From the NCBI RefSeq assembly GCF_011764425.1, contig NZ_BLPF01000003.1, positions 124,001 to 188,000 of the forward strand: 64,000 nucleotides of DNA. The letters run 5' to 3'. Of the stretch, positions 1 to 64,000 are shown piece after piece (position 1 is the stretch's first letter; the number at the start of each line of letters is the position of its first letter). A model generated the notes under the pieces. That model worked only from the letters and a program-made list of their open reading frames with translations. It was not told where the DNA came from and searched no databases. The stretch comes from Phytohabitans houttuyneae. Lineage in GTDB: Bacteria; Actinomycetota; Actinomycetes; Mycobacteriales; Micromonosporaceae. The position numbers were made by a program, and so were the translations under genes.

Positions 1-1091
1 AAGATGCCGGTGGCGCCGACCCAGGCGGACAGGACCAGCCATGGCACCACCGTGCGCCAGGCGACCACGCTGGCGATGATCGACAGGACCAGCAGGAGCA
101 CCAGCGGCCAGCTGGAGAGCACGGTCGTGGCTTCCTTGGACAGTGCGGTGGGCACGGTCTCGCGGTACCACGGCATCGCCTCGCCGAGCGTGCGGGCGCG
201 GCCGCCGGTCATGCTGTAGAAGTGGTCGGTGCTGCTCAGCGGCGCGCTCACCAGCTTGCTCCAGATGGCGCCGGCCACCACGCCGGCCGCGGCGCCGGCG
301 GCGGCCGCGGTCCACGAGCGCCAGCGGGCGCGGTCGCGCCACATCGCCCAGATCCATACCGCCGCCACCGTGGCCACCGTGTAGGGCGTGATGACGCGTG
401 CGGTCCCCACCAGGAACGCGGTCAGTGCCAGGCCGGCCACCGTCCACCTGGTCGCCGGCTTGCGCCAGGGCAGCAGCAGGAGCAGTGCGGTGTGCAGCAT
501 CAGCGCGAGCGAGTCGGTCAGGCCGCCGACGCACCACTTGGCGATCAGCGGCGAGCAGACGGCGAGCACGCCCGCGGCGGCCGAGGCGGGCACGGAGGCG
601 TGGATGGTGGCCAGGCGGTAGATCAGGAACATCGCCACCACGAACGCGACGGCCGGCACCACCACGATGCCGCCGGGGCCGAAGAGCGCCACCCACGGGA
701 CCGACAGCAGCGGCAGCAGTATGCGCGGGCGGTAGCTGAGCGTGAACGGCTTTGAGGCCCACAGGTAGTCGTACGGCTTGAACGTGCCGTGGTCGCGGAT
801 GTAGTCGAGCACGATCTGCTCGCCGTGGGCGTTGTCGTACCCCATGTAGTGATACGTGTAGATCAGGTACCACTGCGAGTCGGGGAAGATCTGGTGCGTC
901 TTGGCGTACGTCCACACCATGGCGGTCACGGTGGCCGCGAGCACCACGAGAGCACCCCACGCGTACGGGCCGGACGGGCGGCGCCATCTCCGAGGCGTCT
1001 TGACGGGCTTCTCCTCGGCCGAGGGGGCCGGCACGACGGCCTCCTTTTTCTCCTTGGACGGGACGGCTCGCGTGACCGTCAGCTCACCCAC
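1..1091 (-). CDS. Polytopic membrane protein, GT-C-like (partial, runs off left edge)
   Basis: Reading the minus strand from about 1091 gives an open frame that continues past base 1, so the C-terminus is missing. A basic, charged N-terminus (about 40 residues, with RRWRRPSGPYAW just before the first membrane span) is followed by about nine hydrophobic segments. A large extracytoplasmic-type loop after the first span carries FPDSQWYLIYTYHYMGYDN. This layout (early soluble loop with acidic and aromatic residues, then many helices) resembles GT-C membrane glycosyltransferases, but no diagnostic motif was seen, so the function is a guess. Two starts are possible: GTG at 1091 with GAGGAG eight bases upstream, or GTG at 1034 preceded by AAGGAGG. 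It is transcribed divergently from dop. Confidence 0.6.
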   Translation of the reverse strand, partial: MGELTVTRAVPSKEKKEAVVPAPSAEEKPVKTPRRWRRPSGPYAWGALVVLAATVTAMVWTYAKTHQIFPDSQWYLIYTYHYMGYDNAHGEQIVLDYIRDHGTFKPYDYLWASKPFTLSYRPRILLPLLSVPWVALFGPGGIVVVPAVAFVVAMFLIYRLATIHASVPASAAAGVLAVCSPLIAKWCVGGLTDSLALMLHTALLLLLPWRKPATRWTVAGLALTAFLVGTARVITPYTVATVAAVWIWAMWRDRARWRSWTAAAAGAAAGVVAGAIWSKLVSAPLSSTDHFYSMTGGRARTLGEAMPWYRETVPTALSKEATTVLSSWPLVLLLVLSIIASVVAWRTVVPWLVLSAWVGATGI

Positions 1092-1229
1092 CCGCTACGC
1101 TCCTCGCCTGGTCGCCATGCGTTTAGCCGTGCGCCGCCCTCTGGGCCGCGTCATGATACCGGAGCGTAGCTCCGCACAGTCGGTACAACCCCACCCGGTG
1201 CGGCGCAGCGCGGAGCGCTACCGGCGGAC

Positions 1230-1235
1230 TACGCT
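1230..1235 (+). promoter_or_regulatory. -10 box (TACGCT) for the dop leader ORF
   Basis: TACGCT lies exactly six bases before a GTG at 1242. This is the TANNNT-N6-start spacing seen at several other genes in the window and suggests a leaderless transcript beginning at the leader ORF. Confidence 0.45.
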
Positions 1236-1241
1236 CGACAC

Positions 1242-1286
1242 GTGGCGCGTACGCACCTGGGCGGCAGTGAGGTAGGCGAGGCATGA
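1242..1286 (+). CDS. Putative 14-codon leader ORF overlapping dop start
   Basis: GTG at 1242 opens a 14-residue frame ([14 protein letters not shown]) whose TGA stop (1284-1286) overlaps the dop ATG (1283-1285) as ATGA. The GAGGTAGGCGAG Shine-Dalgarno-like stretch for dop lies inside it. The arrangement predicts that ribosomes finishing the leader restart at dop. There is no homology evidence for the peptide; the call rests on the -10 box spacing and on the exact stop/start overlap. Confidence 0.4.
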
Positions 1287-2800
1287 GTGTTCGGCGGATC
1301 ATGGGGACCGAGGTCGAGTACGGAATCTCGGTGCCCGGCCAGCCCGGGGCCAACCCGATGGTTACCTCTTCCCAGGTGGTCAATGCGTACGGGGCACGCC
1401 CCGAGCTGACCCGCGGCGGGCGGGCGCGCTGGGACTACGAGGAGGAGTCGCCGCTGCGGGACGCGCGCGGCTTCACGTACTCCGGGGCGGCTTACGACCC
1501 CGCTGAGGCGCTCGCCGACGAGGATCTGGGTTTGGCCAACGTGATCCTCACCAACGGCGCCCGGCTGTATGTGGACCACGCCCACCCCGAGTACTCGACG
1601 CCCGAAGTCACCAATCCGCTTGACTTGGTCAAGTGGGACAAGGCGGGCGAGCGGGTCATGGCCGAGGCGTCGCGGCGGGCCGCGACCATCCCGGGCACGC
1701 ACCCGATCCACCTGTACAAGAACAACACCGACAACAAGGGTGCGAGCTACGGGGCGCACGAAAACTACCTGATGCGCCGCCAGACGGCGTTCGCCGACAT
1801 CGTGGCGTACCTGACGCCGTTCTTCGTCACGCGGCAGATCGTGTGCGGCGCGGGGCGGGTGGGTCTCGGCCAGGACGGGTCGCAGCCCGGCTTCCAGATC
1901 TCGCAGCGGGCCGACTTCTTCGAGGTGGAGGTGGGGCTGGAGACCACCCTCAAGCGCCCGATCATCAACACCCGCGACGAGCCGCACGCGGACGCCGACA
2001 AGTACCGGCGGCTGCACGTCATCATCGGCGACGCCAACCTGTCCGAGATCTCCACGTACCTCAAGCTCGGCACCACCGCCCTCGTGCTCACGATGATCGA
2101 GGAGAAGGTGCTCACGCCCGACCTCGGCATCGCCGACCCGGTCTCCGAGCTCAAGGCGGTCAGCCACGACCCCACGCTGTCCCACCTCATGCGGCTGCGC
2201 GACGGGCGGCGGCTGACCGCGCTCGACCTGCAGTGGGCGTACTTCGAGCGGGCCAAGTCCTTTGTGGACGACCGGTACGGAGCGGACACCGACGCCGCCA
2301 CCACCGACGTCCTCGCCCGGTGGGAGAGCGTCCTGGACCGCCTCGGCCGCGACCCGATGCTCTGCGCCGACGAGCTGGACTGGCTGGCCAAGCTGCGGCT
2401 GCTGGAGGGGTACCGCGAGCGCGAGAAGCTGGGCTGGGCCTCGCACAAGCTCCAGCTCGTCGACCTGCAGTACTCCGACGTCCGCCCGGAGAAGGGCCTC
2501 TACCACCGCCTCGTCGCCCGCGGCTCGATGAAGACGCTGCTCGACGAGGAGGTGACCCGCCGCGCGATGGTCGACCCGCCGGAGGACACCCGGGCGTACT
2601 TCCGGGGACGCTGCCTGGCCCAGTACGCGTCCGAGGTGGTCGCCGCCAGCTGGGACTCGGTCATCTTCGACGTGGGGCGCGAGTCGCTCGTGCGGGTGCC
2701 GATGATGGAGCCCGAGCGGGGCACCCGCAAGCACGTCGGTGCCCTCTTCGACCGCTGCGCCAGCGCCAAGGACCTGCTCGAGGCGATCACCGGCGGGTGA
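1283..2800 (+). CDS. dop: Depupylase / Pup deamidase Dop
   Basis: The 505-residue product belongs to the carboxylate-amine ligase-like family shared by Dop and PafA. It opens with [12 protein letters not shown], the ATP-site glutamates of the family, and unlike PafA carries the Dop-specific insertion (about residues 35-65, ending near the [12 protein letters not shown] stretch). The HPEYSTPE motif (about residues 97-104) and [18 protein letters not shown] match the nucleotide and Mg site regions. Dop removes Pup from substrates and, in species whose Pup ends in Gln, deamidates it. Here Pup ends in Glu, so depupylation should be the main job. The gene lies 92 bases before pup in the order dop-pup-prcB-prcA, and a leader ORF overlaps its ATG. 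Confidence 0.95.
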
Positions 2801-2892
2801 ACGCTGCGCCTTGCGCGAAACGTCGCGCGGGGCGGGGGTTTCCGTGGCGCGGGCAAGGTAGTTTTTCAGCAAGCGATGTTGAGGAGGACCCG

Positions 2893-3111
2893 ATGGCTAC
2901 CCGTGACAGTGGCGGTCAGTCGCAGTCCGGCAAGGCGCGCCGCGAGGAGGACGTCGACGCCGGCCCGGCCCCCGAGGCCAACCCGGAGGTCGCCGAGCGC
3001 CACGCCGAGATCACAGAGGACGTCGACGACCTGCTCGACGAGATCGACTCAGTCCTGGAAGAGAACGCAGAGGAATTCGTCCGCGGATACGTCCAAAAGG
3101 GCGGAGAGTAG
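2893..3111 (+). CDS. pup: Prokaryotic ubiquitin-like protein Pup
   Basis: The 72-residue product has the expected small, acidic, disordered composition: a Ser/Gln/Gly-rich N-terminus, a central helical region ([20 protein letters not shown], about residues 40-59) that binds the proteasomal ATPase coiled coil, and the C-terminal tail YVQKGGE. The final codons are GGC GGA GAG TAG, so the encoded tail ends in Gly-Gly-Glu rather than Gly-Gly-Gln. It can therefore be ligated by PafA to substrate lysines without deamidation. A strong GAGGAGG ribosome site sits five bases before ATG 2893, and an A/T-rich stretch (TAGTTTTT near 2857) may hold its own promoter. Confidence 0.96.
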
Positions 3112-3203
3112 TAGTTTCCTGGCCGAACGGTCACTCGCGCCGTCGCGCCCGTCGCGGCGGCGTCGAGTATGTTCTTGGCGATCACCTAACTGAAGGGAAG
3201 CAC

Positions 3204-4043
3204 GTGCCAGCGGGTTACGAGCCATCCGGGCGCCATTCAGACTTCTTCAGCAACCCGGGGACGTCCTCCTTCACGCAGTTTCTCAGTCAGACCGCGCCGG
3301 AGCTGCTGCCCGGGCGCCGTCCCCTCCCGCCGGGGTACTCGGCGGACATGGCACCCCACGCCACCACCGTCGTCTCGATCGTGTGCGCCAACGGCGTGGT
3401 GATGGCCGGTGACCGCCGCGCGACCGCGGGCAACCTCATCGCCAGCCGCGACATCGAGAAGGTGCACCCCGCCGACCCGTACTCGCTGGTGGGCATGGCC
3501 GGCACCGCCGGCATCGGCATCGAGCTGATCAAGCTGTTCCAGGTGGAGCTCGAGCACTACGAGAAGATCGAGGGCGCGATGCTCTCGCTCGACGGGAAGG
3601 CCAACCGCCTCGCCACGCTCGTGCGCAACAACCTCGGCGCGGCCATGCAGGGCCTCGCGGTCGTGCCGATCTTCGCCGGCGTCGACCTCGCGGCCACCGA
3701 CCCGGCCAAGGTGGGGCGCATCTTCAGCTTCGACGTGGCCGGCGGCCTCTACGAGGAGACCGGGTACGACGGGATCGGCTCCGGCTCGCTGTTCGCCAAG
3801 TCGGCGCTCAAGAAGCGGTACCGGCCCGGCCTGTCCGTCGAGGAGGCGGTCACGCTCGGCGTGGAGGCGCTCTACGACGCGGCCGACGACGACACCGCCA
3901 CCGGCGGTCCCGACCTCACCCGCAAGATCTACCCGGTGGTCATGAGCGCGACCGTCGAGGGCACCCGCCGCCACACCGACGAGGAGGTCGGCGCGATAGC
4001 CGAGGCCGTCGTCGCCCGCCGCATGGAAAACATCGGCGGCTGA
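3204..4043 (+). CDS. prcB: 20S proteasome beta subunit precursor
   Basis: The 279-residue precursor has a propeptide of about 53 residues followed by [19 protein letters not shown]. The first Thr of that TT pair (about residue 54) is the predicted N-terminal nucleophile after autocleavage. [19 protein letters not shown] and the later [13 protein letters not shown] stretch are typical of proteasome beta subunits. It forms the proteolytic rings of the core that degrades pupylated proteins. GTG at 3204 is preceded by GAAGGGA at a good spacing. prcA follows 50 bases downstream. Confidence 0.96.
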
Positions 4044-4093
4044 TCCGCACCACTGGTCTCCGCCCGAATCTCGCCTGAAGGAGTGCCGCCGTC

Positions 4094-4930
4094 GTGGCCA
4101 TGCAGTTCTACGCTTCGCCCGAGCAGATCATGCGCGACCGCTCGGAGCACGCCCGCAAGGGCATCTCCCGCGGTCGCAGCGCCGTCGTGCTCACGTACGA
4201 GGGCGGGGTGCTTTTCGTCGCGGAAAACCTCACCTCGCTGCGCAAGGTGAGCGAGATCTACGACCGCATCGGGTTCGCTGCCGTGGGGCGGTACAACGAG
4301 TTCGAAAACCTGCGCCGCGCCGGCGTGCGGATGGCCGACCTCAACGGGTACAGCTACGACCGCCGCGACGTGACCGGCCGCGCGATCGCCAACGCGTACG
4401 CGCACGCGCTCGGCGCCATCTTCACCGAGCAGGTGAAGGCGTACGAGGTGGAGATCTGCGTGGCCGAGGTGGGCGTCACGGCCGAGTCGGACGAGCTGTA
4501 CCGGATCACGTACGACGGGTCGGTGCAGGACGAGCCCGGCGTGATGGCGATGGGCGGCCAGGCCGAGTCCATCTCCGGCGCGCTGAAGGAGTCCCACCGC
4601 GCCGACCTCTCGCTCGGCGCGGCGGTGCGGCTGGCCGTCAAGGCGCTGGGCAGCGTGGGCGGCGAGGGCGGGCAGCCGCGCACCCTCGGCGCCGACCAGC
4701 TCGAGGTGGCGGTGCTGGACCGGCGCCGCACGGGCCGCACGTTCCGGCGGGTGACCGGGGTGGCGCTGACGTCGCTGCTCACCGAGGAGGAGCCGCCGGC
4801 GCCCGCCACCGAGTCACCGTCCGAGCCGCCGCCCGCCCAGGAGAAGAAGGCGCCGCCGCAGTCGGCCGGCTCCGACGACCTGGAGATCCTCGACGACCTG
4901 GACGACACCGAGGGCGACGCCAAGCAGTAG
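4094..4930 (+). CDS. prcA: 20S proteasome alpha subunit
   Basis: The 278-residue product begins [20 protein letters not shown], the usual alpha-subunit N-terminus that forms the gate of the core particle and docks the ATPase. It lacks a catalytic Thr. [25 protein letters not shown] and [20 protein letters not shown] are conserved core stretches. The last roughly 50 residues are a Pro/Glu/Asp-rich tail ([12 protein letters not shown] onward) expected to be flexible. GTG 4094 is used here, with ATG 4100 as an alternative; AAGGAG lies about ten bases upstream. It partners PrcB. Confidence 0.96.
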
Positions 4931-4965
4931 CGCCGGCTCGCCTCACTTCAAGACCAGGATCCGGG

Positions 4966-5020
4966 CTACCGCGATGTCCGCAGTGGCCCGGACCGTTCCT
5001 CCCGGGCCTCACCGTCCGCG
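4966..5020 (+). repeat. Dispersed 55-bp element, copy A
   Basis: It starts CTACCGCGATGTCCGCAGTG and ends CTCACCGTCCGCG, about 36 bases after the prcA stop and in the same orientation. Three other copies are at 19480-19535, 20331-20387 (minus) and 25037-25092. This copy is the most diverged. The consensus can fold GCGACGTCCG against CGGAC(C)GTCGC. Confidence 0.8.
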
Positions 5021-5042
5021 CGGGGGCAAGCTCCAACCTGAT

Positions 5043-5059
5043 CCGGCCCTGCGGGCCGG
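5043..5059. terminator. Hairpin between convergent prcA and GT2 genes
   Basis: CCGGCCC-TGC-GGGCCGG is a perfect 7-bp stem with a 3-base loop between two genes that converge. There is no T-tract, so it is an actinobacterial-style terminator candidate only. Confidence 0.4.
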
Positions 5060-5133
5060 GGCCATGCGTCACCGTCCGCGCTTGCCTCGCCTGTGTCGTG
5101 CCGGTCTGTGGGCTTGCGGTTGGTGACGAAGCG

Positions 5134-6150
5134 CTACAGCCAGCGGCGGATCAGGCGCCAGTAGCGGGTCATCAGCGCGTTCAGGAGGCCGACACCGGGC
5201 GGGTTGATCAGCGGGGTGTCGAAGCGGTCGGTCAGGACGCGCATCCACTCGCGGTCCGGGACCACGCGCTCGGCCTGCAGGGCGCGGCGGCGGGCGCGCA
5301 GGTGGGCGCGGTGGTGCCACAGCCAGCCGTAGCCGCGCAGTTTGTCCTTCAGCCAGCCCTCCTTGGCGGAGAGCAGGATCATCACCAGCTCCAGCGCGAG
5401 CAGCGGCGGCCCGAGCAGGGCCAGGGCGCGGCCGCCCCAGACGGTGGTGACGAACATCAGGCGGTTGCGCTCGATCAGGTAGAACTTGAAGCTGACCTTG
5501 CTGAACTCGTAGCCGTGCAGGGCGACCGCGTCCGGGACGTTTACCACCCGCTTGCCCAGGCGCCAGGTGCGCAGGGAGATCTCGGCGTCCTCGACGTACG
5601 CGAAGTAGTGCTCGTCGAAGCCGCCCAGGCGCTGCCAGTGCGCGCGGCGGGTGACCACGAAGGCGCCCATCGCGCCGGCGGTCTCGGTGGGCTCCGTGCG
5701 GGTCTCGCGCTCGCGGAAGCCGCCCACCCAGCTCACGCCGAGCACGTGGATCTCGTTGCCCCGGGAGTTGAGCAGCTCGGGCTCGTCGGCGAGGCGCACG
5801 GCGCCGGCGGCCACGCCGATGGTCTCGTCGGCCAGCACGTCGACCAGGCGGGCGAGCGCGTCGGGCTCGACGATGGCGTCGCCGTTGACCAGCGCCAGGA
5901 ACTCGCCCGAGGCGGCCGCGGCGCCCGCGTTGCAGCCGGCGGAGAAGCCGACGTTTTCCCCGGAGCCGGCCAGGACGACGCCGGGCAGGCTCGCCAGGTA
6001 GGGCAGGTCGGGGTTGGTGCAGCCGTTGTCGACCAGGACGACCTCGACGTCGACCTTGACGGAGGCGAGCAGTGCCTCGACGCAGCGCCGCAACAGTGGC
6101 TCCGCGCGCCACGCCAGCACCACGGCACTCACCCGGGGCAGGTCAGGCAC
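5134..6150 (-). CDS. Family 2 glycosyltransferase (rhamnosyltransferase-like)
   Basis: The 338-residue enzyme has a GT-A fold start: VSAVVLAWRAEPLLRRCVEAL, then VEVVLVDNGCTNPDLPYL, GENVGFSAGCNAGA and LALVNGDAIVEPDAL, where the acidic pair binds metal-nucleotide sugar. A later hydrophobic stretch near ALLGPPLLALELVMILL suggests membrane association. It overlaps the end of rmlD by 8 bases and is the last gene of the rmlB-rmlD-GT2 operon, so a dTDP-rhamnose donor is likely. Acceptor and linkage cannot be read from the sequence. Confidence 0.85.
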   Translation of the reverse strand: MPDLPRVSAVVLAWRAEPLLRRCVEALLASVKVDVEVVLVDNGCTNPDLPYLASLPGVVLAGSGENVGFSAGCNAGAAAASGEFLALVNGDAIVEPDALARLVDVLADETIGVAAGAVRLADEPELLNSRGNEIHVLGVSWVGGFRERETRTEPTETAGAMGAFVVTRRAHWQRLGGFDEHYFAYVEDAEISLRTWRLGKRVVNVPDAVALHGYEFSKVSFKFYLIERNRLMFVTTVWGGRALALLGPPLLALELVMILLSAKEGWLKDKLRGYGWLWHHRAHLRARRRALQAERVVPDREWMRVLTDRFDTPLINPPGVGLLNALMTRYWRLIRRWL

Positions 6151-7024
6151 GGGGGCTCCCGAGGTAGGCGGACAGCATCGACTCCCAGTCTGGCATGGGT
6201 GTCATCCCGGCTTCGGCCCAACGATCATGACCGAGCACGCTGTACGACGGGCGGGGCGCTGGCCGCACGTACCGCTCGCTGGTCGTCGGGCGCACCCGCT
6301 CGGGGTCGTGCCCGGCCCGGGCGAAGATGGCGCGGGCCAGCCCGAACCAGGTGGTCTCGCCGCTGGCCGTGCCGTGGTAGACGCCGGGCGGCGCGTCGGC
6401 GAGCGCCAGGTCGACCAGGCGCTCCGCGAGCGCCCACGACCAGGTCGGCTGCCCCCGCTGGTCGTCGACCACGTCGAGCGTCTCCCGTTCGCCGGCCAGC
6501 CGCAGCATCGTGGTGACGAAGTTGCGGCCGTGCGCGCCGTAGAGCCAGGCCGTGCGCACCACGTACCCGCCGGCGGCCAGGACGGCCTCCTCACCGGCGA
6601 GCTTGCCCCGGCCGTACGCGTTGATCGGGTCGGTCGGCGCGTCCTCGGGGTACGGCGAGGTGGCGTCGCCGCGGAACACGTAGTCGGTGGAGACGTGCAC
6701 CAGCCTCGCACCGCTCGCCTCGGCCGCGCGGGCCAGGTTTGCGGCGCCGTGGCCGTTGACCGCGGTGGCCTCGGCCTCGCGCTCCTCGGCGCCGTCGACG
6801 TCGGTCCAGGCGGCCGCGTTGAGCACCACGTCGTGGCCGGTGACGGCGGCGCGGACGGCGGCCTCGTCGCGCACGTCGAGGTCGGCGCGGGCGAGCGCGG
6901 TCACCTCAAGCTCGGGACGGTGCTTGAGCACGCCGAGCAGGTCATGTCCGAGCATGCCGCCCGAGCCGGTGACGAGGACCCGCCGCGCCTGCCACGCACC
7001 GCCGCCGTGGTCGATGCCGCTCAT
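6143..7024 (-). CDS. rmlD: dTDP-4-dehydrorhamnose reductase
   Basis: The 293-residue SDR-fold protein has [15 protein letters not shown] for the nucleotide site and [11 protein letters not shown] plus [10 protein letters not shown] containing the Tyr-x3-Lys pair. It reduces dTDP-4-dehydro-L-rhamnose to dTDP-L-rhamnose, the last step of the pathway. ATG 7024 overlaps the rmlB stop (ATGA), which fixes the start. Its end overlaps the GT2 gene. Confidence 0.93.
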
Positions 7025-7992
7025 CCCTTGAGGGGCTCCCACCACGCGCGGTTGTCCCGGTACCAGGCGACCGTCTCGGCCAGGCCGCGGGTGAGGTCGA
7101 CCGTCGGCGCGTACCCCAGCTCCTGGCTGATCTTGGTGATGTCGAGGCTGTAGCGGCGGTCGTGGCCCTTGCGGTCGGGCACCGGCCGCACCGACTCCCA
7201 GGTGGCGCCGCACGCCTCGACCAGGCGCTCGGTCAGCTCCTTGTTGGTGAGCTCGGTGCCGCCGCCGATGTGGTAGACCTCGCCCGGCCGCCCCTTGTCC
7301 TGCACGAGCGCGATGCCACGGCAGTGGTCGTGCACGTGCAGCCAGTCGCGGACGTTGCCGCCGTCGCCGTAGAGCGGCACGGTGCCGCCGTCCAGCAGGT
7401 TGGTGACGAAGAGCGGGATGACCTTCTCCGGGTACTGGTGGTGCCCGTAGTTGTTGGAGCAGCGGGTGACCACCACGTCGAGCCCGTGCGTGCGGAAGTA
7501 CGCGAGCGCGAGCAGGTCGGAGCCGGCCTTGGAGGCCGAGTACGGAGAGTTGGGGGCGAGCGGCCAGTCCTCGGTCCACGAGCCGTGCTCGATCGACCCG
7601 TACACCTCGTCGGTGCTCACGTGCACGAACCGTCCCGTGCCGTGCTTGAGCGCCGCGTCCAGCAGCGTCTGGGTGCCCAGCACGTTTGTCGTCACGAACG
7701 GCGCGGCACCGGCGATCGAGCGGTCGACGTGCGACTCGGCCGCGAAGTGCACGATCACGTCGTGACCGGGCACCACGTCCTCGACCAGCGCGGCGTCGCA
7801 GATGTCGCCCTGCACGAAGCGGAGGCGGGGGTCGTCGCGCACCGGGTCGAGATTGGCCAGATTGCCCGAGTAGGTGAGCTTGTCGAGCACGGTGACCGCG
7901 GTCGGCGCGGCGGCCGGGAGCGTGCCGCGCAACAGCTCGCGCACGTACTCCGACCCGATGAACCCGGCTCCGCCGGTGACGAGGAGTCTCAC
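7021..7992 (-). CDS. rmlB: dTDP-glucose 4,6-dehydratase
   Basis: The 323-residue extended SDR protein opens [20 protein letters not shown] (NAD site). It contains [27 protein letters not shown] with the active-site Thr-Asp-Glu, and YSASKAGSD with Tyr-x3-Lys. It converts dTDP-glucose to the 4-keto-6-deoxy intermediate, the second step of dTDP-rhamnose synthesis. GTG 7992 lies nine bases after TAGACT on the minus strand and lacks a ribosome site, so the transcript probably has almost no leader. It is divergent from rmlA across 79 bases. Confidence 0.95.
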
Positions 7993-8059
7993 GAGGTCCG
8001 CAGTCTACGCGACGTAATCACCGGTCGCCCTGTCGGCAGCACGACTTCCGCGGCGCCGC

Positions 8060-8065
8060 TAAGGT
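8060..8065 (+). promoter_or_regulatory. -10 box (TAAGGT) of leaderless rmlA
   Basis: TAAGGT is followed by six bases (ACCGGG) and then GTG 8072. No ribosome site precedes the start, so transcription is predicted to begin at the initiation codon. Confidence 0.55.
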
Positions 8066-8071
8066 ACCGGG

Positions 8072-8937
8072 GTGCGCGGAATCCTTCTCGCCGGCGGCAC
8101 CGGCTCCCGGCTGTGGCCGATCACCCGGGCGGTCTCGAAGCAGCTGATGCCGGTCTTCGACAAGCCGATGATCTACTACCCCCTCACCACGCTGGTGATG
8201 GCCGGGATCCGCGAGATCCTGATCATCACGACCCCGAGGACCAGCCGCAGTTCCAGCGGCTGCTGGGCGACGGCTCGCAGTGGGGCCTCGACCTTCGCTA
8301 CGCGGCGCAGCCGCGGCCCGAGGGCATCGCGCAGGCGTTCGTCATCGGGGCGGACTTCATCGGCGACCAGCCGGTGGCGCTCATCCTCGGCGACAACATC
8401 TTCCACGGCGTGGGCCTGGGCCACCAGCTGGCCAGCCACGACGACGTGGCCGGCGGGCGGGTGTTCGCGTACCCGGTGGCCAACCCGGAGGCGTACGGGG
8501 TGGTCGAGTTCGACGCCGACGGGCGGGTGCTGTCGATCGAGGAGAAGCCGGACCGCCCCAAGTCCCGGTACGTGGTGCCCGGCCTCTACTTCTACGACAA
8601 CCGCGTGGTCGAGATCTCCCGCGCCCTCAAGCCCTCCGACCGGGGCGAGCTGGAGATCACCGCGGTCAACGAGGCGTACCGCGAGAGGGGCGAGCTGTCG
8701 GTCACCGTGCTCGACCGGGGGACCGCGTGGCTGGACACCGGGACGTTCACGTCGCTGATGCAGGCGGCCGAGTTCGTGCGGGTGATCGAGGAGCGGCAGG
8801 GCCTCAAGATCGGCTGTGTCGAGGAGGTCGCCTGGCGTGCCGGGTTCCTCTCCGCCGAGCAGCTGCGCGACCTGGCCGGCCCGCTGACCAAGAGCGGCTA
8901 CGGCGACTACCTGCTGGGCCTGCTCGACGACGCGTGA
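8072..8937 (+). CDS. rmlA: Glucose-1-phosphate thymidylyltransferase (frameshifted at 8232-8235)
   Basis: The first frame gives [40 protein letters not shown] and [11 protein letters not shown], then loses homology. From base 8236 the frame one base earlier resumes with [17 protein letters not shown] and continues to the normal end ([13 protein letters not shown]). The break is at CCCC (8232-8235); a fifth C would restore a 288-residue RmlA of the usual length. It makes dTDP-glucose from dTTP and glucose-1-phosphate, the entry step of the rhamnose pathway. A sequence error is more likely than a real pseudogene, because the same kind of break recurs in other genes here. Confidence 0.9.
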
Positions 8938-8941
8938 CGTG

Positions 8942-9973
8942 ATGAGGGTCGCGGTCGTCGGCGCCGGAGTCGTCGGGCTGTCAGCCACCGCCGCGCTGCT
9001 CGACCGCGGCGTCGACGCGGTGTGCCTGGAGCGGACCGGACCCATGGCCGAGCGGTCCACCGGCTCGTCGCGGATCTTCCGCCTGGCACACGGCAGCGCC
9101 GACCTCGTCGCGCTCGCCCGGGACGCCCGCGCCGGCTGGGCGCGCTGGAGCGAAGCCGCCGGGCGGCCGCTGGTCCGGGACGTCGGCTGCCTGGTCAGTG
9201 GCGCCACCACGCTGGAGTGGACGGCGGCGATGCGCAAGGCCGCCGCGCCGTACACGGTCGCCGGCTCCGACTGGCCCGACCTCGGCCTGCCGGTCCGGCG
9301 CGCGCCGGACGTGATCCTGCACGATCCGACCGGCGGCGTGATCGACGCCGAGGGCGCCGGGAGCCACCTCGCCGGCCGGGTGGGCGGCGCGCTGCGGATC
9401 GCCACCGTGTACGGGCTGGAGGAGCGGGGCACCGGCGCCCGCGTCTACACCTCCGGCGGCCCGCTCGACGTCGACGCGGTGCTGATCGCGGCCGGCGCGG
9501 GCACCTCGCCGCTGGCCGCGCGGGTGGGCATCTACACGCCGGCGGTGCTGGCGCACCACGTGCGCTTCACGTTCGCCACCACCCGGACCGGGCCGCTGCG
9601 CAGCTGGATCGACCAGAGCCCCGGCCGCATGGGCACGTACCAGCACATGGCCGGGCCCGGCCGGTGGGTGGTCGGCGGCCTGCTCGACTACGCGGCCATC
9701 GCCTGGGAGGCGGGGCGGGACGAGGCCACCCGCGTGTCCCGCGAGGCGGTGCTGGCGTACGTGCGCGATCACCTCGACGGGGTGGAGCCGGCGGTCCTGG
9801 ACGAGCTGTACTGCACCACGATGGCCGAGCTCGGCGACGGGTTCCACCTGCGCCGGCGCGGGCCGTTCACGGCTGTGTACGGTGACAATCTGTTCAAGTT
9901 CGCCCCGCTGCTCGGCGACCTGCTGGCCGCCGCGGTGACCGAGGGTACGGAGGACGAGGTCGACCATGTCTAG
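8942..9973 (+). CDS. FAD-dependent oxidoreductase, DAO family
   Basis: The 343-residue protein starts MRVAVVGAGVVGLSATAALL (GxGxxG Rossmann site for FAD), then VDAVCLERTGPMAERSTGSS. The region TGGVIDAEGAGSHLAGRVG and the C-terminal stretch GPFTAVYGDNLFKFAPLLG, ahead of the FAD-binding end, resemble sarcosine oxidase and N-methyl amino acid oxidases. It starts four bases after the rmlA stop (GTG 8939 is an alternative), so it is co-transcribed with the sugar genes. The substrate is unknown; a role in amino-sugar or amine tailoring is only suggested by the neighbours. Confidence 0.75.
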   Translation: MRVAVVGAGVVGLSATAALLDRGVDAVCLERTGPMAERSTGSSRIFRLAHGSADLVALARDARAGWARWSEAAGRPLVRDVGCLVSGATTLEWTAAMRKAAAPYTVAGSDWPDLGLPVRRAPDVILHDPTGGVIDAEGAGSHLAGRVGGALRIATVYGLEERGTGARVYTSGGPLDVDAVLIAAGAGTSPLAARVGIYTPAVLAHHVRFTFATTRTGPLRSWIDQSPGRMGTYQHMAGPGRWVVGGLLDYAAIAWEAGRDEATRVSREAVLAYVRDHLDGVEPAVLDELYCTTMAELGDGFHLRRRGPFTAVYGDNLFKFAPLLGDLLAAAVTEGTEDEVDHV

Positions 9974-10021
9974 GCGTGCCCGGTTGCGGTCCGCTGGCCT
10001 GGTCTGACAGGCTTACCGCCC

Positions 10022-10621
10022 GTGCAGCAGGAGAAGCCGAGCACCCAGGGTGCCGACTACACCGACCGGCTCCAGAAGGTGACCGGCGCCCGGTGGAAGC
10101 AGGTCCTCGACGTCCAGCGTCCGTACCGGTGGAACATCCGCCGCCTCAAGCTCGGGCGCACCCTCGACGTGGGCTGCGGCCTGGGTCGCAACCTCGCCCA
10201 CCTCGGCGGAAACGGGGTGGGCGTCGACCACAACCCGACCTCCGTCGAGGTCGCGCGGTCGCAGGGCTTCGAGGCGTACACGATCAACGAGTTCTTCGAG
10301 ACCGACCGCGCCGCGACGTTCGACTCGATGCTCGCCGCCCACCTGCTGGAGCACATGCCCGAGGAGCAGGCCCGCAAGGTCGTCGAGTCGTACCTGCCCT
10401 GCGTGAGGCCGGGCGGCAAGGCGGTCTTCATCACCCCGCAGGAGCGGGGGTACGCCAGCGACGCCACCCACGTGCGCTTCGTGGGCTTCGCCGAGGCGGC
10501 CGCGATGTGCCGCGACCTGGGGCTGACCGTGGAGAAGCAGTACTCGTTCCCGTTCCCGCGGTTCATGGGCAAGCTCTTCACGTACAACGAGTTCGTCACC
10601 GTGGCGCGGTTCCCGTCATGA
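10022..10621 (+). CDS. Class I SAM-dependent methyltransferase
   Basis: The 199-residue protein has LKLGRTLDVGCGLGRNLAHL (motif I, SAM site), GVGVDHNPTSVEVARSQGF and MLAAHLLEHMPEEQARKVVE, followed by LPCVRPGGKAVFITPQERGY. These fit the Methyltransf_11-type fold. Its stop overlaps the rmlC ATG (ATGA), so it is part of the rmlA-rmlC operon and may methylate a sugar or the glycan it decorates. The actual acceptor is not evident. Confidence 0.8.
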   Translation: MQQEKPSTQGADYTDRLQKVTGARWKQVLDVQRPYRWNIRRLKLGRTLDVGCGLGRNLAHLGGNGVGVDHNPTSVEVARSQGFEAYTINEFFETDRAATFDSMLAAHLLEHMPEEQARKVVESYLPCVRPGGKAVFITPQERGYASDATHVRFVGFAEAAAMCRDLGLTVEKQYSFPFPRFMGKLFTYNEFVTVARFPS

Positions 10622-11217
10622 AGATCCGGCCGCTCAGCATCGAGGGCGCGTGGGAGATCACGCCCCAGCAGCACTCCGACGCGCGTGGCGCCTTCCTGGA
10701 GTGGTACCGCTTCGATCGCCTCGCCGAGGTGGTCGGGCACCCGCTCAACCTGGCGCAGGCCAACCTCTCCATCTCGGCGCGCGGCGTGGTGCGCGGCATC
10801 CACTTCGCCGACGTGCCGCCCGGCCAGGCCAAGTACGTGACGTGCACGCGCGGCGCGGTCGTCGACGTGATCGTGGACATCCGGGTCGGCTCGCCCACTT
10901 TCGGCAGGTGGGAGGGGGTCCGCCTGGACGACGTGGACCGCAAGGCGGTGTACCTCAGCGAGGGGATCGGCCACGGCTACTGCGCGCTGACCGACGAGCC
11001 TGAGTTCGTGTACCTGTGCTCCAGCACGTACAACCCGACGGCTGAGCACACGGTCAACCCGCTCGACCCCGAGCTCGGCATCGAGTGGCCGGCCGAGGTG
11101 CCGATCTTGTCCCCGCGGGACGAGGCGGCGCCGAGCCTGGCGCAGGCGCGGGCCGACGGGATCTTGCCGTCGTACGACACGTGCCGCGAGTACGCCGAAA
11201 CCTTGCGTCAGGAGTGA
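10618..11217 (+). CDS. rmlC: dTDP-4-dehydrorhamnose 3,5-epimerase
   Basis: The 199-residue cupin-type enzyme contains SDARGAFLEWYRFDRL, LSISARGVVRGIHFADVPPG (active-site His) and AVVDVIVDIRVGSPTFG, then YLSEGIGHGYCALTDEPEF, typical of RmlC. It epimerises C3 and C5 of the 4-keto-6-deoxy intermediate. The start is set by the ATGA overlap with the methyltransferase. With rmlA, rmlB and rmlD it completes the four-gene dTDP-L-rhamnose pathway in this window. Confidence 0.94.
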   Translation: MKIRPLSIEGAWEITPQQHSDARGAFLEWYRFDRLAEVVGHPLNLAQANLSISARGVVRGIHFADVPPGQAKYVTCTRGAVVDVIVDIRVGSPTFGRWEGVRLDDVDRKAVYLSEGIGHGYCALTDEPEFVYLCSSTYNPTAEHTVNPLDPELGIEWPAEVPILSPRDEAAPSLAQARADGILPSYDTCREYAETLRQE

Positions 11218-11238
11218 CGTTCCGGGCCTTCGGACGGC

Positions 11239-11244
11239 TAGTGT
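11239..11244 (+). promoter_or_regulatory. -10 box (TAGTGT) of the pafA leader ORF
   Basis: TAGTGT is followed by six bases (CTGTTC) and ATG 11251. The spacing predicts a leaderless transcript that starts with the leader ORF and continues into pafA. Confidence 0.5.
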
Positions 11245-11250
11245 CTGTTC

Positions 11251-11322
11251 ATGAGCGGGAGCCGTGAGGCTACGGGCATTGCGTCCGACGGCGGACGAGC
11301 GCCGAGCGGCGGAGCGGGGTAG
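11251..11322 (+). CDS. 23-codon leader ORF of the repeat cassette, ahead of pafA
   Basis: The frame encodes a 23-residue peptide that begins MSGSREATG and ends [11 protein letters not shown]. Its TAG is followed by GC and then the pafA ATG. The same peptide type (MSGSREATD ... [11 protein letters not shown]) occurs three times in tandem before the ROK gene at 52411-52630, always ending TAG-GC-ATG. DNA identity outside the middle codons is nearly complete. The GGAGCGGGG near its 3' end can serve as the ribosome site of pafA, so translation is probably coupled. No function of the peptide itself is known to me. Confidence 0.65.
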
Positions 11323-11324
11323 GC

Positions 11325-12683
11325 ATGGAACGACGAATCTTCGGGCTCGAGACCGAGTACGGCGTCACCTGTACCTACCGCGGGCAGCGGCGGTTGTCCC
11401 CGGACGAGGTGGCCCGCTACCTGTTCCGCCGGGTGGTGTCGTGGGGGCGTTCCAGTAACGTCTTCCTCCGCAACGGGGCCCGGCTCTACCTGGACGTCGG
11501 CTCCCACCCGGAGTACGCCACGCCCGAGTGCGACTCCGTCGCCGACCTCGTCGCGCACGACCGGGCCGGTGAGCGGATCCTGGAGGGCCTGCTGGTCGAC
11601 GCCGAGAAGCGGCTGCACGACGAGGGCATCGCCGGCGAGATCTACCTGTTCAAAAACAACACCGACTCCGCCGGCAACTCGTACGGGTGCCACGAAAACT
11701 ACCTCGTCTCCCGGCACGGCGAGTTCGGCCGGCTGGCGGACGTGCTCATCCCGTTCCTGGTCACCCGGCAGCTGATCTGCGGCGCCGGCAAGGTGCTGCA
11801 GACCCCGCGCGGCGCCGTCTACTGCCTGTCCCAGCGGGCCGAGCACATCTGGGAGGGCGTCTCCTCGGCCACCACGCGCAGCCGCCCGATCATCAACACC
11901 CGGGACGAGCCGCACGCGGACGCCGAGCGGTACCGCCGGCTGCACGTGATCGTCGGCGACTCGAACATGAACGAGGTCACCACCCTCCTCAAGGTCGGCA
12001 GCGCCGACATCGTGCTCCGCATGATCGAGGCCGGCGTGGTGATGCGCGACCTGTCGCTGGAAAACCCGATCCGGGCCATCCGCGAGGTCTCGCACGACGT
12101 CACCGGCCGCCGCAAGGTCCGCCTGGCCTCCAACAAGGAGGTCAGCGCCCTGGAGATCCAGCAGGAGTACCTGGCGAAGGCCACCGAGTTCGTCGAGCGC
12201 CGCGGCGGCGACCAGACCGCCAAGCGCGTGGTCGAGCTGTGGGGCCGGGTGCTGCGCGCGGTCGAGACCGGCGACCTCGAGCCGGTGTCCCGCGAGATCG
12301 ACTGGGTGAGCAAGCTCAAGCTGATCGAGCGGTACCAGGAGAAGCACGACCTGCCGCTCTCGCACCCGCGGGTCGCCCAGATGGACCTCGCCTACCACGA
12401 CCTGCGCCGCGGCCGCGGTCTCTACGGGCTGCTGGAGCGGCGCGGCCAGGTCGACCGCGTGGCCACCGACCTGGAGATCTTCGAGGCGAAGGAGACCCCG
12501 CCGCAGACCACGCGGGCCCGGCTGCGCGGCGAGTTCATCCGTCACGCGCAGGAGAAGCGCCGCGACTTCACCGTCGACTGGGTGCACCTGAAGCTGAACG
12601 ACCAGGCGCAGCGCACGGTGTTGTGCAAGGACCCGTTCCGCGCGTACGACGAGCGGGTGGAGCGGCTGATCGCCAGCATGTGA
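11325..12683 (+). CDS. pafA: Pup-protein ligase PafA
   Basis: The 452-residue enzyme starts [20 protein letters not shown], with family glutamates for ATP/Mg binding. [20 protein letters not shown] carries the HPEYATPE motif and catalytic Asp region, and [19 protein letters not shown] and [19 protein letters not shown] are strongly conserved. It lacks the Dop loop, which separates it from the paralogue at 1283. PafA phosphorylates the Pup C-terminal Glu and links it to substrate lysines. The ATG lies two bases after the stop of a leader ORF. It is separated from prcA by the rhamnose cluster. Confidence 0.96.
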
Positions 12684-12697
12684 GACTTGGTACCGCC

Positions 12698-12874
12698 ATG
12701 ACTGATGCCTCCCCTCCACCCCGTAAGCCCGGCCTCGTCCAGCGGCGCAAGCAGAAGATCGCCGACGAGATCTCCCGCAACCGCCGCGGCGAGTACAGCG
12801 TGCCCACGTGGGTGCTCGCCCTGATCCTCGGCGTCTTCCTGGCCGCCTGGATCGGCCTGATCGTCATTTCTTAA
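12698..12874 (+). CDS. Small single-span membrane protein downstream of pafA
   Basis: The 58-residue product has a basic, Pro-rich N-terminus (about residues 1-35, with VQRRKQKIADEISRNRRGEY), then one hydrophobic helix VPTWVLALILGVFLAAWIGL ending near the C-terminus. It begins 14 bases after pafA and is presumably co-transcribed. The topology should be N-terminus inside. I do not recognise a function. It is too regular (a charge-bounded helix and a short gap to pafA) to be a chance frame. Confidence 0.65.
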   Translation: MTDASPPPRKPGLVQRRKQKIADEISRNRRGEYSVPTWVLALILGVFLAAWIGLIVIS

Positions 12875-12906
12875 AGACCCGGGCACATCACACCCGCCCG
12901 CGCGCG

Positions 12907-13977
12907 CTACGACAGCAGGGCCGCCGCGTGGCGACCGGCCGCGGCGGCGGCGAGGAAGTACCACGGGTCGGCGTCCAGGCCGCGGCCCATTGTGGACAGT
13001 GGCACCGGCGAGGCCTTGAGTGCTGCCTCCAGGCCGTCCACCGCCACGTGGACGATCCGGTGGCGGGCCGACAGTGTCTCCAGCGCGTCCTCGACGGCAA
13101 ACGGCAGGGGAGTGGGCAGGACCACGTCCGCCGGCGCGAGGGCGACCCGGCCGTACGCCGTCAGGCTGTGGTGCGAGATCCCCCGGTGCCGCGGGCGGGG
13201 GTCGGCGTCGGACAGGCGCAGGGAGGCCACGGGGCGGCCGCCGAGCACCGCGGCCGCGTTCACCGCCTCGCCGGCGGCCACGCCGCTGAATCCCCACGCG
13301 GTGCCGGTACCCAGGTTGCCCGGTCCCTGTGCGACCACCGTGACGTCCGCGCGGAGTACGTGCCGTGCGGCCAGCAGTCCGCTGTGGACGGTGGTGGCCT
13401 CCAGGTCGCCGCCGAAGGACTGGCCGACCGTGACCGTGCCGGCGAGGTGGCCCCGCAGGCCGTCGAGCGTGCGGGAGAACCACGCGGGCAGCGCGCCGCC
13501 GTCGGTCATGACGTAGGCGACCGAAGGGCCGGGCCCGATGCCGGCCTGCACCGCCGGGAGCGCGGAGTGCAGGTCCGCCACCACGACCGGCATGCCGTCG
13601 ATCGAGTCGGCGGACTCCATGACCGCGCGGTGCGGCGAGGCCTCCTCGTCGACGCCGAGCACGATCGCCTGCAGCGGCGTGTAGCGGGCCTTCACGAGGT
13701 GGCCGGACTCGCGCGTGGCGGGCGCCGGGGGATCGGGCGGCAGGCGGTCGGGGAGGGCGACCACCAGCGCGTACCCGCCGGTGCCCAGGCCCATCTCCAG
13801 GGCGCCGACGTTGAGCAGGACCCGGTCGCCCACCGCCGGCTCGCCGACGAGGGCGGGGTAGGCCAGCGCGCGGACCGGTGCGGAGCCGACGAGCACCTCC
13901 AGCGTGCGGACGCCGTTCCAGCTACGACCGAGGGACGCGACCACGCCGGAACGCCACCGAACCACGCCTACGCTCAT
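12907..13977 (-). CDS. DUF3866 family protein
   Basis: The protein of about 356 residues matches the DUF3866 pattern: an N-terminal small beta domain (GVVRWRSGVVASLGRSWNGV), VGDRVLLNVGALEMGLGTGG, HLVKARYTPLQAIVLGVDEE, VVADLHSALPAVQAG and HSGLLAARHVLRADVTVVAQ, then HRGISHHSLTAYGRV. Biochemical function is unknown for the family. ATG 13977 has AGGTGA five bases upstream and is preferred over GTG 13986, which abuts the stop of the CDF gene. The two genes form a minus-strand operon between pafA and pafB. Confidence 0.82.
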   Translation of the reverse strand: MSVGVVRWRSGVVASLGRSWNGVRTLEVLVGSAPVRALAYPALVGEPAVGDRVLLNVGALEMGLGTGGYALVVALPDRLPPDPPAPATRESGHLVKARYTPLQAIVLGVDEEASPHRAVMESADSIDGMPVVVADLHSALPAVQAGIGPGPSVAYVMTDGGALPAWFSRTLDGLRGHLAGTVTVGQSFGGDLEATTVHSGLLAARHVLRADVTVVAQGPGNLGTGTAWGFSGVAAGEAVNAAAVLGGRPVASLRLSDADPRPRHRGISHHSLTAYGRVALAPADVVLPTPLPFAVEDALETLSARHRIVHVAVDGLEAALKASPVPLSTMGRGLDADPWYFLAAAAAGRHAAALLS

Positions 13978-13986
13978 GGACGTCAC

Positions 13987-14982
13987 CTAACCACGGCGCC
14001 TTGTGGGGTCGAGAAAGACGTACCGGATGCCGGCGTACCGGCTCCTCAGGCGGCGCTCGGCCTCGTCGGCGGCGGCCTCGATGTCGGCGCCGGTGGCGTC
14101 GTCGGCGAAGTCGACCTTCGCGGCGACCAGGACCTCGGTAGGCCCCAGCTGCATCGTCAGGAGCGTCTCGATGCGCTCGACGGTGGGGATCTCGGCGAGC
14201 TCTTCCTCGATCATCCGGCGGATGCGCGGGGTGGCGGCGCGGCCGACCAGCAGCGAGATGTTGCTGCGGGCGAGCGTGGTGGCGGCGACCAGCAGCAGCA
14301 GGCCGATCGCGACGGACGCCAGGCCGTCCCACATCTCGTCGCCGGTGGCCTGGGACAGGCCGAGGCCGGCGCCGGCCAGCAGCAGGCCGACCAGCGCGGC
14401 GCTGTCCTCCAGGAAGACGGCCTTGATGGTGGTGTCCGGGGTCACCCGCAGGAAGCGGGCCGGGGTGACCCGCCACCGCCGCGCCGAGTTGCGGACCTGC
14501 CGCACCGCGCGGGTCAGGGAGATGCCCTCGATGACGAACGAGACGGCCAGCACCACGTAGGCCACCAGGTACTCGCCGCTGTGCTCACCCGAGCGGATCG
14601 TGTGCACACCGTGCGTGATGGAGAAGCCGGCCCCCGCCACGAACGTGAACAGCGCCGCGAGGAACGCCCAGACGTAGCTCTCCTTGCCGTACCCGAAGGG
14701 GTGCCGCTCGTCCGCCGGGTGCACGCCGCGCCGCAGCGCGGTGAAGAGCAGCACCTCCGTCGTCGTGTCGGCGAGCGAGTGGGCGGCCTCCGACATCATC
14801 GCCGCGGAGCCGGAGATGAGGCCCGCGGCCAGCTTGGCGGCGGCGATCGCGAGGTTGGCGATGCCGGCGACGATGACGGTGCCGACGCTCTCCGACTCGG
14901 CCCCGCCCTCGGCCAGGCGCGCGTTGAGGTCCGAGGGCAGCGGTGTGGGGCGGCTGTCCGACACGTGCAGATTGTGCCTCAC
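13987..14982 (-). CDS. Cation diffusion facilitator family transporter
   Basis: The protein of up to 331 residues has six predicted membrane helices. MMSEAAHSLADTTTEVLLF carries the HxxxD metal-site pattern of helix II, followed by ADERHPFGYGKESYVWAFLA, typical of CDF proteins. A second HxxxD-like site appears in helix V (VFLEDSAALVGLLLAG, here with E-D). The C-terminal domain (TVERIETLLTMQLGPTEVLV) is the ferredoxin-like metal regulatory domain. It exports divalent metals such as Zn or Fe by proton antiport; the metal cannot be assigned. GTG 14964 is an alternative start. Confidence 0.88.
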   Translation of the reverse strand: MRHNLHVSDSRPTPLPSDLNARLAEGGAESESVGTVIVAGIANLAIAAAKLAAGLISGSAAMMSEAAHSLADTTTEVLLFTALRRGVHPADERHPFGYGKESYVWAFLAALFTFVAGAGFSITHGVHTIRSGEHSGEYLVAYVVLAVSFVIEGISLTRAVRQVRNSARRWRVTPARFLRVTPDTTIKAVFLEDSAALVGLLLAGAGLGLSQATGDEMWDGLASVAIGLLLLVAATTLARSNISLLVGRAATPRIRRMIEEELAEIPTVERIETLLTMQLGPTEVLVAAKVDFADDATGADIEAAADEAERRLRSRYAGIRYVFLDPTRRRG

Positions 14983-15043
14983 CCGGACGAAACCGTCCGG
15001 GCGACGCGGCGTGGGGGAGGCCGTACGGGCGTGCGAATGAGGC

Positions 15044-15049
15044 TAGAGT
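15044..15049 (+). promoter_or_regulatory. -10 box (TAGAGT) of pafB
   Basis: TAGAGT lies seven bases before GTG 15057, which supports a leaderless pafB message and decides between GTG 15051 and 15057. Confidence 0.4.
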
Positions 15050-15056
15050 CGTGTGC

Positions 15057-16049
15057 GTGTCGCGGTCACGGACGGAGCGCCTGGTAAACCTGGTGATCTG
15101 CCTTCTCTCGACGCGGCGGTTCCTGACCGCCGCGCAGATCGCCGCCACCGTGCCGGGCTACGAGCACAACCCCGACGACCCGCGCGACCACGAGGCGTTC
15201 CAGCGCAAGTTCGAGCGCGACAAGGCGGAGCTGCGGGAGCTGGGCGTGCCGCTGGAGACGGGCACCGCGAGCGTCTTCGACGCCGAGCCCGGCTACCGGA
15301 TCGCCGCCCGGGAGTATGCGCTGCCCGACATCCAGCTCGAGCCCGACGAGGCCGCCGCGGTGGGCATCGCCGCGCGGCTGTGGCGGCACGCGGGCCTCGC
15401 GGCGGCCGCCTCGTCCGGCCTGGCCAAGCTTCGTGCGGCCGGCATCGACATCGACCCGTCGGCGACGCTCGGCGTGGAGCCGGTGGTCACCGTCGACCCG
15501 GCGTTCGCGCCGCTCACCACCGCCGCCCGCGACCGCCGCACGGTGGCCTTCGACTACCGGGTGCCGGAGGGCGACGGCCCGACCAGCCGCCGGCTGCAGC
15601 CGTGGGGCGTGGTCTGCTGGCGCGGCCGGTGGTATGTGGTGGGCCACGACCTCGACCGCGAGGCCACCCGCTGCTTCCGGCTGTCCCGGATCGTGGGGCA
15701 GGTGCGGCTGACCGGCAAGCCCGGTGCGTACGAGCCGCCCACCGGCGTCGACCTCATCAGCCACGTGGCCCGCTGGTCCGGTCCGGTGGAGCGCACCGGG
15801 CGGGCGACCGTGCTGGTGCGTCCCGGCCGCGCGGCGGGGCTGCGCCGCTGGGCCCGCGAGGTCGAGCCGACGGGCGACGGAGACAAGCTCGTGCTGCCGT
15901 TCGGCGACGCGGAGAGCTTCGCCGCCTCCCTGGTGGGATATGGCGCGGACGTGCGCGTGCTCGACCCGCCCGAGGTGCGTGAGGCCGTCATCCAGCGGCT
16001 CAAGGAGATCGCCACCCGCCACGAGGCGGCGTCGGTGAGCGCACGATGA
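15057..16049 (+). CDS. pafB: WYL-domain transcriptional activator PafB
   Basis: The 330-residue protein starts MSRSRTERLVNLVICLLSTR, the winged-helix N-terminus of PafB. The WYL domain lies around residues 185-225 (LQPWGVVCWRGRWYVVGHD ... RCFRLSRIVGQV), and a WCX-like domain follows. PafB and PafC form the heteromeric regulator of the mycobacterial DNA-damage response, activated through the WYL domain; despite the name they are not part of pupylation. The stop overlaps the pafC ATG. A -10 box supports GTG 15057 as the start, with 15051 possible. Confidence 0.9.
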   Translation: MSRSRTERLVNLVICLLSTRRFLTAAQIAATVPGYEHNPDDPRDHEAFQRKFERDKAELRELGVPLETGTASVFDAEPGYRIAAREYALPDIQLEPDEAAAVGIAARLWRHAGLAAAASSGLAKLRAAGIDIDPSATLGVEPVVTVDPAFAPLTTAARDRRTVAFDYRVPEGDGPTSRRLQPWGVVCWRGRWYVVGHDLDREATRCFRLSRIVGQVRLTGKPGAYEPPTGVDLISHVARWSGPVERTGRATVLVRPGRAAGLRRWAREVEPTGDGDKLVLPFGDAESFAASLVGYGADVRVLDPPEVREAVIQRLKEIATRHEAASVSAR

Positions 16050-16996
16050 CGGCGCCGTCCCGGGCCTCCGCCGACCGGCTGGGGCGCCTGCTCAACCTCG
16101 TGCCGTACCTGCTGGCCCGCCCCGGCATCGAGCTCGCCGAGGCCGCGGCCGAGCTGGGTGTGAGCGACAAGCAGCTGCGCGAAGACCTGGAGCTGCTGTG
16201 GGTGTGCGGGCTTCCGGGGTACGGGCCGGGCGACCTGATCGACATGGCGTTCGACGGCGACCGTGTCACGATCACGTACGACGCGGGCATCGACCGTCCC
16301 CTCCGGCTCACGCCCGACGAGGCGTTGGCGCTGGTCGTGGCGTTGCGGATGCTCGCCGAGACGCCCGGCATGGCCAACCGCGACGCGATCGAGCGCACGC
16401 TCGCCAAGCTGGAGAGCGCCGCCGGTGACCTGACCAGCGCGCCGGTCGAGGTGCGGCTGCCCGGCAACGCCGATCGCCTCGACACGCTGCGCGGTGCGGT
16501 GGAGCGGCGGCGGGCGCTGCGGATCACGTACTACACGGCGACCCGCGACGAGCTGACCGAGCGGGTGGTCGACCCGATCCGGGTGCTGGTGGTCGCCGGC
16601 CGGGCCTACCTGGAGGCGTGGTGCCGCCGGGCCGAGGCGGTGCGGCTGTTCCGGGCCGACCGGATCGACGCGCTGACCGAGCTCGACGAGCCGGCCCGCC
16701 TCCCGGGCGAGGTGCGGCTGCACGACGTGAGCGGCGGGGTGTACCAGCCGGGTCCCGAGCTGCCGCTGGTCACGCTGCGGGTGGGGCGCGGCGGCCGGTG
16801 GATCACCGAGTACTACCCGTGCGAGGACGTGCGCCCCGACGGCGAGGAGTGGCTTGTCTCGCTGCGGGTGGCAGACCTGGCGTGGGCGCAGCGTTTCGTG
16901 CTCGGACTGGGACCGGACGCCACTGTGGTGGCACCGGTCGATCTGGTCGAGCGGGTGCGCCAGCAGGCGGGTGCGGCGCTCGACCAGTACAGTTGA
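16046..16996 (+). CDS. pafC: WYL-domain transcriptional activator PafC
   Basis: The 316-residue protein has the HTH segment LGRLLNLVPYLLARPGIELA ... LGVSDKQLREDLELLWVCGLP and a WYL domain (VVDPIRVLVVAGRAYLEAWC ... VRLFRADRIDALTEL). It is slightly diverged from the PafB paralogue upstream, as in other actinobacteria. It overlaps pafB by the ATGA stop/start, which is consistent with stoichiometric production of the two partners. Confidence 0.9.
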   Translation: MTAPSRASADRLGRLLNLVPYLLARPGIELAEAAAELGVSDKQLREDLELLWVCGLPGYGPGDLIDMAFDGDRVTITYDAGIDRPLRLTPDEALALVVALRMLAETPGMANRDAIERTLAKLESAAGDLTSAPVEVRLPGNADRLDTLRGAVERRRALRITYYTATRDELTERVVDPIRVLVVAGRAYLEAWCRRAEAVRLFRADRIDALTELDEPARLPGEVRLHDVSGGVYQPGPELPLVTLRVGRGGRWITEYYPCEDVRPDGEEWLVSLRVADLAWAQRFVLGLGPDATVVAPVDLVERVRQQAGAALDQYS

Positions 16997-17001
16997 CGAT
17001 C

Positions 17002-17259
17002 GTGGTCCTGTGGGTCGTGTTGGCAGCGGTGCTGGTGGGGCTGCTGGTGCTGGTGTTGTCGGCGGCTTCGCTGATGGGGCGGCTGGGGCCGCTGCGGCGG
17101 GCCGCGATGACGCTGCTGCGCCGGCAGGCTGAGGTGGAAAACCTGCGGTCAGCGGCGCTCTCGCTGGCCCAGGAGGCGGACACGCTGCGGCTCAAGGCCG
17201 AGATCACGCAGGAGCGGCTCGCTCTGATCAAGGTCAAGTCAGGGCCGCGCGGCCGTTGA
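17002..17259 (+). CDS. Small membrane-anchored coiled-coil protein between pafC and tatA
   Basis: The 85-residue product has one N-terminal helix (VLWVVLAAVLVGLLVLVLSA) followed by a basic stretch and a heptad-like helix (RRQAEVENLRSAALSLAQEA). The start is GTG 17002, or TTG 16993 overlapping the pafC stop (TTGA). It lies in the pafBC-tatAC operon, 70 bases before tatA. I do not recognise a named family; its topology resembles TatA/TatB-like or other small anchored proteins, but no Tat motif is present. Confidence 0.6.
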   Translation: MVLWVVLAAVLVGLLVLVLSAASLMGRLGPLRRAAMTLLRRQAEVENLRSAALSLAQEADTLRLKAEITQERLALIKVKSGPRGR

Positions 17260-17329
17260 CGGGTCTCCGCCAGACGCACGTACGATAGGGCTCGACAGTC
17301 CTCACGACGATCAGCAACTGGAGCTTTCC

Positions 17330-17608
17330 ATGGGCGCCCTCAAGCCGTGGCATATCGCTGTACTCGTGGTCGTGCTGGTCCTCCTCTTCGGCGCGAAGCG
17401 GTTGCCCGACGCGGCTCGGTCGTTGGGCCGCTCGTTGCGGATCATCAAGGCCGAGACCAAGCACCTGACCGACGACGACGAGCGCGACCTCGCCGAAAAG
17501 GCGGACGCGCAGCACGGCCGCCAGCCGCTGCCGCCGTCGTCGACGGAGCAGCGCCCGGCCGCGCCGCCGGTTGTCGACCCGGTGCAGCGCACCCGCGACG
17601 TTTCCTGA
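17330..17608 (+). CDS. tatA: Sec-independent translocase subunit TatA
   Basis: The 92-residue protein has the short N-terminal helix KPWHIAVLVVVLVLLFGAKRL with the Phe-Gly hinge, followed by the amphipathic helix (PDAARSLGRSLRIIKAET) and a Pro-rich acidic tail. It forms the pore or membrane-thinning assembly for folded Tat substrates. tatC follows 15 bases later. A CTGGAG ribosome site lies upstream, and TACGAT near 17281 could be its own -10 box. A predicted Tat substrate is encoded at 37347. Confidence 0.93.
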   Translation: MGALKPWHIAVLVVVLVLLFGAKRLPDAARSLGRSLRIIKAETKHLTDDDERDLAEKADAQHGRQPLPPSSTEQRPAAPPVVDPVQRTRDVS

Positions 17609-17623
17609 TCCTCGGCGCTCCCC

Positions 17624-18559
17624 GTGGCGTTCTCCCTCCTGCGGCGCGGTCCGAGCAATTTCGAGCGCGCCGCTGACGGCTCGATGACCCTGATCGAGCA
17701 CCTGCGCGAGCTGCGCACGCGCTTGTTCCGCGCCTCCCTTGGCATCCTCATCGGCTTCATCGTCGGGTTCGCCATGTCCAACTGGGTGATGGACATCATG
17801 GACAACCCGTACTGCGCGTTGCCCCAGTCCAAGGACCCGGTCTCCGGCAAGTGCATGCTGCTGCAGCTCGGGCCGGCCGACGTGCTGCTGCTGCAGCTGC
17901 GCATCTCGCTCTGGCTCGGCCTGATCGTCGCCGGACCGATCTGGCTGTACCAGCTGTGGGCGTTCATCGCGCCCGGCCTGCACCGGCACGAGCGGCGGTA
18001 CGCGTACGCGTTCGCCGCGATCGCCGCCCCGCTCTTCGCGGCCGGCGGTTTCCTGGCCTTCTTCGTGGTGCACACCGGCCTGGAGTTCCTGCTCAACATC
18101 GGGCCGGAAAACATCCAGACGACGCTCGAGGTCAGCCGGTACTTCGGGTTCGTCACCAACCTGATCCTGATCTTCGGGGTGGCGTTCGAGTTCCCGCTGA
18201 TCATCCTGATGCTCAACCTCGTCGGCCTGGCGAGCGCGAAACGCCTGCTCAGCTGGTGGCGCGTCGCAATCTTCGCGTTCTTCGCGTTCTCGGCGATTGC
18301 CACACCCACCCCCGACCCGTTCGGCATGACGGCGCTGGCCCTGTGCCTGTGCGTGCTGTACTTCGCGGCGGTCGGCGTGGCGTTCGTCAACGACCGGCGC
18401 AAGCGCCGCCGGCAGGAGACCTTCGCCGGGCTGGACGACGACGAGGCATCCCCGTTGGAGTACGACGCGGACGCGGTGGAGGCCGGTGAGCCGCTCGAAG
18501 CCGTGGCGCCCGTGCCGGCGCCGCTGCCGATCGAGCGCCGCTTCGACGAGACCACCTGA
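17624..18559 (+). CDS. tatC: Sec-independent translocase subunit TatC
   Basis: The 311-residue membrane protein has the TatC signature MTLIEHLRELRTRLFRASLG, then six helices with ISLWLGLIVAGPIWLYQLWA and FIAPGLHRHERRYAYAF. TatC recognises twin-arginine signal peptides. The C-terminus is a long acidic cytoplasmic tail (from about residue 265) typical of actinobacterial TatC. GTG 17624 is the start. Confidence 0.95.
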   Translation: MAFSLLRRGPSNFERAADGSMTLIEHLRELRTRLFRASLGILIGFIVGFAMSNWVMDIMDNPYCALPQSKDPVSGKCMLLQLGPADVLLLQLRISLWLGLIVAGPIWLYQLWAFIAPGLHRHERRYAYAFAAIAAPLFAAGGFLAFFVVHTGLEFLLNIGPENIQTTLEVSRYFGFVTNLILIFGVAFEFPLIILMLNLVGLASAKRLLSWWRVAIFAFFAFSAIATPTPDPFGMTALALCLCVLYFAAVGVAFVNDRRKRRRQETFAGLDDDEASPLEYDADAVEAGEPLEAVAPVPAPLPIERRFDETT

Positions 18560-18575
18560 TGTCCGGCAGACCGTC

Positions 18576-19469
18576 ATGACCGGGGACATCGCCGTGCTGT
18601 GCAACCCGGAGGCCGGGCGCGGGCGGCACCGCGACCTGCTCGCGCCCGTGCTCGACCGGCTCGCCGAGGCCGACCTGCCGGTGCGGCTGCTCGACGCCCG
18701 TACCCGCGAGGAGGCCCAGGCGGCGTGCCACAGCGCGGTCGCCGGCGGCGCGGCCGCGCTCGTGGCCGTGGGCGGCGACGGCACCGTCCACCTCGCGCTG
18801 CAGGCGGTGGCCGGCACCGACGTGCCGTTCGGCGCGGTGCCCGCCGGCACGGGCAACGACTTCGCGGTCGAGACCGGCGTCCCGGCCGAGCCGATCGCCG
18901 CGGCCGCCGCCATCGCCGGCGCGATCAAGGCCGCCCGCACCCGGCCGATCGACCTGGCGCGGCTGACCGGGCCCGGGCGCGCCCCGATGTGGTACGGCGC
19001 GGTCCTCGCCGCCGGCTTCGACGCCGTGGTCAACGAGCGGGCCAACAGGATGCGCTGGCCACGCGGCCCGCGCCGCTACGACCTGGCCATCTTCGTCGAG
19101 CTGCTGCGGCTCAAGGCCCGGCGGTACACGCTGCGGCTGGACGGCGAGGAGCAGGTCCGCCGGGCGGTGCTGCTCGCGGTCGGCAACTGCGCCAGCTACG
19201 GCGGCGGCATCCGCATCGTCCCCTCGGCCGTGCCCACCGACGGCCTGCTCGACGTGGTGCTCGGCGACGTCAGCCGCGCCACGCTGGTGCGCCTGAAGGG
19301 CAAGACCTACAAGGGCACGCACGTCGAGCACCCGCAGGTGCACACCTATCGGGCGCGCACCGTCGAGATCGAGGCCGAGGGCATCACGACGTACGCGGAC
19401 GGTGAGCGCGCCTTCCCCCTCCCGGTCACGATCACCGCCGTCCCGGGCGCGGTCCGCCTGCTCACCTGA
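18576..19469 (+). CDS. Diacylglycerol kinase family lipid kinase
   Basis: The 297-residue protein has the DAGK catalytic motifs: CNPEAGRGRHRDLL, VAVGGDGTVHLALQAVAGT (the GGDGT nucleotide loop) and FGAVPAGTGNDFAVETG. The C-terminal beta domain includes GNCASYGGGIRIVPSAVPTD and DGLLDVVLGDVS. It phosphorylates a lipid such as diacylglycerol or a related bacterial lipid. It lies 16 bases after tatC. A copy of the 55-bp element begins 11 bases after the stop. Confidence 0.88.
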   Translation: MTGDIAVLCNPEAGRGRHRDLLAPVLDRLAEADLPVRLLDARTREEAQAACHSAVAGGAAALVAVGGDGTVHLALQAVAGTDVPFGAVPAGTGNDFAVETGVPAEPIAAAAAIAGAIKAARTRPIDLARLTGPGRAPMWYGAVLAAGFDAVVNERANRMRWPRGPRRYDLAIFVELLRLKARRYTLRLDGEEQVRRAVLLAVGNCASYGGGIRIVPSAVPTDGLLDVVLGDVSRATLVRLKGKTYKGTHVEHPQVHTYRARTVEIEAEGITTYADGERAFPLPVTITAVPGAVRLLT

Positions 19470-19479
19470 CAGCTGAGGG

Positions 19480-19535
19480 CTACCGCGACGTCCGCGGTGG
19501 TCCAGACCGTTGCTCCCGCGGCCTCACCCGCCGCG
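19480..19535 (+). repeat. Dispersed 55-bp element, copy B
   Basis: It starts CTACCGCGACGTCCGCGGTG, 11 bases after the kinase stop, in the orientation of that gene. It forms an inverted pair with copy C at 20331-20387, enclosing about 800 bases without a gene. Confidence 0.8.
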
Positions 19536-20330
19536 TCACACACCCGATTTGCGGGGTGGTCGCGGCCGCCCGAATGTCACTCATGGCACGGCGCTGCGGC
19601 AACGCGGCGGCGGAGCGGAGCGCGGTGGCGCGCGGCGGCGAGGTGTAGCGGCGCGCGGCGGCGGGGCCGTAGCGGCGCGCGGCGGCAGGGCGGCGCGCGG
19701 CGGCAGGGCGGCGCGCGGCGGCAGGGCGGCGCGCGGCGGCAGGGCGGCGCGCGGCGGCAGGGCGGAGCGCGGCGGCAGGGCGGAGCGCGGTGGCGGAGCG
19801 GCGGGCGGCGGAGCGCAGGGGCGGCGCGGTGGCGCACAGAGATCCGGAGCTGGGCGCAGCGGTGCGCCCAGCTCCAGAGGCCGGCGGCGGTGACCCCCGC
19901 GGGCAGGCCCGGCCGCGGCCCCGCTCTGCCGGCGGCCGTAGGCCGTCCTGTGGATGGCGCCCCGCTGTGCCGAGGGCTCAGGCTTGTGCTCGCCCGTGTC
20001 CAAGCCAGGCTCGCCGCAAACAGATCGTGGTACCGATTTGCCCCTGGGAGGGCCGATGCGCACCACGATCGCCACGCACCGAAAACCTCTACTTCCCCAA
20101 TAGGGGACACCTCGCGTCCGCTTTCCGGACGCCGCCGCACAGCCGGCCCGCTGCGAGACGCCCGCTGTGCACAGCGGGCGCCGTGCTCGACCCGCAACCG
20201 CGGACAGCCTGGCACCGGCGGCCCGGACTGTCGTCGAGGCCCGTGCGAGGGCCACCGGGCCCGTACGACGGCGCCGATTCAGGCGGCGCGGCGCAAGCCG
20301 GCCGCAGGCCCTGGGGTGAGCTGGCGCGAG
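19536..20330. other. Gene-free, low-complexity GC-rich region
   Basis: Open frames exist on both strands only because the sequence is extremely GC-rich and repetitive; they encode Arg/Ala/Gly/Pro-rich strings with no domain, and several overlap. The first third is minisatellite-like. The remainder (about 19860-20330) has no repeat period that I can see and no credible start with a ribosome site or -10 box. It may be degraded coding DNA. Confidence 0.6.
19671..19796. repeat. 18-bp minisatellite, about 7 units
   Basis: The unit GGCGGCGCGCGGCGGCAG recurs with its CAG at 19686, 19704, 19722, 19740, 19758 and 19776. The last units change GGCGCGCGG to GGAGCGCGG. The array is flanked by looser GCG-rich repeats on both sides. 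Confidence 0.8.
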
Positions 20331-20387
20331 CGCGGAGGGTGAGGCCGCGGGAGCGACGGTCCGGACCACGGCGGGCGTCGCGGTAGC
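20331..20387 (-). repeat. Dispersed 55-bp element, copy C
   Basis: On the minus strand it starts CTACCGCGACGCCCGCCGTG, 20 bases after the stop of the HAD gene (20407) and in that gene's direction. Only a few substitutions separate it from copies B and D. Confidence 0.8.
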
Positions 20388-20406
20388 CCTCTGCTGGAAA
20401 AGGGGG

Positions 20407-21138
20407 TTAGGGCGCGGTGAGGTCCAGGACGGCGGCCAGCCCGTTGCACTTGCCGGGGTCCGCGGCGGGCAGCACCAGCGCGGCCAGACCGGCCCGCACG
20501 GCGCCCGCGTCCGCCGGGGTGTCGCCGACCATCAGGGCGCGCTCGGGCTCCACGCCCAGGGCGCCGCACGCGCGCAGGAAGATCGCGGGGTCGGGCTTGG
20601 TGCGGCCGACCTCGTACGACAGGATGTAGGCGTCGACGAGGCCGGTGAAGCCCCAGGCGTCGAAGAGCGGGCGGATGTCGAAGCCGATGTTGCTGACCAC
20701 CGCGACCGGGATGCCGGCTTCCTTGAGGGCCGAGAGCGTGCCGGCCGTGTCCGCGTAGAGCACCCAGCCCTCGGGGCGCAGCAGGCGGCCGTAGAGGGCC
20801 TCCTCGAACCCCTCCACGCCCGAGGCGACGGTCTCGGCCAGGCCGACGTACGCCGCCCGGTGGGCGTGTTCGTACAGGTCGCGGTCGGCGAACGCCTCGG
20901 CCAGGTGTGGCGGCACCCGGTGCGGCACGGGGCCGCCGGCCCGCCCGGCCGTCACCAGGCGGTCGGCCAGCACGGTGGCCCGGCCGCGGTCGAGCGTGAC
21001 GCCGCACTCCTCCGCCGCCGCCCGCACCCAGTCCACCGGGTCCTCGACCTGCGCCAGTGTGCCGTGGAAGTCGAAGAGCACCGCCGAAAGTGGCGATCTG
21101 GCGGGTCGGGAGTCGGGGAGGGCGGTCTGGTCCGGCAC
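20407..21138 (-). CDS. HAD superfamily hydrolase
   Basis: The product of about 243 residues has motif I VLFDFHGTLAQ, a helical cap, motif II PVAVVSNIGFDIRP, motif III Lys in GRTKPDPAIFLRACG, and motif IV ALMVGDTPADAGAVRAGLAA. These are the signature elements of phosphoglycolate-phosphatase-like HAD enzymes. Motif I reads DFHGT rather than DxDGT, so the second Asp is replaced by His; phosphatase activity is therefore uncertain. Start GTG 21138 leaves about 20 residues before motif I; GTG 21186 is an alternative. It is divergent from helY. Confidence 0.8.
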   Translation of the reverse strand: MPDQTALPDSRPARSPLSAVLFDFHGTLAQVEDPVDWVRAAAEECGVTLDRGRATVLADRLVTAGRAGGPVPHRVPPHLAEAFADRDLYEHAHRAAYVGLAETVASGVEGFEEALYGRLLRPEGWVLYADTAGTLSALKEAGIPVAVVSNIGFDIRPLFDAWGFTGLVDAYILSYEVGRTKPDPAIFLRACGALGVEPERALMVGDTPADAGAVRAGLAALVLPAADPGKCNGLAAVLDLTAP

Positions 21139-21222
21139 GTCCGTGACCCTACCGAGTCGCCCGGTTGGTCCGGTAAGCCGGCCCACTCGTGGCGCGACCT
21201 GAACGCCGGTGTACGGGCAGGA

Positions 21223-21228
21223 TAAATT
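21223..21228 (+). promoter_or_regulatory. -10 box (TAAATT) of helY
   Basis: TAAATT lies six bases before ATG 21235. This favours 21235 over ATG 21229 and implies a leaderless message. Confidence 0.5.
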
Positions 21229-21234
21229 ATGGGC

Positions 21235-23990
21235 ATGAGCAGCCCCGCCGAGCGGTACGCCGCGGCGCGCCGACGGGCCGAAGAGTCCTCAGGTTTTCCA
21301 GCGCTTGACGACTTCGCCCTCGACCTCGGATTCGATCTTGATGATTTCCAGCGGGAGGCGTGCGAGGCGCTCGAACGGGGCAGCGGGGTGCTCGTCTGCG
21401 CCCCCACCGGGGCGGGCAAGACGGTGGTCGGCGAGTTCGCCGTGCACCTCGCCCTGTCGACGCCCGGCCTGCGGCGCAAGTGCTTCTACACCACGCCGAT
21501 CAAGGCGCTGTCCAACCAGAAGTACCACGACCTGGTGGAGCGCTACGGCGCTGAGCGGGTCGGGCTGCTGACCGGCGACAACGCCATCAACGGCGACGCT
21601 CCCGTGGTCGTGATGACGACCGAGGTGCTGCGCAACATGCTGTACGCCGGCTCGTCCACTCTGGAAGGCCTGGCGTACGTGGTGATGGACGAGGTGCACT
21701 ACCTCGCCGACCGCTTCCGCGGCGCCGTGTGGGAAGAGGTGATCATCCACCTGCCCGCCTCGGTGACGCTCGTCTCCCTGTCGGCGACCGTCTCCAACGC
21801 GGAGGAGTTCGCCGACTGGCTGGTCACCGTGCGGGGCGAGACGGCCGTCGTGGTCAGCGAGCACCGGCCGGTGCCGCTGTGGCAGCACATGCTGGTCGGG
21901 CGGCGGATGTTCGACCTGTTCCACGACGCCGACGCGGCCCGCAAGCACGACGTGCACCCCGAGCTGCTGCGCTACTCGCGGGAGCAGTTGCGCCGCCTGG
22001 AGATGACCGACGGCTACACGCCTGGCCGGGGCGGCCGCGGCGGGCGGCGCTGGCGGGGTCCGCTGCGCGCCGACATCGTCGAGCGCCTCGACCGCGAAGG
22101 GCTGCTGCCGGCGATCCTGTTCATCTTCAGCCGGGCCGGCTGCGACGCCGCGGTGCAGCAGTGCCTGCATGCGGGGCTGCGCCTGACCACGCCGGACGAG
22201 CGGGCCGAGATCCGCCGCGTCGCCGAGGCCCGGATGGCCGCGATACCCGGCGGTGACCTGCAGGTACTCGGCTACTGGGAGTGGCTCGACGGCCTGGAGC
22301 GGGGCCTGGCGGCACACCACGCCGGGCTGCTGCCCGCGTTCAAGGAGGTCGTCGAGGAGCTCTTCGTGCGCGGCCTCGTCAAGGCCGTCTTCGCCACCGA
22401 GACGCTCGCCCTCGGCATCAACATGCCGGCCCGGTGCGTGGTGCTGGAGCGGCTGGTGAAGTTCAACGGCGAGGCGCACGTCGACCTGACGCCGGGGGAG
22501 TACACGCAGCTGACCGGCCGCGCCGGCCGCCGTGGTATCGACGTGGAGGGGCACGCGGTCGTGGTGTGGGCGCCGGAGGTCGACCCGCGGCACGTGGCCG
22601 GGCTCGCCTCCACCCGCACGTACCCGCTGAAGTCCAGCTTCCGCCCGTCGTACAACATGGCGGCCAACCTCGTCGGCACGGTCGGCGCGGCGCCGGCGCG
22701 GGAGCTGCTGGAGTCGTCGTTCGCCCAGTTCCAGGCGGACCGGTCGGTCGTCGGCCTGGCGCGGCAGGTGCAGCGCAACGCCGAGACCATCGAGGCGTAC
22801 GGCAACGAGGTGCGCTGCCACCAGGGCGACTTCGACGAGTACTTCGCGCTCCGCGTGGCGATCGCCGACCGCGAGCGCGCGCTGGCGCGGCAGGGGAGCA
22901 GCCAGCGCCGCGCCGAGGCGATCCGCTCGCTGGAGCGGCTGCGGGTCGGCGACGTCGTCCGCGTGCCCTCCGGCCGCCGCTCCGGCCTCGCCGTGGTGCT
23001 CGACCCGGGCGTGGGTGGCTTCGGCGAGCCCCGCCCGCTGGTGCTCACCCAGGACAGGTGGGCCGGGCGGGTCACGCCGGCCGACTTCACCGCGCCGGCC
23101 GAGGTGCTGGCCCGCGTGCGGGTGCCGAAGCACTTCAACCACCGCTCGCCGGCGGCGCGGCGCGACCTTGCCGCGCAGGTGACGGCGACCGGCCTGGACC
23201 GAAACGCGGGGCGGCGGTCGCGCTCCAAGGGCGGCAACGGCGAGGACCACGAGCTGGCGCTGCTGCGGGTGGAGCTGCGGCAGCACCCGTGCCACGCCTG
23301 CCCGGAGCGGGAGGAGCACGCCCGGTGGGCCGAGCGCCGCCACCGGCTGCGGCGCGACAACGAGCAGCTGCGCGAAAAGGTGGCCGGGCGGACGGGGTCG
23401 CTGGCGAGGACGTTCGACAACGTGTGCGACCTGCTGACCAGCCGGGGTACCTCACGCCGGCCGGTGAGGTCACCGACGCCGGGCGCATGCTCGCTCGGAT
23501 CTGGACCGAGGCCGACCTGCTCGTCGCCGAGTGCCTGCGCCGCGGCGTGTGGGACGGGCTGCCCGCGGCGGATCTGGCGGCGGCGGTCTCCGTGGTGCTC
23601 TACGAGGCCCGCCGCGAGGGCGACGAGCGCGCCTCGGTGCCGCGCGGTCAGATATCCGACGCGGTCGACGCGACGATAAAGATCTGGGCGGAGCTGGAGG
23701 CCGACGAGGCGTCCCGCGGGCTCGACCTGACCCGCGAGCCCGACCTCGGCTTCGTGTGGCCGGTCTACCGCTGGGCGCGTGGCGAGGACCTCGCGAAGGT
23801 GCTGGCCAGCGGCCACAACCTGGACGGCGAGATGCCGGCCGGCGACTTCGTGCGGTGGGCGCGCCAGGTGGTCGACCTGCTCGGCCAGATCGCCGAGGCC
23901 GCCTCCTCGAGCTCCCAGCTGCGCGAAACGGCCCGCGCGGCGATGGGCGCGGTCAACCGCGGCGTGCTCGCGTACAACGCCGTTTCGTAG
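21235..23990 (+). CDS. helY: HelY-type DEAD/DEAH-box helicase (frameshifted at 23444-23447)
   Basis: The intact product would be about 918 residues, close to mycobacterial HelY. Motif I APTGAGKTVVGEFA, motif II VVMDEVHYLADRFRG, motif III LSATVSNAEEFADWL, and the C-terminal helicase motifs (ETLALGINMPARCVVLERL, QLTGRAGRRGIDVEG) place it in the Ski2/Mtr4-like group. The frame breaks at GGGG (23444-23447): before it the sequence reads NVCDLLTSRG, after it the frame one base earlier continues YLTPAGEVTDAGRMLARIW to LAYNAVS. A fifth G restores one frame. Its position after tatC is as in mycobacteria. RNA unwinding or processing is the likely role. Confidence 0.9.
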
Positions 23991-24117
23991 TTTTCTGGAT
24001 ACGTTCCGACATTTGACCGACCGTCCACTTGTAGAACGCCGATCGTCTCTTAATGATCGCAAACGCGAATGTGCCTCTGTATTGGCTGGCAGGGGCCTTT
24101 GGGGGACGGGCGGAACG

Positions 24118-24975
24118 TTGGAGATACACCACTTTGAGTACGGCTTCATCACGCCGACACTCAGCTACGCGCTCTCGGTGCTGGGCTCGCTGCTCGGTCT
24201 GACCTGTGCTGTGCGGGTGCGCGAGGCGAAGACCTCGGCCCAGCGCGCCTGGTGGCTGATGCTGGCCGCCTGGGCGATCGGCGGCACCGCGATCTGGAGC
24301 ATGCACTTCATGGCCATGCTCGGCTTCTCGGTGGTCGGGCAGCAGATCCGGTACGACGTCGCGCTGACGGCGGCCAGCGCGGTCATCGCGGTCGTGGTCG
24401 TGGGCATCGGCCTGTTCATCGCCGCGCTTGGCCGCCCCTCGATCATCAAGATCGTGTTCGGCGGCATCTTCGCCGGCCTGGGCGTAGCGGGCATGCACTA
24501 CACGGGCATGGCCGCCATGCGGGTGGACGCCGAGATCCAGTACGACTCCCTGCGCGTCGGCCTCTCGGTCGCCATCGCGGTGGTCGCCGCCACGGTCGCC
24601 CTCTGGCTCGTGGTCAACGTGCGCGGCGCGCTCGCCATCATCGCCTCCGCGCTGGTCATGGGCATCGCGGTGAACGGCATGCACTTCACCGGCATGTCCT
24701 CGATGTCCGCGCACGATCACCCCACACCCGGCGACCCGAGCGGCGCCACGGCCTCCAACCTGCTCGTACCGATCATCCTGGCCGTCATCCTCGTCGCGAT
24801 CGCCCTCATCTACGCGGTGCTCGCCGCCCCCAACGAGGAGGACCGCGCCGGCCTGGCCTACATGGACTCCCGCCTCGCCGACCGCGCCAACGCCCCAGCA
24901 CCCGAGCCGCCGCCCTCGCCGCACGGCCTGGCCGCCCGCCGGACCAACTTCCCGAGCTCGTCGCGCCGCCTCTAG
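24118..24975 (+). CDS. MHYT-domain integral membrane sensor protein
   Basis: The 285-residue protein has seven predicted helices and the MHYT signature: WSMHFMAMLGF, GMHYTGMAAMRV and GMHFTGMSSMSAH. The conserved Met/His pairs are thought to bind a metal (copper) and sense a gas or redox cue. There is no attached GGDEF/EAL domain; the C-terminus is a Pro-rich cytoplasmic tail. TTG 24118 is used (GGGGGACGGGCGGAACG upstream), since no ATG or GTG fits the N-terminus; TTG 24082 is possible. It stands alone after helY and is followed by copy D of the 55-bp element. Confidence 0.8.
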   Translation: MEIHHFEYGFITPTLSYALSVLGSLLGLTCAVRVREAKTSAQRAWWLMLAAWAIGGTAIWSMHFMAMLGFSVVGQQIRYDVALTAASAVIAVVVVGIGLFIAALGRPSIIKIVFGGIFAGLGVAGMHYTGMAAMRVDAEIQYDSLRVGLSVAIAVVAATVALWLVVNVRGALAIIASALVMGIAVNGMHFTGMSSMSAHDHPTPGDPSGATASNLLVPIILAVILVAIALIYAVLAAPNEEDRAGLAYMDSRLADRANAPAPEPPPSPHGLAARRTNFPSSSRRL

Positions 24976-25300
24976 GGCGCGCTGCTTTCGGATTCCGCCG
25001 CCTTCCCCCGCCTTAGACCCCGAAGCATTTGTCGAGCTACCGCGACGTCCGCGGTGGTCCGGACCGTCGCTCCCGCGGCCTCACCGTCCGCGTGCGACGG
25101 CCTCAGCCCACCGCCACGGTCCGCGCCACTCGCCCTTGGGCAGGCCTGATCGACAGTCACAGACCGCGACGAGGGCGGACTCGCGCGCTCCCGCCTCGAA
25201 AGACCTGCCGAAGCACGGGGTGCGCGCCGCGGTGGCGGTGGGCGCGTTCGTGCGGCCGGGCTTGCGAGGGCTGCACGGCGGTGTCGGGAGAACTGCGGGG
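24976..25300. other. Intergenic region with element copy D only
   Basis: The 325 bases between the convergent MHYT and exonuclease genes hold the 55-bp repeat near the left end. Nothing else with codon bias, a hairpin or a promoter was recognised. Confidence 0.6.
25037..25092 (+). repeat. Dispersed 55-bp element, copy D
   Basis: It starts CTACCGCGACGTCCGCGGTG and ends CTCACCGTCCGCG, 62 bases after the MHYT stop and in the same orientation. It is the closest to the consensus of the four copies. Confidence 0.8.
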
Positions 25301-26217
25301 TCAGCGGGGGAGTGCGAGGGCGTCGACCAGGCGCTTGCAGGAGCCGGCGAGGTTCCACTTCTCGGCCAGGGACAGCAGCCGGTCGGCGTCCACGGGCGCG
25401 GTCGGCAGGCTCGTGTCGAAGTCGGGGATCGGGATGTCGCGGGCGACCTCGACCACCTTCGGCGCCACGGCCAGGTAGTCGCGGGCGGCGGCCAGCTTGC
25501 CGCGCAGGCCTGCCGCGAAGCCGGCCTTCGGGTCGTCGAGTGCCGCGAGGATGCCGTCCAGGCTGCCGTAGCGGGTGACCAGCCGCGCGGCGGTCTTCTC
25601 GCCGACGCCGGGCACGCCGGGCAGGCCGTCGCTGGGGTCGCCGCGCAGCGCGGCGAAGTCGGCGTAGGCGGCGGCCGGTACGCCGTACTTGGCGCGCACG
25701 GCCGCGTCGTCGCAGTCCTCCAGCTTGGCGACGCCGCGTCCGCAGTACAGCAGGCGGACCGGCTTGTCGTCGTCGATCAGCTGGAAGAGGTCGCGGTCGC
25801 CGGAGGCCACCTCGATCGGGCCGGGCTGGGTGGTGGCGAGCGTGCCCAGCACGTCGTCGGCCTCGTAGCCGGGGGCGCCGAGCGCGGGGATGCCGATCGC
25901 CTCCAGGACCTCGAGGATCAGCGGGACCTGCGGCTGCAGCGTGTCCGGCACGATCTCGGCGCCGGGCGGGCCGCCCGCGTCCAGGCGGTGCGCCTTGTAC
26001 GACGGGAGCAGCTCGACCCGCCACGCCGGGCGCCAGTCCGCGTCCATCGCGCACACGAGCCGGTCCGGGTGGCGGCCGCGGATCAGCGTGGCAATGAAGT
26101 CGATGAACCCGCGCACGGCGTTGACCGGCGTGCCGTCGGGGCCTTGGCGGCGGACTCGGGGATACCGAAGTACGCCCGGAAGTACAGGCTCGGCGCGTCC
26201 ACGAGAAGCAGGGTCAT
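25301..26217 (-). CDS. 5'-3' exonuclease, PolI N-domain type (frameshifted at 26138-26141)
   Basis: From ATG 26217 the frame reads MTLLLVDAPSLYFRAYFGIP and ESAAKAP, then breaks at CCCC (plus-strand GGGG 26138-26141). The frame one base earlier resumes DGTPVNAVRGFIDFIATLI and runs to the normal end. Intact length would be about 305 residues. VCAMDADWRPAWRVELLPSYKAHR, ALGAPGYEADDVLGTLA, VASGDRDLFQLID, and the helix-hairpin-helix GLPGVPGVGEKTAARLVTRYG match FEN/PIN-fold exonucleases that process flaps or RNA primers. It ends convergent with the MHYT gene. Confidence 0.88.
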
Positions 26218-26241
26218 GCGCCACAGCCTGTCACAGCCGCG

Positions 26242-26700
26242 TCAGCCGGTCGGAATCTCCTCGCCGTGGGCGTCGCTGGCCTGCGTCATCGTGCTCAGCC
26301 AGCGGCGCACGACGTCGCGCTCGGCCGCGCTGAACTCCGCCTCCAGCCGCGCCTCCACCGCGAACACCTCGGGCGTGGCGGCACGCAGCCGCTCGCGGCC
26401 GGCGTCGGTGAGGAAGACCTGCTGGGCGCGGCGGTCGGTGGGGTGGGGCTGGCGCTCGAGCATGCCGGCGCGCTCCATGCCGGCGAGCATCTCGTTGGCC
26501 GACTGGCGGGTGCTGGAGACCTTGCGGGCCAGCTCGGCGACGGTGATGCCGGGCTCCTCGTCGAGCAGCATCAGCGAGCCGAACTGCGCCACCGACAGCT
26601 CGTGCGCCGCGAGCACCTCGGCCACCACGCCGCGCATGCTCAGCCACGCGTGGCGTACGAGAAAGCTGAGGCACCCCTCGGTGCCGGGTACGTAGGTCAC
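26242..26700 (-). CDS. MarR-family transcriptional regulator
   Basis: The 152-residue winged-helix protein has LSVAQFGSLMLLDEEPGITV, the recognition helix region ARKVSSTRQSANEMLAGMER and the wing LERQPHPTDRRAQQVFLTDA, all typical of MarR. It is divergent from an MFS exporter, and between the two lies a symmetric operator-promoter (26727-26784). Repression of the exporter and of itself, relieved by a small ligand, is the likely mode. The ligand is unknown. Confidence 0.88.
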   Translation of the reverse strand: MTYVPGTEGCLSFLVRHAWLSMRGVVAEVLAAHELSVAQFGSLMLLDEEPGITVAELARKVSSTRQSANEMLAGMERAGMLERQPHPTDRRAQQVFLTDAGRERLRAATPEVFAVEARLEAEFSAAERDVVRRWLSTMTQASDAHGEEIPTG

Positions 26701-26726
26701 GCCACCATTCTCTACAGGCAGGATGA

Positions 26727-26784
26727 TTGACAGGTTCCTGACGACCTGCCACAGTCATTGCCGTGACCGTCAGGAACCTGTCAA
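26727..26784. promoter_or_regulatory. Perfect 17-bp inverted repeat with divergent promoters
   Basis: TTGACAGGTTCCTGACG (26727-26743) is repeated as its exact reverse complement at 26768-26784, with 24 bases between. Each arm begins with TTGACA, a consensus -35 hexamer, on opposite strands, so each promoter for the MarR and MFS genes starts inside one arm. The right arm overlaps the first codons of the MFS gene. Confidence 0.8.
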
Positions 26785-28310
26785 AGGATACCCGGATCCT
26801 CGCGATCCTCGTCACCGCCGCCGTGCTCATCTGGCTCGACGCCACGATCCTCGGCGTCGCACTCGAACGCCTCGCCGACCCGGCAGCCGGCCTCGGTGCC
26901 GGACCGGGGGAGCTGCAGTGGGCCGTCGGCTCGTACTCGCTGATCTTCGCCACCGGGCTCTTCGCGGCGGGCGCGCTCGGCGACCGGTACGGCCACCGCA
27001 CGGTGCTCGTCGCGGGCCTGGCCGCCTTCGGCGTGGCCTCCGTGTGGGCGGCCTGGGCGGGCAGCCCCACGCAGCTCATCGTGGCCCGCGGCCTGATGGG
27101 CGCGGGCGGCGCCATGATCATGCCGTCCTCGATGGCGATCATCGGGGTGACCTTCCCGCCGCAGCGGCGGGCCGGCGCGATCGCCGCGTGGTCGGCCTCC
27201 AGCGGCGTCGGTGTGGCCGGCGGCCCGCTCATCGGCGGCCTGCTCATCGACCACTTCTGGTGGGGCGCGGTCTTCCTGGTGAACGTGCCGGTCGTCGCCC
27301 TCGCCCTGGCCGGCGTGCTCGCCGCCGTCCCCAACCCGAAGGCCGCCAGCCGCCGGCGGGTGGACGTGCCTGGGCTCGTGCTGTCCACGGCCGGCCTGGT
27401 CGGGCTGGCGTACGGGCTGATCGAGGGCGGCCAGAGCGCCGACTGGGGACAGGCGCGGGTGTGGGCGCCCATCGCGGCCGGAGTCGTGCTGCTCGTCGCG
27501 TTCGTCGTGGCTGAGCTGCGCGCCGCCCAGCCAAGCTTCGACCCGCGGCTGTTCCGCAACCCGCGCTTCGCCGCCGGCAACCTCGCCCTCGGCGCGCTCT
27601 TCTTCGGCGTCACCGGGCAGATGTTCTTCGGCACCTTCTATCTGCAGGGCGCGCGTGGCATGTCCGCGTGGGACGCCGGCCTCGTCGCGCTCCCCGGCGC
27701 CCTCGGCGTGATCGCGGGCGCCCCGCTCGGCACGCATCTCGCCCGCCGCCTCGGCGTCGCGGTCGTCGCCGGTGCGGGCCTCGCCGCCGTCGCGGTCGCC
27801 TTCGCCGCCAACCTCGCCTTCGGGCTGCACACCTCGCTGTTCTGGTGGTGCGTCGCGGGCGGGCTCAGCGGCCTCGGGCTGGGCGCGGCGGTCGCGCCGG
27901 TCACCGCCGCGGTGGTCGCCGCCCTCCCGCCGGAACGGATGGGCGCCGGCTCCGCGGTCACCAGCACCATCCGCCAGGTCGGCAGCGTGCTCGGCATCGC
28001 GGTGCTGGGCACGATCCTGACCACCAGCTACCGCGGCGGCGTCGGGCCCGCGCTGGCCGGCCTTCCCGAGGGGGTACGGGACTCGGCCGGCTCCTCCGCC
28101 GAAGCGACCCGCCACGCGGCCGGTGTGCTCGGCCGGCCGGAGCTGGCGGACGCGGCGAACCGGGCGTTCGTCGACGCGATGCACGTGACCGCGAGCTGGG
28201 CGGGCGTGGTCGTGCTCGGCGGCGCGGCGGCGGTGCTCATCGCGTTCCGCTCCCGGAGGAGGCCGGTTACCGAAAGTGAGCACGCGCCGGCCAAGGTAGC
28301 CGTAAGGTAA
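26763..28310 (+). CDS. MFS drug exporter, DHA2 (14-helix) type
   Basis: The 515-residue protein has about 14 hydrophobic segments. Helix 1 reads ILAILVTAAVLIWLDATILG, with the DATILGVALERLADP stretch of DHA2 transporters; motif A-like GALGDRYGHRTVLVAG follows helix 2; and motif C is in SASSGVGVAGGPLIGGLLI. Proton-driven export of a hydrophobic drug or metabolite is expected. It is controlled by the divergent MarR gene. The start GTG 26763 lies just inside the operator. Confidence 0.88.
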   Translation: MTVRNLSKDTRILAILVTAAVLIWLDATILGVALERLADPAAGLGAGPGELQWAVGSYSLIFATGLFAAGALGDRYGHRTVLVAGLAAFGVASVWAAWAGSPTQLIVARGLMGAGGAMIMPSSMAIIGVTFPPQRRAGAIAAWSASSGVGVAGGPLIGGLLIDHFWWGAVFLVNVPVVALALAGVLAAVPNPKAASRRRVDVPGLVLSTAGLVGLAYGLIEGGQSADWGQARVWAPIAAGVVLLVAFVVAELRAAQPSFDPRLFRNPRFAAGNLALGALFFGVTGQMFFGTFYLQGARGMSAWDAGLVALPGALGVIAGAPLGTHLARRLGVAVVAGAGLAAVAVAFAANLAFGLHTSLFWWCVAGGLSGLGLGAAVAPVTAAVVAALPPERMGAGSAVTSTIRQVGSVLGIAVLGTILTTSYRGGVGPALAGLPEGVRDSAGSSAEATRHAAGVLGRPELADAANRAFVDAMHVTASWAGVVVLGGAAAVLIAFRSRRRPVTESEHAPAKVAVR

Positions 28311-28342
28311 ACGAAAGGTTAAGAATCGGTGCCTGAGCCCCC

Positions 28343-28383
28343 CGCCCGAGGATAGGCGAGCGTGCCGCACCTATCCTCGGGCG
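28343..28383. promoter_or_regulatory. 14-bp perfect hairpin abutting the GT4 start
   Basis: CGCCCGAGGATAGG (28343-28356) pairs with CCTATCCTCGGGCG (28370-28383) across a 13-base loop. It ends one base before GTG 28385. TATCCT within the right arm (28372-28377) is also a -10-like box seven bases from the start. It could be a terminator for the MFS gene, an operator, or both. Confidence 0.55.
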
Positions 28384-28384
28384 C

Positions 28385-29605
28385 GTGACGTTGTCCGCAC
28401 CGGAGAAGGCCACCCCACCGACGCGCGATCCGGGCCGCCCGCTGCGGATCGGCATGATCGTGGTGAGCGAGTACGAATCGGACCCGCGCGTGCGCCGCCA
28501 GGCCGAGGCGCTCGCCGCCCGCGGTGACGAGGTGACCGTCGTGGCCCTCGCCGCTCCCGGCCGCCCCGAGGTCGACGTCGTCGACGGCGTCAAGGTCGTG
28601 CACCTGCCCACCCGCAAGTACCGGGGCAGCTCCGCCAAGGCGTACCTGTCGCTCTACGGCGGCTTCAGCGCCCGCGCCGCCCGCTGGCTGAGCACCCGGC
28701 CGCGCTCGTTCGACCTCGTGCAGGCCCACTCGATGCCGGAGGCACTCGTCTTCGCCGCGGTCGTGCCCCGGCTCTTCGGCACCCCGCTGCTGCTCGACGT
28801 GCACGACCTGACCTCGAAGCTGTTCGCGTCGAAGTTCGCCGGCAAGAGCAAGGTGCTCAGCGCCATCACCGCGTCGGAGAAGGCGTCGTTCCGGTTCGCG
28901 CACGAGGTGCTGACCGTGCACGAGCCGTACGCGGACGAGATCCGGGAGTGGACCAAGCGCCCCGTCTCCGTGGTCATGAACTGTCCCGACGAGCGCCTCT
29001 TCACCCCCCGCGCCGAGCCCCTGCGCTGGGACCTGGCCGGTGAGGTCGTGTTCAGCTACCACGGCCTCGTCGCACCCCGCCACGGCCTTGTCGAGGCCAC
29101 CGAGGCGCTTGCCCGCCTGCGCGGCGAGTTTCCCGGCGCGCGGCTGCAGGTGCGCGGCAGCGGCGACGGGCTGGAGGAGCTCGGCGCGCGCGCCGAGGCG
29201 CTCGGCCTCGCGGACGCGGTCGACCTGCCCACGAAGCTCTACCCGCTCCCCGAGATCGTCAAGGAGCTGGAAAAGGTCCACATCGGACTCGTGCCGAGCA
29301 AGCTCGACCCGTGGACCGACGGCGTGCTCCCCACCAAGCTGATGGAGTACGCGATGCTGGGCGTCCCGGTCATCACGTTCCGCAACCCGGTGATCTCCCG
29401 CTACTTCCCGGACGACGCGGTCCGCTACGTCGACCCGGCCAGCCCGGACACCCTGCACGAGGCCATGCGCGAGCTGGCCGGCGACCCCGACCGCGCGATG
29501 GCCCAGGCTGCCCGCGCCAGCGAGGTCATGGCCGGCCTGCGCTGGAGCGAGCAGAAAAAGCTCTACTTCGCGGTCGTCGACCGCCTCACCGCAAGGCGTG
29601 GTTGA
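28385..29605 (+). CDS. Family 4 glycosyltransferase
   Basis: The 406-residue GT-B protein has RIGMIVVSEYESDPRVRRQA at the N-domain start, DVHDLTSKLFASKFAGKSK, and a C-domain with VVFSYHGLVAPRHGLVEATE and KLMEYAMLGVPVITFRNPV (the E-x7-E donor site region). It begins the polysaccharide cluster and overlaps the flippase start by eight bases. It adds a sugar to the lipid-linked repeat unit; donor and linkage are unknown. Confidence 0.88.
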   Translation: MTLSAPEKATPPTRDPGRPLRIGMIVVSEYESDPRVRRQAEALAARGDEVTVVALAAPGRPEVDVVDGVKVVHLPTRKYRGSSAKAYLSLYGGFSARAARWLSTRPRSFDLVQAHSMPEALVFAAVVPRLFGTPLLLDVHDLTSKLFASKFAGKSKVLSAITASEKASFRFAHEVLTVHEPYADEIREWTKRPVSVVMNCPDERLFTPRAEPLRWDLAGEVVFSYHGLVAPRHGLVEATEALARLRGEFPGARLQVRGSGDGLEELGARAEALGLADAVDLPTKLYPLPEIVKELEKVHIGLVPSKLDPWTDGVLPTKLMEYAMLGVPVITFRNPVISRYFPDDAVRYVDPASPDTLHEAMRELAGDPDRAMAQAARASEVMAGLRWSEQKKLYFAVVDRLTARRG

Positions 29606-31076
29606 GACCGCCACCCCGCCGCGTCCCGGCATCGTCCGCGCCGGGTTGCTCTCCATGGCGGGACTCGTCGCCCTCGGCCTGACCCGGCTCCTGCACGGCG
29701 CCATGGTGAGCCGGGCCACGGACCAGAAGACGTACGGCCTCGTCGGCACGCTCATCGCCATCACCACGATCGGCAGCCTGCTGCTGCCCGCCGGCGTGGC
29801 GAGCGCGGCGTCCAAGTTCATCCCGTTCGAGCAGGGGCGGGACGATGCCGCCGCGGCCCGGGGCGTACACCGGCTGCTGGTGCGGGTGGGCTGGTGCGGC
29901 GCGGTCCCGATCAGCCTCGGCGCCGCCTTCGGTGCCGCCGCCGTGTTCGACCTCGGGTGGCTGGACACGTTCCAGGTGGCGGCGCTTTGCTGCGCGTTCT
30001 CGGCGTACTCCGTGCAGAAGTCCGTCCTGTACGGCTTCGGCCTCATCCCCGCGTACACCCGGCTGGAGCTGGCCTGCTCCGGCCTGGCGCTGGCGGCGAC
30101 GGTGCTGGTGGTGGCCGCCGGCTGGTCCGTGTATCTGCTTCCGCTCGCGGCCGGCTACGCGCTGTTCACCATCGGCGCGTGGTGGCGGGTGCGGCCGCTG
30201 ACCCGCGGCCCGAGGGAACGGTTCACCGCCACCCGCGAGATCGCCGTCTTCGTCGCGCTCGCCTGCGTCGGCACGCTCTGCTCGCAGGGCTTCCTGCAGG
30301 GCACCCAGCTGCTGGCCAACCACTTCGCCACCCGCCAGGAGGTGGCGTACTTCGCGGCCGCGGTCACGCTCATCGCACCCGCGTACTTCCTGCCGCGCGC
30401 GCTCGGCATCGTGCTTTTCCCGTCGATGGCCCGCGCGCACGGCGCCGGCGACGTGGCCGACGTGCGCCGGCAGGCCGACATCTCCACCCGCGCGCTGCTG
30501 GTGGTGCTGGCGCCGCTGTTCGCCGTGGCGATCCTCGTCGCGCCGGAGATCCTGACCCTCTTCGGCGGCCGGGAGTACGCGGACGGCGCCGAGGTGCTGC
30601 GGCTGATGCTCGCCGCCACGTACCTGGCGGTCGTCGCCGTGCCCGCGGTGAACGCCCTCTCCAGCGGCGCGCACGTGCGCGTGCCGGTGCTCTCGGCGGT
30701 CGCCGGGCTCATCACCGGGCTCGCCGTGGTGGCCGCGCTGGGCGGGCCGCTGGGCGCCGCGGGTGTGGGACTCGGGTACCTGTGCGGCACCGCGGTGACC
30801 GCCGGCGGCCCGGTCGTCACGGCGTGGCGGCTGCACCGGATGTCGTGGGTCGCCCCCGTGGGGTTAGCCGCCGGATTCGTCGCGATCGTGCTCATCGCGG
30901 CATCCGTCGCAGATCAGTGGCTCAATCCGGCTACTCGGGCGGCCGCGGCAGCGTTCGCCCTGATCGTGGGCGTTTTCGTGCTTCGCGGCCAGATCCGCCT
31001 ACTGCGCGATGCTTCCATTGGTGGACGGCTTAAGGTGACCGGGGGTTCACCATCTCGATGGGGACGGAGGGTGTAG
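29598..31076 (+). CDS. Lipid-linked oligosaccharide flippase (Wzx-like, MOP superfamily)
   Basis: The 492-residue protein has about 12-14 helices. Segments such as LIAITTIGSLLLPAGVASAA and YFAAAVTLIAPAYFLPRALGIVLF are like those of polysaccharide biosynthesis membrane proteins. It would flip the undecaprenyl-linked unit built by the flanking glycosyltransferases. It overlaps the preceding GT4, and the next gene starts at its stop codon. Confidence 0.85.
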   Translation: MVETATPPRPGIVRAGLLSMAGLVALGLTRLLHGAMVSRATDQKTYGLVGTLIAITTIGSLLLPAGVASAASKFIPFEQGRDDAAAARGVHRLLVRVGWCGAVPISLGAAFGAAAVFDLGWLDTFQVAALCCAFSAYSVQKSVLYGFGLIPAYTRLELACSGLALAATVLVVAAGWSVYLLPLAAGYALFTIGAWWRVRPLTRGPRERFTATREIAVFVALACVGTLCSQGFLQGTQLLANHFATRQEVAYFAAAVTLIAPAYFLPRALGIVLFPSMARAHGAGDVADVRRQADISTRALLVVLAPLFAVAILVAPEILTLFGGREYADGAEVLRLMLAATYLAVVAVPAVNALSSGAHVRVPVLSAVAGLITGLAVVAALGGPLGAAGVGLGYLCGTAVTAGGPVVTAWRLHRMSWVAPVGLAAGFVAIVLIAASVADQWLNPATRAAAAAFALIVGVFVLRGQIRLLRDASIGGRLKVTGGSPSRWGRRV

Positions 31077-32650
31077 TGGCGCGCGGCGCGGTACGGAACG
31101 GGACGGATGACGGGGCACAGATGCTTTCTGCACAAACACGAACGGATTCGCTCGTGGAGGGCACCGCACCCCGCACGGACCTGACGGGCCGCCTGAGTCG
31201 CTGGCTCGGTCTCGCCCTGGTGGTGCTGCTGGGCACCCTCCTGGTGTGGGTGCTCTTCGAGACCTGGATCCAGGTCCAGCTCTCCACAGCGGTGGAGGAC
31301 GCCGAGGGCAACCTGCTCGCCGACGGGCCGGACTGGCCCAAGACGGTGAAGAACGGGCTCTATTTCGCGCTCCTCGGGCTCACCTTCCTCAAGGTCGCGG
31401 TCGATCGGCGGTGGCGTGACTTCCGCACCCCGGCCGACATCGCGATCGTGGTGCTCGGCGTGGTGCTGGTGCTCGCCGGCCTGTTCGGCGACTCGCCGAT
31501 CGGGCTGATCGGCGAGTCCGGCTGGGTCTACCTGCGCGGCGCCATCGTCTTCTACGCGTGGCGGGCCGCCGACCCCGACCGCAGGCGCGTGCGCACCGTG
31601 CTCATCGTCGTGGGCGTCGTCGTCGGCCTCAACGCGCTGATCGCCATCTGGCAGACCCTCGCCGGCCCGACCAGCTACCAGAACCTCGGCTGGATCAACA
31701 TGACGTGGGCCCGGATCAACCGGGCGCACGCGCTGCTCGACCACCCCAACCACCTCGGCCACCTGCTCGCGCTCACGATGCTCGGCATCTTCGCGTACAT
31801 GGCCTCGCGCACGAAGGTGCACTGGCGGTGGTGGGCCGCGTTCCTGCTGCTGACCATCGCGCTCTCGGCGACCCAGTCCCGCGAGTCGACACTCGGCTTC
31901 GTCGCCGGCGTCGCGGTGATCTGCGTACTGCGCCGCGGCAAGTGGGCCGCCGCCGCGATCTGCGTCACGCTGGTGCTCGGCTTCGCCGCCGCCCAGCTCG
32001 CCGTCAGCCCGGAAAACCGGGCCGAGCTGGCCCGCCGCCTCGCCGGTGTGGCGAGCGCGTTCAACCTCGGCAGCGGCGAGGAGCCGGACAACGCCTGCGT
32101 CGAGACGCGGACCGACTGCGGCGAGGACCGGGAGAAGATCCCGGAGCGCGAGGTGCGCGTCCTGTACGCCCAGCAGGGTGTCGAGCTGTGGCTCAAGCGG
32201 CCGCTGCTCGGGTACGGCGTGGGCCAGTTCGGTGGCATCGTGGCGTACGAGCACGACCCGCTGTGGTACCAGGACAGCCGCTTCGGCCCCGACGGCTTCC
32301 GGCTGTACGGCTCGAACGAGAAGCAGGTCGACTCCTTCTGGCTGCACCTGCTCGTGGAGACCGGCGCGCTCGGCGCCCTCGCGTACCTGGCCTGGCTCTT
32401 CCTGCTCATCGCACCGATCGTGCGGGCGGTGTGGCGGCGCGGCCTCGCGGTGCACCCCTTCGGCTGGTGGGCGCCGGCCGCGATGATGTTCGCCATCCTG
32501 GTGGCCTGCCTGGCGCCCTCGTTGGAGGATCCGCTCTTCCCCGCGCAGCTGTTCACCATCCTGGGCCTGGCCTGGGTGTGGTGGCGGCGTGGCACGCTAG
32601 TGTCTTCGGGATCACCGGCAATTCCCGAGAGGACCGAAGAACGTGAGTGA
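31076..32650 (+). CDS. O-antigen polymerase/ligase-like membrane protein (Wzy-type)
   Basis: The protein of about 524 residues has about 12 helices and the Wzy_C/RfaL-type loop: INRAHALLDHPNHLGHLLAL, IALSATQSRESTLGFVAGVA, then an extracytoplasmic loop around CVETRTDCGEDREKIPEREV, and LLGYGVGQFGGIVAYEHDPL. Such proteins polymerise or attach lipid-linked glycans. GTG 31076 has GGAGGG just upstream and overlaps the flippase TAG; ATG 31058 is an alternative. TAGTGT in its 3' end may be a promoter for the next genes. Confidence 0.83.
   Translation: MARGAVRNGTDDGAQMLSAQTRTDSLVEGTAPRTDLTGRLSRWLGLALVVLLGTLLVWVLFETWIQVQLSTAVEDAEGNLLADGPDWPKTVKNGLYFALLGLTFLKVAVDRRWRDFRTPADIAIVVLGVVLVLAGLFGDSPIGLIGESGWVYLRGAIVFYAWRAADPDRRRVRTVLIVVGVVVGLNALIAIWQTLAGPTSYQNLGWINMTWARINRAHALLDHPNHLGHLLALTMLGIFAYMASRTKVHWRWWAAFLLLTIALSATQSRESTLGFVAGVAVICVLRRGKWAAAAICVTLVLGFAAAQLAVSPENRAELARRLAGVASAFNLGSGEEPDNACVETRTDCGEDREKIPEREVRVLYAQQGVELWLKRPLLGYGVGQFGGIVAYEHDPLWYQDSRFGPDGFRLYGSNEKQVDSFWLHLLVETGALGALAYLAWLFLLIAPIVRAVWRRGLAVHPFGWWAPAAMMFAILVACLAPSLEDPLFPAQLFTILGLAWVWWRRGTLVSSGSPAIPERTEERE
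32598..32603 (+). promoter_or_regulatory. -10-like box (TAGTGT) before the amino-sugar trio
   Basis: The hexamer lies inside the end of the polymerase gene, about 40 bases before GTG 32643, which has its own GAGAGGACCGAAGAA ribosome site. It could give an internal promoter. Confidence 0.3.
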
Positions 32651-33665
32651 TGCCGTCGCACTGGTCGGCTTCGGCTACTGGGGGCCCAACCTGGCCCGCA
32701 ACCTGCAGGCCCACGCCGGCGACCGGTGGCGCTACCTGGTCGAGCTGTCGCCCGAGCGGGCTGCGAAGGCGGCCGGGCTGTACCCGAACGTGACCGTCAC
32801 CGACGACCTGGCCGCCGTGCTCGACGACCCCGAGGTCGGCATGGCCGTGGTCGCCACGCCGGCGGCCACCCACGCGCCGCTCACCCGGCGGCTGCTGGAG
32901 GCGGGCAAGCACGTCCTGGTCGAAAAGCCGCTCGCGCTCTCCAGCGCCGACGCGGTGGCGCTGGCCCGCCTCGCCGACCAGCGCGAGCGGGTGCTGATGG
33001 TCGGGCACACCTTCGAGTACGTGCCGGCCGTGCGCAAGATGAAGGAGCTCGTCGACGCGGACGCGTTCGGCGACCTGCTCTACCTGCACTCGCAGCGGCT
33101 CAACCTCGGGCGCATCCAGAGCGACATCAACGCGTTCTGGTCGATCGGACCGCACGACGTGTCGATCGCCAACTTCCTGGTCGGCCAGCGCCCCGAGTGG
33201 GCCGCCGCCGAGGGTGCGCGCTACCTGAACAAGGACGTCGAGGACGTGGCGTTCGTCACCGTCGGGTACCCGGGCGGCGTGCTCGCGCACATGCACGTGA
33301 GCTGGCTCGACCCGTCGAAGACCCGGCGCACCACCGTCGTGGGCAGCAAGCAGATGCTCGTGTACGACGACATGGACGCCGACGCCAAGCTGCGCGTGTA
33401 CGACAAGGGCGCGGACAAGGTCTTCGAGGACGAGTACGGCGCGTGGCAGTACCGCCTGCGCGACGGCGTCGTCACCGTGCCCGAGCTGGAAAAGGCCGAG
33501 CCGCTCGGCGTGGAGCTGCGCCACTTCCTGGAGTGCGCCGACACCGGCACCCGCCCGCGCACCGACGGGTGGAACGGCGTCGACGTCGTGGCCGTGCTCG
33601 AGGCCGTCGACGCCTCGCTGCGCGCCGGCGGCGCCCAGGTGAAGGTCGAAGCCGGTGAGCGTTAG
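32643..33665 (+). CDS. Gfo/Idh/MocA-family sugar dehydrogenase
   Basis: The 340-residue protein has ALVGFGYWGPNLARNLQAHA (NAD site), VVATPAATHAPLTRRLLEAG and VLVEKPLALSSADAVALARL, with the EKP motif of Gfo/Idh enzymes. With the next two genes (acetyltransferase, DegT) it matches the wlbA/wbpB-wbpD-wbpE type trio: oxidise C3 of a UDP sugar, transaminate, N-acylate. The exact sugar is not known. Confidence 0.85.
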   Translation: MSDAVALVGFGYWGPNLARNLQAHAGDRWRYLVELSPERAAKAAGLYPNVTVTDDLAAVLDDPEVGMAVVATPAATHAPLTRRLLEAGKHVLVEKPLALSSADAVALARLADQRERVLMVGHTFEYVPAVRKMKELVDADAFGDLLYLHSQRLNLGRIQSDINAFWSIGPHDVSIANFLVGQRPEWAAAEGARYLNKDVEDVAFVTVGYPGGVLAHMHVSWLDPSKTRRTTVVGSKQMLVYDDMDADAKLRVYDKGADKVFEDEYGAWQYRLRDGVVTVPELEKAEPLGVELRHFLECADTGTRPRTDGWNGVDVVAVLEAVDASLRAGGAQVKVEAGER

Positions 33666-34317
33666 TCCACTCTCTGTCGTCGCCGAGGGCGTGGTGCTCG
33701 GCGCGGGGTCCACGGTCGAGGAGTTCTGCATCATCGGCCGGTCCGGTCCTTCCTCCGAGAAGACCGCCTTCGGTGACGGCGCCAGGCTGCGCAGCCACAC
33801 CGTGGTCTACGCCGGCGTCACCGCGGGCGCGAAGTTCCAGACCGGCCACCACGTGCTGATCCGCGAGCACACGACGATCGGCGACGACGTCTCGGTCGGC
33901 TCGCTCTCCGTCGTGGAGCACACCGTCCGGATGGGCGACCGGGTACGCGTGCACTCGCACTGCTTCGTGCCCGAGTTCTCCGTCCTGGAGGACGATGCGT
34001 GGCTCGGCCCGCGGGTGACCCTCACCAACGCGCCGTTCCCGCGCTGCCCCGACGTGTCCAAGTGCATCAAGGGCGTCCACATCGGACGCGCGGCGCGCAT
34101 CGGCGCCAACGTCACGATCCTGCCCGGCGTCCACATCGGCGAGCGCGCCCTCATCGGCGCCGGCGCCGTCGTCACCAAGGACGTCGCCCCCGGCGCCGTC
34201 GTGGTCGGCAACGCCGGCCGGCAGGTGAAGACCATCGACGACCTGCTGTGCCCCGCCGGGCTCGACCACGCTCCTTACCCACCTGTCACCCATAACCCAT
34301 CGCTATCGGAGTCATGA
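33655..34317 (+). CDS. Left-handed beta-helix N-acyltransferase
   Basis: The 220-residue protein consists mainly of hexapeptide repeats (VVLGAGSTVEEFCIIGRSG, FGDGARLRSHTVVYAGVTAG, IGRAARIGANVTILPGVHIG, ALIGAGAVVTKDVAPGAVVVG), the LbH trimer fold. GTG 33655 overlaps the dehydrogenase stop. It most likely N-acetylates the 3-amino sugar produced by the adjacent aminotransferase. The C-terminal 20 residues leave the helix. Confidence 0.85.
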   Translation: MSVSPLSVVAEGVVLGAGSTVEEFCIIGRSGPSSEKTAFGDGARLRSHTVVYAGVTAGAKFQTGHHVLIREHTTIGDDVSVGSLSVVEHTVRMGDRVRVHSHCFVPEFSVLEDDAWLGPRVTLTNAPFPRCPDVSKCIKGVHIGRAARIGANVTILPGVHIGERALIGAGAVVTKDVAPGAVVVGNAGRQVKTIDDLLCPAGLDHAPYPPVTHNPSLSES

Positions 34318-35435
34318 TGACCACCGCAGTACCGCTCGTCGACGTCAAGGCCTCCTACCTGCGCCACAAGGAGGCGATCGACGCCGGCATGCGCGAGGTC
34401 GTGGAGAGCACGGCGTTCATCCAGGGGCCGCAGCTGAAGGCGTTCGAGGCCGAGTTCGCGGCCTTCTGCGGCACCCGGCACGCGATCGGCGTCGGCTCCG
34501 GCACCGCCGCCCTGCACCTGGCGCTCGCCGCCGTGGGCGTGGGCCCGGGCGACGTGGTCGCGGTGCCCGCGCACACGTTCATCGCCACCGCCGAGCCGAT
34601 CACCTGGCTGGGCGCGACGCCGCGGTTCGTCGAGATCGACCCGCAGACCGGCGCGATGGACCCGGTCGCTCTCAAGGACGCCATCGACGGGGTACGCGCG
34701 GTGCTGCCGGTCGACATCCACGGCCGCCCCGCCGACCTGGAGCAGCTCTCCGCGGTTGCCGCCTCGGCCGGCGTGCCGCTGATCGAGGACGCCGCCCAGT
34801 CGCACGGCGCCGACGTTTTCAAGGCCGACGGCAGCGTGGTGCGGGCCGGCGGCTGGGGGATCGCCGCCTGCTTCTCGTTCTACCCGGGCAAGAACCTCGG
34901 CGCCTTCGGCGACGCCGGCGCCATCACCACGAACGACGACGACTTCGCCGCCGCGGTGCGCAAGCTGCGCGACCACGGGCGCACCACCAAGTACGAGCAC
35001 GAGATCATCGGGTACGCGCACCGCATGGACACCCTCCAGGCGGCCGTGCTGTCGGCGAAGCTGACGACGCTCGACGCGGACAACGCCCGGCGCGTGGCGC
35101 TGATGGCGGCCTACGAGGCCGAGCTGGCCGGGGTCGGCGACCTGTGGTTCCCGCCCGCGACGCTGGACCGCCGCAGCGTCTTCCACCACGCGCTGCTGCG
35201 TACGGCCCGCCGCGACGCGCTCCTCGCACACCTGAAGGAGCAGGGCGTCGGCGCCGGCGTGCACTACCCGGTGCCGCTGCACCTGCAGCCGGCGTACGCG
35301 TCGCTCGGCCACAAGCGCGGCGACCTGCCGCTGACCGAGGCGTGGGCGGACGAGTGCCTGTCGCTGCCGATCTACCCGGAGCTGACCGACGAGCAGCTCG
35401 CCCGCGTCGTCGCCGCGGTGAAGTCCTTCTTCTGA
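34314..35435 (+). CDS. DegT/DnrJ/EryC1 sugar aminotransferase
   Basis: The 373-residue PLP enzyme begins TTAVPLVDVKASYLRHKEAI, then GVGSGTAALHLALAAVGVGP, IEDAAQSHGADV and SFYPGKNLGAFGDAGAIT, where the Lys of PGKNLGA forms the internal aldimine. It overlaps the acetyltransferase stop (ATGATGA). It aminates a keto-sugar nucleotide, probably at C3 by comparison with WbpE-type enzymes; this is inference from context. Confidence 0.9.
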   Translation: MMTTAVPLVDVKASYLRHKEAIDAGMREVVESTAFIQGPQLKAFEAEFAAFCGTRHAIGVGSGTAALHLALAAVGVGPGDVVAVPAHTFIATAEPITWLGATPRFVEIDPQTGAMDPVALKDAIDGVRAVLPVDIHGRPADLEQLSAVAASAGVPLIEDAAQSHGADVFKADGSVVRAGGWGIAACFSFYPGKNLGAFGDAGAITTNDDDFAAAVRKLRDHGRTTKYEHEIIGYAHRMDTLQAAVLSAKLTTLDADNARRVALMAAYEAELAGVGDLWFPPATLDRRSVFHHALLRTARRDALLAHLKEQGVGAGVHYPVPLHLQPAYASLGHKRGDLPLTEAWADECLSLPIYPELTDEQLARVVAAVKSFF

Positions 35436-35436
35436 G

Positions 35437-36414
35437 ATGCGCATCCTGGCCGTCACGAACCTGTGGCCGACGCCGGGCAGCTTCCGTGGCGTGTTCGTGG
35501 CCGAGCAGGTGGAGGGTCTCCGCAAGCTCGGCCACGACGTCGACGTGGAGGTGGTGGCGCAGTCCCGCGGCGCCAAGGACTACCTCCTGGCCGCCCCGCG
35601 GGTGCGCCGCCGCGCCCGGTCCGCCCGCTACGACCTGGTACACGTCCACTATGGACTGACGTCGCTCTCGTCCCGGCTCGTCGGCCGCGTGCCCCGCGTG
35701 CTCTCGCTCTACGGCAGCGACATCAACGAGCCGTGGCAGGCCCGCATCACCCGCCTCACCGCCGGCCGCCCGGCCGCCCGCGTGTACCCCTCGAAGCGCC
35801 TCGTGGAGGCGGCGGGTGACCCGGCTGGCGTGGTCGTGCCGAACGGCATCGACTTCGACCTCTTCACCCCGCTGCGGCCCGACGAGCGCGCCGCCGCCCG
35901 CGAGCGGCTCGGCTTCAAGCCCGACGACCTCGTCGTGCTCTTCGGCGCCGCCCCGGACAACGCGGTCAAGCGGTACGACATCTTCACCGCCGTCCTGGCC
36001 GGCCTGGCGGAACGCGGGCTGCCGGTCCGCGAGCTGATCCTGCCCGCGCCCGGCCAGGTCCGCGCCGACGTGGTCCCCAAGTTCGCCGCGGCCGACCTGC
36101 TTCTGGTCACCTCCCGCCAGGGCACGGAGAGCGGCCCCCTGATCGTCAAAGAGGCCGCCGCGATGGGCCTGCCGGTGGTCAGCGCCGACGTGGGCGACGC
36201 CAGCGAGGTGCTCGCCGGCGTGACCCCGTCCGCCGTGGTCCCGTTTCCCGACCCCGCCTCCGACCGTGAGCTGGTCTCCGCCCTGGTGGCGGCCGCGGCC
36301 GAGGTGCTCGGCTCCGGGGCGAGGAGCGACGCCCGTTCGAAGATCGCCCGCTACGACCAGGCCGCTGTCGTCCGCGAGCTCGAGTCCGTCTACACGAGGG
36401 TCCTGTCCCGCTGA
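35437..36414 (+). CDS. Family 4 glycosyltransferase
   Basis: The 325-residue GT-B protein has RILAVTNLWPTPGSFRGVFV, VHVHYGLTSLSSRL, VVPNGIDFDLFTPL and the C-domain SRQGTESGPLIVKEAAAMGL with the E-x7-E type donor motif. It begins one base after the DegT stop and ends the polysaccharide operon. Its last codons are duplicated downstream (36454-36508). Confidence 0.87.
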   Translation: MRILAVTNLWPTPGSFRGVFVAEQVEGLRKLGHDVDVEVVAQSRGAKDYLLAAPRVRRRARSARYDLVHVHYGLTSLSSRLVGRVPRVLSLYGSDINEPWQARITRLTAGRPAARVYPSKRLVEAAGDPAGVVVPNGIDFDLFTPLRPDERAAARERLGFKPDDLVVLFGAAPDNAVKRYDIFTAVLAGLAERGLPVRELILPAPGQVRADVVPKFAAADLLLVTSRQGTESGPLIVKEAAAMGLPVVSADVGDASEVLAGVTPSAVVPFPDPASDRELVSALVAAAAEVLGSGARSDARSKIARYDQAAVVRELESVYTRVLSR

Positions 36415-36508
36415 CCGGGCGGCGCGGCATCGACGGGCCGCGGTCTCGGGACCGTTTACGCGAGGGTCCTGTCCCGCTGACCGGGGCGGCGCGGTATCGA
36501 CCGGGCCG
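36388..36508 (+). repeat. Direct duplication of about 52 bp around the GT4 stop
   Basis: TACACGAGGGTCCTGTCCCG plus the stop and the following GACCGGGCGGCGCGGCATCG (36390-36440) recurs as TACGCGAGGGTCCTGTCCCG and GACCGGGGCGGCGCGGTATC (36456-36508), with a few changes. The second copy is outside the gene. Confidence 0.75.
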
Positions 36509-36575
36509 AACCCCTCGGGAGCGGCCCAGGTCGTGCCGGTAAGGTGTCGGAGTCTTGCCCGATGGAGGAGGCGTG

Positions 36576-37262
36576 GTGGCGGAGCAGAGGACGGCCAAGC
36601 AGGAGCGGCGGGCGGCTGCCAAAGCGGCCGCGGCGCGCGCGGCCCAGGTGAAGAAGCGCAACCAGGCGCTCGCGGGCGCCGGTGCGGGTCTCGCCGTCAT
36701 CGCGGTCCTGGTCACGGTCTTCTTCGTCGTGCGCGACGGCGGCGACGGCGAAGACGTCGGCTCGCCGGCCCTCACCACCACCGCCAGCGTCGCCCCCAGC
36801 CCCAGCGCGGCGGCCGCGCCCGCGTGCGCGGGGCAGCCGGCACCCACGCCGCAGGAGGTCGCGGGCTTCCCGCCGGTGCCCGCGGGCGCCGACCCGGCGC
36901 TCAAGACCCGGCCGCAGGTCGAGCCGGGCAGCGGCACGGTCGACAAGCTCGTCGTCACCCCGATCATCAAGGGCAAGGGCGCGGCGACCAAGGCGGGGCA
37001 GAACATCACGGTCAACTACGTCGGCGCCTGCTACGCCACCGGCGAGGTCTTCGACGCCTCGTGGAACCGTTCGGAGGCGTTCCCCTTCCCGCTCGGCTCG
37101 GGCAACGTCATCCCCGGCTGGGACCAGGGCCTGGTCGGCGTGACCGTGGGCAGCCGCGTCCAGCTGGACATCCCGGCCGACCTGGCGTACGGCGACAACC
37201 CGCAGGGCGGCCAGCCGGGCGGCCCGCTGCGCTTCGTCGTGGACGTGCTCGCGGCGAAGTAG
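36576..37262 (+). CDS. FKBP-type peptidyl-prolyl isomerase, membrane-anchored
   Basis: The 228-residue protein has a Lys/Arg/Ala-rich cytoplasmic head (RTAKQERRAAAKAAAARAAQ), one helix (ALAGAGAGLAVIAVLVTVFF), a Ser/Pro-rich linker and a C-terminal FKBP domain: GQNITVNYVGACYATGEVFD, FPLGSGNVIPGWDQGLVGVT and VQLDIPADLAYGD. It probably assists folding on the outer face of the membrane. GTG 36576, with GGAGGAGGC before it, is chosen; TTG 36555 and GTG 36573 are possible. Confidence 0.85.
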   Translation: MAEQRTAKQERRAAAKAAAARAAQVKKRNQALAGAGAGLAVIAVLVTVFFVVRDGGDGEDVGSPALTTTASVAPSPSAAAAPACAGQPAPTPQEVAGFPPVPAGADPALKTRPQVEPGSGTVDKLVVTPIIKGKGAATKAGQNITVNYVGACYATGEVFDASWNRSEAFPFPLGSGNVIPGWDQGLVGVTVGSRVQLDIPADLAYGDNPQGGQPGGPLRFVVDVLAAK

Positions 37263-37346
37263 CGCGTTCCTGCGAGACGGCGCCAACCGGTCCGAAGCGG
37301 GCACTCACCCGGCGGGGGTACGGGGTGCGTGCCCACACTGTCCACC

Positions 37347-39032
37347 ATGGCCGAACTGACCCGTCGTGACCTGCTCCGTGCGTCAGCCGCCGCGGCCGGC
37401 GTCGCCTGGTTCCCCACCGGCGTGCTCCGCGACGACCCGCCACCGGGCTTTCCGGCCGGTGTCGACGTGCACCGCGAGGTGTACGAGAACTGGGCCGGCG
37501 AGATCCGCGTCGCCAGCCTGTGGACCTGCGTCCCGCGTACGCCCGGCGAGGTCGTCACCGTCGTCAACTGGGCGCACGGCGCCGGCTGGAAGGTGCGGCC
37601 GCGCGGGTACCGGCACGGCTGGGCACCGCTGACCGTCACCGAGGCGACCGCCCCCGCCGACCAAGTGCTGCTCGTCGACACCACCCGCCACCTCACCGCG
37701 ATGTCGGTGGAGCCCGGCCCGGTGGTGCGCGTGCAGGCCGGCGCGTCGATGGACGACCTGTACGCCTTCCTGGAAGCCGGTGGCCTCGGCGTCACCAACA
37801 CACCCGCGCCGGGCGACCTCAGCGTCGGCGGCGTGCTCGCCATCAACGGCCACGGCACGTCGGTGCCCGCCGCCGGCGAGACGCTCGCTCCCGGCCACAC
37901 GTACGGCACGCTCAGCAACCTGATCCTGTCGCTCACGGCCGTCGTCTGGGACCCATCAGCCGGCCGCTATGTGTTGAACACGTTCAACCGCACCGACCCC
38001 GAGGGTCCGGCGCTGCTCACCCATGTCGGCAGGGCGTTCATCACCGAGGCGGTGCTGCGGGTGGGGGCCGACCACAACCTGCGCTGCGTGTCCCATGTGG
38101 ACGTACCGGTGAGCGAGCTCTTCGGGCCGCCCGGCACGCCCGGCCGCACGTACGCCCGCTACGTCGACCAGGGCGGCCGGGTGGAGGCGATCTGGTTCAC
38201 CAACACCACCAAACCCTGGGTGAAGGTGTGGAGCGTCAGCCCGCAGCGGCCGCTCACCTCCCGCCCGGTCGTCGCGCCCTACAACTACCCGTTCTCCGAC
38301 AACGTGCCCGAGGCGGTGTCGGACCTCGCCGAGCGGCTGCTCGCGGGGGAGTGGGCGCTCACACCCACGTTCGGCCAGCTGCAGTACACGGTGGCGGCCA
38401 CCGGCCTGACCGCCACGCTCGCCACCGACCTGTGGGGCCGATCGAAGAACCTGCTGCTGTACGTCAAGCCGACAACGCTGCGGGAGACGGCGAACGGGTA
38501 CGCCGTGCACACGAGCCGCGCCTCGATCCAGCGGGTGGTACACGAGTTCGCCGTGTACCACGAGCGTTCGGTGGCGGCGTACCAGGCGCGCGGGCTCTAC
38601 CCGGTCACCGGCCAGGTGGAGATCCGGGTCGGCGGCGTGGACCGGGCCGCCGACTGCGGTGTGCCCGGCGCGGCGCCACCGGCGCTGTCCGCCGCCCGGC
38701 CGCGCGCCGACCACCCGGACTGGGACGTGGTGGTGTGGTTCGACGTGCTGACGTTCCCGACCGCGCCCGGCGCGCACGCCTTCTACCGCGAGATGGAGCA
38801 GTTCTTCTTCGCCAACTACCAGGGGTACGCGGCAGCGCGTGCCGAGTGGTCGAAAGGCTGGGGGTACACGAGCGACGCGGCGTGGGCGGACGTCCCGTTC
38901 GTCACCGGCACCGTGCCGGACTCGTACCGCCAAGGCCCCGACCCCACGTGGGACGCCGCGGTCGGCGTGCTCGACGCGCTCGACCCGCACCGGGTGTTCA
39001 CCAACCCGTTCCTCGACCGCCTGCTGGCGTGA
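37347..39032 (+). CDS. Tat-exported FAD-linked oxidase, cholesterol oxidase-like
   Basis: The 561-residue protein has a twin-arginine signal (LTRRDLLRASAAAAGVAWFP). The FAD-binding PCMH/VAO domain follows: PRTPGEVVTVVNWAHGAGWK, VRPRGYRHGWAPLTVTEA (the His in RGYRHGW may be the covalent FAD site), VQAGASMDDLYAFLEAGGLG, and PGDLSVGGVLAINGHGTSVP. The C-terminal substrate domain resembles type II (VAO-family) cholesterol oxidases. The substrate is inferred only from that resemblance. ATG 37347 is preferred over GTG 37329 because it gives a standard signal peptide. Confidence 0.8.
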   Translation: MAELTRRDLLRASAAAAGVAWFPTGVLRDDPPPGFPAGVDVHREVYENWAGEIRVASLWTCVPRTPGEVVTVVNWAHGAGWKVRPRGYRHGWAPLTVTEATAPADQVLLVDTTRHLTAMSVEPGPVVRVQAGASMDDLYAFLEAGGLGVTNTPAPGDLSVGGVLAINGHGTSVPAAGETLAPGHTYGTLSNLILSLTAVVWDPSAGRYVLNTFNRTDPEGPALLTHVGRAFITEAVLRVGADHNLRCVSHVDVPVSELFGPPGTPGRTYARYVDQGGRVEAIWFTNTTKPWVKVWSVSPQRPLTSRPVVAPYNYPFSDNVPEAVSDLAERLLAGEWALTPTFGQLQYTVAATGLTATLATDLWGRSKNLLLYVKPTTLRETANGYAVHTSRASIQRVVHEFAVYHERSVAAYQARGLYPVTGQVEIRVGGVDRAADCGVPGAAPPALSAARPRADHPDWDVVVWFDVLTFPTAPGAHAFYREMEQFFFANYQGYAAARAEWSKGWGYTSDAAWADVPFVTGTVPDSYRQGPDPTWDAAVGVLDALDPHRVFTNPFLDRLLA

Positions 39033-39057
39033 GCCGGATCGCGGCGTGATCGAACCG

Positions 39058-39063
39058 TAGGAT
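39058..39063 (+). promoter_or_regulatory. -10 box (TAGGAT) of the giant glycosidase-like gene
   Basis: TAGGAT, six bases (GGCCGC), then GTG 39070. No ribosome site is present. Confidence 0.5.
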
Positions 39064-39069
39064 GGCCGC

Positions 39070-42000
39070 GTGTCCCTGGTTCGGGGGTTGGCCGCGCGCC
39101 CGTGGATAGCCGGCGCCACCGCGCTCGTGCTGCTGGGCGTCGGCGCGGCCATCGCCTGGCAGGTCGACAAGGCGCTCGGGCTGAGCTTCACCCCGGCCGG
39201 CGTGCCACCCGAGGAGCTCACGCCGGCGCCGCCCCGCGACATGGAGCCGGCGCCCGCGTTCGCCCGCGTCGAGACTCCCGCCGACAAGCGGATCGAGCTG
39301 GCCGCGACCGCGCTCGCCACGGCCGTGGAGCAGCGCGGCGGCGCGCGTCCGGCGGTCGGCACGTCCGGCGGCGACGGCCCCACCGTCCGGGTCACCCTGA
39401 GCGCGCCCGCGGCGCTCGGCCCCGCGACCTCGCCCGACCCCGCGTCGCCCACCCCTTCGACCTCGCCCGGCCCCACGACGCCGCCGGGCCCCACGACGCC
39501 GCCGGGCCCCACGACGCCGCCAGGCCCCACGACGCCGCCGGGTACGGAGGCGCCGCCGAGGGCTGGCACGGCGCCGGGTGGGGACGGCCCGAGCGGCGAG
39601 GGCTTCCGGCTGTCGCGCGACGGCGCCGGGCTGCGCGTCGAGGCGGCCACCCCGGCGGGCGCCGCCGCCGGGCTCTACACGCTCGCCGACCGGGTCCGCT
39701 CCGGCGCGCCCGTCCTGCCGCCCGGCGACGACGGCCGGGTCGTCGCGCCGAGGCTGGGGCTGCGGCTCGTCGACTCGGGCGCGGTGGGCATCGACGCCGA
39801 CCCGGCCGGCTGGGCGGGCAGCGACGACTACTCGCTCAACACCGACGTCGTCGGCCCGGCCGTCCTCAGTGGACCGCCCTATGTGGACGCCGCCGCGGTC
39901 GGGCAGATCTCCGCGCAGTACCGCCAGCTTGTCGACCACTCGCTCGCCCAGGGGTACAACGGCATCGTCGTGCAGGGCTTCCTGGAGTACGTCACGTTCG
40001 ACGGCCTCGGCGTCTACCCCGGCGGCGACCCGCACGTGGCCCGCGCCCGCGCGATGGTGGAGCACTTCGGGCCGGTCTGGCGGTACGCGGCGGACCTGGG
40101 CATGAAGGTCTACTTCATGACCGACATGCTCGCCATCTCCCCGCCGCTGCGCGATCACCTGCGGCGCCTGCCCGGCGGCATGGACACCGAGGACGCTCGA
40201 CTGTGGAGCGTCTACCAGGCCGGGCTGCGCGAGTTCTTCGCCTCACTGCCGTACGCGGCGGGACTGATGGTGCGCATCGGCGAGGGCGGCGACATCTACA
40301 GCTTCCCCGGGTGGGACTACACGTCGGAGATCGCGGTCAAGACGCCGGCCGCCGTGCGGACCATGCTCCGCGCCCTCCTCGACGTGGCCGGCGAGGGCGG
40401 CCGCGACATCATCTTCCGCACCTGGAGCATCGGGGTCGGCGCGGTCGGCGAGATGCACATCGACGCCGAGTCGTACCAGGAGGTGCTGGGCGGCATCGAC
40501 GACCCGTACCTCATCGTCTCCACCAAGTACTGCCTCGGCGACTACTACAGCCACCTCCCGTTCAACCACACGCTCGAGATGGGTACGCAGCGGCGGATCG
40601 TCGAGTTCCAGGCGCGGCGCGAGTTCGAGGTCTTCGGCGCGCTCCCCAACGACCTCGGCACGCTGCACGGCGCCGCGCTGCGCCGGTTCCTGGCCGCCAA
40701 CCCGCAGGTCGAGGGCGTGTGGACGTGGACGCAGGGCGGCGGGCCGCTGCGCGCCGGCCCGCGCACGCTCTACCTGCGCGAGGGCTTCTGGCAGCTGTAC
40801 GACCTCAACGTCTACTCCGCCGCGCGCCTCGCCTGGGACCCGGACGCCGACCCGGCACGCGTGACCGCCGACTGGGCGCGGCAGACGTTCTCCGCCGACC
40901 CGGCGACGGTGGCCGCGATCGGCGAGGTGATGGCCCTGTCCCGCCAGGCGGTGACGAAGGGCCTCTACATCGGACCGTACGCCAACCGCACGGTCAAGGC
41001 GCTCGGCGTCCACCCGCCGCCGATGATGTGGATCTTCGAGTGGGACATCGTGACCGGCGACAGCGCGGTGCTCGACAGCATCTACTCGGTGAGCCGGGAC
41101 CGCCTGGACGAGGCGATCCGCGAGGGCGGCGAGGCGGTCGAGGTCTCCCGCCGGATGCGCGAGCGGATTGCCGCCACCGACCCCGCGACGTGGCGCGACC
41201 CCGCGCTGCGGCAGCGGTTCGTGGACACCCTCGACTTCCAGTTGAACTTGTTCGAAACCCTCGGCGCCTACCGCACGATGTTCCTGCGGTACGCGCAGTG
41301 GCTCGACACCGGCGACCCGGACGCCCGCGCCGCGTGGGAGTCGGCCCGCGCCCGCTACGTCGAGGCCCGCGACGCGCACGTCGCGCGGTACGGCGACGAC
41401 GTCGACCTGCCCGCCTTCCGCTTCCCGGCCGCGGACATCGGCCTGTCCCACGCCGAACGCGACCGGGCGATGGCCTGGCTGGCCCGCGCGCTGCTCGCGC
41501 TCCTCATCGCGGCGGTCCTGGTCGGCGCGTTCTGGCGCGGGCGGCGGTTCCCCGGCCTCGCCGCCCTGCGCGCGCTGTGGGTGGGCATGACGCGGCCGTG
41601 GCGGGTCGGCGGACTGCCACCCCGCCGACGGCCGCCGACCGGGTGCTCGTCTGGGCGCTGCCGGCGCTCGCGCTGGTGCTGAGCCGCGCCGCGTACACCT
41701 GGTTCGCCTCACCCGCCCACCTGACCGTGACCCTGGGCTCGTGGCTGCTCTTCGCGGTCGCGCTCCGCCTGCTGCTCGGCGGCGCCGACCCGTACGCGCT
41801 GTGGGCCGCACTCGGGGAGCGGCCACGCTGCGCACGCTGATCCTGGAGGTGGGCACGGCCACGCGGGGCCCGGGCCGCTACTGGTTCAACTTCTGGACCG
41901 ACCCGACGGCCCGCGGCGCCTACATCGCGGTCGCGTTCGCCGCGTTCCTGTGGGTGTTCGTCGCCGCCTACCACGCACTGCGCGGCGGCTACGGCCTGAG

Positions 42001-42277
42001 CGCCCGCCACGCGACGGCCCGGGTGCTGGTGGCCGGCGGCGTGCCGGTCGCGGCGTTCGGCGGCGTGGTCACCGGCGTGGGCCTGGAGCGCGCGCTGACC
42101 GTGTGGAACGACCAGATGGCGCTGCTGCCGTGGGGCCTGTCCCGCATCCTGGGCATCACCGTGTTTCTCGACATCCCGCCGTGGCTGCCCAAGGCCGCCA
42201 CCGCCGCGGGGGTCGGCCTGGTGGCGGCGGGCGCGCTGCTGGCACTGGGCCGCCGCGCCACCCGCCCGCTAGCCTGA
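39070..42277 (+). CDS. Large membrane-anchored glycoside hydrolase-like protein (two frameshifts)
   Basis: With one base restored at CCCC 41620-41623 and one at GGGG 41814-41817, a protein of about 1069 residues results. Order: N-terminal membrane helix (about 10-30); a hexosaminidase/GH67-type N domain interrupted by a TTPPGP linker; a TIM-barrel-like region with VDHSLAQGYNGIVVQGFLEY, MVRIGEGGDIYSFPGWDYTS and VWTWTQGGGPLRAG; a helical domain; and from about residue 800 at least six membrane helices. The N domain beta-alpha-beta plus barrel suggests a GH20/GH67-like enzyme, but catalytic residues were not identified. A multi-span C-terminus on such a protein is unusual. Confidence 0.75.
39469..39540 (+). 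repeat. Four 18-bp in-frame repeats (GPTTPP linker)
   Basis: GGCCCCACGACGCCGCCG is repeated four times with one substitution, encoding a Pro/Thr linker inside the glycosidase-like protein. The copy number may vary between strains. Confidence 0.85.
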
Positions 42278-42658
42278 CCGGTCGCGACCCGTCCGACGGC
42301 ACGCCCGCGACCCACCAAACCTAGGTTGGTCGGTCGGCTGGCGCACGAAGGTCGTGCCCGCCGCCACCAGCCGGTCGTACACCGCGTCGAAGTCGTCCAC
42401 CCGCAGGAAGAAGCCGACGCGCCCGGCCATCTGCGCGCCCACGGCCGCTTCCTGGTCGGGGCCGTCGGCGCGGGCCAGCAGCAGGCCCGTCTGCGCGCCC
42501 GGCGGGCGGACCACGACCCAGCGCTTGGGGCGGCCGTCGTTGGTCTGCGACGGGGAGTCCTCCGCTAACTCGAAGCCGAGCAGGTCGACGAAGAACGCGA
42601 TCGCCTCGTCGTAGTCGCGGACGATGAGCGTCACCAGTGAGAGGAACACGGCCGTCAC
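42269..42658 (-). CDS. VOC (glyoxalase-fold) protein, C-terminus truncated
   Basis: The 129-residue protein has VTLIVRDYDEAIAFFVDLLG, PKRWVVVRPPGAQTGLLLA and GRVGFFLRVDDFDAVYDRLV, the usual VOC repeats. The last conserved strand (normally with a metal-ligand Glu after a D-P-x-G-N segment) is missing; after FVRQPTDQP the frame runs into the tail of the convergent gene. GTG 42658 overlaps the stop of the LLM oxidoreductase (GTGA), so the pair is co-translated. It may be inactive. Confidence 0.65.
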   Translation of the reverse strand: MTAVFLSLVTLIVRDYDEAIAFFVDLLGFELAEDSPSQTNDGRPKRWVVVRPPGAQTGLLLARADGPDQEAAVGAQMAGRVGFFLRVDDFDAVYDRLVAAGTTFVRQPTDQPRFGGSRACRRTGRDRSG

Positions 42659-43479
42659 TCCGGGTGGTACTCGGCGATCGCGCGCTCCCACGTTTCCAGG
42701 GCCTGCTCGACCCGCCACCGGGGGCCGGAGGGGAGCCACTGGGCGACGCGGCGGACGCCGGCCTCGCGGAGGCGTTCGAAGATCTTGGGGTCGGCGGGGA
42801 CGCTCATCATCTGGACCTCGACGGGGCGGTCGGCACGCGCGCGCAGTTCGGCGATGCGGTCGTAGACGCCGGGCCAGTAGTTGGGGAACCACGCGTCGCC
42901 GAACGTCAGGACCCGGTCGAGCACCGTCGGGCCGCTGCCGCCGACGAGGATGGGCGGGTGGGGCCGCTGGGCGGGCTTGGGCCAGGACCAGATGCGCTCG
43001 AAGTTGACGTAGCGGCCGGAGTAGCTGGCCTCGTCGTTCGTCCAGATTGTCTTCATGGCCTCGACCCGCTCGCGCAGCACGCGCATGCGGACGCGGGGGT
43101 CGGTGCCGTGGTGGAGCATCTCGGTGCGGTTCCAGCCGGCGCCCACGCCAAACTCGAGCCGCCCGCCGGAGAGGTGGTCGACGCTCGCCACCTCCTTGGC
43201 GGTGGTGATGGGGTCGCGCTCGATGACGAGGCAGATGCCGCTGGCCACGCGCAGCCGCGTGGTCGCCGCCGCGGCGGCGGTGAGCGCGACGAACAGGTCG
43301 TACGTTTTCCAGTACTTCGACGGCAGCGGCTTGCCGGGCGCGCGGTCGGTCTCCGTGGCGGGGATGTGGGTGTGCTCGGCGAAGTACAGCGCGTCCTGGC
43401 CGCGCTCCTCGACGAACCGGGCCACGTCACCCGGCTTCATGCCGTCGTACGTGGGGAAGATGCCAACTCCGAACTCCAT
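42655..43479 (-). CDS. LLM-class F420-dependent oxidoreductase
   Basis: The 274-residue TIM-barrel protein starts MEFGVGIFPTYDGMKPGDVA and contains LRVASGICLVIERDPITTAK, ASVDHLSGGRLEFGVGAGWN and HPPILVGGSGPTVLDRVLTF, typical of the F420-using subgroup of the luciferase-like family. Substrate unknown. It precedes the VOC gene and follows the TetM-like gene 11 bases downstream, all on minus. Confidence 0.87.
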   Translation of the reverse strand: MEFGVGIFPTYDGMKPGDVARFVEERGQDALYFAEHTHIPATETDRAPGKPLPSKYWKTYDLFVALTAAAAATTRLRVASGICLVIERDPITTAKEVASVDHLSGGRLEFGVGAGWNRTEMLHHGTDPRVRMRVLRERVEAMKTIWTNDEASYSGRYVNFERIWSWPKPAQRPHPPILVGGSGPTVLDRVLTFGDAWFPNYWPGVYDRIAELRARADRPVEVQMMSVPADPKIFERLREAGVRRVAQWLPSGPRWRVEQALETWERAIAEYHPE

Positions 43480-43490
43480 GACCCCATGAT

Positions 43491-45509
43491 TCACGGCACG
43501 CGGCGGAGCACGCGCAGCAGGTACTCCTTCCGGTCCAGCGGGTTGGCGTCCCACCGCTCGCGGGCCGGCGCCGGCCCCCGCACCGGCGCGTAGTGGTCGA
43601 ACGCGCTCTCCAGCACGCCCTCGCCCTGGGTGAGGCCGGGCAGCCGCTGCTGGAGCTCGTGCACCCGCGCCGCCGGAATGTCGCCCTCCAGCACGCCGAG
43701 CGAGCTGTGCCCGCTGGAGGCCCCGGGAAGCTGGCGCCATCCGGCGTCCCCGCCGCCGTGCAGGTCGTGCCGGCGGGGCACGCCGCCGAGCCGCACCAGC
43801 ACCGGCAGGAGGGCGCCGAAGCACGGCACCGGAAACTCCAGCCGGAACCGGTGCAGCGGCTCGTGCACGACCGTGCCCGCGCGGGTGAGCGCCGCCATGA
43901 GCACCAGCGGGGTGAGGCCGCGGAAGTCGAAGCCGGTGCTGGACATGCTCTTGTCGAAGGTGGCGTGCGCGTGGCTCTGCCGCGGCGCGTACCCCGAGTG
44001 GGTCATCGTCACCACGCAGTCGGTGACCCGCCAGCCGCGCAGGCCCTGCTCCAGGGTCTCGCGGACGGTGTCCTCGACCGCCTTCATGAACGCGTACGGC
44101 ATCGACCCCAGCTCCACCTCCAGCCGGTAGCCGACGCCGCTGCCGGCCGGTGCCGGGTCGACCCGCAGCCCGACGGTGGCCAGGAAGGGGTTGCCGTCCT
44201 TGCCCATGAACTCGACGGCCGCGCCGCTGCCCTCCGGCCGTTCGACGCAGATGGAGGTGCTCTCCCGGAAGGTGGCCGACACGCCGTAGTCGCCGGCGAG
44301 CGTCGCCTGGATGACCTCCTTCTGCACCTCGCCGTAGAGCGAGACCGACATCTCCTGGCGGATCGCGTCCTGGCGCAGGTTGATCAGCGGGTCCTGCTCG
44401 GCGAGCTGGGTGAGCGCCGCGTGCAGCGCGCCCTTGTCTGCCGGGTGCGCCGGCACGACGACGGTCTCCAGCGACGGCGGCGCGAAGTGGTGCGTGGCGC
44501 CAGCGCGCGGTTCGCCGATCGGGTCGCCGATGCGCACCGCGCCGAGGCCCCACAGCTTGCCGATGCGGCCGGCGGACACCTCGTCGGCGCGCACGGTGCC
44601 GCCGCGGTCGAACACGCCGATCGCGGTGACCTTGCTGTCGTCGCCGCGCACCATCAGGCGGTCTCGCGTGTGGACGGTGCCGGAGAAGAGGCGTACGTAC
44701 GCGACCTTCTCGCCGCCCGCGCCACGCTCCACTTTGAACACCGTGCCGGACAGGGTCCCGCCGGGGTCACCGGCCGCGGCCGGCAGCAGGTCCGCGATCC
44801 CTTTCATGAGAGGGGGTACGCCGGCACCCGTGATCGCCGAGCCGAAGAAGACGGGGTACACGCTCGCCCGTCGCGTCGCTGCCGCGAGATCGGCCCGCAG
44901 CCGGTGCGGCGTGGCCGCGCCCTCGTCCGCCACGTAGGCGGCCAGCAGCGCGTCGTCGTGCCGGGTGAGCACGTCGACGAGTGCCGGGTCGTCCGGACGC
45001 TCCACGAACGCGGCGTCGCGCGTGCCGATCGCGGTGACGGACCCCATGGGTACCGCGTCGGGGGTGAGCTTGTCGGCGACGGCGGCCAGCAGGTCCGCGT
45101 AGCGGGCGCCGGTCCGGTCGATCTTGTTGACGAACAGGATGGTGGGTATCCGCAGGCGGCGCAGCGTGCGCATCAGCACGCGGGTCTGCGCCTGCACGCC
45201 TTCGACGGCGGAGACGACGAGCACCGCGCCGTCGAGCACGCCGAGTACCCGCTCCACCTCGGCGATGAAGTCGGGGTGGCCGGGCGTGTCGATCAGGTTG
45301 ACGGTGACGTCGCCGATCGCGAACGACACGACGGCCGACTTGATCGTGATGCCGCGCTGGCGTTCGAGCGCCATCGAGTCGGTCTGTGTGCTGCCCGCGT
45401 CGACGCTGCCGATCTCGTCGATCACGCCGGCGGCGTAGAGCAGCCGCTCGGTCAGGCTTGTCTTACCGGCGTCGACATGGGCCAGGATCCCCAGGTTCAA
45501 CATGCTCAC
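43491..45509 (-). CDS. TetM/Otr(A)-type ribosomal protection GTPase
   Basis: The 672-residue EF-G-like protein has LGILAHVDAGKTSLTERLLY (P-loop), RQRGITIKSAVVSF, LIDTPGHPDFIAEVERVLGV, VNKIDRTG, and a domain IV with GSGVGYRLEVELGSMPYAFM and GLRGWRVTDCVVTMTHSGY. This matches tetracycline ribosome-protection proteins of actinobacteria, which dislodge tetracycline from the ribosome; a housekeeping translation role cannot be excluded. GTG 45509 has GAAGGAC upstream. A leader ORF overlaps its start. Confidence 0.85.
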   Translation of the reverse strand: MSMLNLGILAHVDAGKTSLTERLLYAAGVIDEIGSVDAGSTQTDSMALERQRGITIKSAVVSFAIGDVTVNLIDTPGHPDFIAEVERVLGVLDGAVLVVSAVEGVQAQTRVLMRTLRRLRIPTILFVNKIDRTGARYADLLAAVADKLTPDAVPMGSVTAIGTRDAAFVERPDDPALVDVLTRHDDALLAAYVADEGAATPHRLRADLAAATRRASVYPVFFGSAITGAGVPPLMKGIADLLPAAAGDPGGTLSGTVFKVERGAGGEKVAYVRLFSGTVHTRDRLMVRGDDSKVTAIGVFDRGGTVRADEVSAGRIGKLWGLGAVRIGDPIGEPRAGATHHFAPPSLETVVVPAHPADKGALHAALTQLAEQDPLINLRQDAIRQEMSVSLYGEVQKEVIQATLAGDYGVSATFRESTSICVERPEGSGAAVEFMGKDGNPFLATVGLRVDPAPAGSGVGYRLEVELGSMPYAFMKAVEDTVRETLEQGLRGWRVTDCVVTMTHSGYAPRQSHAHATFDKSMSSTGFDFRGLTPLVLMAALTRAGTVVHEPLHRFRLEFPVPCFGALLPVLVRLGGVPRRHDLHGGGDAGWRQLPGASSGHSSLGVLEGDIPAARVHELQQRLPGLTQGEGVLESAFDHYAPVRGPAPARERWDANPLDRKEYLLRVLRRVP

Positions 45510-45570
45510 GCGTGATGTCCTTCACGTAGGTGACGACTCCCTTCTGGACGGACATGCACGCTGCACGCAT
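45463..45570 (-). CDS. Putative leader ORF overlapping the TetM-like start
   Basis: ATG 45570 has GGGAG six bases upstream and opens a 35-codon frame (MRAACMSVQKGVV ... PGPCRRR) that crosses the TetM-like GTG in another frame and stops 44 bases inside that gene. A translated leader that changes with ribosome-targeting drugs would be a plausible control. The peptide itself has no recognised homology. Confidence 0.35.
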   Translation of the reverse strand: MRAACMSVQKGVVTYVKDITREHVEPGDPGPCRRR

Positions 45571-45697
45571 CGCGGGGCTCCCTTTCGCTCGTTCGGGCGG
45601 TCGCCGACTAGTTCAGCAGGCCGCGGTCGGGTCGACAACCGATTAAGTCGGTGCCGGCCGTTTCGCCGATGGTGACCTTTCCCGCGGCGGTGGGACC

Positions 45698-46387
45698 GTG
45701 GCGCCCGTGCCCCTCGCCGCCGCCGCGACCGCCGCCGACCCCGCGCGCGTCGCGGTGCTGGCCGCGGTGATCGCCTGGGTGGGCGCGGTGCCGATGTTCA
45801 TGGTGACGAAGTTCGCGGCGACGGTCGCCCACGAGGGCGGGCACGCTCTGGTCGGCCGCCTGTTCGCGCAGAAGGTGGTGAGCATCCGCCTGGAGCGCAG
45901 CGGCGAGGCGGCCACCACGTTCGGCGGCAAGCTGCCGTGGCTCGTCGACGTGCCGGTCACGATGATGGGGCACCTGGGCCCTTCCGCGTTCGGGCTGGGC
46001 GCCGCGTGGCTCGCGGTGCGCGGCTACAGCGCGGCCGTCTTCTGGGCCAGCCTCGGTTTCCTGGTCGTCATGCTGTTCGTCGTGCGCGGCCCGGTCGGCT
46101 GGCTGGTGGTGCCCGCGCTGGTCGTGCTCGTGTTCCTCGTCGCTCTCTACACCGAGCCACCCACCCAGGCGCTGCTGGCGCACGTGTGGGCCTGGTTCCT
46201 GCTGATCGCCGCGGTCGAGCAGAGCCTGCTGGTGATGCGCGGCGGCGTCTACGCCAAGAAGGGCTCCGACCACGACGAGCTGCGCCGACTCACCCTGCTC
46301 CCGCCGGCCGTGTGGGGCGTGCTGCTCCTGGCCGGCTCGGTGGCCGCCTTGGCGTACGGCGGCCGCATGCTGCTGCGCCTGGAGTGA
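45698..46387 (+). CDS. M50-family membrane metallopeptidase
   Basis: The 229-residue protein has TVAHEGGHALVGRLFAQKVV with the HExxH zinc site (about residue 48) in a membrane helix, and about five further helices. This fits the M50B-like group often found in actinobacteria. The third zinc ligand (an N-P-D-G type motif) was not found, so its activity is unproven. It is divergent from the TetM-like gene. Confidence 0.75.
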   Translation: MAPVPLAAAATAADPARVAVLAAVIAWVGAVPMFMVTKFAATVAHEGGHALVGRLFAQKVVSIRLERSGEAATTFGGKLPWLVDVPVTMMGHLGPSAFGLGAAWLAVRGYSAAVFWASLGFLVVMLFVVRGPVGWLVVPALVVLVFLVALYTEPPTQALLAHVWAWFLLIAAVEQSLLVMRGGVYAKKGSDHDELRRLTLLPPAVWGVLLLAGSVAALAYGGRMLLRLE

Positions 46388-46411
46388 GCCGGTCGGCCCG
46401 CGCGGGATCCC

Positions 46412-46846
46412 TCAGGCGTCGCGGGTGAGCAGGGCCAGCGTCCGGTCGTCGGCGGCGCCGTCGAAGTAGCGGTCCAGCACGGCCCGGTAGGGCGCCGGGT
46501 CGGGCGCGACCTCGGCGAAGAGCGTCATCGAGGAGCGCAGCTTCAGGTCGTCGGGGTAGCCGAGGAAGTCGGCGGCCGACCGCCCCTCCACGGCGAGTAC
46601 CAGCCCGGTGCACTCGGCCAGGCGGGGACCGAGCACCGGATGCGCCAGGTAGGCGGCGGCCTCCTCGCGCGAGGAGATTGCGTAGTAGCGTGCGGTCTCG
46701 CTCTGGCCCAGGCCGGCGACCTGCGGAAACACGAACCACATCCAGTGCCCGCGCTTGCGCCCGGCGCGCAGCTCGGCGAGCACGCCGGCGTAGACCGGCT
46801 CCTGCGCGCGCACGAACCTGTCGAGGTCGTACCCACCGTCACCCAC
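46412..46846 (-). CDS. DUF1810 family protein
   Basis: The 144-residue protein has YDLDRFVRAQEPVYAGVLAE, the strongly conserved GHWMWFVFPQVAGLGQSETA, and AAAYLAHPVLGPRLAECTGL, then FGYPDDLKLRSSMTLF-type residues (here FLGYPDDLKLRSSMTLFAEV). This is the complete DUF1810 (calpastatin-like annotation) domain of unknown function. It is divergent from the RidA gene across 40 bases. Confidence 0.9.
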   Translation of the reverse strand: MGDGGYDLDRFVRAQEPVYAGVLAELRAGRKRGHWMWFVFPQVAGLGQSETARYYAISSREEAAAYLAHPVLGPRLAECTGLVLAVEGRSAADFLGYPDDLKLRSSMTLFAEVAPDPAPYRAVLDRYFDGAADDRTLALLTRDA

Positions 46847-46874
46847 GCGAGCAGCGTATCCGCGGCCGGTCGCC

Positions 46875-46880
46875 TACGGT
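46875..46880 (+). promoter_or_regulatory. -10 box (TACGGT) of leaderless ridA-like gene
   Basis: TACGGT, six bases (GTAGCC), then GTG 46887. Confidence 0.5.
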
Positions 46881-46886
46881 GTAGCC

Positions 46887-47252
46887 GTGCAGCGAATCAA
46901 CATCAGCTCGGGCAGCGACTTCGAGGGCGTGTACGGGTACAGCCGCGCGGTGCGGGTCGGCGACCACATCCACGTGGCGGGGACGACCGCGCCGGGCGAG
47001 GACGCGTACGAGCAGGCGCGCGCGGCCATCTCGATCATCGAGGCGGCGCTGCGTGAGGCGGGTGCGGAGCTGGCGGACGTGGTGCGCACGGTGACGTACG
47101 TGACCGACATCGCCGACACCGAGCTCGTCGCCCGCGCCCACCGCGAGGCGTTCGGCGACGTCCGGCCCGCCGCCACCCTCGTGGCCGTCTCCGCGCTGCT
47201 GCACCCCTCGCTGCGCGTGGAGATCGAGGTCTACGCGGCGGTTCTGTCGTAG
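46887..47252 (+). CDS. RidA-family deaminase-like protein
   Basis: The 121-residue protein has YSRAVRVGDHIHVAGTTAPG, AISIIEAALREAGAELADVV and RTVTYVTDIADTELVARAHR, followed by PAATLVAVSALLHPSLRVEI, all typical of the RidA/YjgF fold. The usual catalytic Arg (in the R-P-A-x-x-T/S region) appears in VRPAATLVAV. It likely hydrolyses reactive enamines/imines. The gene is leaderless. Confidence 0.87.
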   Translation: MQRINISSGSDFEGVYGYSRAVRVGDHIHVAGTTAPGEDAYEQARAAISIIEAALREAGAELADVVRTVTYVTDIADTELVARAHREAFGDVRPAATLVAVSALLHPSLRVEIEVYAAVLS

Positions 47253-47260
47253 GGGGCGGG

Positions 47261-47266
47261 CATACT
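47261..47266 (+). promoter_or_regulatory. -10 box (CATACT) of the YunG-like gene
   Basis: CATACT, six bases, then GTG 47273, again with no ribosome site. Confidence 0.45.
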
Positions 47267-47272
47267 CGCGCG

Positions 47273-47677
47273 GTGACTGTCTGGACCCTCGGCGAGATCG
47301 AGGCGGCCCTGCGCGCCAGCTGGTCCGCCGACACCTGCTCGCCGGACGACGTGGCCCGCAGCCCCTGGCACCCGGACAACCCGGCCTGGGGCCACTGCGA
47401 CGTCACCGCGCTCGTCCTGCACGACCTGCTCGGCGGCGAGCTCATGCTCGGCGAGGTGTGGCACGGTGCCGAGCAGCACGGCTACCACTGGTGGAACAGG
47501 CTGGCGAGCGGCGTCGAGCTGGACCTGACGCGGTCACAGTTCGTCGACGGGCAGCAGGTGGTCGGGGCGCGCCCGGTGGCCCGCCCGCCCGGCCCGCCAC
47601 CCCGCCGGCTCAGGGAGTACCAGATGCTTCGCGAGCGGGTCGCCGCCCGGCTGGGGCCGCTGCCGTCCCACGCGTGA
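47273..47677 (+). CDS. YunG-like small protein
   Basis: The 134-residue protein has LRASWSADTCSPDDVARSPW, NPAWGHCDVTALVLHDLLGG and GYHWWNRLASGVELDLTRSQ. The Cys...His pair (CDVTALV and HYHWWN-like GYHWWN) is typical of the YunG group, which has a papain-like look but no known activity. It follows the RidA gene by 20 bases. Confidence 0.75.
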   Translation: MTVWTLGEIEAALRASWSADTCSPDDVARSPWHPDNPAWGHCDVTALVLHDLLGGELMLGEVWHGAEQHGYHWWNRLASGVELDLTRSQFVDGQQVVGARPVARPPGPPPRRLREYQMLRERVAARLGPLPSHA

Positions 47678-47691
47678 CGGGTGTGGTGGGC

Positions 47692-48192
47692 TCAGGCGGG
47701 GGTGGCGCTGACGTCGAGGAAGCGGGCGCCGGTGGTGGTCGTGGGGTGGAAGCCGTGCGCGGTCAGCGCGGCCTGGAGCGTCGCGGCGAGGTCGGTGAGG
47801 CGGGCCGGGTCGGGCGGCTCGTAGCACAGGTGCAGCGCGCCGCCCGGGCGCAGCAGGCCGCGGATCAGGGCGAGCTCGTGCGCGGGGGAGCGGGTCCAGA
47901 AGAGGTTGACGTTGACGGCGAACGCGGTGTCGAAGCGCTCGTCGGTGGCCAGCTCCTCCAGCGCGGTGTCGCGGAAGTCGGCCCGGCCGGCGGTGATGTG
48001 CGCGGCGTTGCGCCGCGTGGCGCGGTCGATGGCGACCGGTGAGCGGTCGATGGCGAGCAGGTGGCCGCCGTCGAGGCGTTGGCAGACGAGGTCCGCCGCC
48101 ACGCCGGGGCCGCAGCCGATCTCCAGCACGTGGTCGGTGGGTGCCACGTCCAGCCGCTCGACCGCCCACCGGAGCCGGTCCGGCACGTTCAT
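47692..48192 (-). CDS. SAM-dependent methyltransferase
   Basis: The 166-residue protein has DHVLEIGCGPGVAADLVCQR (SAM motif I), LLAIDRSPVAIDRATRRNAA, and FDTAFAVNVNLFWTRSPAHE, then LLRPGGALHLCYEPP. It is short for a class I methyltransferase and has little beyond the core. Substrate unknown. Confidence 0.8.
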   Translation of the reverse strand: MNVPDRLRWAVERLDVAPTDHVLEIGCGPGVAADLVCQRLDGGHLLAIDRSPVAIDRATRRNAAHITAGRADFRDTALEELATDERFDTAFAVNVNLFWTRSPAHELALIRGLLRPGGALHLCYEPPDPARLTDLAATLQAALTAHGFHPTTTTGARFLDVSATPA

Positions 48193-48207
48193 GATCGGAC
48201 TTTAACG

Positions 48208-48256
48208 GACCGTGGCCACGGGCCGCCCGTCGCGGAGGCGGTCCGTGGCCACGGTC
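48208..48256 (-). terminator. 14-bp inverted repeat downstream of the beta-helix gene
   Basis: GACCGTGGCCACGG (48208-48221) pairs perfectly with CCGTGGCCACGGTC (48243-48256) across a 21-base loop, 32 bases after the beta-helix stop. On the minus strand it is followed by CGTTAAAG, with no strong T-tract. Confidence 0.6.
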
Positions 48257-48288
48257 TCTTCGTGGGGAAACTGCGGTCTACAAGGGAC

Positions 48289-50946
48289 TTACGGGTAGTT
48301 GTTCAGGGTCTGCCGCTGGGTCGCCGTGTTGGCGGTACCGCCGCTGTTGTTGATGATGCGGTTGATCGTGCCGACGCCGCCCAGCGAGATCGTCACCAGG
48401 TTGTGGAAACGCACGCCGGGCGTGTCCGGTACCTCGAACGAGCGCTCGTTGACCACCGCGGGGTTGACGTTGAAGTAGCAGTAGCTGCCCACGCCCCACG
48501 CCTCGTGCGTGGTGACGCCGCTCGCCACCTTGTACGCGGCGTACCCTCGCGTGCTGCCGTTCATCCACGCGGCCTGGTTCGGCGGGTCGTACGGCTTCTC
48601 GTTCTGGAAGAAGTACGTGCGGCCGCCGTTGCCGTTCCAGATGACCTCGTACTTCTGGTAGTGCTCGACGAACAGGCCGTACATGGTGACGTTGTCGCCG
48701 TTGACGACGAGCCCGGTGTCGGCCGGGTTGACGGTCCAGCCGACGCCGTCACCGTGGTCGGCGCGCCACAGCCACATGTGGTCGCCGATCACGTTGTCGC
48801 TGTTGACCACGAGCGAGTTGGTGGCCTTGCCGGCGACCGCGCCGCCGATGCGGAAGAACACGTCGTGCAGCGACGTCGGGTTGGCGGCGTGGCTCGCCGA
48901 CGACCCGGCCGGGCCGACCTCCATGAGCGTGTTGGTGTTGACGGTGCCCGCCTCGATCATGAGGCCGGCGACCTTCACGCCGTCGACGTCGGCGACCGAG
49001 ATGGCCGTCGAGCCGTTGGTGGGCCGGATCGTGGCGAGGCCGAGGCCGAGCACCACCGTGTCGGGGCGGGTGATCCGGATGGGCTGGTCGGTCTGGTAGA
49101 GGCCCGGCGTGAACAGCAGGTGCCGCCCGGCGGCGAGCGCGTTGTTGATGGTCGCCGCGGTGGTGCCGGGGCGGACCACGTAGAACTGGCTCAGCGAGAT
49201 CGACGAGCCGGCCGGCGTCTTGTTGAACCAGGTGGTGCCGGAGGAGTTGGTGCGCAGCGCGGGCACGAACACCCGGTACTCACCGGTGCCGTCGATGTAC
49301 AGGAACGGCTTCTCGCGGACCACCGGCGTGGTGCCGATGACGGTGTGCGGCGGGTTCGGGTAGTTGGCCGCCGGCGCGCCGGACACGCCCTGGAACACCA
49401 TGTTCCACACGCCGCCGTTCCAGCTGCCGAACTCGCTGTTGCGCGAGTACCACTGCTGCTGCGAACCGGAGACGACCTGACCGTCCACCTTGGTGTCGGC
49501 GATGAAGCCGCCGGAGGACCAGCCGTCGCCGCCGTTCCAGAGCTGGATCTGGTTGCCGGCGCCGCGCAGGTGCATGCGGCGGTACGGCGCGGCCTGGGAG
49601 ACCGCCCAGCGTTCCACGATGGTGCCGGCGGGCAGCGTGACGGAGAGGTTTTCGGCCGAGCGCCAGAAGTTCTGGGTGGCGTTGCCGCCCATCCAGAACG
49701 CCTCGGCGCGCACGTGGCCGTTGAGGTTGGTGTCGTCCGGCGACATGCCGAGGCCGGCGACCTGGGTGAAGAAGCCGAGGTTGACGTCGGCCGTGTAGTT
49801 GCCGGGCTTGAACAGCACCGCGTACCGGTTGGGCGCGAACTGCGCCGTCTCCTGCTGCGCGAAGATGGTGTTCAGTCGACTTTGGATGGTCGAGGTGGGT
49901 GTGGAGGGGTCGAAGACGAACGTGTTCGGCCCGAAGTTGGGGTTGCGCGGGTCGGTCGGCTCGACCGGGTCGACCGGGCCCGTGGTGGGCGGCGTGGTCG
50001 GCGGGGTCGAGGTGGTGCCGGTGCGGACCTGCAGCTCCCAGAGCGAGTACCCGTATGCGGTGGCGCGGGCGGTGCCGTTCACCCGCACGTACCGGCCGGT
50101 GCCGCTCACGTCGAGCGTCTGGGTGCCGCCGGTCGAGGTGGTCGTGGAGTAGATGGTGGTCCAGCTGGTGCCGTTGGCGGAGGTCTGGATCTGGTACGCC
50201 GTCGCGTACGCCGCCTCCCACTGCAGCACCACCTGGCAGATCGACTGGCTGGTGCCCAGGTCCACCTGGATCCACTGTGGATCGCTGAAGGCCGAGGCCC
50301 AGCGGGTGCCGGTGTTTCCGTCGACCGCGGCGGACGCGGGGTAGGCGGTGGCGGACTCGGTGGAGGAGGCGGTCGCGGGGCGACCGGCGGCCGCGTTGGC
50401 GGTACCGCACGCGTTCGGCTGGCCGCCGAACTCACCGATCACCTCGAACTCCCACAGCGAGTAGCCCCAGGCCGTGGCGCGGGCGGTGCCGTTCATCCGC
50501 ACGTACCGGCCGGTGCCGGTCACGTTGAGCGTCTGGGTGCCGCCGGTCGAGGTGGTCGTCGAGTAGATGTTCGTCCAGGTGGTGCCGTTGCCGGAGGTCT
50601 GGATCTGGTACGCCGACGCGTACGCCGCCTCCCAGCGCAGCACGACCTGGCTGATCGTCGCCGTCGTGCCCAGGTCGATCTGGATCCACTGTGGATCGCT
50701 GAACGCGGAAGCCCAGCGGGTGCCGGTGTTTCCGTCGACGACCGCGGACGCCGGGTAGGCGGCGGACTCGCTCGACGAGGCGGTTACCGGCTTGCCCTGC
50801 GAGATGAGCGTCGGCGCGGCGCTGGCGAACGGGATCGCGCCGAGCGGTATCAGGGCGAGCACGACCGCCGCGACGACGGTGAGGATGAGCGGCCGACGTC
50901 TGATCCGGCGAAGGGGAGTACGGGACGGGAAACCACGAAAAATCAT
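48289..50946 (-). CDS. Secreted protein with two F5/8 C (CBM32-like) domains and a beta-helix
   Basis: The 885-residue protein has a signal peptide (RRIRRRPLILTVVAAVVLAL ... ASA), two tandem discoidin domains of about 140 residues (each with GNTGTRWASAFSDPQWIQ, YQIQTS and a TGRYVR end), a TTPPTTGPVDP linker, and a large right-handed beta-helix region of about 550 residues. Repeats such as VVNSDNVIGDHMWLWRADHG and VVNGDNVTMYGLFVEHYQKY fit a pectate-lyase-like fold. It probably binds and cleaves an extracellular polysaccharide; the substrate is unknown. ATG 50946 fits the signal peptide. Confidence 0.85.
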   Translation of the reverse strand: MIFRGFPSRTPLRRIRRRPLILTVVAAVVLALIPLGAIPFASAAPTLISQGKPVTASSSESAAYPASAVVDGNTGTRWASAFSDPQWIQIDLGTTATISQVVLRWEAAYASAYQIQTSGNGTTWTNIYSTTTSTGGTQTLNVTGTGRYVRMNGTARATAWGYSLWEFEVIGEFGGQPNACGTANAAAGRPATASSTESATAYPASAAVDGNTGTRWASAFSDPQWIQVDLGTSQSICQVVLQWEAAYATAYQIQTSANGTSWTTIYSTTTSTGGTQTLDVSGTGRYVRVNGTARATAYGYSLWELQVRTGTTSTPPTTPPTTGPVDPVEPTDPRNPNFGPNTFVFDPSTPTSTIQSRLNTIFAQQETAQFAPNRYAVLFKPGNYTADVNLGFFTQVAGLGMSPDDTNLNGHVRAEAFWMGGNATQNFWRSAENLSVTLPAGTIVERWAVSQAAPYRRMHLRGAGNQIQLWNGGDGWSSGGFIADTKVDGQVVSGSQQQWYSRNSEFGSWNGGVWNMVFQGVSGAPAANYPNPPHTVIGTTPVVREKPFLYIDGTGEYRVFVPALRTNSSGTTWFNKTPAGSSISLSQFYVVRPGTTAATINNALAAGRHLLFTPGLYQTDQPIRITRPDTVVLGLGLATIRPTNGSTAISVADVDGVKVAGLMIEAGTVNTNTLMEVGPAGSSASHAANPTSLHDVFFRIGGAVAGKATNSLVVNSDNVIGDHMWLWRADHGDGVGWTVNPADTGLVVNGDNVTMYGLFVEHYQKYEVIWNGNGGRTYFFQNEKPYDPPNQAAWMNGSTRGYAAYKVASGVTTHEAWGVGSYCYFNVNPAVVNERSFEVPDTPGVRFHNLVTISLGGVGTINRIINNSGGTANTATQRQTLNNYP

Positions 50947-51009
50947 GACCCTGCCTGTCCGTGGGGTGGGGCCCGGACGCCGAAACCGGGACATTGCCGT
51001 GGGGTGGGG

Positions 51010-51021
51010 GAGAGCGCTCTC
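51010..51021. promoter_or_regulatory. Palindrome GAGAGCGCTCTC, LacI-type operator candidate
   Basis: A perfect 12-bp palindrome 64 bases upstream of the beta-helix gene. It resembles the core of sugar-regulator operators of actinomycetes. A half match (GAGAGCGATCCC) lies at 52699-52710 before the ABC operon. Confidence 0.5.
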
Positions 51022-51070
51022 GCTCGGGCCCGAGTGTTGCGCCCGGGTCACATCCACGTCAAGACATCAA

Positions 51071-51090
51071 TTTATTACAACGTTATATAT
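51071..51090 (-). promoter_or_regulatory. AT-rich operator/promoter motif before the beta-helix gene
   Basis: TTTATTACAACGTTATATAT is conspicuously AT-rich against its surroundings. It aligns, with one gap, to TTTAATGACGACGTAATTTA at 52734-52753 before the ABC operon (shared core ACRACGTWATWTA). Being common to both promoters flanking the ROK gene, it is a candidate ROK site. Confidence 0.45.
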
Positions 51091-51115
51091 CCTGAATGCC
51101 GGAAGTGGCGGAAGA

Positions 51116-52408
51116 TCAGACCGCAGCCGCGGTGACGACGTTGTCAGCGCGGACGCCGCCGGCCGTCAGCAGGTGGGCCACCGGAAGCGTCGCCGCGCCC
51201 AGCGCCACCGCGTCCACACCGAGCTGGCCCAGCTCGATGGTGGCCTGCTCGAAGGGCTTGCGCAGTGCCTGGGCGGCCGCCGCCGCGCGGATCGCGGGCA
51301 GCAGTCGGGGGCCCAGCGCCAGGCCGGCCCAGCCACCCAGCACCACCCGCTCGGGGTTGAACAGGTTGATCAGGTTGGCCACGCCGGCGCCCAGGTAGCC
51401 GGCCGTCTCCTCGAGCACCCGTTGGGCGGTCTCGGAGCGGTCGGCGGCCGCCAGCAGCGCGTTGATCTGCGACTCCTCGTCCACGCCGGGCACCGCGCGA
51501 CCCCGCCGCGCCTCCCGGTAGCGCTCGATGATGCCCTCCGCGCCGACGTACGCCTCCAGGCAGCCGCGGGCGCCGCAACGGCAGTCCCGGCCGCCGTACA
51601 CGAGCGTGGTGTGGCCCCACTCGCCGGCGCTGCTGGCCACCCCGCGGTAGGTCGCGCCGTTGCTGACCACCGTGGCGCCGACACCCGAGCCGACCAGCGC
51701 GAACACCGCGTGCCGCGCGCCCCGCCCGGCGCCGAACCACATCTCGGCCTGACCCTGCGTCTTGGCGCCGTTGTCGATGTAGAGCGGGACGTCGACCTCG
51801 GCCCGGATCATCCGCTCGAGGGGCACGCCGTCCCAGCCGAGCGTCTGCGCGTACACGACCGCCTCGGAGTCCTGCACGACCACGCCGGAGACGCCCACAC
51901 CCACGCCGAGCAGGTCGGTGCGGGAAACGCCGGCCCGCTCGGTCACGGCCGAGAGGCCCGCGACGATGTGCCGCACCACCGTGGCCGGGTCGGGGCTCTG
52001 CTGGGCGGGCTCGCCCCGCTCGCCGGCCACTCCCGGCTCGCCGATCGCCCCGGGCGGGCGGGTCGCGTCGATCGGGTAGTCGGCGCTGGCCAGCAGCGCC
52101 ATGGACAGGTCGAACAGCTCCACCCGCACCCGGGTCTCGCCGACGTCCACGCCCGCGACCAGCGCGAACCGGGGCGCCACGCGCAGGCTCATGCTCGGCC
52201 GGCCGCCGTCGGACTCCAGTGCGCCGGCGTCCACCACCAGGCCGGCCGCGATCAGGTCGGCGACCACGTTGCTGACCGCGGGCTGGCTCAGCCCGGTGTC
52301 GCGGGCCAGGTCCTGGCGGGTCAGCGGACCCTCCAGGAAGAGCTTCGACAGCAGCGCCGCCCGGTTCCGCAGCCGCACCGTGCGGTTCGTCGTCCGTTCC
52401 AGGGCCAT
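51116..52408 (-). CDS. ROK-family transcriptional regulator (sugar-responsive)
   Basis: The 430-residue protein has an N-terminal winged helix (LTRQDLARDTGLSQPAVSNV), then the ROK sugar-kinase-like domain: LVAGVDVGETRVRVELFDLS, LVGSGVGATVVSNGATYRGV, GEWGHTTLVYG and the zinc motif CRCGARGCLEAY. It probably represses the flanking beta-helix gene and the divergent ABC/GH1 operon until a sugar ligand binds. ATG 52408 lies two bases after the last of three tandem leader ORFs. Confidence 0.9.
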   Translation of the reverse strand: MALERTTNRTVRLRNRAALLSKLFLEGPLTRQDLARDTGLSQPAVSNVVADLIAAGLVVDAGALESDGGRPSMSLRVAPRFALVAGVDVGETRVRVELFDLSMALLASADYPIDATRPPGAIGEPGVAGERGEPAQQSPDPATVVRHIVAGLSAVTERAGVSRTDLLGVGVGVSGVVVQDSEAVVYAQTLGWDGVPLERMIRAEVDVPLYIDNGAKTQGQAEMWFGAGRGARHAVFALVGSGVGATVVSNGATYRGVASSAGEWGHTTLVYGGRDCRCGARGCLEAYVGAEGIIERYREARRGRAVPGVDEESQINALLAAADRSETAQRVLEETAGYLGAGVANLINLFNPERVVLGGWAGLALGPRLLPAIRAAAAAQALRKPFEQATIELGQLGVDAVALGAATLPVAHLLTAGGVRADNVVTAAAV

Positions 52409-52410
52409 GC

Positions 52411-52482
52411 CTACCTCGCTCCGCCGCTCGGCGCTCGTCCGCCGTCGTGGTCAAGGTCCGTAGCCTCACGGCTCCCGCTCAT
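52411..52482 (-). CDS. Leader ORF, cassette unit 1 (proximal to ROK gene)
   Basis: A 23-codon frame starting MSGSREATD and ending [11 protein letters not shown]. Its TAG is followed by GC and the ROK ATG, exactly as in the pafA leader. The GGAGCGAGG at its end can serve as the ROK ribosome site. Confidence 0.6.
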   Translation of the reverse strand: MSGSREATDLDHDGGRAPSGGAR

Positions 52483-52484
52483 GC

Positions 52485-52556
52485 CTACCTCGCTCCGCCG
52501 CTCGGCGCTCGTCCGCCGTCGTGGTCAAGGTCCGTAGCCTCACGGCTCCCGCTCAT
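52485..52556 (-). CDS. Leader ORF, cassette unit 2
   Basis: Same 23-codon frame as unit 1; its stop is followed by GC and the ATG of unit 1. Confidence 0.5.
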   Translation of the reverse strand: MSGSREATDLDHDGGRAPSGGAR

Positions 52557-52558
52557 GC

Positions 52559-52630
52559 CTACCTCGCTCCGCCGCTCGGCGCTCGTCCGCCGTCGTGGTC
52601 AAGGTCCGTAGCCTCACGGCTCCCGCTCAT
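52559..52630 (-). CDS. Leader ORF, cassette unit 3 (distal)
   Basis: Same frame; the ATG has GAGGTGG a few bases upstream outside the repeat, so ribosomes could enter here and pass unit to unit to the ROK gene. Confidence 0.5.
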   Translation of the reverse strand: MSGSREATDLDHDGGRAPSGGAR

Positions 52631-52733
52631 GCACCACCTCGATCAACCCGCCTACCGGCAGATAACTGTAAGGCTCTCGCGCCCGCGGCCAGCATCGTGA
52701 GAGCGATCCCTTGACGCCGCACCGCAAAGTCAC

Positions 52734-52755
52734 TTTAATGACGACGTAATTTAAG
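52734..52755 (+). promoter_or_regulatory. AT-rich operator/promoter motif before the ABC operon
   Basis: TTTAATGACGACGTAATTTA (plus AG) lies about 35 bases before the SBP start and aligns with the motif at 51071-51090. CTTTAAT and ATTTAAG make an imperfect inverted repeat around GACGACGT. Confidence 0.45.
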
Positions 52756-52789
52756 CCCTGATGTAATACCCACGCCAGAAGGGCAGATC

Positions 52790-54094
52790 GTGTCTCGACG
52801 ACTGTTAGCTATGACTGCCGCGGCTGTGATGCTGGCCGCTTCGATTACCGCGTGTGGCGACGACTCGGACAGTGGTTCGGGCGGCGGTGCCAAGACGCTC
52901 ACCTACTGGGCCAGCAACCAGGGCGCCAGCATCGACTTCGACAAGCAGACGCTCCAGCCCGAGCTGGACAAGTTCGAGCAGCAGACCGGCATCAAGGTCA
53001 ACGTTGAGGTCGTGCCCTGGTCCGACCTGCTCAACCGGCTGCTCGCCGCGGCCACCTCCGGCAAGGGCCCGGACGTGGTCAACATCGGCAACACCTGGTC
53101 GGCGTCGCTGCAGGCGACCGGCGCCTTCGTCCCCTTCGACGACGCCACGCTCAACTCCGTCGGCGGCAAGGACCGCTTCGTGCCGGCCGCGCTGGCCGCC
53201 GCGGGCGCACCCGGCCAGCCGCCGACCGCCGTTCCGCTGTACAGCCTCGCGTACGCGCTGTACTACAACAAGAAGATGTTCGCCGACGCCGGCGTCACCG
53301 CGCCGCCGACGACCTGGGAAGAGCTGATCGAGGTCGGCAAGAAGCTGACCAAGGGCCAGCAGTGGGGCCTCGCGGTCGAGGGCGCCAACCCTTCGGAAAA
53401 CGCGCACCACGCCTTCGCGTTCGGCCAGCAGTGGGGCGGCGAGTGGTTCGACGCCTCCGGCAAGCCGACCTTCGACACCCCGCAGAACGTGGCGGCGGTC
53501 AAGCGGTACATCGACTTCATGGCCGTTGACAAGATCGTCAACCCGAGCAACGCCGAGTACGCGCAGAACCAGTCGGTCGCCGACTTCGCCAACGGCAAGG
53601 CGGCCATGCTGCTGTGGCAGGCGGCCGGCAACGCGTTCAAGGCGCAGGGCATGGCGGCCGACGCGTACGGCGTCGCGCCCGTGCCGTTCCCGGCCACCGC
53701 CCCGGCCGGCGGCAAGAAGGTCAACAGCATGGTGGCCGGCATCAACATCGCGGTGTTCAAGCACACCAAGGACAAGGACGCCGCGCTGCAGTTCGTCAAG
53801 TTCATGACCAGCGACGCCGAGCAGGTCCAGCTCAACAAGACCTACGGCTCGCTGCCGTCGGTCACCACCGTCGCCTCGGACGCGGCGTTCCAGGCCGAGG
53901 AGCAGAAGGTGCTCGCCCAGGTGCTCGCCACCAGCGCCGCCCCGCTGCCCCAGGTCGCGGAGGAGAGCAAGTTCGAGACCCTCGTGGGTACCGCGATGAA
54001 GGAGCTGTTCGCGGACGCGGCCAGCGGCAAGCCGGTCACCGAGCAAGCCATCAAGGAGAAGCTCAGCAACGCCCAGCAGCAGATGGGCAGCTGA
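52790..54094 (+). CDS. ABC sugar-transport substrate-binding lipoprotein
   Basis: The 434-residue protein has a lipoprotein signal (LLAMTAAAVMLAASITACGD, lipobox Cys about residue 22) and an SBP_bac_1 fold: TLTYWASNQGASIDFDKQTL, GKGPDVVNIGNTWSASLQAT, LYSLAYALYYNKKMFADAGV and FANGKAAMLLWQAAGNA. It captures an oligosaccharide, perhaps a beta-glucoside given the GH1 gene downstream. GTG 52790 is preceded by AGAAGGGCAG. Confidence 0.92.
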   Translation: MSRRLLAMTAAAVMLAASITACGDDSDSGSGGGAKTLTYWASNQGASIDFDKQTLQPELDKFEQQTGIKVNVEVVPWSDLLNRLLAAATSGKGPDVVNIGNTWSASLQATGAFVPFDDATLNSVGGKDRFVPAALAAAGAPGQPPTAVPLYSLAYALYYNKKMFADAGVTAPPTTWEELIEVGKKLTKGQQWGLAVEGANPSENAHHAFAFGQQWGGEWFDASGKPTFDTPQNVAAVKRYIDFMAVDKIVNPSNAEYAQNQSVADFANGKAAMLLWQAAGNAFKAQGMAADAYGVAPVPFPATAPAGGKKVNSMVAGINIAVFKHTKDKDAALQFVKFMTSDAEQVQLNKTYGSLPSVTTVASDAAFQAEEQKVLAQVLATSAAPLPQVAEESKFETLVGTAMKELFADAASGKPVTEQAIKEKLSNAQQQMGS

Positions 54095-54116
54095 GCACGT
54101 CAACTGCTCCTTGAGG

Positions 54117-54206
54117 CTGGCCGCCACGTCGCGGCCACGCGACGCGGCGGCCAGTCCGGGAGGACACAGCGTGGCCGTGGAGGGGAACGCCGACCCCTCC
54201 ACGGCC
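54117..54206 (+). promoter_or_regulatory. Two strong stem-loops between SBP and permease genes
   Basis: Hairpin 1: CTGGCCGCC (54117-54125) with GGCGGCCAG (54146-54154) and an inner GTCGCG/CGCGAC stem. Hairpin 2: GGCCGTGGAGGGG (54173-54185) with CCCCTCCACGGCC (54194-54206), perfect, 8-base loop. They likely protect or partly terminate the SBP message so that it is made in excess. Confidence 0.65.
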
Positions 54207-54225
54207 CATCCTTGAGAGGACCACG

Positions 54226-55197
54226 ATGGTGACCACCACGACGGCTCCGGTCCGGGCCGAGCCGTCCACACCCGGCGCCGGCCGCAAGAAAAAGCCCCGG
54301 CTGCCCCGCTCCAAGCTGCCGTACCTGCTCCTGCTCCCGGCCATCGCGCTCGAACTGCTCGTCCACGTCATCCCGATGGTGGTGGGCGTGTGGATGAGCC
54401 TGCTGGAGCTGACCCAGTTCCAGATCCGCAACTGGTCGGCGGCCCCGTTCGCCGGGCTGGACAACTACCGGGCCACATTGGACATCAACGGCCCGGTCGG
54501 CGAGGAGCTGCTGCACTCGTTCTGGGTGACCGTGCTGTACACGACGTTCTCCGTCGGCCTGTCGTGGCTGTTCGGGCTCTTCGCCGGCGTGTTCCTGCAG
54601 CGGCCGTTCCCCGGGCGGTCACTGCTGCGGACCCTCTTCCTCACCCCGTACGCGCTGCCCGTCTACGCGGCCGTCATCACCTGGACCTTCATCTACCAGC
54701 GCGACACCGGCCTGCTCAACGAGCTGCTCACCACGACCGGCCTCGCCGACGACCGCCCCTTCTGGCTGATCGGCGGCAACAGCTTCTGGGCCCTGCTGGT
54801 CGTGTCGGTGTGGCGGTCGTGGCCGTTCGCGTTCCTGTGCATCATGGCCGGCCTGCAGAACGTGCCGACCGAGATGTACGAGGCCGCCGCGATCGACGGC
54901 GCCGGCTTCTGGCGCCGCCTCAAGGACGTGACGCTGCCGATGCTGCGGCCGGTCAACCAGGTGCTGATCCTGGTGCTGTTCCTGTGGACGTTCAACGACT
55001 TCAACACGCCGTTCGTCCTCTTCGGAGGGTCCGCGCCGGAACAGGCCGACCTCATCTCCATCCACATCTACCGCAGCTCGTTCATCACCTGGAACTTCGG
55101 CCAGGGATCCGCGATGTCGGTGGCGCTGCTGCTCTTCCTGCTGCTCGTGACGGCGGCGTACCTGCTGGTCACCAACCGGAGGAGGGAACATGCGTGA
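54226..55197 (+). CDS. ABC sugar permease (MalF-type)
   Basis: The 323-residue protein has six helices and the EAA loop MYEAAAIDGAGFWRRLKDVT (consensus EAA-x3-G). The N-terminal cytoplasmic stretch is basic (RKKKPRLPRSKLPYLLLLP). It forms the membrane pore with the next gene, with which it overlaps by eight bases. Confidence 0.9.
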   Translation: MVTTTTAPVRAEPSTPGAGRKKKPRLPRSKLPYLLLLPAIALELLVHVIPMVVGVWMSLLELTQFQIRNWSAAPFAGLDNYRATLDINGPVGEELLHSFWVTVLYTTFSVGLSWLFGLFAGVFLQRPFPGRSLLRTLFLTPYALPVYAAVITWTFIYQRDTGLLNELLTTTGLADDRPFWLIGGNSFWALLVVSVWRSWPFAFLCIMAGLQNVPTEMYEAAAIDGAGFWRRLKDVTLPMLRPVNQVLILVLFLWTFNDFNTPFVLFGGSAPEQADLISIHIYRSSFITWNFGQGSAMSVALLLFLLLVTAAYLLVTNRRREHA

Positions 55198-56025
55198 GAC
55201 GACCGCGGAGCGCTGGTCGCGGCGGGTCGTGCTGACCCTGCTCACATTGTTCACGATCACCCCGCTCTACGTGATGGTCAGCTCGGCGCTCAAGCCGCTG
55301 CGCGACGTGCAGGGCCCGTTCACGTGGATACCGTCGCGGCCGAGCTTCCAGGCGTTCATCGACATGTGGAGCACGGTGCCGCTCGGCCGGTACCTGCTCA
55401 ACAGCCTGCTGGTCTCCAGCGTGGCCGCGCTCATCTCCGTGGCCATCGCCATCTTCGCCGCGTTCGCCGTCAGCCGGTACCGCTTCCGCGGCCGCCAGAT
55501 CTTCTCGGTGACCGTGCTGTCGACGCAGATGTTCCCCGGGATCCTCTTCCTGCTCCCGCTCTTCCTCATCTACGTCAACCTCGGCAACGCCACCGGCATC
55601 GAGCTCTACGCCAGCCGCACCGGCCTCATCATCACGTACCTGACCTTCTCGCTGCCCTTCTCCATCTGGATGCTGGTCGGCTACTTCGACTCGATCCCGC
55701 GCGGCCTCGACGAGGCGGCACAGGTGGACGGCGCGGGTCCGATGAGGACACTGTTTCAGGTCATCCTGCCGACGGCGGTCCCCGGCGTGGTGGCCGTGAC
55801 GGTGTACGCCTTCATGACCGCCTGGGGCGAGGTGCTCTTCGCCTCCGTGATGACCGACGAGAACAGCCGCACGCTCGCGGTCGGTCTGCAGGGCTACGCG
55901 ACCCAGTACAACGTCTACTGGAACCAGGTTATGGCCGCGTCGCTGGTCGTGAGCATCCCCGTGGTCGCCGGCTTCCTGATGCTCCAGCGCTACTTCGTCG
56001 CCGGCCTGACCGCCGGGGCTGTTAA

Positions 56026-56029
<4 letters not shown>
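55190..56029 (+). CDS. ABC sugar permease (MalG-type)
   Basis: The 279-residue protein has six helices and the EAA loop [20 protein letters not shown]. The start [20 protein letters not shown] after helix 1 is typical of MalG-type subunits. There is no ATPase gene in the operon, so a shared MsiK-like ATPase encoded elsewhere is expected. Confidence 0.9.
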
Positions 56030-57394
<1,365 letters not shown>

Positions 57395-57411
<17 letters not shown>

Positions 57412-58537
57412 GGAAGGGTTCCCTCTCCGGGGGATGAGAGCGGGGCCGGGGCCCGCCGCTTGCCGTGGCACCTGAGCGGCGGCAACCCCGGCCCGCGCGG
57501 CACCGCTGCCGCGGATCGTGGGGAGTCGGCGCCGAATCGAGGTCTCTAGGGTAGAGGCCGCGGACACGGGCGTTCAGGCGGGTGAGGCCGAGCAGGGCGT
57601 CCATGTGCGGCGTCGGGGTGCCGGTGGCCTGGGCGATCTCCCGGACCACGGTGACCATCGCGTCCAGCTCCAGCGGCCGGCCCGCCTCCGCGTCCTGGAG
57701 CATCGACGTGCGGAAGGCGCCCAGCCGCCGCGTCACCTGGTTGCGGTCTTCGGCGCTCTGGGCGATCGGGCAGCCGATCCGCTCGCCGATCGCGGCCGCC
57801 TCGCCCATGACCGCGCGCACGAAGCCGTTGACAAGCTCGTCGTCGAGGATGCGGTCGGCGGTGGCGCCGGTGAGGGCGGAGATCGGGTTCATCGTCATGT
57901 TGCCCCACAGCTTGTACCAGATGTCCTGCTGGATGCGGGTCGAGACGGTGACGTTGAAGCCGGCCTCGCCCACGACGGCGGCCAGCGCCTCCAGGCGGCC
58001 GGAGGTGCCGCCCGCGGGCTCGCCGAGGATCAGGCTGTCGCCGGCGTGGTGGCGGGCCAGGCCCGGCTCCTCGACGCTGGCGCTGAGGTGGACGACGCAG
58101 CCCACCACCCGCGCGGTCGGTATCGCGGCGGCGACCGTGCCGTCCGGGTCGACCGCGCGCAGCCGCAGCCCGTCGAACTCGCCGCCGGCGCCGTCGAAGA
58201 ACCACCACGGCACCCCGTTGATCGCCGGCACGACCGTGGTCCGCGGCCCGAGCAGCGGCGCGAGCGTGGGCGCCAGCGCGGGCAGGGCGTGCGCCTTGAC
58301 GGTCAGCAGCACCACGTCCTGCGGGCCGAGCGCCGAGGGGTCGTCACTCGCGGTGACCGGGCCGCCGATCACGCCGCCGGCGGTGCGCAGTCGCCAGCCG
58401 TGGGTGCGCAGCGCGTCCAGCGTGCGGCCGCGGGCCAGGGCGGCGGTGGTGCATCCACTGGCGGCGAGCCGTGCGCCGATCAAACCACCCACAGCGCCGG
58501 CACCGACCACACATACGCGCGTCACGGCGCCATTCAA
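57395..58537 (-). CDS. 2-dehydropantoate 2-reductase-like protein (PanE/ApbA family)
   Basis: The protein of up to 380 residues has [20 protein letters not shown] (NADP site), [37 protein letters not shown], and the C-domain [20 protein letters not shown] with the catalytic Lys region. These are typical of the ketopantoate reductase fold; family members also act on other 2-keto acids. The last roughly 50 residues after RGLYP are low-complexity and overlap the GH1 end, so a frame slip near 57550 is possible and the true protein may end there. Confidence 0.8.
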
Positions 58538-58659
58538 CCAGGCGGTGGGCGCGATGCCGCGTACCGGCTGACCTGGTCGGGGCCGTCAGGCCGAAGTGGC
58601 GGTCAGCTACCGGACAGAGGCGGTGGACCGCGGGTTCGCCGCTCCTAGCCTGGGCAGCC

Positions 58660-60140
58660 ATGGAGCGCAGCATGCCCCGGCTGACCGTCATCGGCACCGG
58701 ATACCTCGGCGCGACGCACGCCATCTGCATGGCCGTGCTCGGCTACGAGGTGCTCGGCGTCGACGTCGACGGTGCCAAGGTGGCGCGGCTCGCCTCTGGC
58801 GAGGTGCCGTTCTTCGAGCCGGGCCTGCCCGAGCTGCTGGTCAAGGCGCTGGAGTCGGGACGGTTGCGGTTCACCACCTCGTACGCGGAGGCGGGCGACT
58901 TCGGCGACGTGCACTTCCTGTGCGTGGGCACGCCGCAGCGCCCCGGCTCGTACGCGGCCGACCTGCGCTTCGTGGACGCGGCCGTCACGGAGCTCGCGCA
59001 CCACCTGCACCGCCGCGCGCTCGTCGTCGGCAAGTCGACCGTGCCGATCGGCACCGCCGCCCGGCTCACCGAGATGGTGCGGCGGCTCGCGCCGGCCGGC
59101 GACCGGGTCGAGCTGGCGTGGAACCCGGAGTTCCTGCGCGAGGGGTACGCGGTCGACGACACCATGCGGCCCGACCGGCTGGTCTTCGGCGTCGCGTCGC
59201 CGTGGGCGCAGGAGCGGCTGCGCGCGGCGTACGCGCCGGTGCTCGCGCAGGGCACCCCGCCGTCGTCACCGACCTGGCCACCGCCGAGCTGGTGAAGGTG
59301 GCGGCCAACGCGTTCCTGGCCACGAAGATCTCGTACATCAACGCGATGGCCGAGGTGTGCGAGGGTACCGGCGCCGACGTGCGCGACCTCGCCGAAGCCC
59401 TCGCGTACGACGACCGGATCGGCGGGCGCTTCCTCAAGCCGGGGCTGGGCTTCGGCGGCGGGTGCCTGCCCAAGGACATCCGCGCCTTCCTGCACCGGGC
59501 CGAAGAGCTGGGCGTGGGCCAGGCGGTGTCGTTCCTGCGCGAGGTCGACGACATCAACAAGCGCCGCCGGGCGCGGACCGTCGACCTGGTGCGCGAGGTG
59601 GTGGGCGGCGAGCTGGCCGGGGTGCGGGTGGCCGCGCTCGGCGCCGCGTTCAAGCCCAACTCCGACGACGTGCGCGACGCGCCGGCCCTCGACGTGGCCA
59701 GGGCCCTGCACGCGGCCGGCGCCGCCGTGCGGGTCTTCGACCCGGCCGCGATGGAGAACGCGCGGCGCACGCACCCCGAGCTGTCCTATGGGGACAGTGC
59801 GATGGACGTGGCGCGCGGCGCCGACGTGGTGGTGCTGCTGACCGAGTGGGCCGAGTTCCGTGAGATCGACCCGGTCGCCCTCGCCGCCGTGGTCGCGCAC
59901 CCGCGCATCGTCGACGGCCGGCACGCGCTCGACGCGGCCGCGTGGCGGGCCGCGGGCTGGGAGTACCGGGCACTCGGCCGTCCCCCGACCCTGTTTCCAA
60001 AATCCTTGCCGGGCTGCGCCGAGCCCAGACGACGACCGGCGGCGCCGGGCGTAAGGCCGCATACAACACCGGTATGCGACCTTGCGCCCGACTTGCCGGA
60101 TCGCCGCCTGGATCCCGGCTCGCCTCGACAAACCTTTTGA
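58660..60140 (+). CDS. UDP-glucose/GDP-mannose dehydrogenase family (frameshifted; end altered)
   Basis: From ATG 58660 (or 58672, with GGAG upstream) the frame reads PRLTVIGTGYLGATHAICMA, the NAD site, through GKSTVPIGTAARL and AWNPEFLREGYAVDDTMRPD. It breaks at CCCC 59255-59258; the frame one base earlier continues VTDLATAELVKVAANAFLAT, then GLGFGGGCLPKDIRAFLHRA with the catalytic Cys, to GWEYRALGRP near 59985. After that about 50 codons are read from an imperfect palindrome (59989-60147) before a stop. It oxidises a UDP-sugar at C6, supplying a uronic acid. Confidence 0.88.
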
Positions 60141-60147
60141 AACAGGG
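59989..60147. repeat. 159-bp imperfect palindromic element at the end of the dehydrogenase gene
   Basis: Outer ends CCCTGTTTC (59989) and GAAACAGGG (60139-60147) are perfect inverted repeats that extend imperfectly. The centre has CGGGCGTAAGGCCGCATAC (60046-60064) against GTATGCGACCTTGCGCCCG (60072-60090), 17 of 19 complementary, with a 7-base loop. It looks like a MITE- or REP-like insertion. Confidence 0.75.
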
Positions 60148-60153
60148 CCTAGA

Positions 60154-60197
60154 CCACCCTGGGCCGCCGCTCACCCCCGGAGGGGTGGCCCAGGGTG
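60154..60197. terminator. Bidirectional hairpin terminator candidate
   Basis: CACCCTGGGCC pairs with GGCCCAGGGTG (60187-60197), with nested CACCCC/GGGGTG. It lies between the dehydrogenase (plus) and the DUF6924 gene (minus), which converge. Confidence 0.6.
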
Positions 60198-60219
60198 CCC
60201 TTCCCGCCAGCGCGGGCTG

Positions 60220-60693
60220 TCAGTCGGCGGCGAAGCCGCGGTGGATGCGCTCCGGGTCGCCGGCGGCGGCCTCGGCGAACTCGTCGAAGCCCATGTTGGC
60301 GATCGCGAGGTTGCCGTGCACCTCGGCCACGGCGGCGGGGGTCAGCCGGAACTCGCGGCCGAACCGCATCTCCTCCGCGAACTGCTCCTCGTCCAGGCAC
60401 GCCTCGCGGGTGAGGGTGGAGACCGCGATCAGCGGGTACGGGTCGCGCATGGTGGCCGCGTCCGCCACGAACAGCACCCGCAGCATCTTGTCGCCGGAGA
60501 CCGCGGCGAGCACCTCGTCCACGGTGGACCCGGCGTACGCGGGGTCGTCGACCACCTGCGCGTCCACCGTCCAGTCTTCGTCCCCGTCGAGCCGGTCGAC
60601 GACCGTGCGCCAGGCGGCGTCATCGGTGTAGTCCACCCGGACCACGAGGGCGATGAACTCGTCGTCCTCGCCGCGTTCGATCGTCGGTAGCAT
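60220..60693 (-). CDS. DUF6924-like small protein
   Basis: The 157-residue protein has FIALVVRVDYTDDAAWRTVV, YPLIAVSTLTREACLDEEQF and FGREFRLTPAAVAEVHGNLA ending NMGFDEFAEAA. This pattern matches small actinobacterial proteins of unknown function (DUF6924). GATACT seven bases before ATG 60693 suggests a leaderless message. I assign no activity. Confidence 0.7.
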   Translation of the reverse strand: MLPTIERGEDDEFIALVVRVDYTDDAAWRTVVDRLDGDEDWTVDAQVVDDPAYAGSTVDEVLAAVSGDKMLRVLFVADAATMRDPYPLIAVSTLTREACLDEEQFAEEMRFGREFRLTPAAVAEVHGNLAIANMGFDEFAEAAAGDPERIHRGFAAD

Positions 60694-60746
60694 GCGGGAC
60701 AGTATCGCGCGCCGGGTGGGTGGATCCGCGGCGCGACGCGGCGGAG

Positions 60747-61737
60747 TCAGGCGCGCGGCTCGCGGGCGGGTGCGGGGAGCGGCGCAGCGGGAGGGCGTGC
60801 GCGAGGATCCACAGGCCGGGGACGGTGCCGAGCAGCCAGATCAGCGGCGGCGGCCAGTGGATGAGCGCGCCGACCGCGCCGCGGATCTGGGGAAGGTCGC
60901 CGACCGTGTAGTTGGCCTCCGCGTCGCTGCTGCGACATTCCAATGTGTACCGGCCGGGTGCGGGCACGGTGAATGTGGCCACCCAGCTGTAGGAGGCGAA
61001 GTCGCCGCCGTAGTCGCGTGGCGGGATGCCGACCGGCTCGGACCGCGCCACCTCCTCGCCGCCCGGCCCGGTGACCCGGCAGTCGGGCGGCGCGGGGCAT
61101 CGCCCACCGCCAGGATCGCGTAACGGCCGGGCGCCGGAAGGGCGAGCACCCCCGACCGGCCCGGCGCGGCGGCCACCGGTCCGACGCCGCCGTACCTGCC
61201 CTCGTCGTACCGGATGGTGCTGTCCTCGGCACCGAGTCGGACGGTGACCGGCGCGAGCACCGCGCCCACGACGGCGACCGCCGCCGCCAGCAGCAGCGAG
61301 GGCCGCGCCCAGCGGCCGGCCCGGTCGGAGCCGCGGCGCCCGGCCATGTGGCCCACCGCGGCGCCGGCGGCCGCGAGCAGCAGGCCGAGCCACCACGCGC
61401 CGGCCCAGCCGGCCTCGCCGCCCAGCGGGATCACCCACCGGTAGAAGGCCAGCGACGCGGCGAGGAAGAGCGCGCCGACGCCGGTCGCGACGCCGAGCGC
61501 CACCAGGAGGTCGGAGAGGGCGCCGCGCCGCGTCGCGCGGCGGGTCCAGCGGGCCGCGACGGTGGCGGCGAGCACCGGCAGCGCGGCAAGGGGCCAGGTG
61601 AGCGCCGAGGAGACGCTCTGGTCCTCCTCCCAGCGGTGGGTCGCCCCGAAGAACAGCAGCGGAAGCGGCACGGTCACCGCGATCCACGCCGCCAGCGCGA
61701 CCGGCCCGGGAAACGCCTTCGCCGCAACCCCGTTCAC
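60747..61737 (-). CDS. Membrane protein with extracytoplasmic beta domain (one or two frameshifts)
   Basis: From 61737 the frame has about five helices (LAAWIAVTVPLPLLFFGATH, LLVALGVATGVGALFLAASL, WWLGLLLAAAGAAVGHMAG) and PGRYAILAVGDAP, then breaks at CCCC (plus GGGG 61095-61098). The frame one base over continues CRVTGPGGEEVARSEPVGIP, TFTVPAPGRYTLECRSSDAE and a last helix IWLLGTVPGLWILAHALPL. A second slip at GGGG 60774-60777 would bring a stop at 60747 instead of a long overlap with the DUF6924 gene. Intact length would be about 330 residues. No function recognised. Confidence 0.7.
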
Positions 61738-61777
61738 GGAGGTCCATCCAACCAGGTCGGCGCCACCCCGGGCGCGC

Positions 61778-62266
61778 TCAGCCGCCGGTGGCGTGTGCGC
61801 CGTGGTCGCTGACCTGCGCGTCGAACCAGGCGTGCAGCGCGGTGACCAGCGCGGCGTCCGCGGTGCGATAGGTGATCTGGGCGCCGTCGGCGGTCTGCGC
61901 GAACGTGATGTCGATCCGCCCGGCGCTGCCCTTGAGCGGATCGAGGCCGGGCATGGCGGTGCCGTGGATGCGGGTGGGATCGGCGAAGTCGCCGCGCCGG
62001 AACCGCTCCGCCTCCGTCCGCAGGTGCTCGCGGATGAGCCCGACCTGGCCGCTGTCGGTCGGGTCGTCCGCCACCACGGTCTGCACGCCGCCGTCGGCCG
62101 TCTTGGCGAAGTGGTGGGTGGTGCGCTCCAGGTCGAACGGCATCACCGACGCGCCGCGGCTGGCCACCTCCGCCTGCCGGTCCGGGCGCGCCGGCGCGGC
62201 GTCACCGCAGCCCGCGGCCAGAGCCGTCGCCGCGGCGAGCGCCGCCAGCCTCCTCCGAAGGTGCAT
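61778..62266 (-). CDS. Secreted lipoprotein of unknown function
   Basis: The 162-residue protein has a lipoprotein signal (RRRLAALAAATALAAGCGDA, lipobox Cys about residue 20). The mature part has MPFDLERTTHHFAKTADGGV, GLIREHLRTEAERFRRGDFA and ALVTALHAWFDAQVSDHGAH. Such proteins have sometimes been labelled aspartate carbamoyltransferase in databases, which the sequence does not support. It overlaps the MarR gene upstream by 65 bases. Confidence 0.72.
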   Translation of the reverse strand: MHLRRRLAALAAATALAAGCGDAAPARPDRQAEVASRGASVMPFDLERTTHHFAKTADGGVQTVVADDPTDSGQVGLIREHLRTEAERFRRGDFADPTRIHGTAMPGLDPLKGSAGRIDITFAQTADGAQITYRTADAALVTALHAWFDAQVSDHGAHATGG

Positions 62267-62678
62267 CGGCTGCCTCCGCCAATATCTCGAGCGCCGCGAC
62301 GACCGCCGCGCGCTGGTCGTGGGGGACGCGGGCCAGCAACGCCGCGAGCCGGTCGCGGCGGGCCTCGGCCTGCCGTGCGGCGGCCGTGACGCCCGCGTCC
62401 GTCAGCTCCAGCAGCACGCCGCGCCCGTCGTCGCCGGCGGCGTGGCGGCGCACCCAGCCGCGGCCCACGAGGTTGGTGACGAGGCGGCTCACGCTGCTTT
62501 TCTCCAGCCGCAGCCGGCGGGCCAGCTCCACCTGCCGCAGGCGCCCGTCTCGGGCGAGCTCGGCCATCGCGTACGCCTCGGAGACCGGCAGCGGCTGCCC
62601 GCACGGGGTGCGGTCGGGCTGGTGAAGGCCGAAGTTGCGCACGAAGCGCATGAGCGCGTCCTGCGCCTCCTCCGACAT
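62202..62678 (-). CDS. MarR-family transcriptional regulator
   Basis: The 158-residue protein (start ATG 62678) has LPVSEAYAMAELARDGRLRQ, the recognition helix RRLRLEKSSVSRLVTNLVGR and the wing GWVRRHAAGDDGRGVLLELT. The start is chosen because TACGGT lies six bases before it; ATG 62714 is upstream of the promoter. It likely controls itself and the overlapping lipoprotein gene through the palindrome at 62692-62703. Confidence 0.85.
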   Translation of the reverse strand: MSEEAQDALMRFVRNFGLHQPDRTPCGQPLPVSEAYAMAELARDGRLRQVELARRLRLEKSSVSRLVTNLVGRGWVRRHAAGDDGRGVLLELTDAGVTAAARQAEARRDRLAALLARVPHDQRAAVVAALEILAEAADAPSEEAGGARRGDGSGRGLR

Positions 62679-62684
62679 GGTTCG

Positions 62685-62714
62685 ACCGTACAACCAGATG
62701 GTTCGGCTATGCAA
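62685..62714 (-). promoter_or_regulatory. Promoter of MarR gene with internal palindrome
   Basis: Minus strand: -35 TTGCAT (62714-62709), 18 bases, -10 TACGGT (62690-62685), six bases, ATG 62678. The spacer holds AACCATCTGGTT (62703-62692), a short inverted repeat well placed for autorepression. Confidence 0.6.
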
Positions 62715-62828
62715 CTATCGGCGTCCTTTTCCGGCCGCGTGCGGGAGGCACTGGCGGCCGCGGTGGCGCGGCGCGGGTGGTGCTGCTGGCGGCGGTACCG
62801 CTGGCGGTGATACGCCGCACTGCACGGC

Positions 62829-63368
62829 ATGGAGGAGGCGTACGCCGGCTGGAGCCGCTGGGGCTACCTGCTGTTCTTCCTGTACGGGTTCGCGCTCGCC
62901 GCTGACGACCGCTTCCGGACCGCGATGCGCCGTGACGCGGTACCGGCGGCGGTGGTCGGCGTCCTGCTCCTTCTGGGCTCCGGCGCGGCGCTCGGCCTGG
63001 CCGGCGGCGAACCTTTCACCGACATGAACCCGCTCGCGATCCTCGCCCGCGTGCTCTTCGGCCTGGCCGGCTGGTGCTGGCTGGTCGCGATCCTCGGCCT
63101 GCTCGACCGCCGCCGTCCACGCCCGCCGCGACCCGGGCGCCCGCCGCGCCGCCTGGTCGCCTACCTGGCCGCGGCCGCGCTGCCCGTCTACATCCTGCAT
63201 CAGCCGATCCTTGTCGCGGTCGCGTACTTCGTGGTCCGCTGGCACGCCCCGATCCCGGTCAAGTACACGGCGATCGTGGTCATCTCCTTCGCGGTCATCT
63301 TCGCCGTCTACGACCTGGCCGTACGCCGCACCCGCGTGACCCGCTTCCTCTTCGGCATGCGCGACTGA
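62829..63368 (+). pseudogene. Acyltransferase_3 family remnant (N-terminal half missing)
   Basis: The 179-residue frame has [60 protein letters not shown] and [20 protein letters not shown], which match the last third of membrane acyltransferases (the YILHQP motif). The first roughly 200 residues, including the catalytic His, are absent. A short stretch just upstream in another frame (VVLLAAVPLAVI) may be a remnant of the missing part. Function is unlikely. Confidence 0.7.
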
Positions 63369-63376
63369 GTGGCCTC

Positions 63377-63382
63377 TACTGT
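63377..63382 (+). promoter_or_regulatory. -10 box (TACTGT) of the CPT-like gene
   Basis: TACTGT, six bases (GGAGCC), then GTG 63389; decides the start in favour of a leaderless message. Confidence 0.5.
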
Positions 63383-63388
63383 GGAGCC

Positions 63389-63922
63389 GTGGTGACGCAA
63401 GTGATCGTGTTGAACGGCGGGTCGAGCTCGGGCAAGTCCGGGATCGTCCGGTGCCTGCAGGCGGTGCTGCCGGATCCCTGGCTCGCGATCGGGGTCGACA
63501 CGCTCGTCGACGCGATGCCGGCGGCCATGCGGGCGTCGGACGCGGGAATCACGTTCGCCCCGGACGGTGGGGTGAGCGTCGGTCCGGCGTTCGGGGCGCT
63601 GCAGGCCGCGTGGATGGAGGGCGTCGCCGCGATGGTGCGGGCCGGCGCGCGGGTCATCGTCGACGACGTGTTCCTGGGCGGCGGGGGATCGCAGCAGCGG
63701 TGGCGCGGCCCGCTGGGCGGGCTCGGCGTGCTGTGGGTCGGCGTGCGCTGCGACCGCGAGGTGGCCGCCGGGCGTGAGGTCGCCCGGGGCGACCGGGTCC
63801 CCGGGATGGCGGCCGCGCAGGCGGAGCTGGTGCACCAGGGCGTGGCGTACGACCTGGAGGTCGACACGACGCACACCGAGTCGCTGGCGTGCGCGCGGGC
63901 CATCGCCGCCCACCTCGCCTGA
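63389..63922 (+). CDS. Chloramphenicol phosphotransferase-like P-loop kinase
   Basis: The 177-residue protein has [20 protein letters not shown] (Walker A GGSSSGKS), [20 protein letters not shown], and [20 protein letters not shown] (Walker B-like Asp pair), followed by [20 protein letters not shown], all characteristic of the CPT family. Members phosphorylate the primary hydroxyl of chloramphenicol, though some have other substrates. The TACTGT box six bases upstream supports GTG 63389. Confidence 0.85.
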
Positions 63923-64000
63923 CGGCCCGGGCGCGAGCGCGGCGCGCTCTCCGCGCGAAAGCTGGACGGCGTGCGGCGCACCGCGATCCTCCGCGGCGGG
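63923..64000. other. Right edge, nothing recognised
   Basis: The last 78 bases after the CPT-like stop show no start codon with a ribosome site or -10 box. Confidence 0.4.

Follow-up and report, generated by a model that had tools for sequence, protein, structure and literature searches.

A palindromic sequence inserted at the end of a dehydrogenase gene of Phytohabitans houttuyneae, at positions 59984-60152 of the window (the whole stretch of 64,000 nucleotides analysed here), is very probably a non-autonomous MITE moved in trans by transposases of the IS5 family. The evidence comes from its further copies, its ends, which are like those of IS5-type ISs, the 4-bp target copies, an empty site in related species and the association of the copies with stop codons. 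According to the mechanism we propose, an IS5-family transposase would recognise the terminal repeats in trans and insert the element at YTAR, mostly CTAG, with duplication of 4 bp. The CTAG target would often include the TAG stop codon of a gene, and insertion there would be harmless because the duplication leaves a stop in place. The window copy would have entered the TAG stop of a gene of the UDP-glucose/GDP-mannose dehydrogenase family (UGDH), ahead of a hairpin that lies downstream of it. Mutation of the left CTAG to CCCG would have come later, the frame then reading 51 codons into the element.

Limits, ends and fold of the element

An earlier note on this DNA had described an imperfect palindrome with perfect 9-bp ends. 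The palindrome is real: folded as single-stranded DNA, positions 59980-60160 had an energy of -48.2 kcal/mol, compared with -30.2 +/- 3.2 kcal/mol for 200 shuffled sequences, none of which was equal to it (z -5.6), and a palindrome arising by chance was thereby ruled out. The perfect 9-bp ends were found at 59989-59997 (CCCTGTTTC) and 60139-60147 (GAAACAGGG). On comparison with intact copies, for example CTAG-GCCCTGTTT...AAACAGGGC-CTAG, the limits of the element shifted to 59984-60152 on the forward strand (169 bp), the extension consisting of both 4-bp target copies (left CCCG, right CTAG) and one more end base per side. The left target copy, at 59984-59987 of the forward strand, is degenerate, as judged by the codon phase of the ORF and by four relatives, and reads CCCG where intact copies have CTAG. 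The right target copy, CTAG, lies at 60149-60152 of the same strand. The left terminal inverted repeat, ACCCTGTTTC, occupies 59988-59997 on the forward strand, where intact copies begin with G, and the right one, GCCCTGTTTC, occupies 60139-60148 on the reverse strand.

The interior of the element has a conserved core at 60013-60123 (forward strand), which was scored at 120.6 bits by the covariance model R1, a model that contains close relatives of the window copy. By alignment, three features were located in this region on the forward strand: a conserved internal box on the 5' side (CCCAGACGACGACCGGCGG, 60024-60042), an apical hairpin, ATAC-AACACCG-GTAT (60061-60075), with 97% mean pairwise identity over 27 rows, and a conserved internal box on the 3' side (CTTGCCGGATCGCCGCCTGG, 60092-60111). 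MITE features include the size of 169 bp and the terminal inverted repeats, 9 bp and perfect in the window copy and longer in intact copies. No transposase gene was present within the 169 bp, and the frames crossing the element are read-through frames. Each of the MITE features tested was found, with the exception of a resident partner matching the window subfamily exactly.

Copies in the genome and in other genomes

A search of the genome for further copies, as the earlier note had proposed, was productive. BLAST with positions 59960-60180 against the own genome (11.34 Mb, 5 contigs) gave at least 41 matches with E values up to 0.001, located at no fewer than 32 distinct places as reduced by hand, with the best 40 of 133 candidates scored. 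Most of these copies are fragments, and the core model gave at least 8 full-core matches among 9 candidates scored. Shortened copies at L011, L016, L024, L009 and L041 have the element ends and no apical part, with breakpoints that vary when compared by eye; they may be products of later decay. In P. flavus a longer form of about 242 bp, read at L152 and L153, has an enlarged loop with a second hairpin. Four end pairs at about 242-bp spacing were found in that genome, the longer form occurring at several places, and a 21-base piece of its insert is present in another P. flavus locus, L145. Short stretches with related ends (GAAGCAGGGCCTAG, GAAGCAGGGCCCAG) were seen beside a full copy in the right flank of L003 and at 1465-1560 of L058, as if produced by nested or tandem insertions. 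Another dispersed repeat, with GTGGTCCGGACCGTTGC or CGGCCTCACCCTCCGCGG, was observed at L063, L075, L183 and L019, and at L063 and L183 it forms an inverted pair around a transposase locus.

The element is not an isolated one, a point on which the earlier note was incomplete: with an intact copy as the query and the best 6 candidates taken per genome, matches were obtained in at least 44 of 121 genomes, the own genome included, several of them weak. The element thus occurs in many soil actinobacteria belonging to one family. Matches were strong, with E values of 1e-38 or better, in the other Phytohabitans genomes, five of five. Seven genomes from outside the family also gave matches, which were clear in G097 and G114, from one other family of the order (E about 1e-10), and weak in the remaining five. 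A 23-base core pattern was found in 34 stretches, which among named genomes belonged to P. flavus, P. suffuscus and P. maris alone. When the core model was run over 396 genomes of the phylum, it recovered the own genome and, besides it, just two weak matches, of 39.3 and 38.7 bits; with 9 candidates scored per genome in this search, a lack of matches counts for little. One of the 396 genomes, the own genome, contained the exact loop. The two weak matches lie outside the order: L230, whose loop, GTACAACACCGGTAC, is a paired change of the loop stem, and L231, a long inverted repeat with ends GGGGGGCGTGTCGCCGATCAGGG.

No match to the element was found in phage and plasmid collections. The exact loop 15-mer was present in 44 stretches of IMG/VR contigs, which were taken as chance occurrences because the model score was low (19.3 bits at best, E 0.67) and the pairing of the flanks was poor (2-7 of 12); a phage or plasmid origin was rejected on these grounds. 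Searches of Rfam gave no match above the gathering score in 9 loci. In a set of 7 loci, six matches fell short of the gathering score, and three of these lay on the element; MIR8622 on L003 ranked highest, with 43 bits against a gathering score of 197. These weak matches were taken as a chance likeness of a long hairpin, and identity with an Rfam RNA was rejected since no family reached its gathering score. A description of the element was not found in the literature searched, as judged by titles and the starts of abstracts, with subscription journals and preprints outside the coverage.

Probable IS5-family partners and the ends of the element

Among 62 IS5-type loci from the own genome and its relatives, 26 rows, some of which represent one element twice, had YTAR-flanked inverted ends of the element type, spaced 774-1,055 bp apart. 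The four IS transposases tested all scored above the cut-off of NF033580, the IS5 family. When 54 distinct element ends were compared each with the best of 27 IS ends, the mean agreement was 12.65 out of 16 and 42 of the 54 agreed at 12 or more, as against 6.68 +/- 1.84 for a control set of 1,679 other 16-mers following YTAR in the loci (46 at 12 or more). At the level of sequence, the resemblance of the element ends to IS5-type ends as a class stands. CTAGGGCCTGTATCAAAG, an IS end of P. suffuscus, agrees at each of 18 bases with one end of an element subfamily that occurs in P. suffuscus and P. maris. One base of that subfamily end is changed in a P. flavus copy, and one P. maris IS end differs from it at 1 of 18 positions. 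An IS end from G059 matches an element end from G026 at 15 of 16 positions.

For the narrower proposal that element ends follow single ISs, an apparent signal did not hold up on checking. With a hand-picked list of 31 element ends (G020 and G067 dropped) and 18 IS ends, 17 of 2000 shuffles were equally good, and this signal was gone when the ends were taken by script (1129 of 2000 shuffles equally good, or 392 of 2000 with repeats merged). The earlier note had suggested looking for a transposase with matching ends. The likeness to IS5-type ends holds at the level of the class, and an IS ending precisely in GCCCTGTTTG/C could not be found in the own genome, either among end pairs about 1 kb apart or among 12 DUF4096 loci. 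The sole IS of the own genome having YTAR-flanked ends of this kind carries GCCGTGTATCGAAG, and the IS partner closest to the ends of the window subfamily, L219, agrees at 13 of 16 positions and belongs to another genus. In P. flavus no end pair about 1 kb apart was found, despite the many near-identical copies in this species. IS701-type (DDE_5) transposases of the own genome were also considered as partners and led nowhere; one of them has CTAG-flanked ends, which differ in sequence from those of the element. At L120 and L137 the conserved core was seen with ends unlike the GGCCTGT type (e.g. CCTAGGAGGCGGGTCGTCG).

Conserved core and variable ends

Alignment A1 contained 27 rows from 25 genomes, representing 16 genera and two families, with three rows from the own genome. 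Not included were L124, with a 2-base loop deletion, the truncated L127 and L132, L140, L093 (P. maris) and other Phytohabitans copies. Mean pairwise identity was 0.97 in the apical 15-mer, 0.49 and 0.51 for the stems next to the loop, and 0.75 and 0.66 for the internal boxes. The arm segments that join the boxes to the ends had 0.68 and 0.66, the two ends themselves 0.51 (columns 11-28) and 0.50 (columns 159-174), and the outermost columns, with the target and the first end bases, 0.76 and 0.63. These values are to be read with the way the rows were obtained: they were first found by whole-element BLAST and were centred on the loop motif, favouring loop conservation, and the search design favours the core in that relatives with the same ends and another core would be missed. 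The predicted hairpin has 52 pairs, of which 40 show at least one paired change, and 90.1% of cells pair. The covariation score was 0.501, compared with 0.162 +/- 0.009 for shuffled and at most 0.135 for slid controls; related rows can beat shuffles without any structure, and the slid control keeps relatedness. The core has a G+C content of about 73%. It also has a direction, because the R1 score of the window copy was 120.6 bits for one strand and 49.9 bits for the opposite strand.

The usual picture of a bacterial MITE is one of bare transposase ends that flank a centre free to drift, and a core better conserved than the ends would be unusual for a MITE. This could be explained by selection on the core as a structural module, acting as folded DNA or RNA and present in at least 16 genera, with the ends being swapped to suit the available IS5-type transposases; we offer this explanation tentatively and regard it as rather doubtful. 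Its use would probably lie in the element's own propagation, since the orientation to host genes is random; this role for the core hairpin, as folded DNA or RNA, is a conjecture. The absence of the apical part from several shortened copies of the own genome counts against a strict need for the core.

The conservation could also be a matter of descent. The element would still be mobile, the core would be kept by descent together with recent spread, and the paired changes would come from quasi-palindrome repair without structural selection. We take this to be a serious possibility, if not a probable one. Repair in which one arm is copied onto the other would by itself yield paired changes without function, the way the rows were found favours the core, and an intact loop is not strictly needed, because the enlarged-loop form of 242 bp occurs at several places in P. 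flavus. However, recent spread predicts ends as similar as the core, and the values observed were 0.50-0.51 for the ends and 0.97 for the apical part. Moreover, repair should remove mismatches, yet 16 of 27 rows retain the same A/C mismatch at one internal pair and 13 retain it at a second, with a standard pair at these two positions in 5 and 11 of the 27 rows.

Target site and insertion at the UGDH stop codon

The target site was assessed in 57 full copies (160 bp or more, duplicates removed), a subset of 92 located copies. CTAG was present on both sides in 25 of the 57 and YTAR on both sides in 31, although in distant copies the profile may misplace the 4-bp edges. The target duplication of IS5 is described as Py-T-A-Pu, most often CTAG (PMC5493358). 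The window copy has no left CTAG, and for this reason we can only infer a duplication there. A coding-frame stop adjoined 31 of the 57 copies. Among the other CTAG sites of these loci the count was 15 of 68 (Fisher p 3.5e-4), and among Phytohabitans copies alone it was 21 of 42 (p 0.003). Coding stops were recognised by a heuristic that required 80 open codons and examined the G+C of third codon positions. No recognised stop adjoined the other 26 copies, and part of the stop excess may have arisen because insertions within genes were lost. The orientation matched that of the abutting gene in 15 copies and was opposite in 16.

The empty-site comparison, also proposed in the earlier note, was made in four further Phytohabitans genomes and covered the five UGDH copies nearest to the window gene, more distant or partial copies being left out; the element was absent from all five. 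In the closest UGDH of P. flavus (L158), of P. suffuscus (L159), of P. maris (L160) and of G004 (L161), GRP is followed by a TAG stop at one and the same codon. The other P. maris copy, L163, stops with TGA and is likewise without the element. In P. flavus, P. suffuscus and P. maris a hairpin, CCCTGGGCC...GGCCCAGGG, a putative terminator, directly follows the UGDH stop; G004 has a different sequence after the stop. In the window the same hairpin, recognised from the relatives' sequences at 60157-60195 of the forward strand, lies just past the right CTAG and is parted from the gene by the element. The order of stop and hairpin in the relatives therefore places the insertion exactly at the UGDH stop, ahead of the hairpin. 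The suggestion of a MITE-like element inserted at or near the stop was accordingly borne out and could be narrowed to the TAG itself. In contrast, the claim that the end of the gene had been replaced was not upheld, as four relatives end with GRP and a stop at the same codon and the left CTAG has merely become CCCG.

Apart from transposition, the strong hairpin with its paired changes, the many copies at gene ends and the position of the window copy between convergent ORFs (the neighbour, an ORF of 157 aa in the ORF list, lies at 60220-60693 on the reverse strand) could be accounted for by a host structure that is not mobile, i.e. one that acts as a bidirectional terminator or as structured RNA and is retained where genes converge on account of its hairpin. 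Such an origin appears quite improbable in view of the empty sites, the 4-bp target copies, the IS-like ends and the random orientation to the abutting gene; in addition, three of the four relatives share another hairpin right after the stop. Even less credible is a REP/BIME-type repeat handled by a RAYT (HUH) transposase. The element is palindromic and dispersed as such repeats are, but it has 4-bp target copies and IS5-like ends, and its 169 bp lie well outside the 20-40 bp hairpin size given for published REPs (PMC3733652). Of the two possibilities raised in the earlier note, a MITE or a REP-type unit, the first was retained and the second was not.

Loss of the UGDH stop and read-through into the element

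The UGDH gene at 58672-59984 of the forward strand, defined by ORFs and domain matches, has a frame broken near 59255-59265. The N-terminal domain PF03721 is in one frame (58672-59292), the central and C-terminal domains PF00984 and PF03720 are in another (59256-60137), and the window differs in length by one base from the relatives near 59255-59265. The break is apparently that of a pseudogene or a sequencing error. The stop codon of the UGDH frame, TAG in four relatives, is lost in the window, where codon phase places CCG at 59985-59987 on the forward strand. As the earlier note had observed, the frame passes EYRALGRP and enters the element. Starting at the lost stop, the read-through ORF (59985-60140, forward strand) stays open for 51 codons and closes at a TGA within the right end (60138-60140), and it exists because the left CTAG, which held the TAG stop, became CCCG. 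Among the 57 full copies, the window copy alone has a lost stop with a coding frame reading in.

The notion of an enzyme with a foreign tail holds insofar as the frame is open into the element, but a working tailed enzyme is doubtful because the gene is frameshifted upstream, and possibly no tail is ever produced. The 51 open codons might have suggested a true, conserved extension at the C terminus of the enzyme, and this can be dismissed, since the UGDH copies of the relatives, all five, stop right after GRP. The findings named in the earlier note as counting against its proposal, i.e. the same tail in relatives, or a lack of further copies and of an empty site, were looked for and did not occur.

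Relation to known systems

MITEAba12 of the Moraxellaceae resembles the element in that it is short and non-coding, has no orientation preference, occurs in several species of one family and forms fusions with neighbouring frames. The terminal repeats of MITEAba12 are reported to match ISs of about 1,020-1,050 bp, with the identity to the ISs confined to the ends (PMC6382973). The likeness of our element to ISs is confined to the ends in the same way: ends aside, in the 25 of 330 rows covered, BLAST of 59 copies against 26 ISs gave only short matches, of 15-30 bases with E 0.001 or weaker. MITEAba12 is described as an AT-rich element of 113 bp in which the ends are the most conserved part and the centre varies, and which had target copies of 9 bp at the insertion examined (PMC6382973), whereas the present element is GC-rich, palindromic over its full length, targeted to CTAG and more conserved in its core than at its ends.

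ERIC, Correia/NEMIS and RUP are described as non-coding mobile repeats of less than 200 bp whose transcripts form long stem-loops; some repeats of this type are fused in frame to other reading frames, and most have terminal TA motifs and are A+T-rich (PMC2229807). The element is like them in size class and stem-loop and differs from them in its CTAG target and in a core of about 73% G+C. Rickettsia palindromic elements are described both between genes and in frame within conserved protein genes (PMC2229807). They are likewise palindromic repeats read into protein genes, but the read-through seen here concerns one of 57 copies, after stop loss and in a frameshifted gene. With the IS5-family ISs (NF033580; DUF4096) the element shares the YTAR target and the type of ends, and differs from them in having no transposase.

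Regarding the biology of the host genomes, CTAG is rare (11 sites in the 64-kb window) and partly coincides with stops (15 of 68), and the duplication leaves the stop in place, which offers a simple reason for the gathering of such an element at gene ends in a G+C-rich genome. The window copy illustrates how a gene can become fused to the element by a later mutation in the target copy. What would be new about this element is a function of the core under selection, and the better-conserved centre makes selection on the interior of a MITE testable. If such selection is true, the element would be a transposon passenger with a structure as its cargo and with interchangeable ends.
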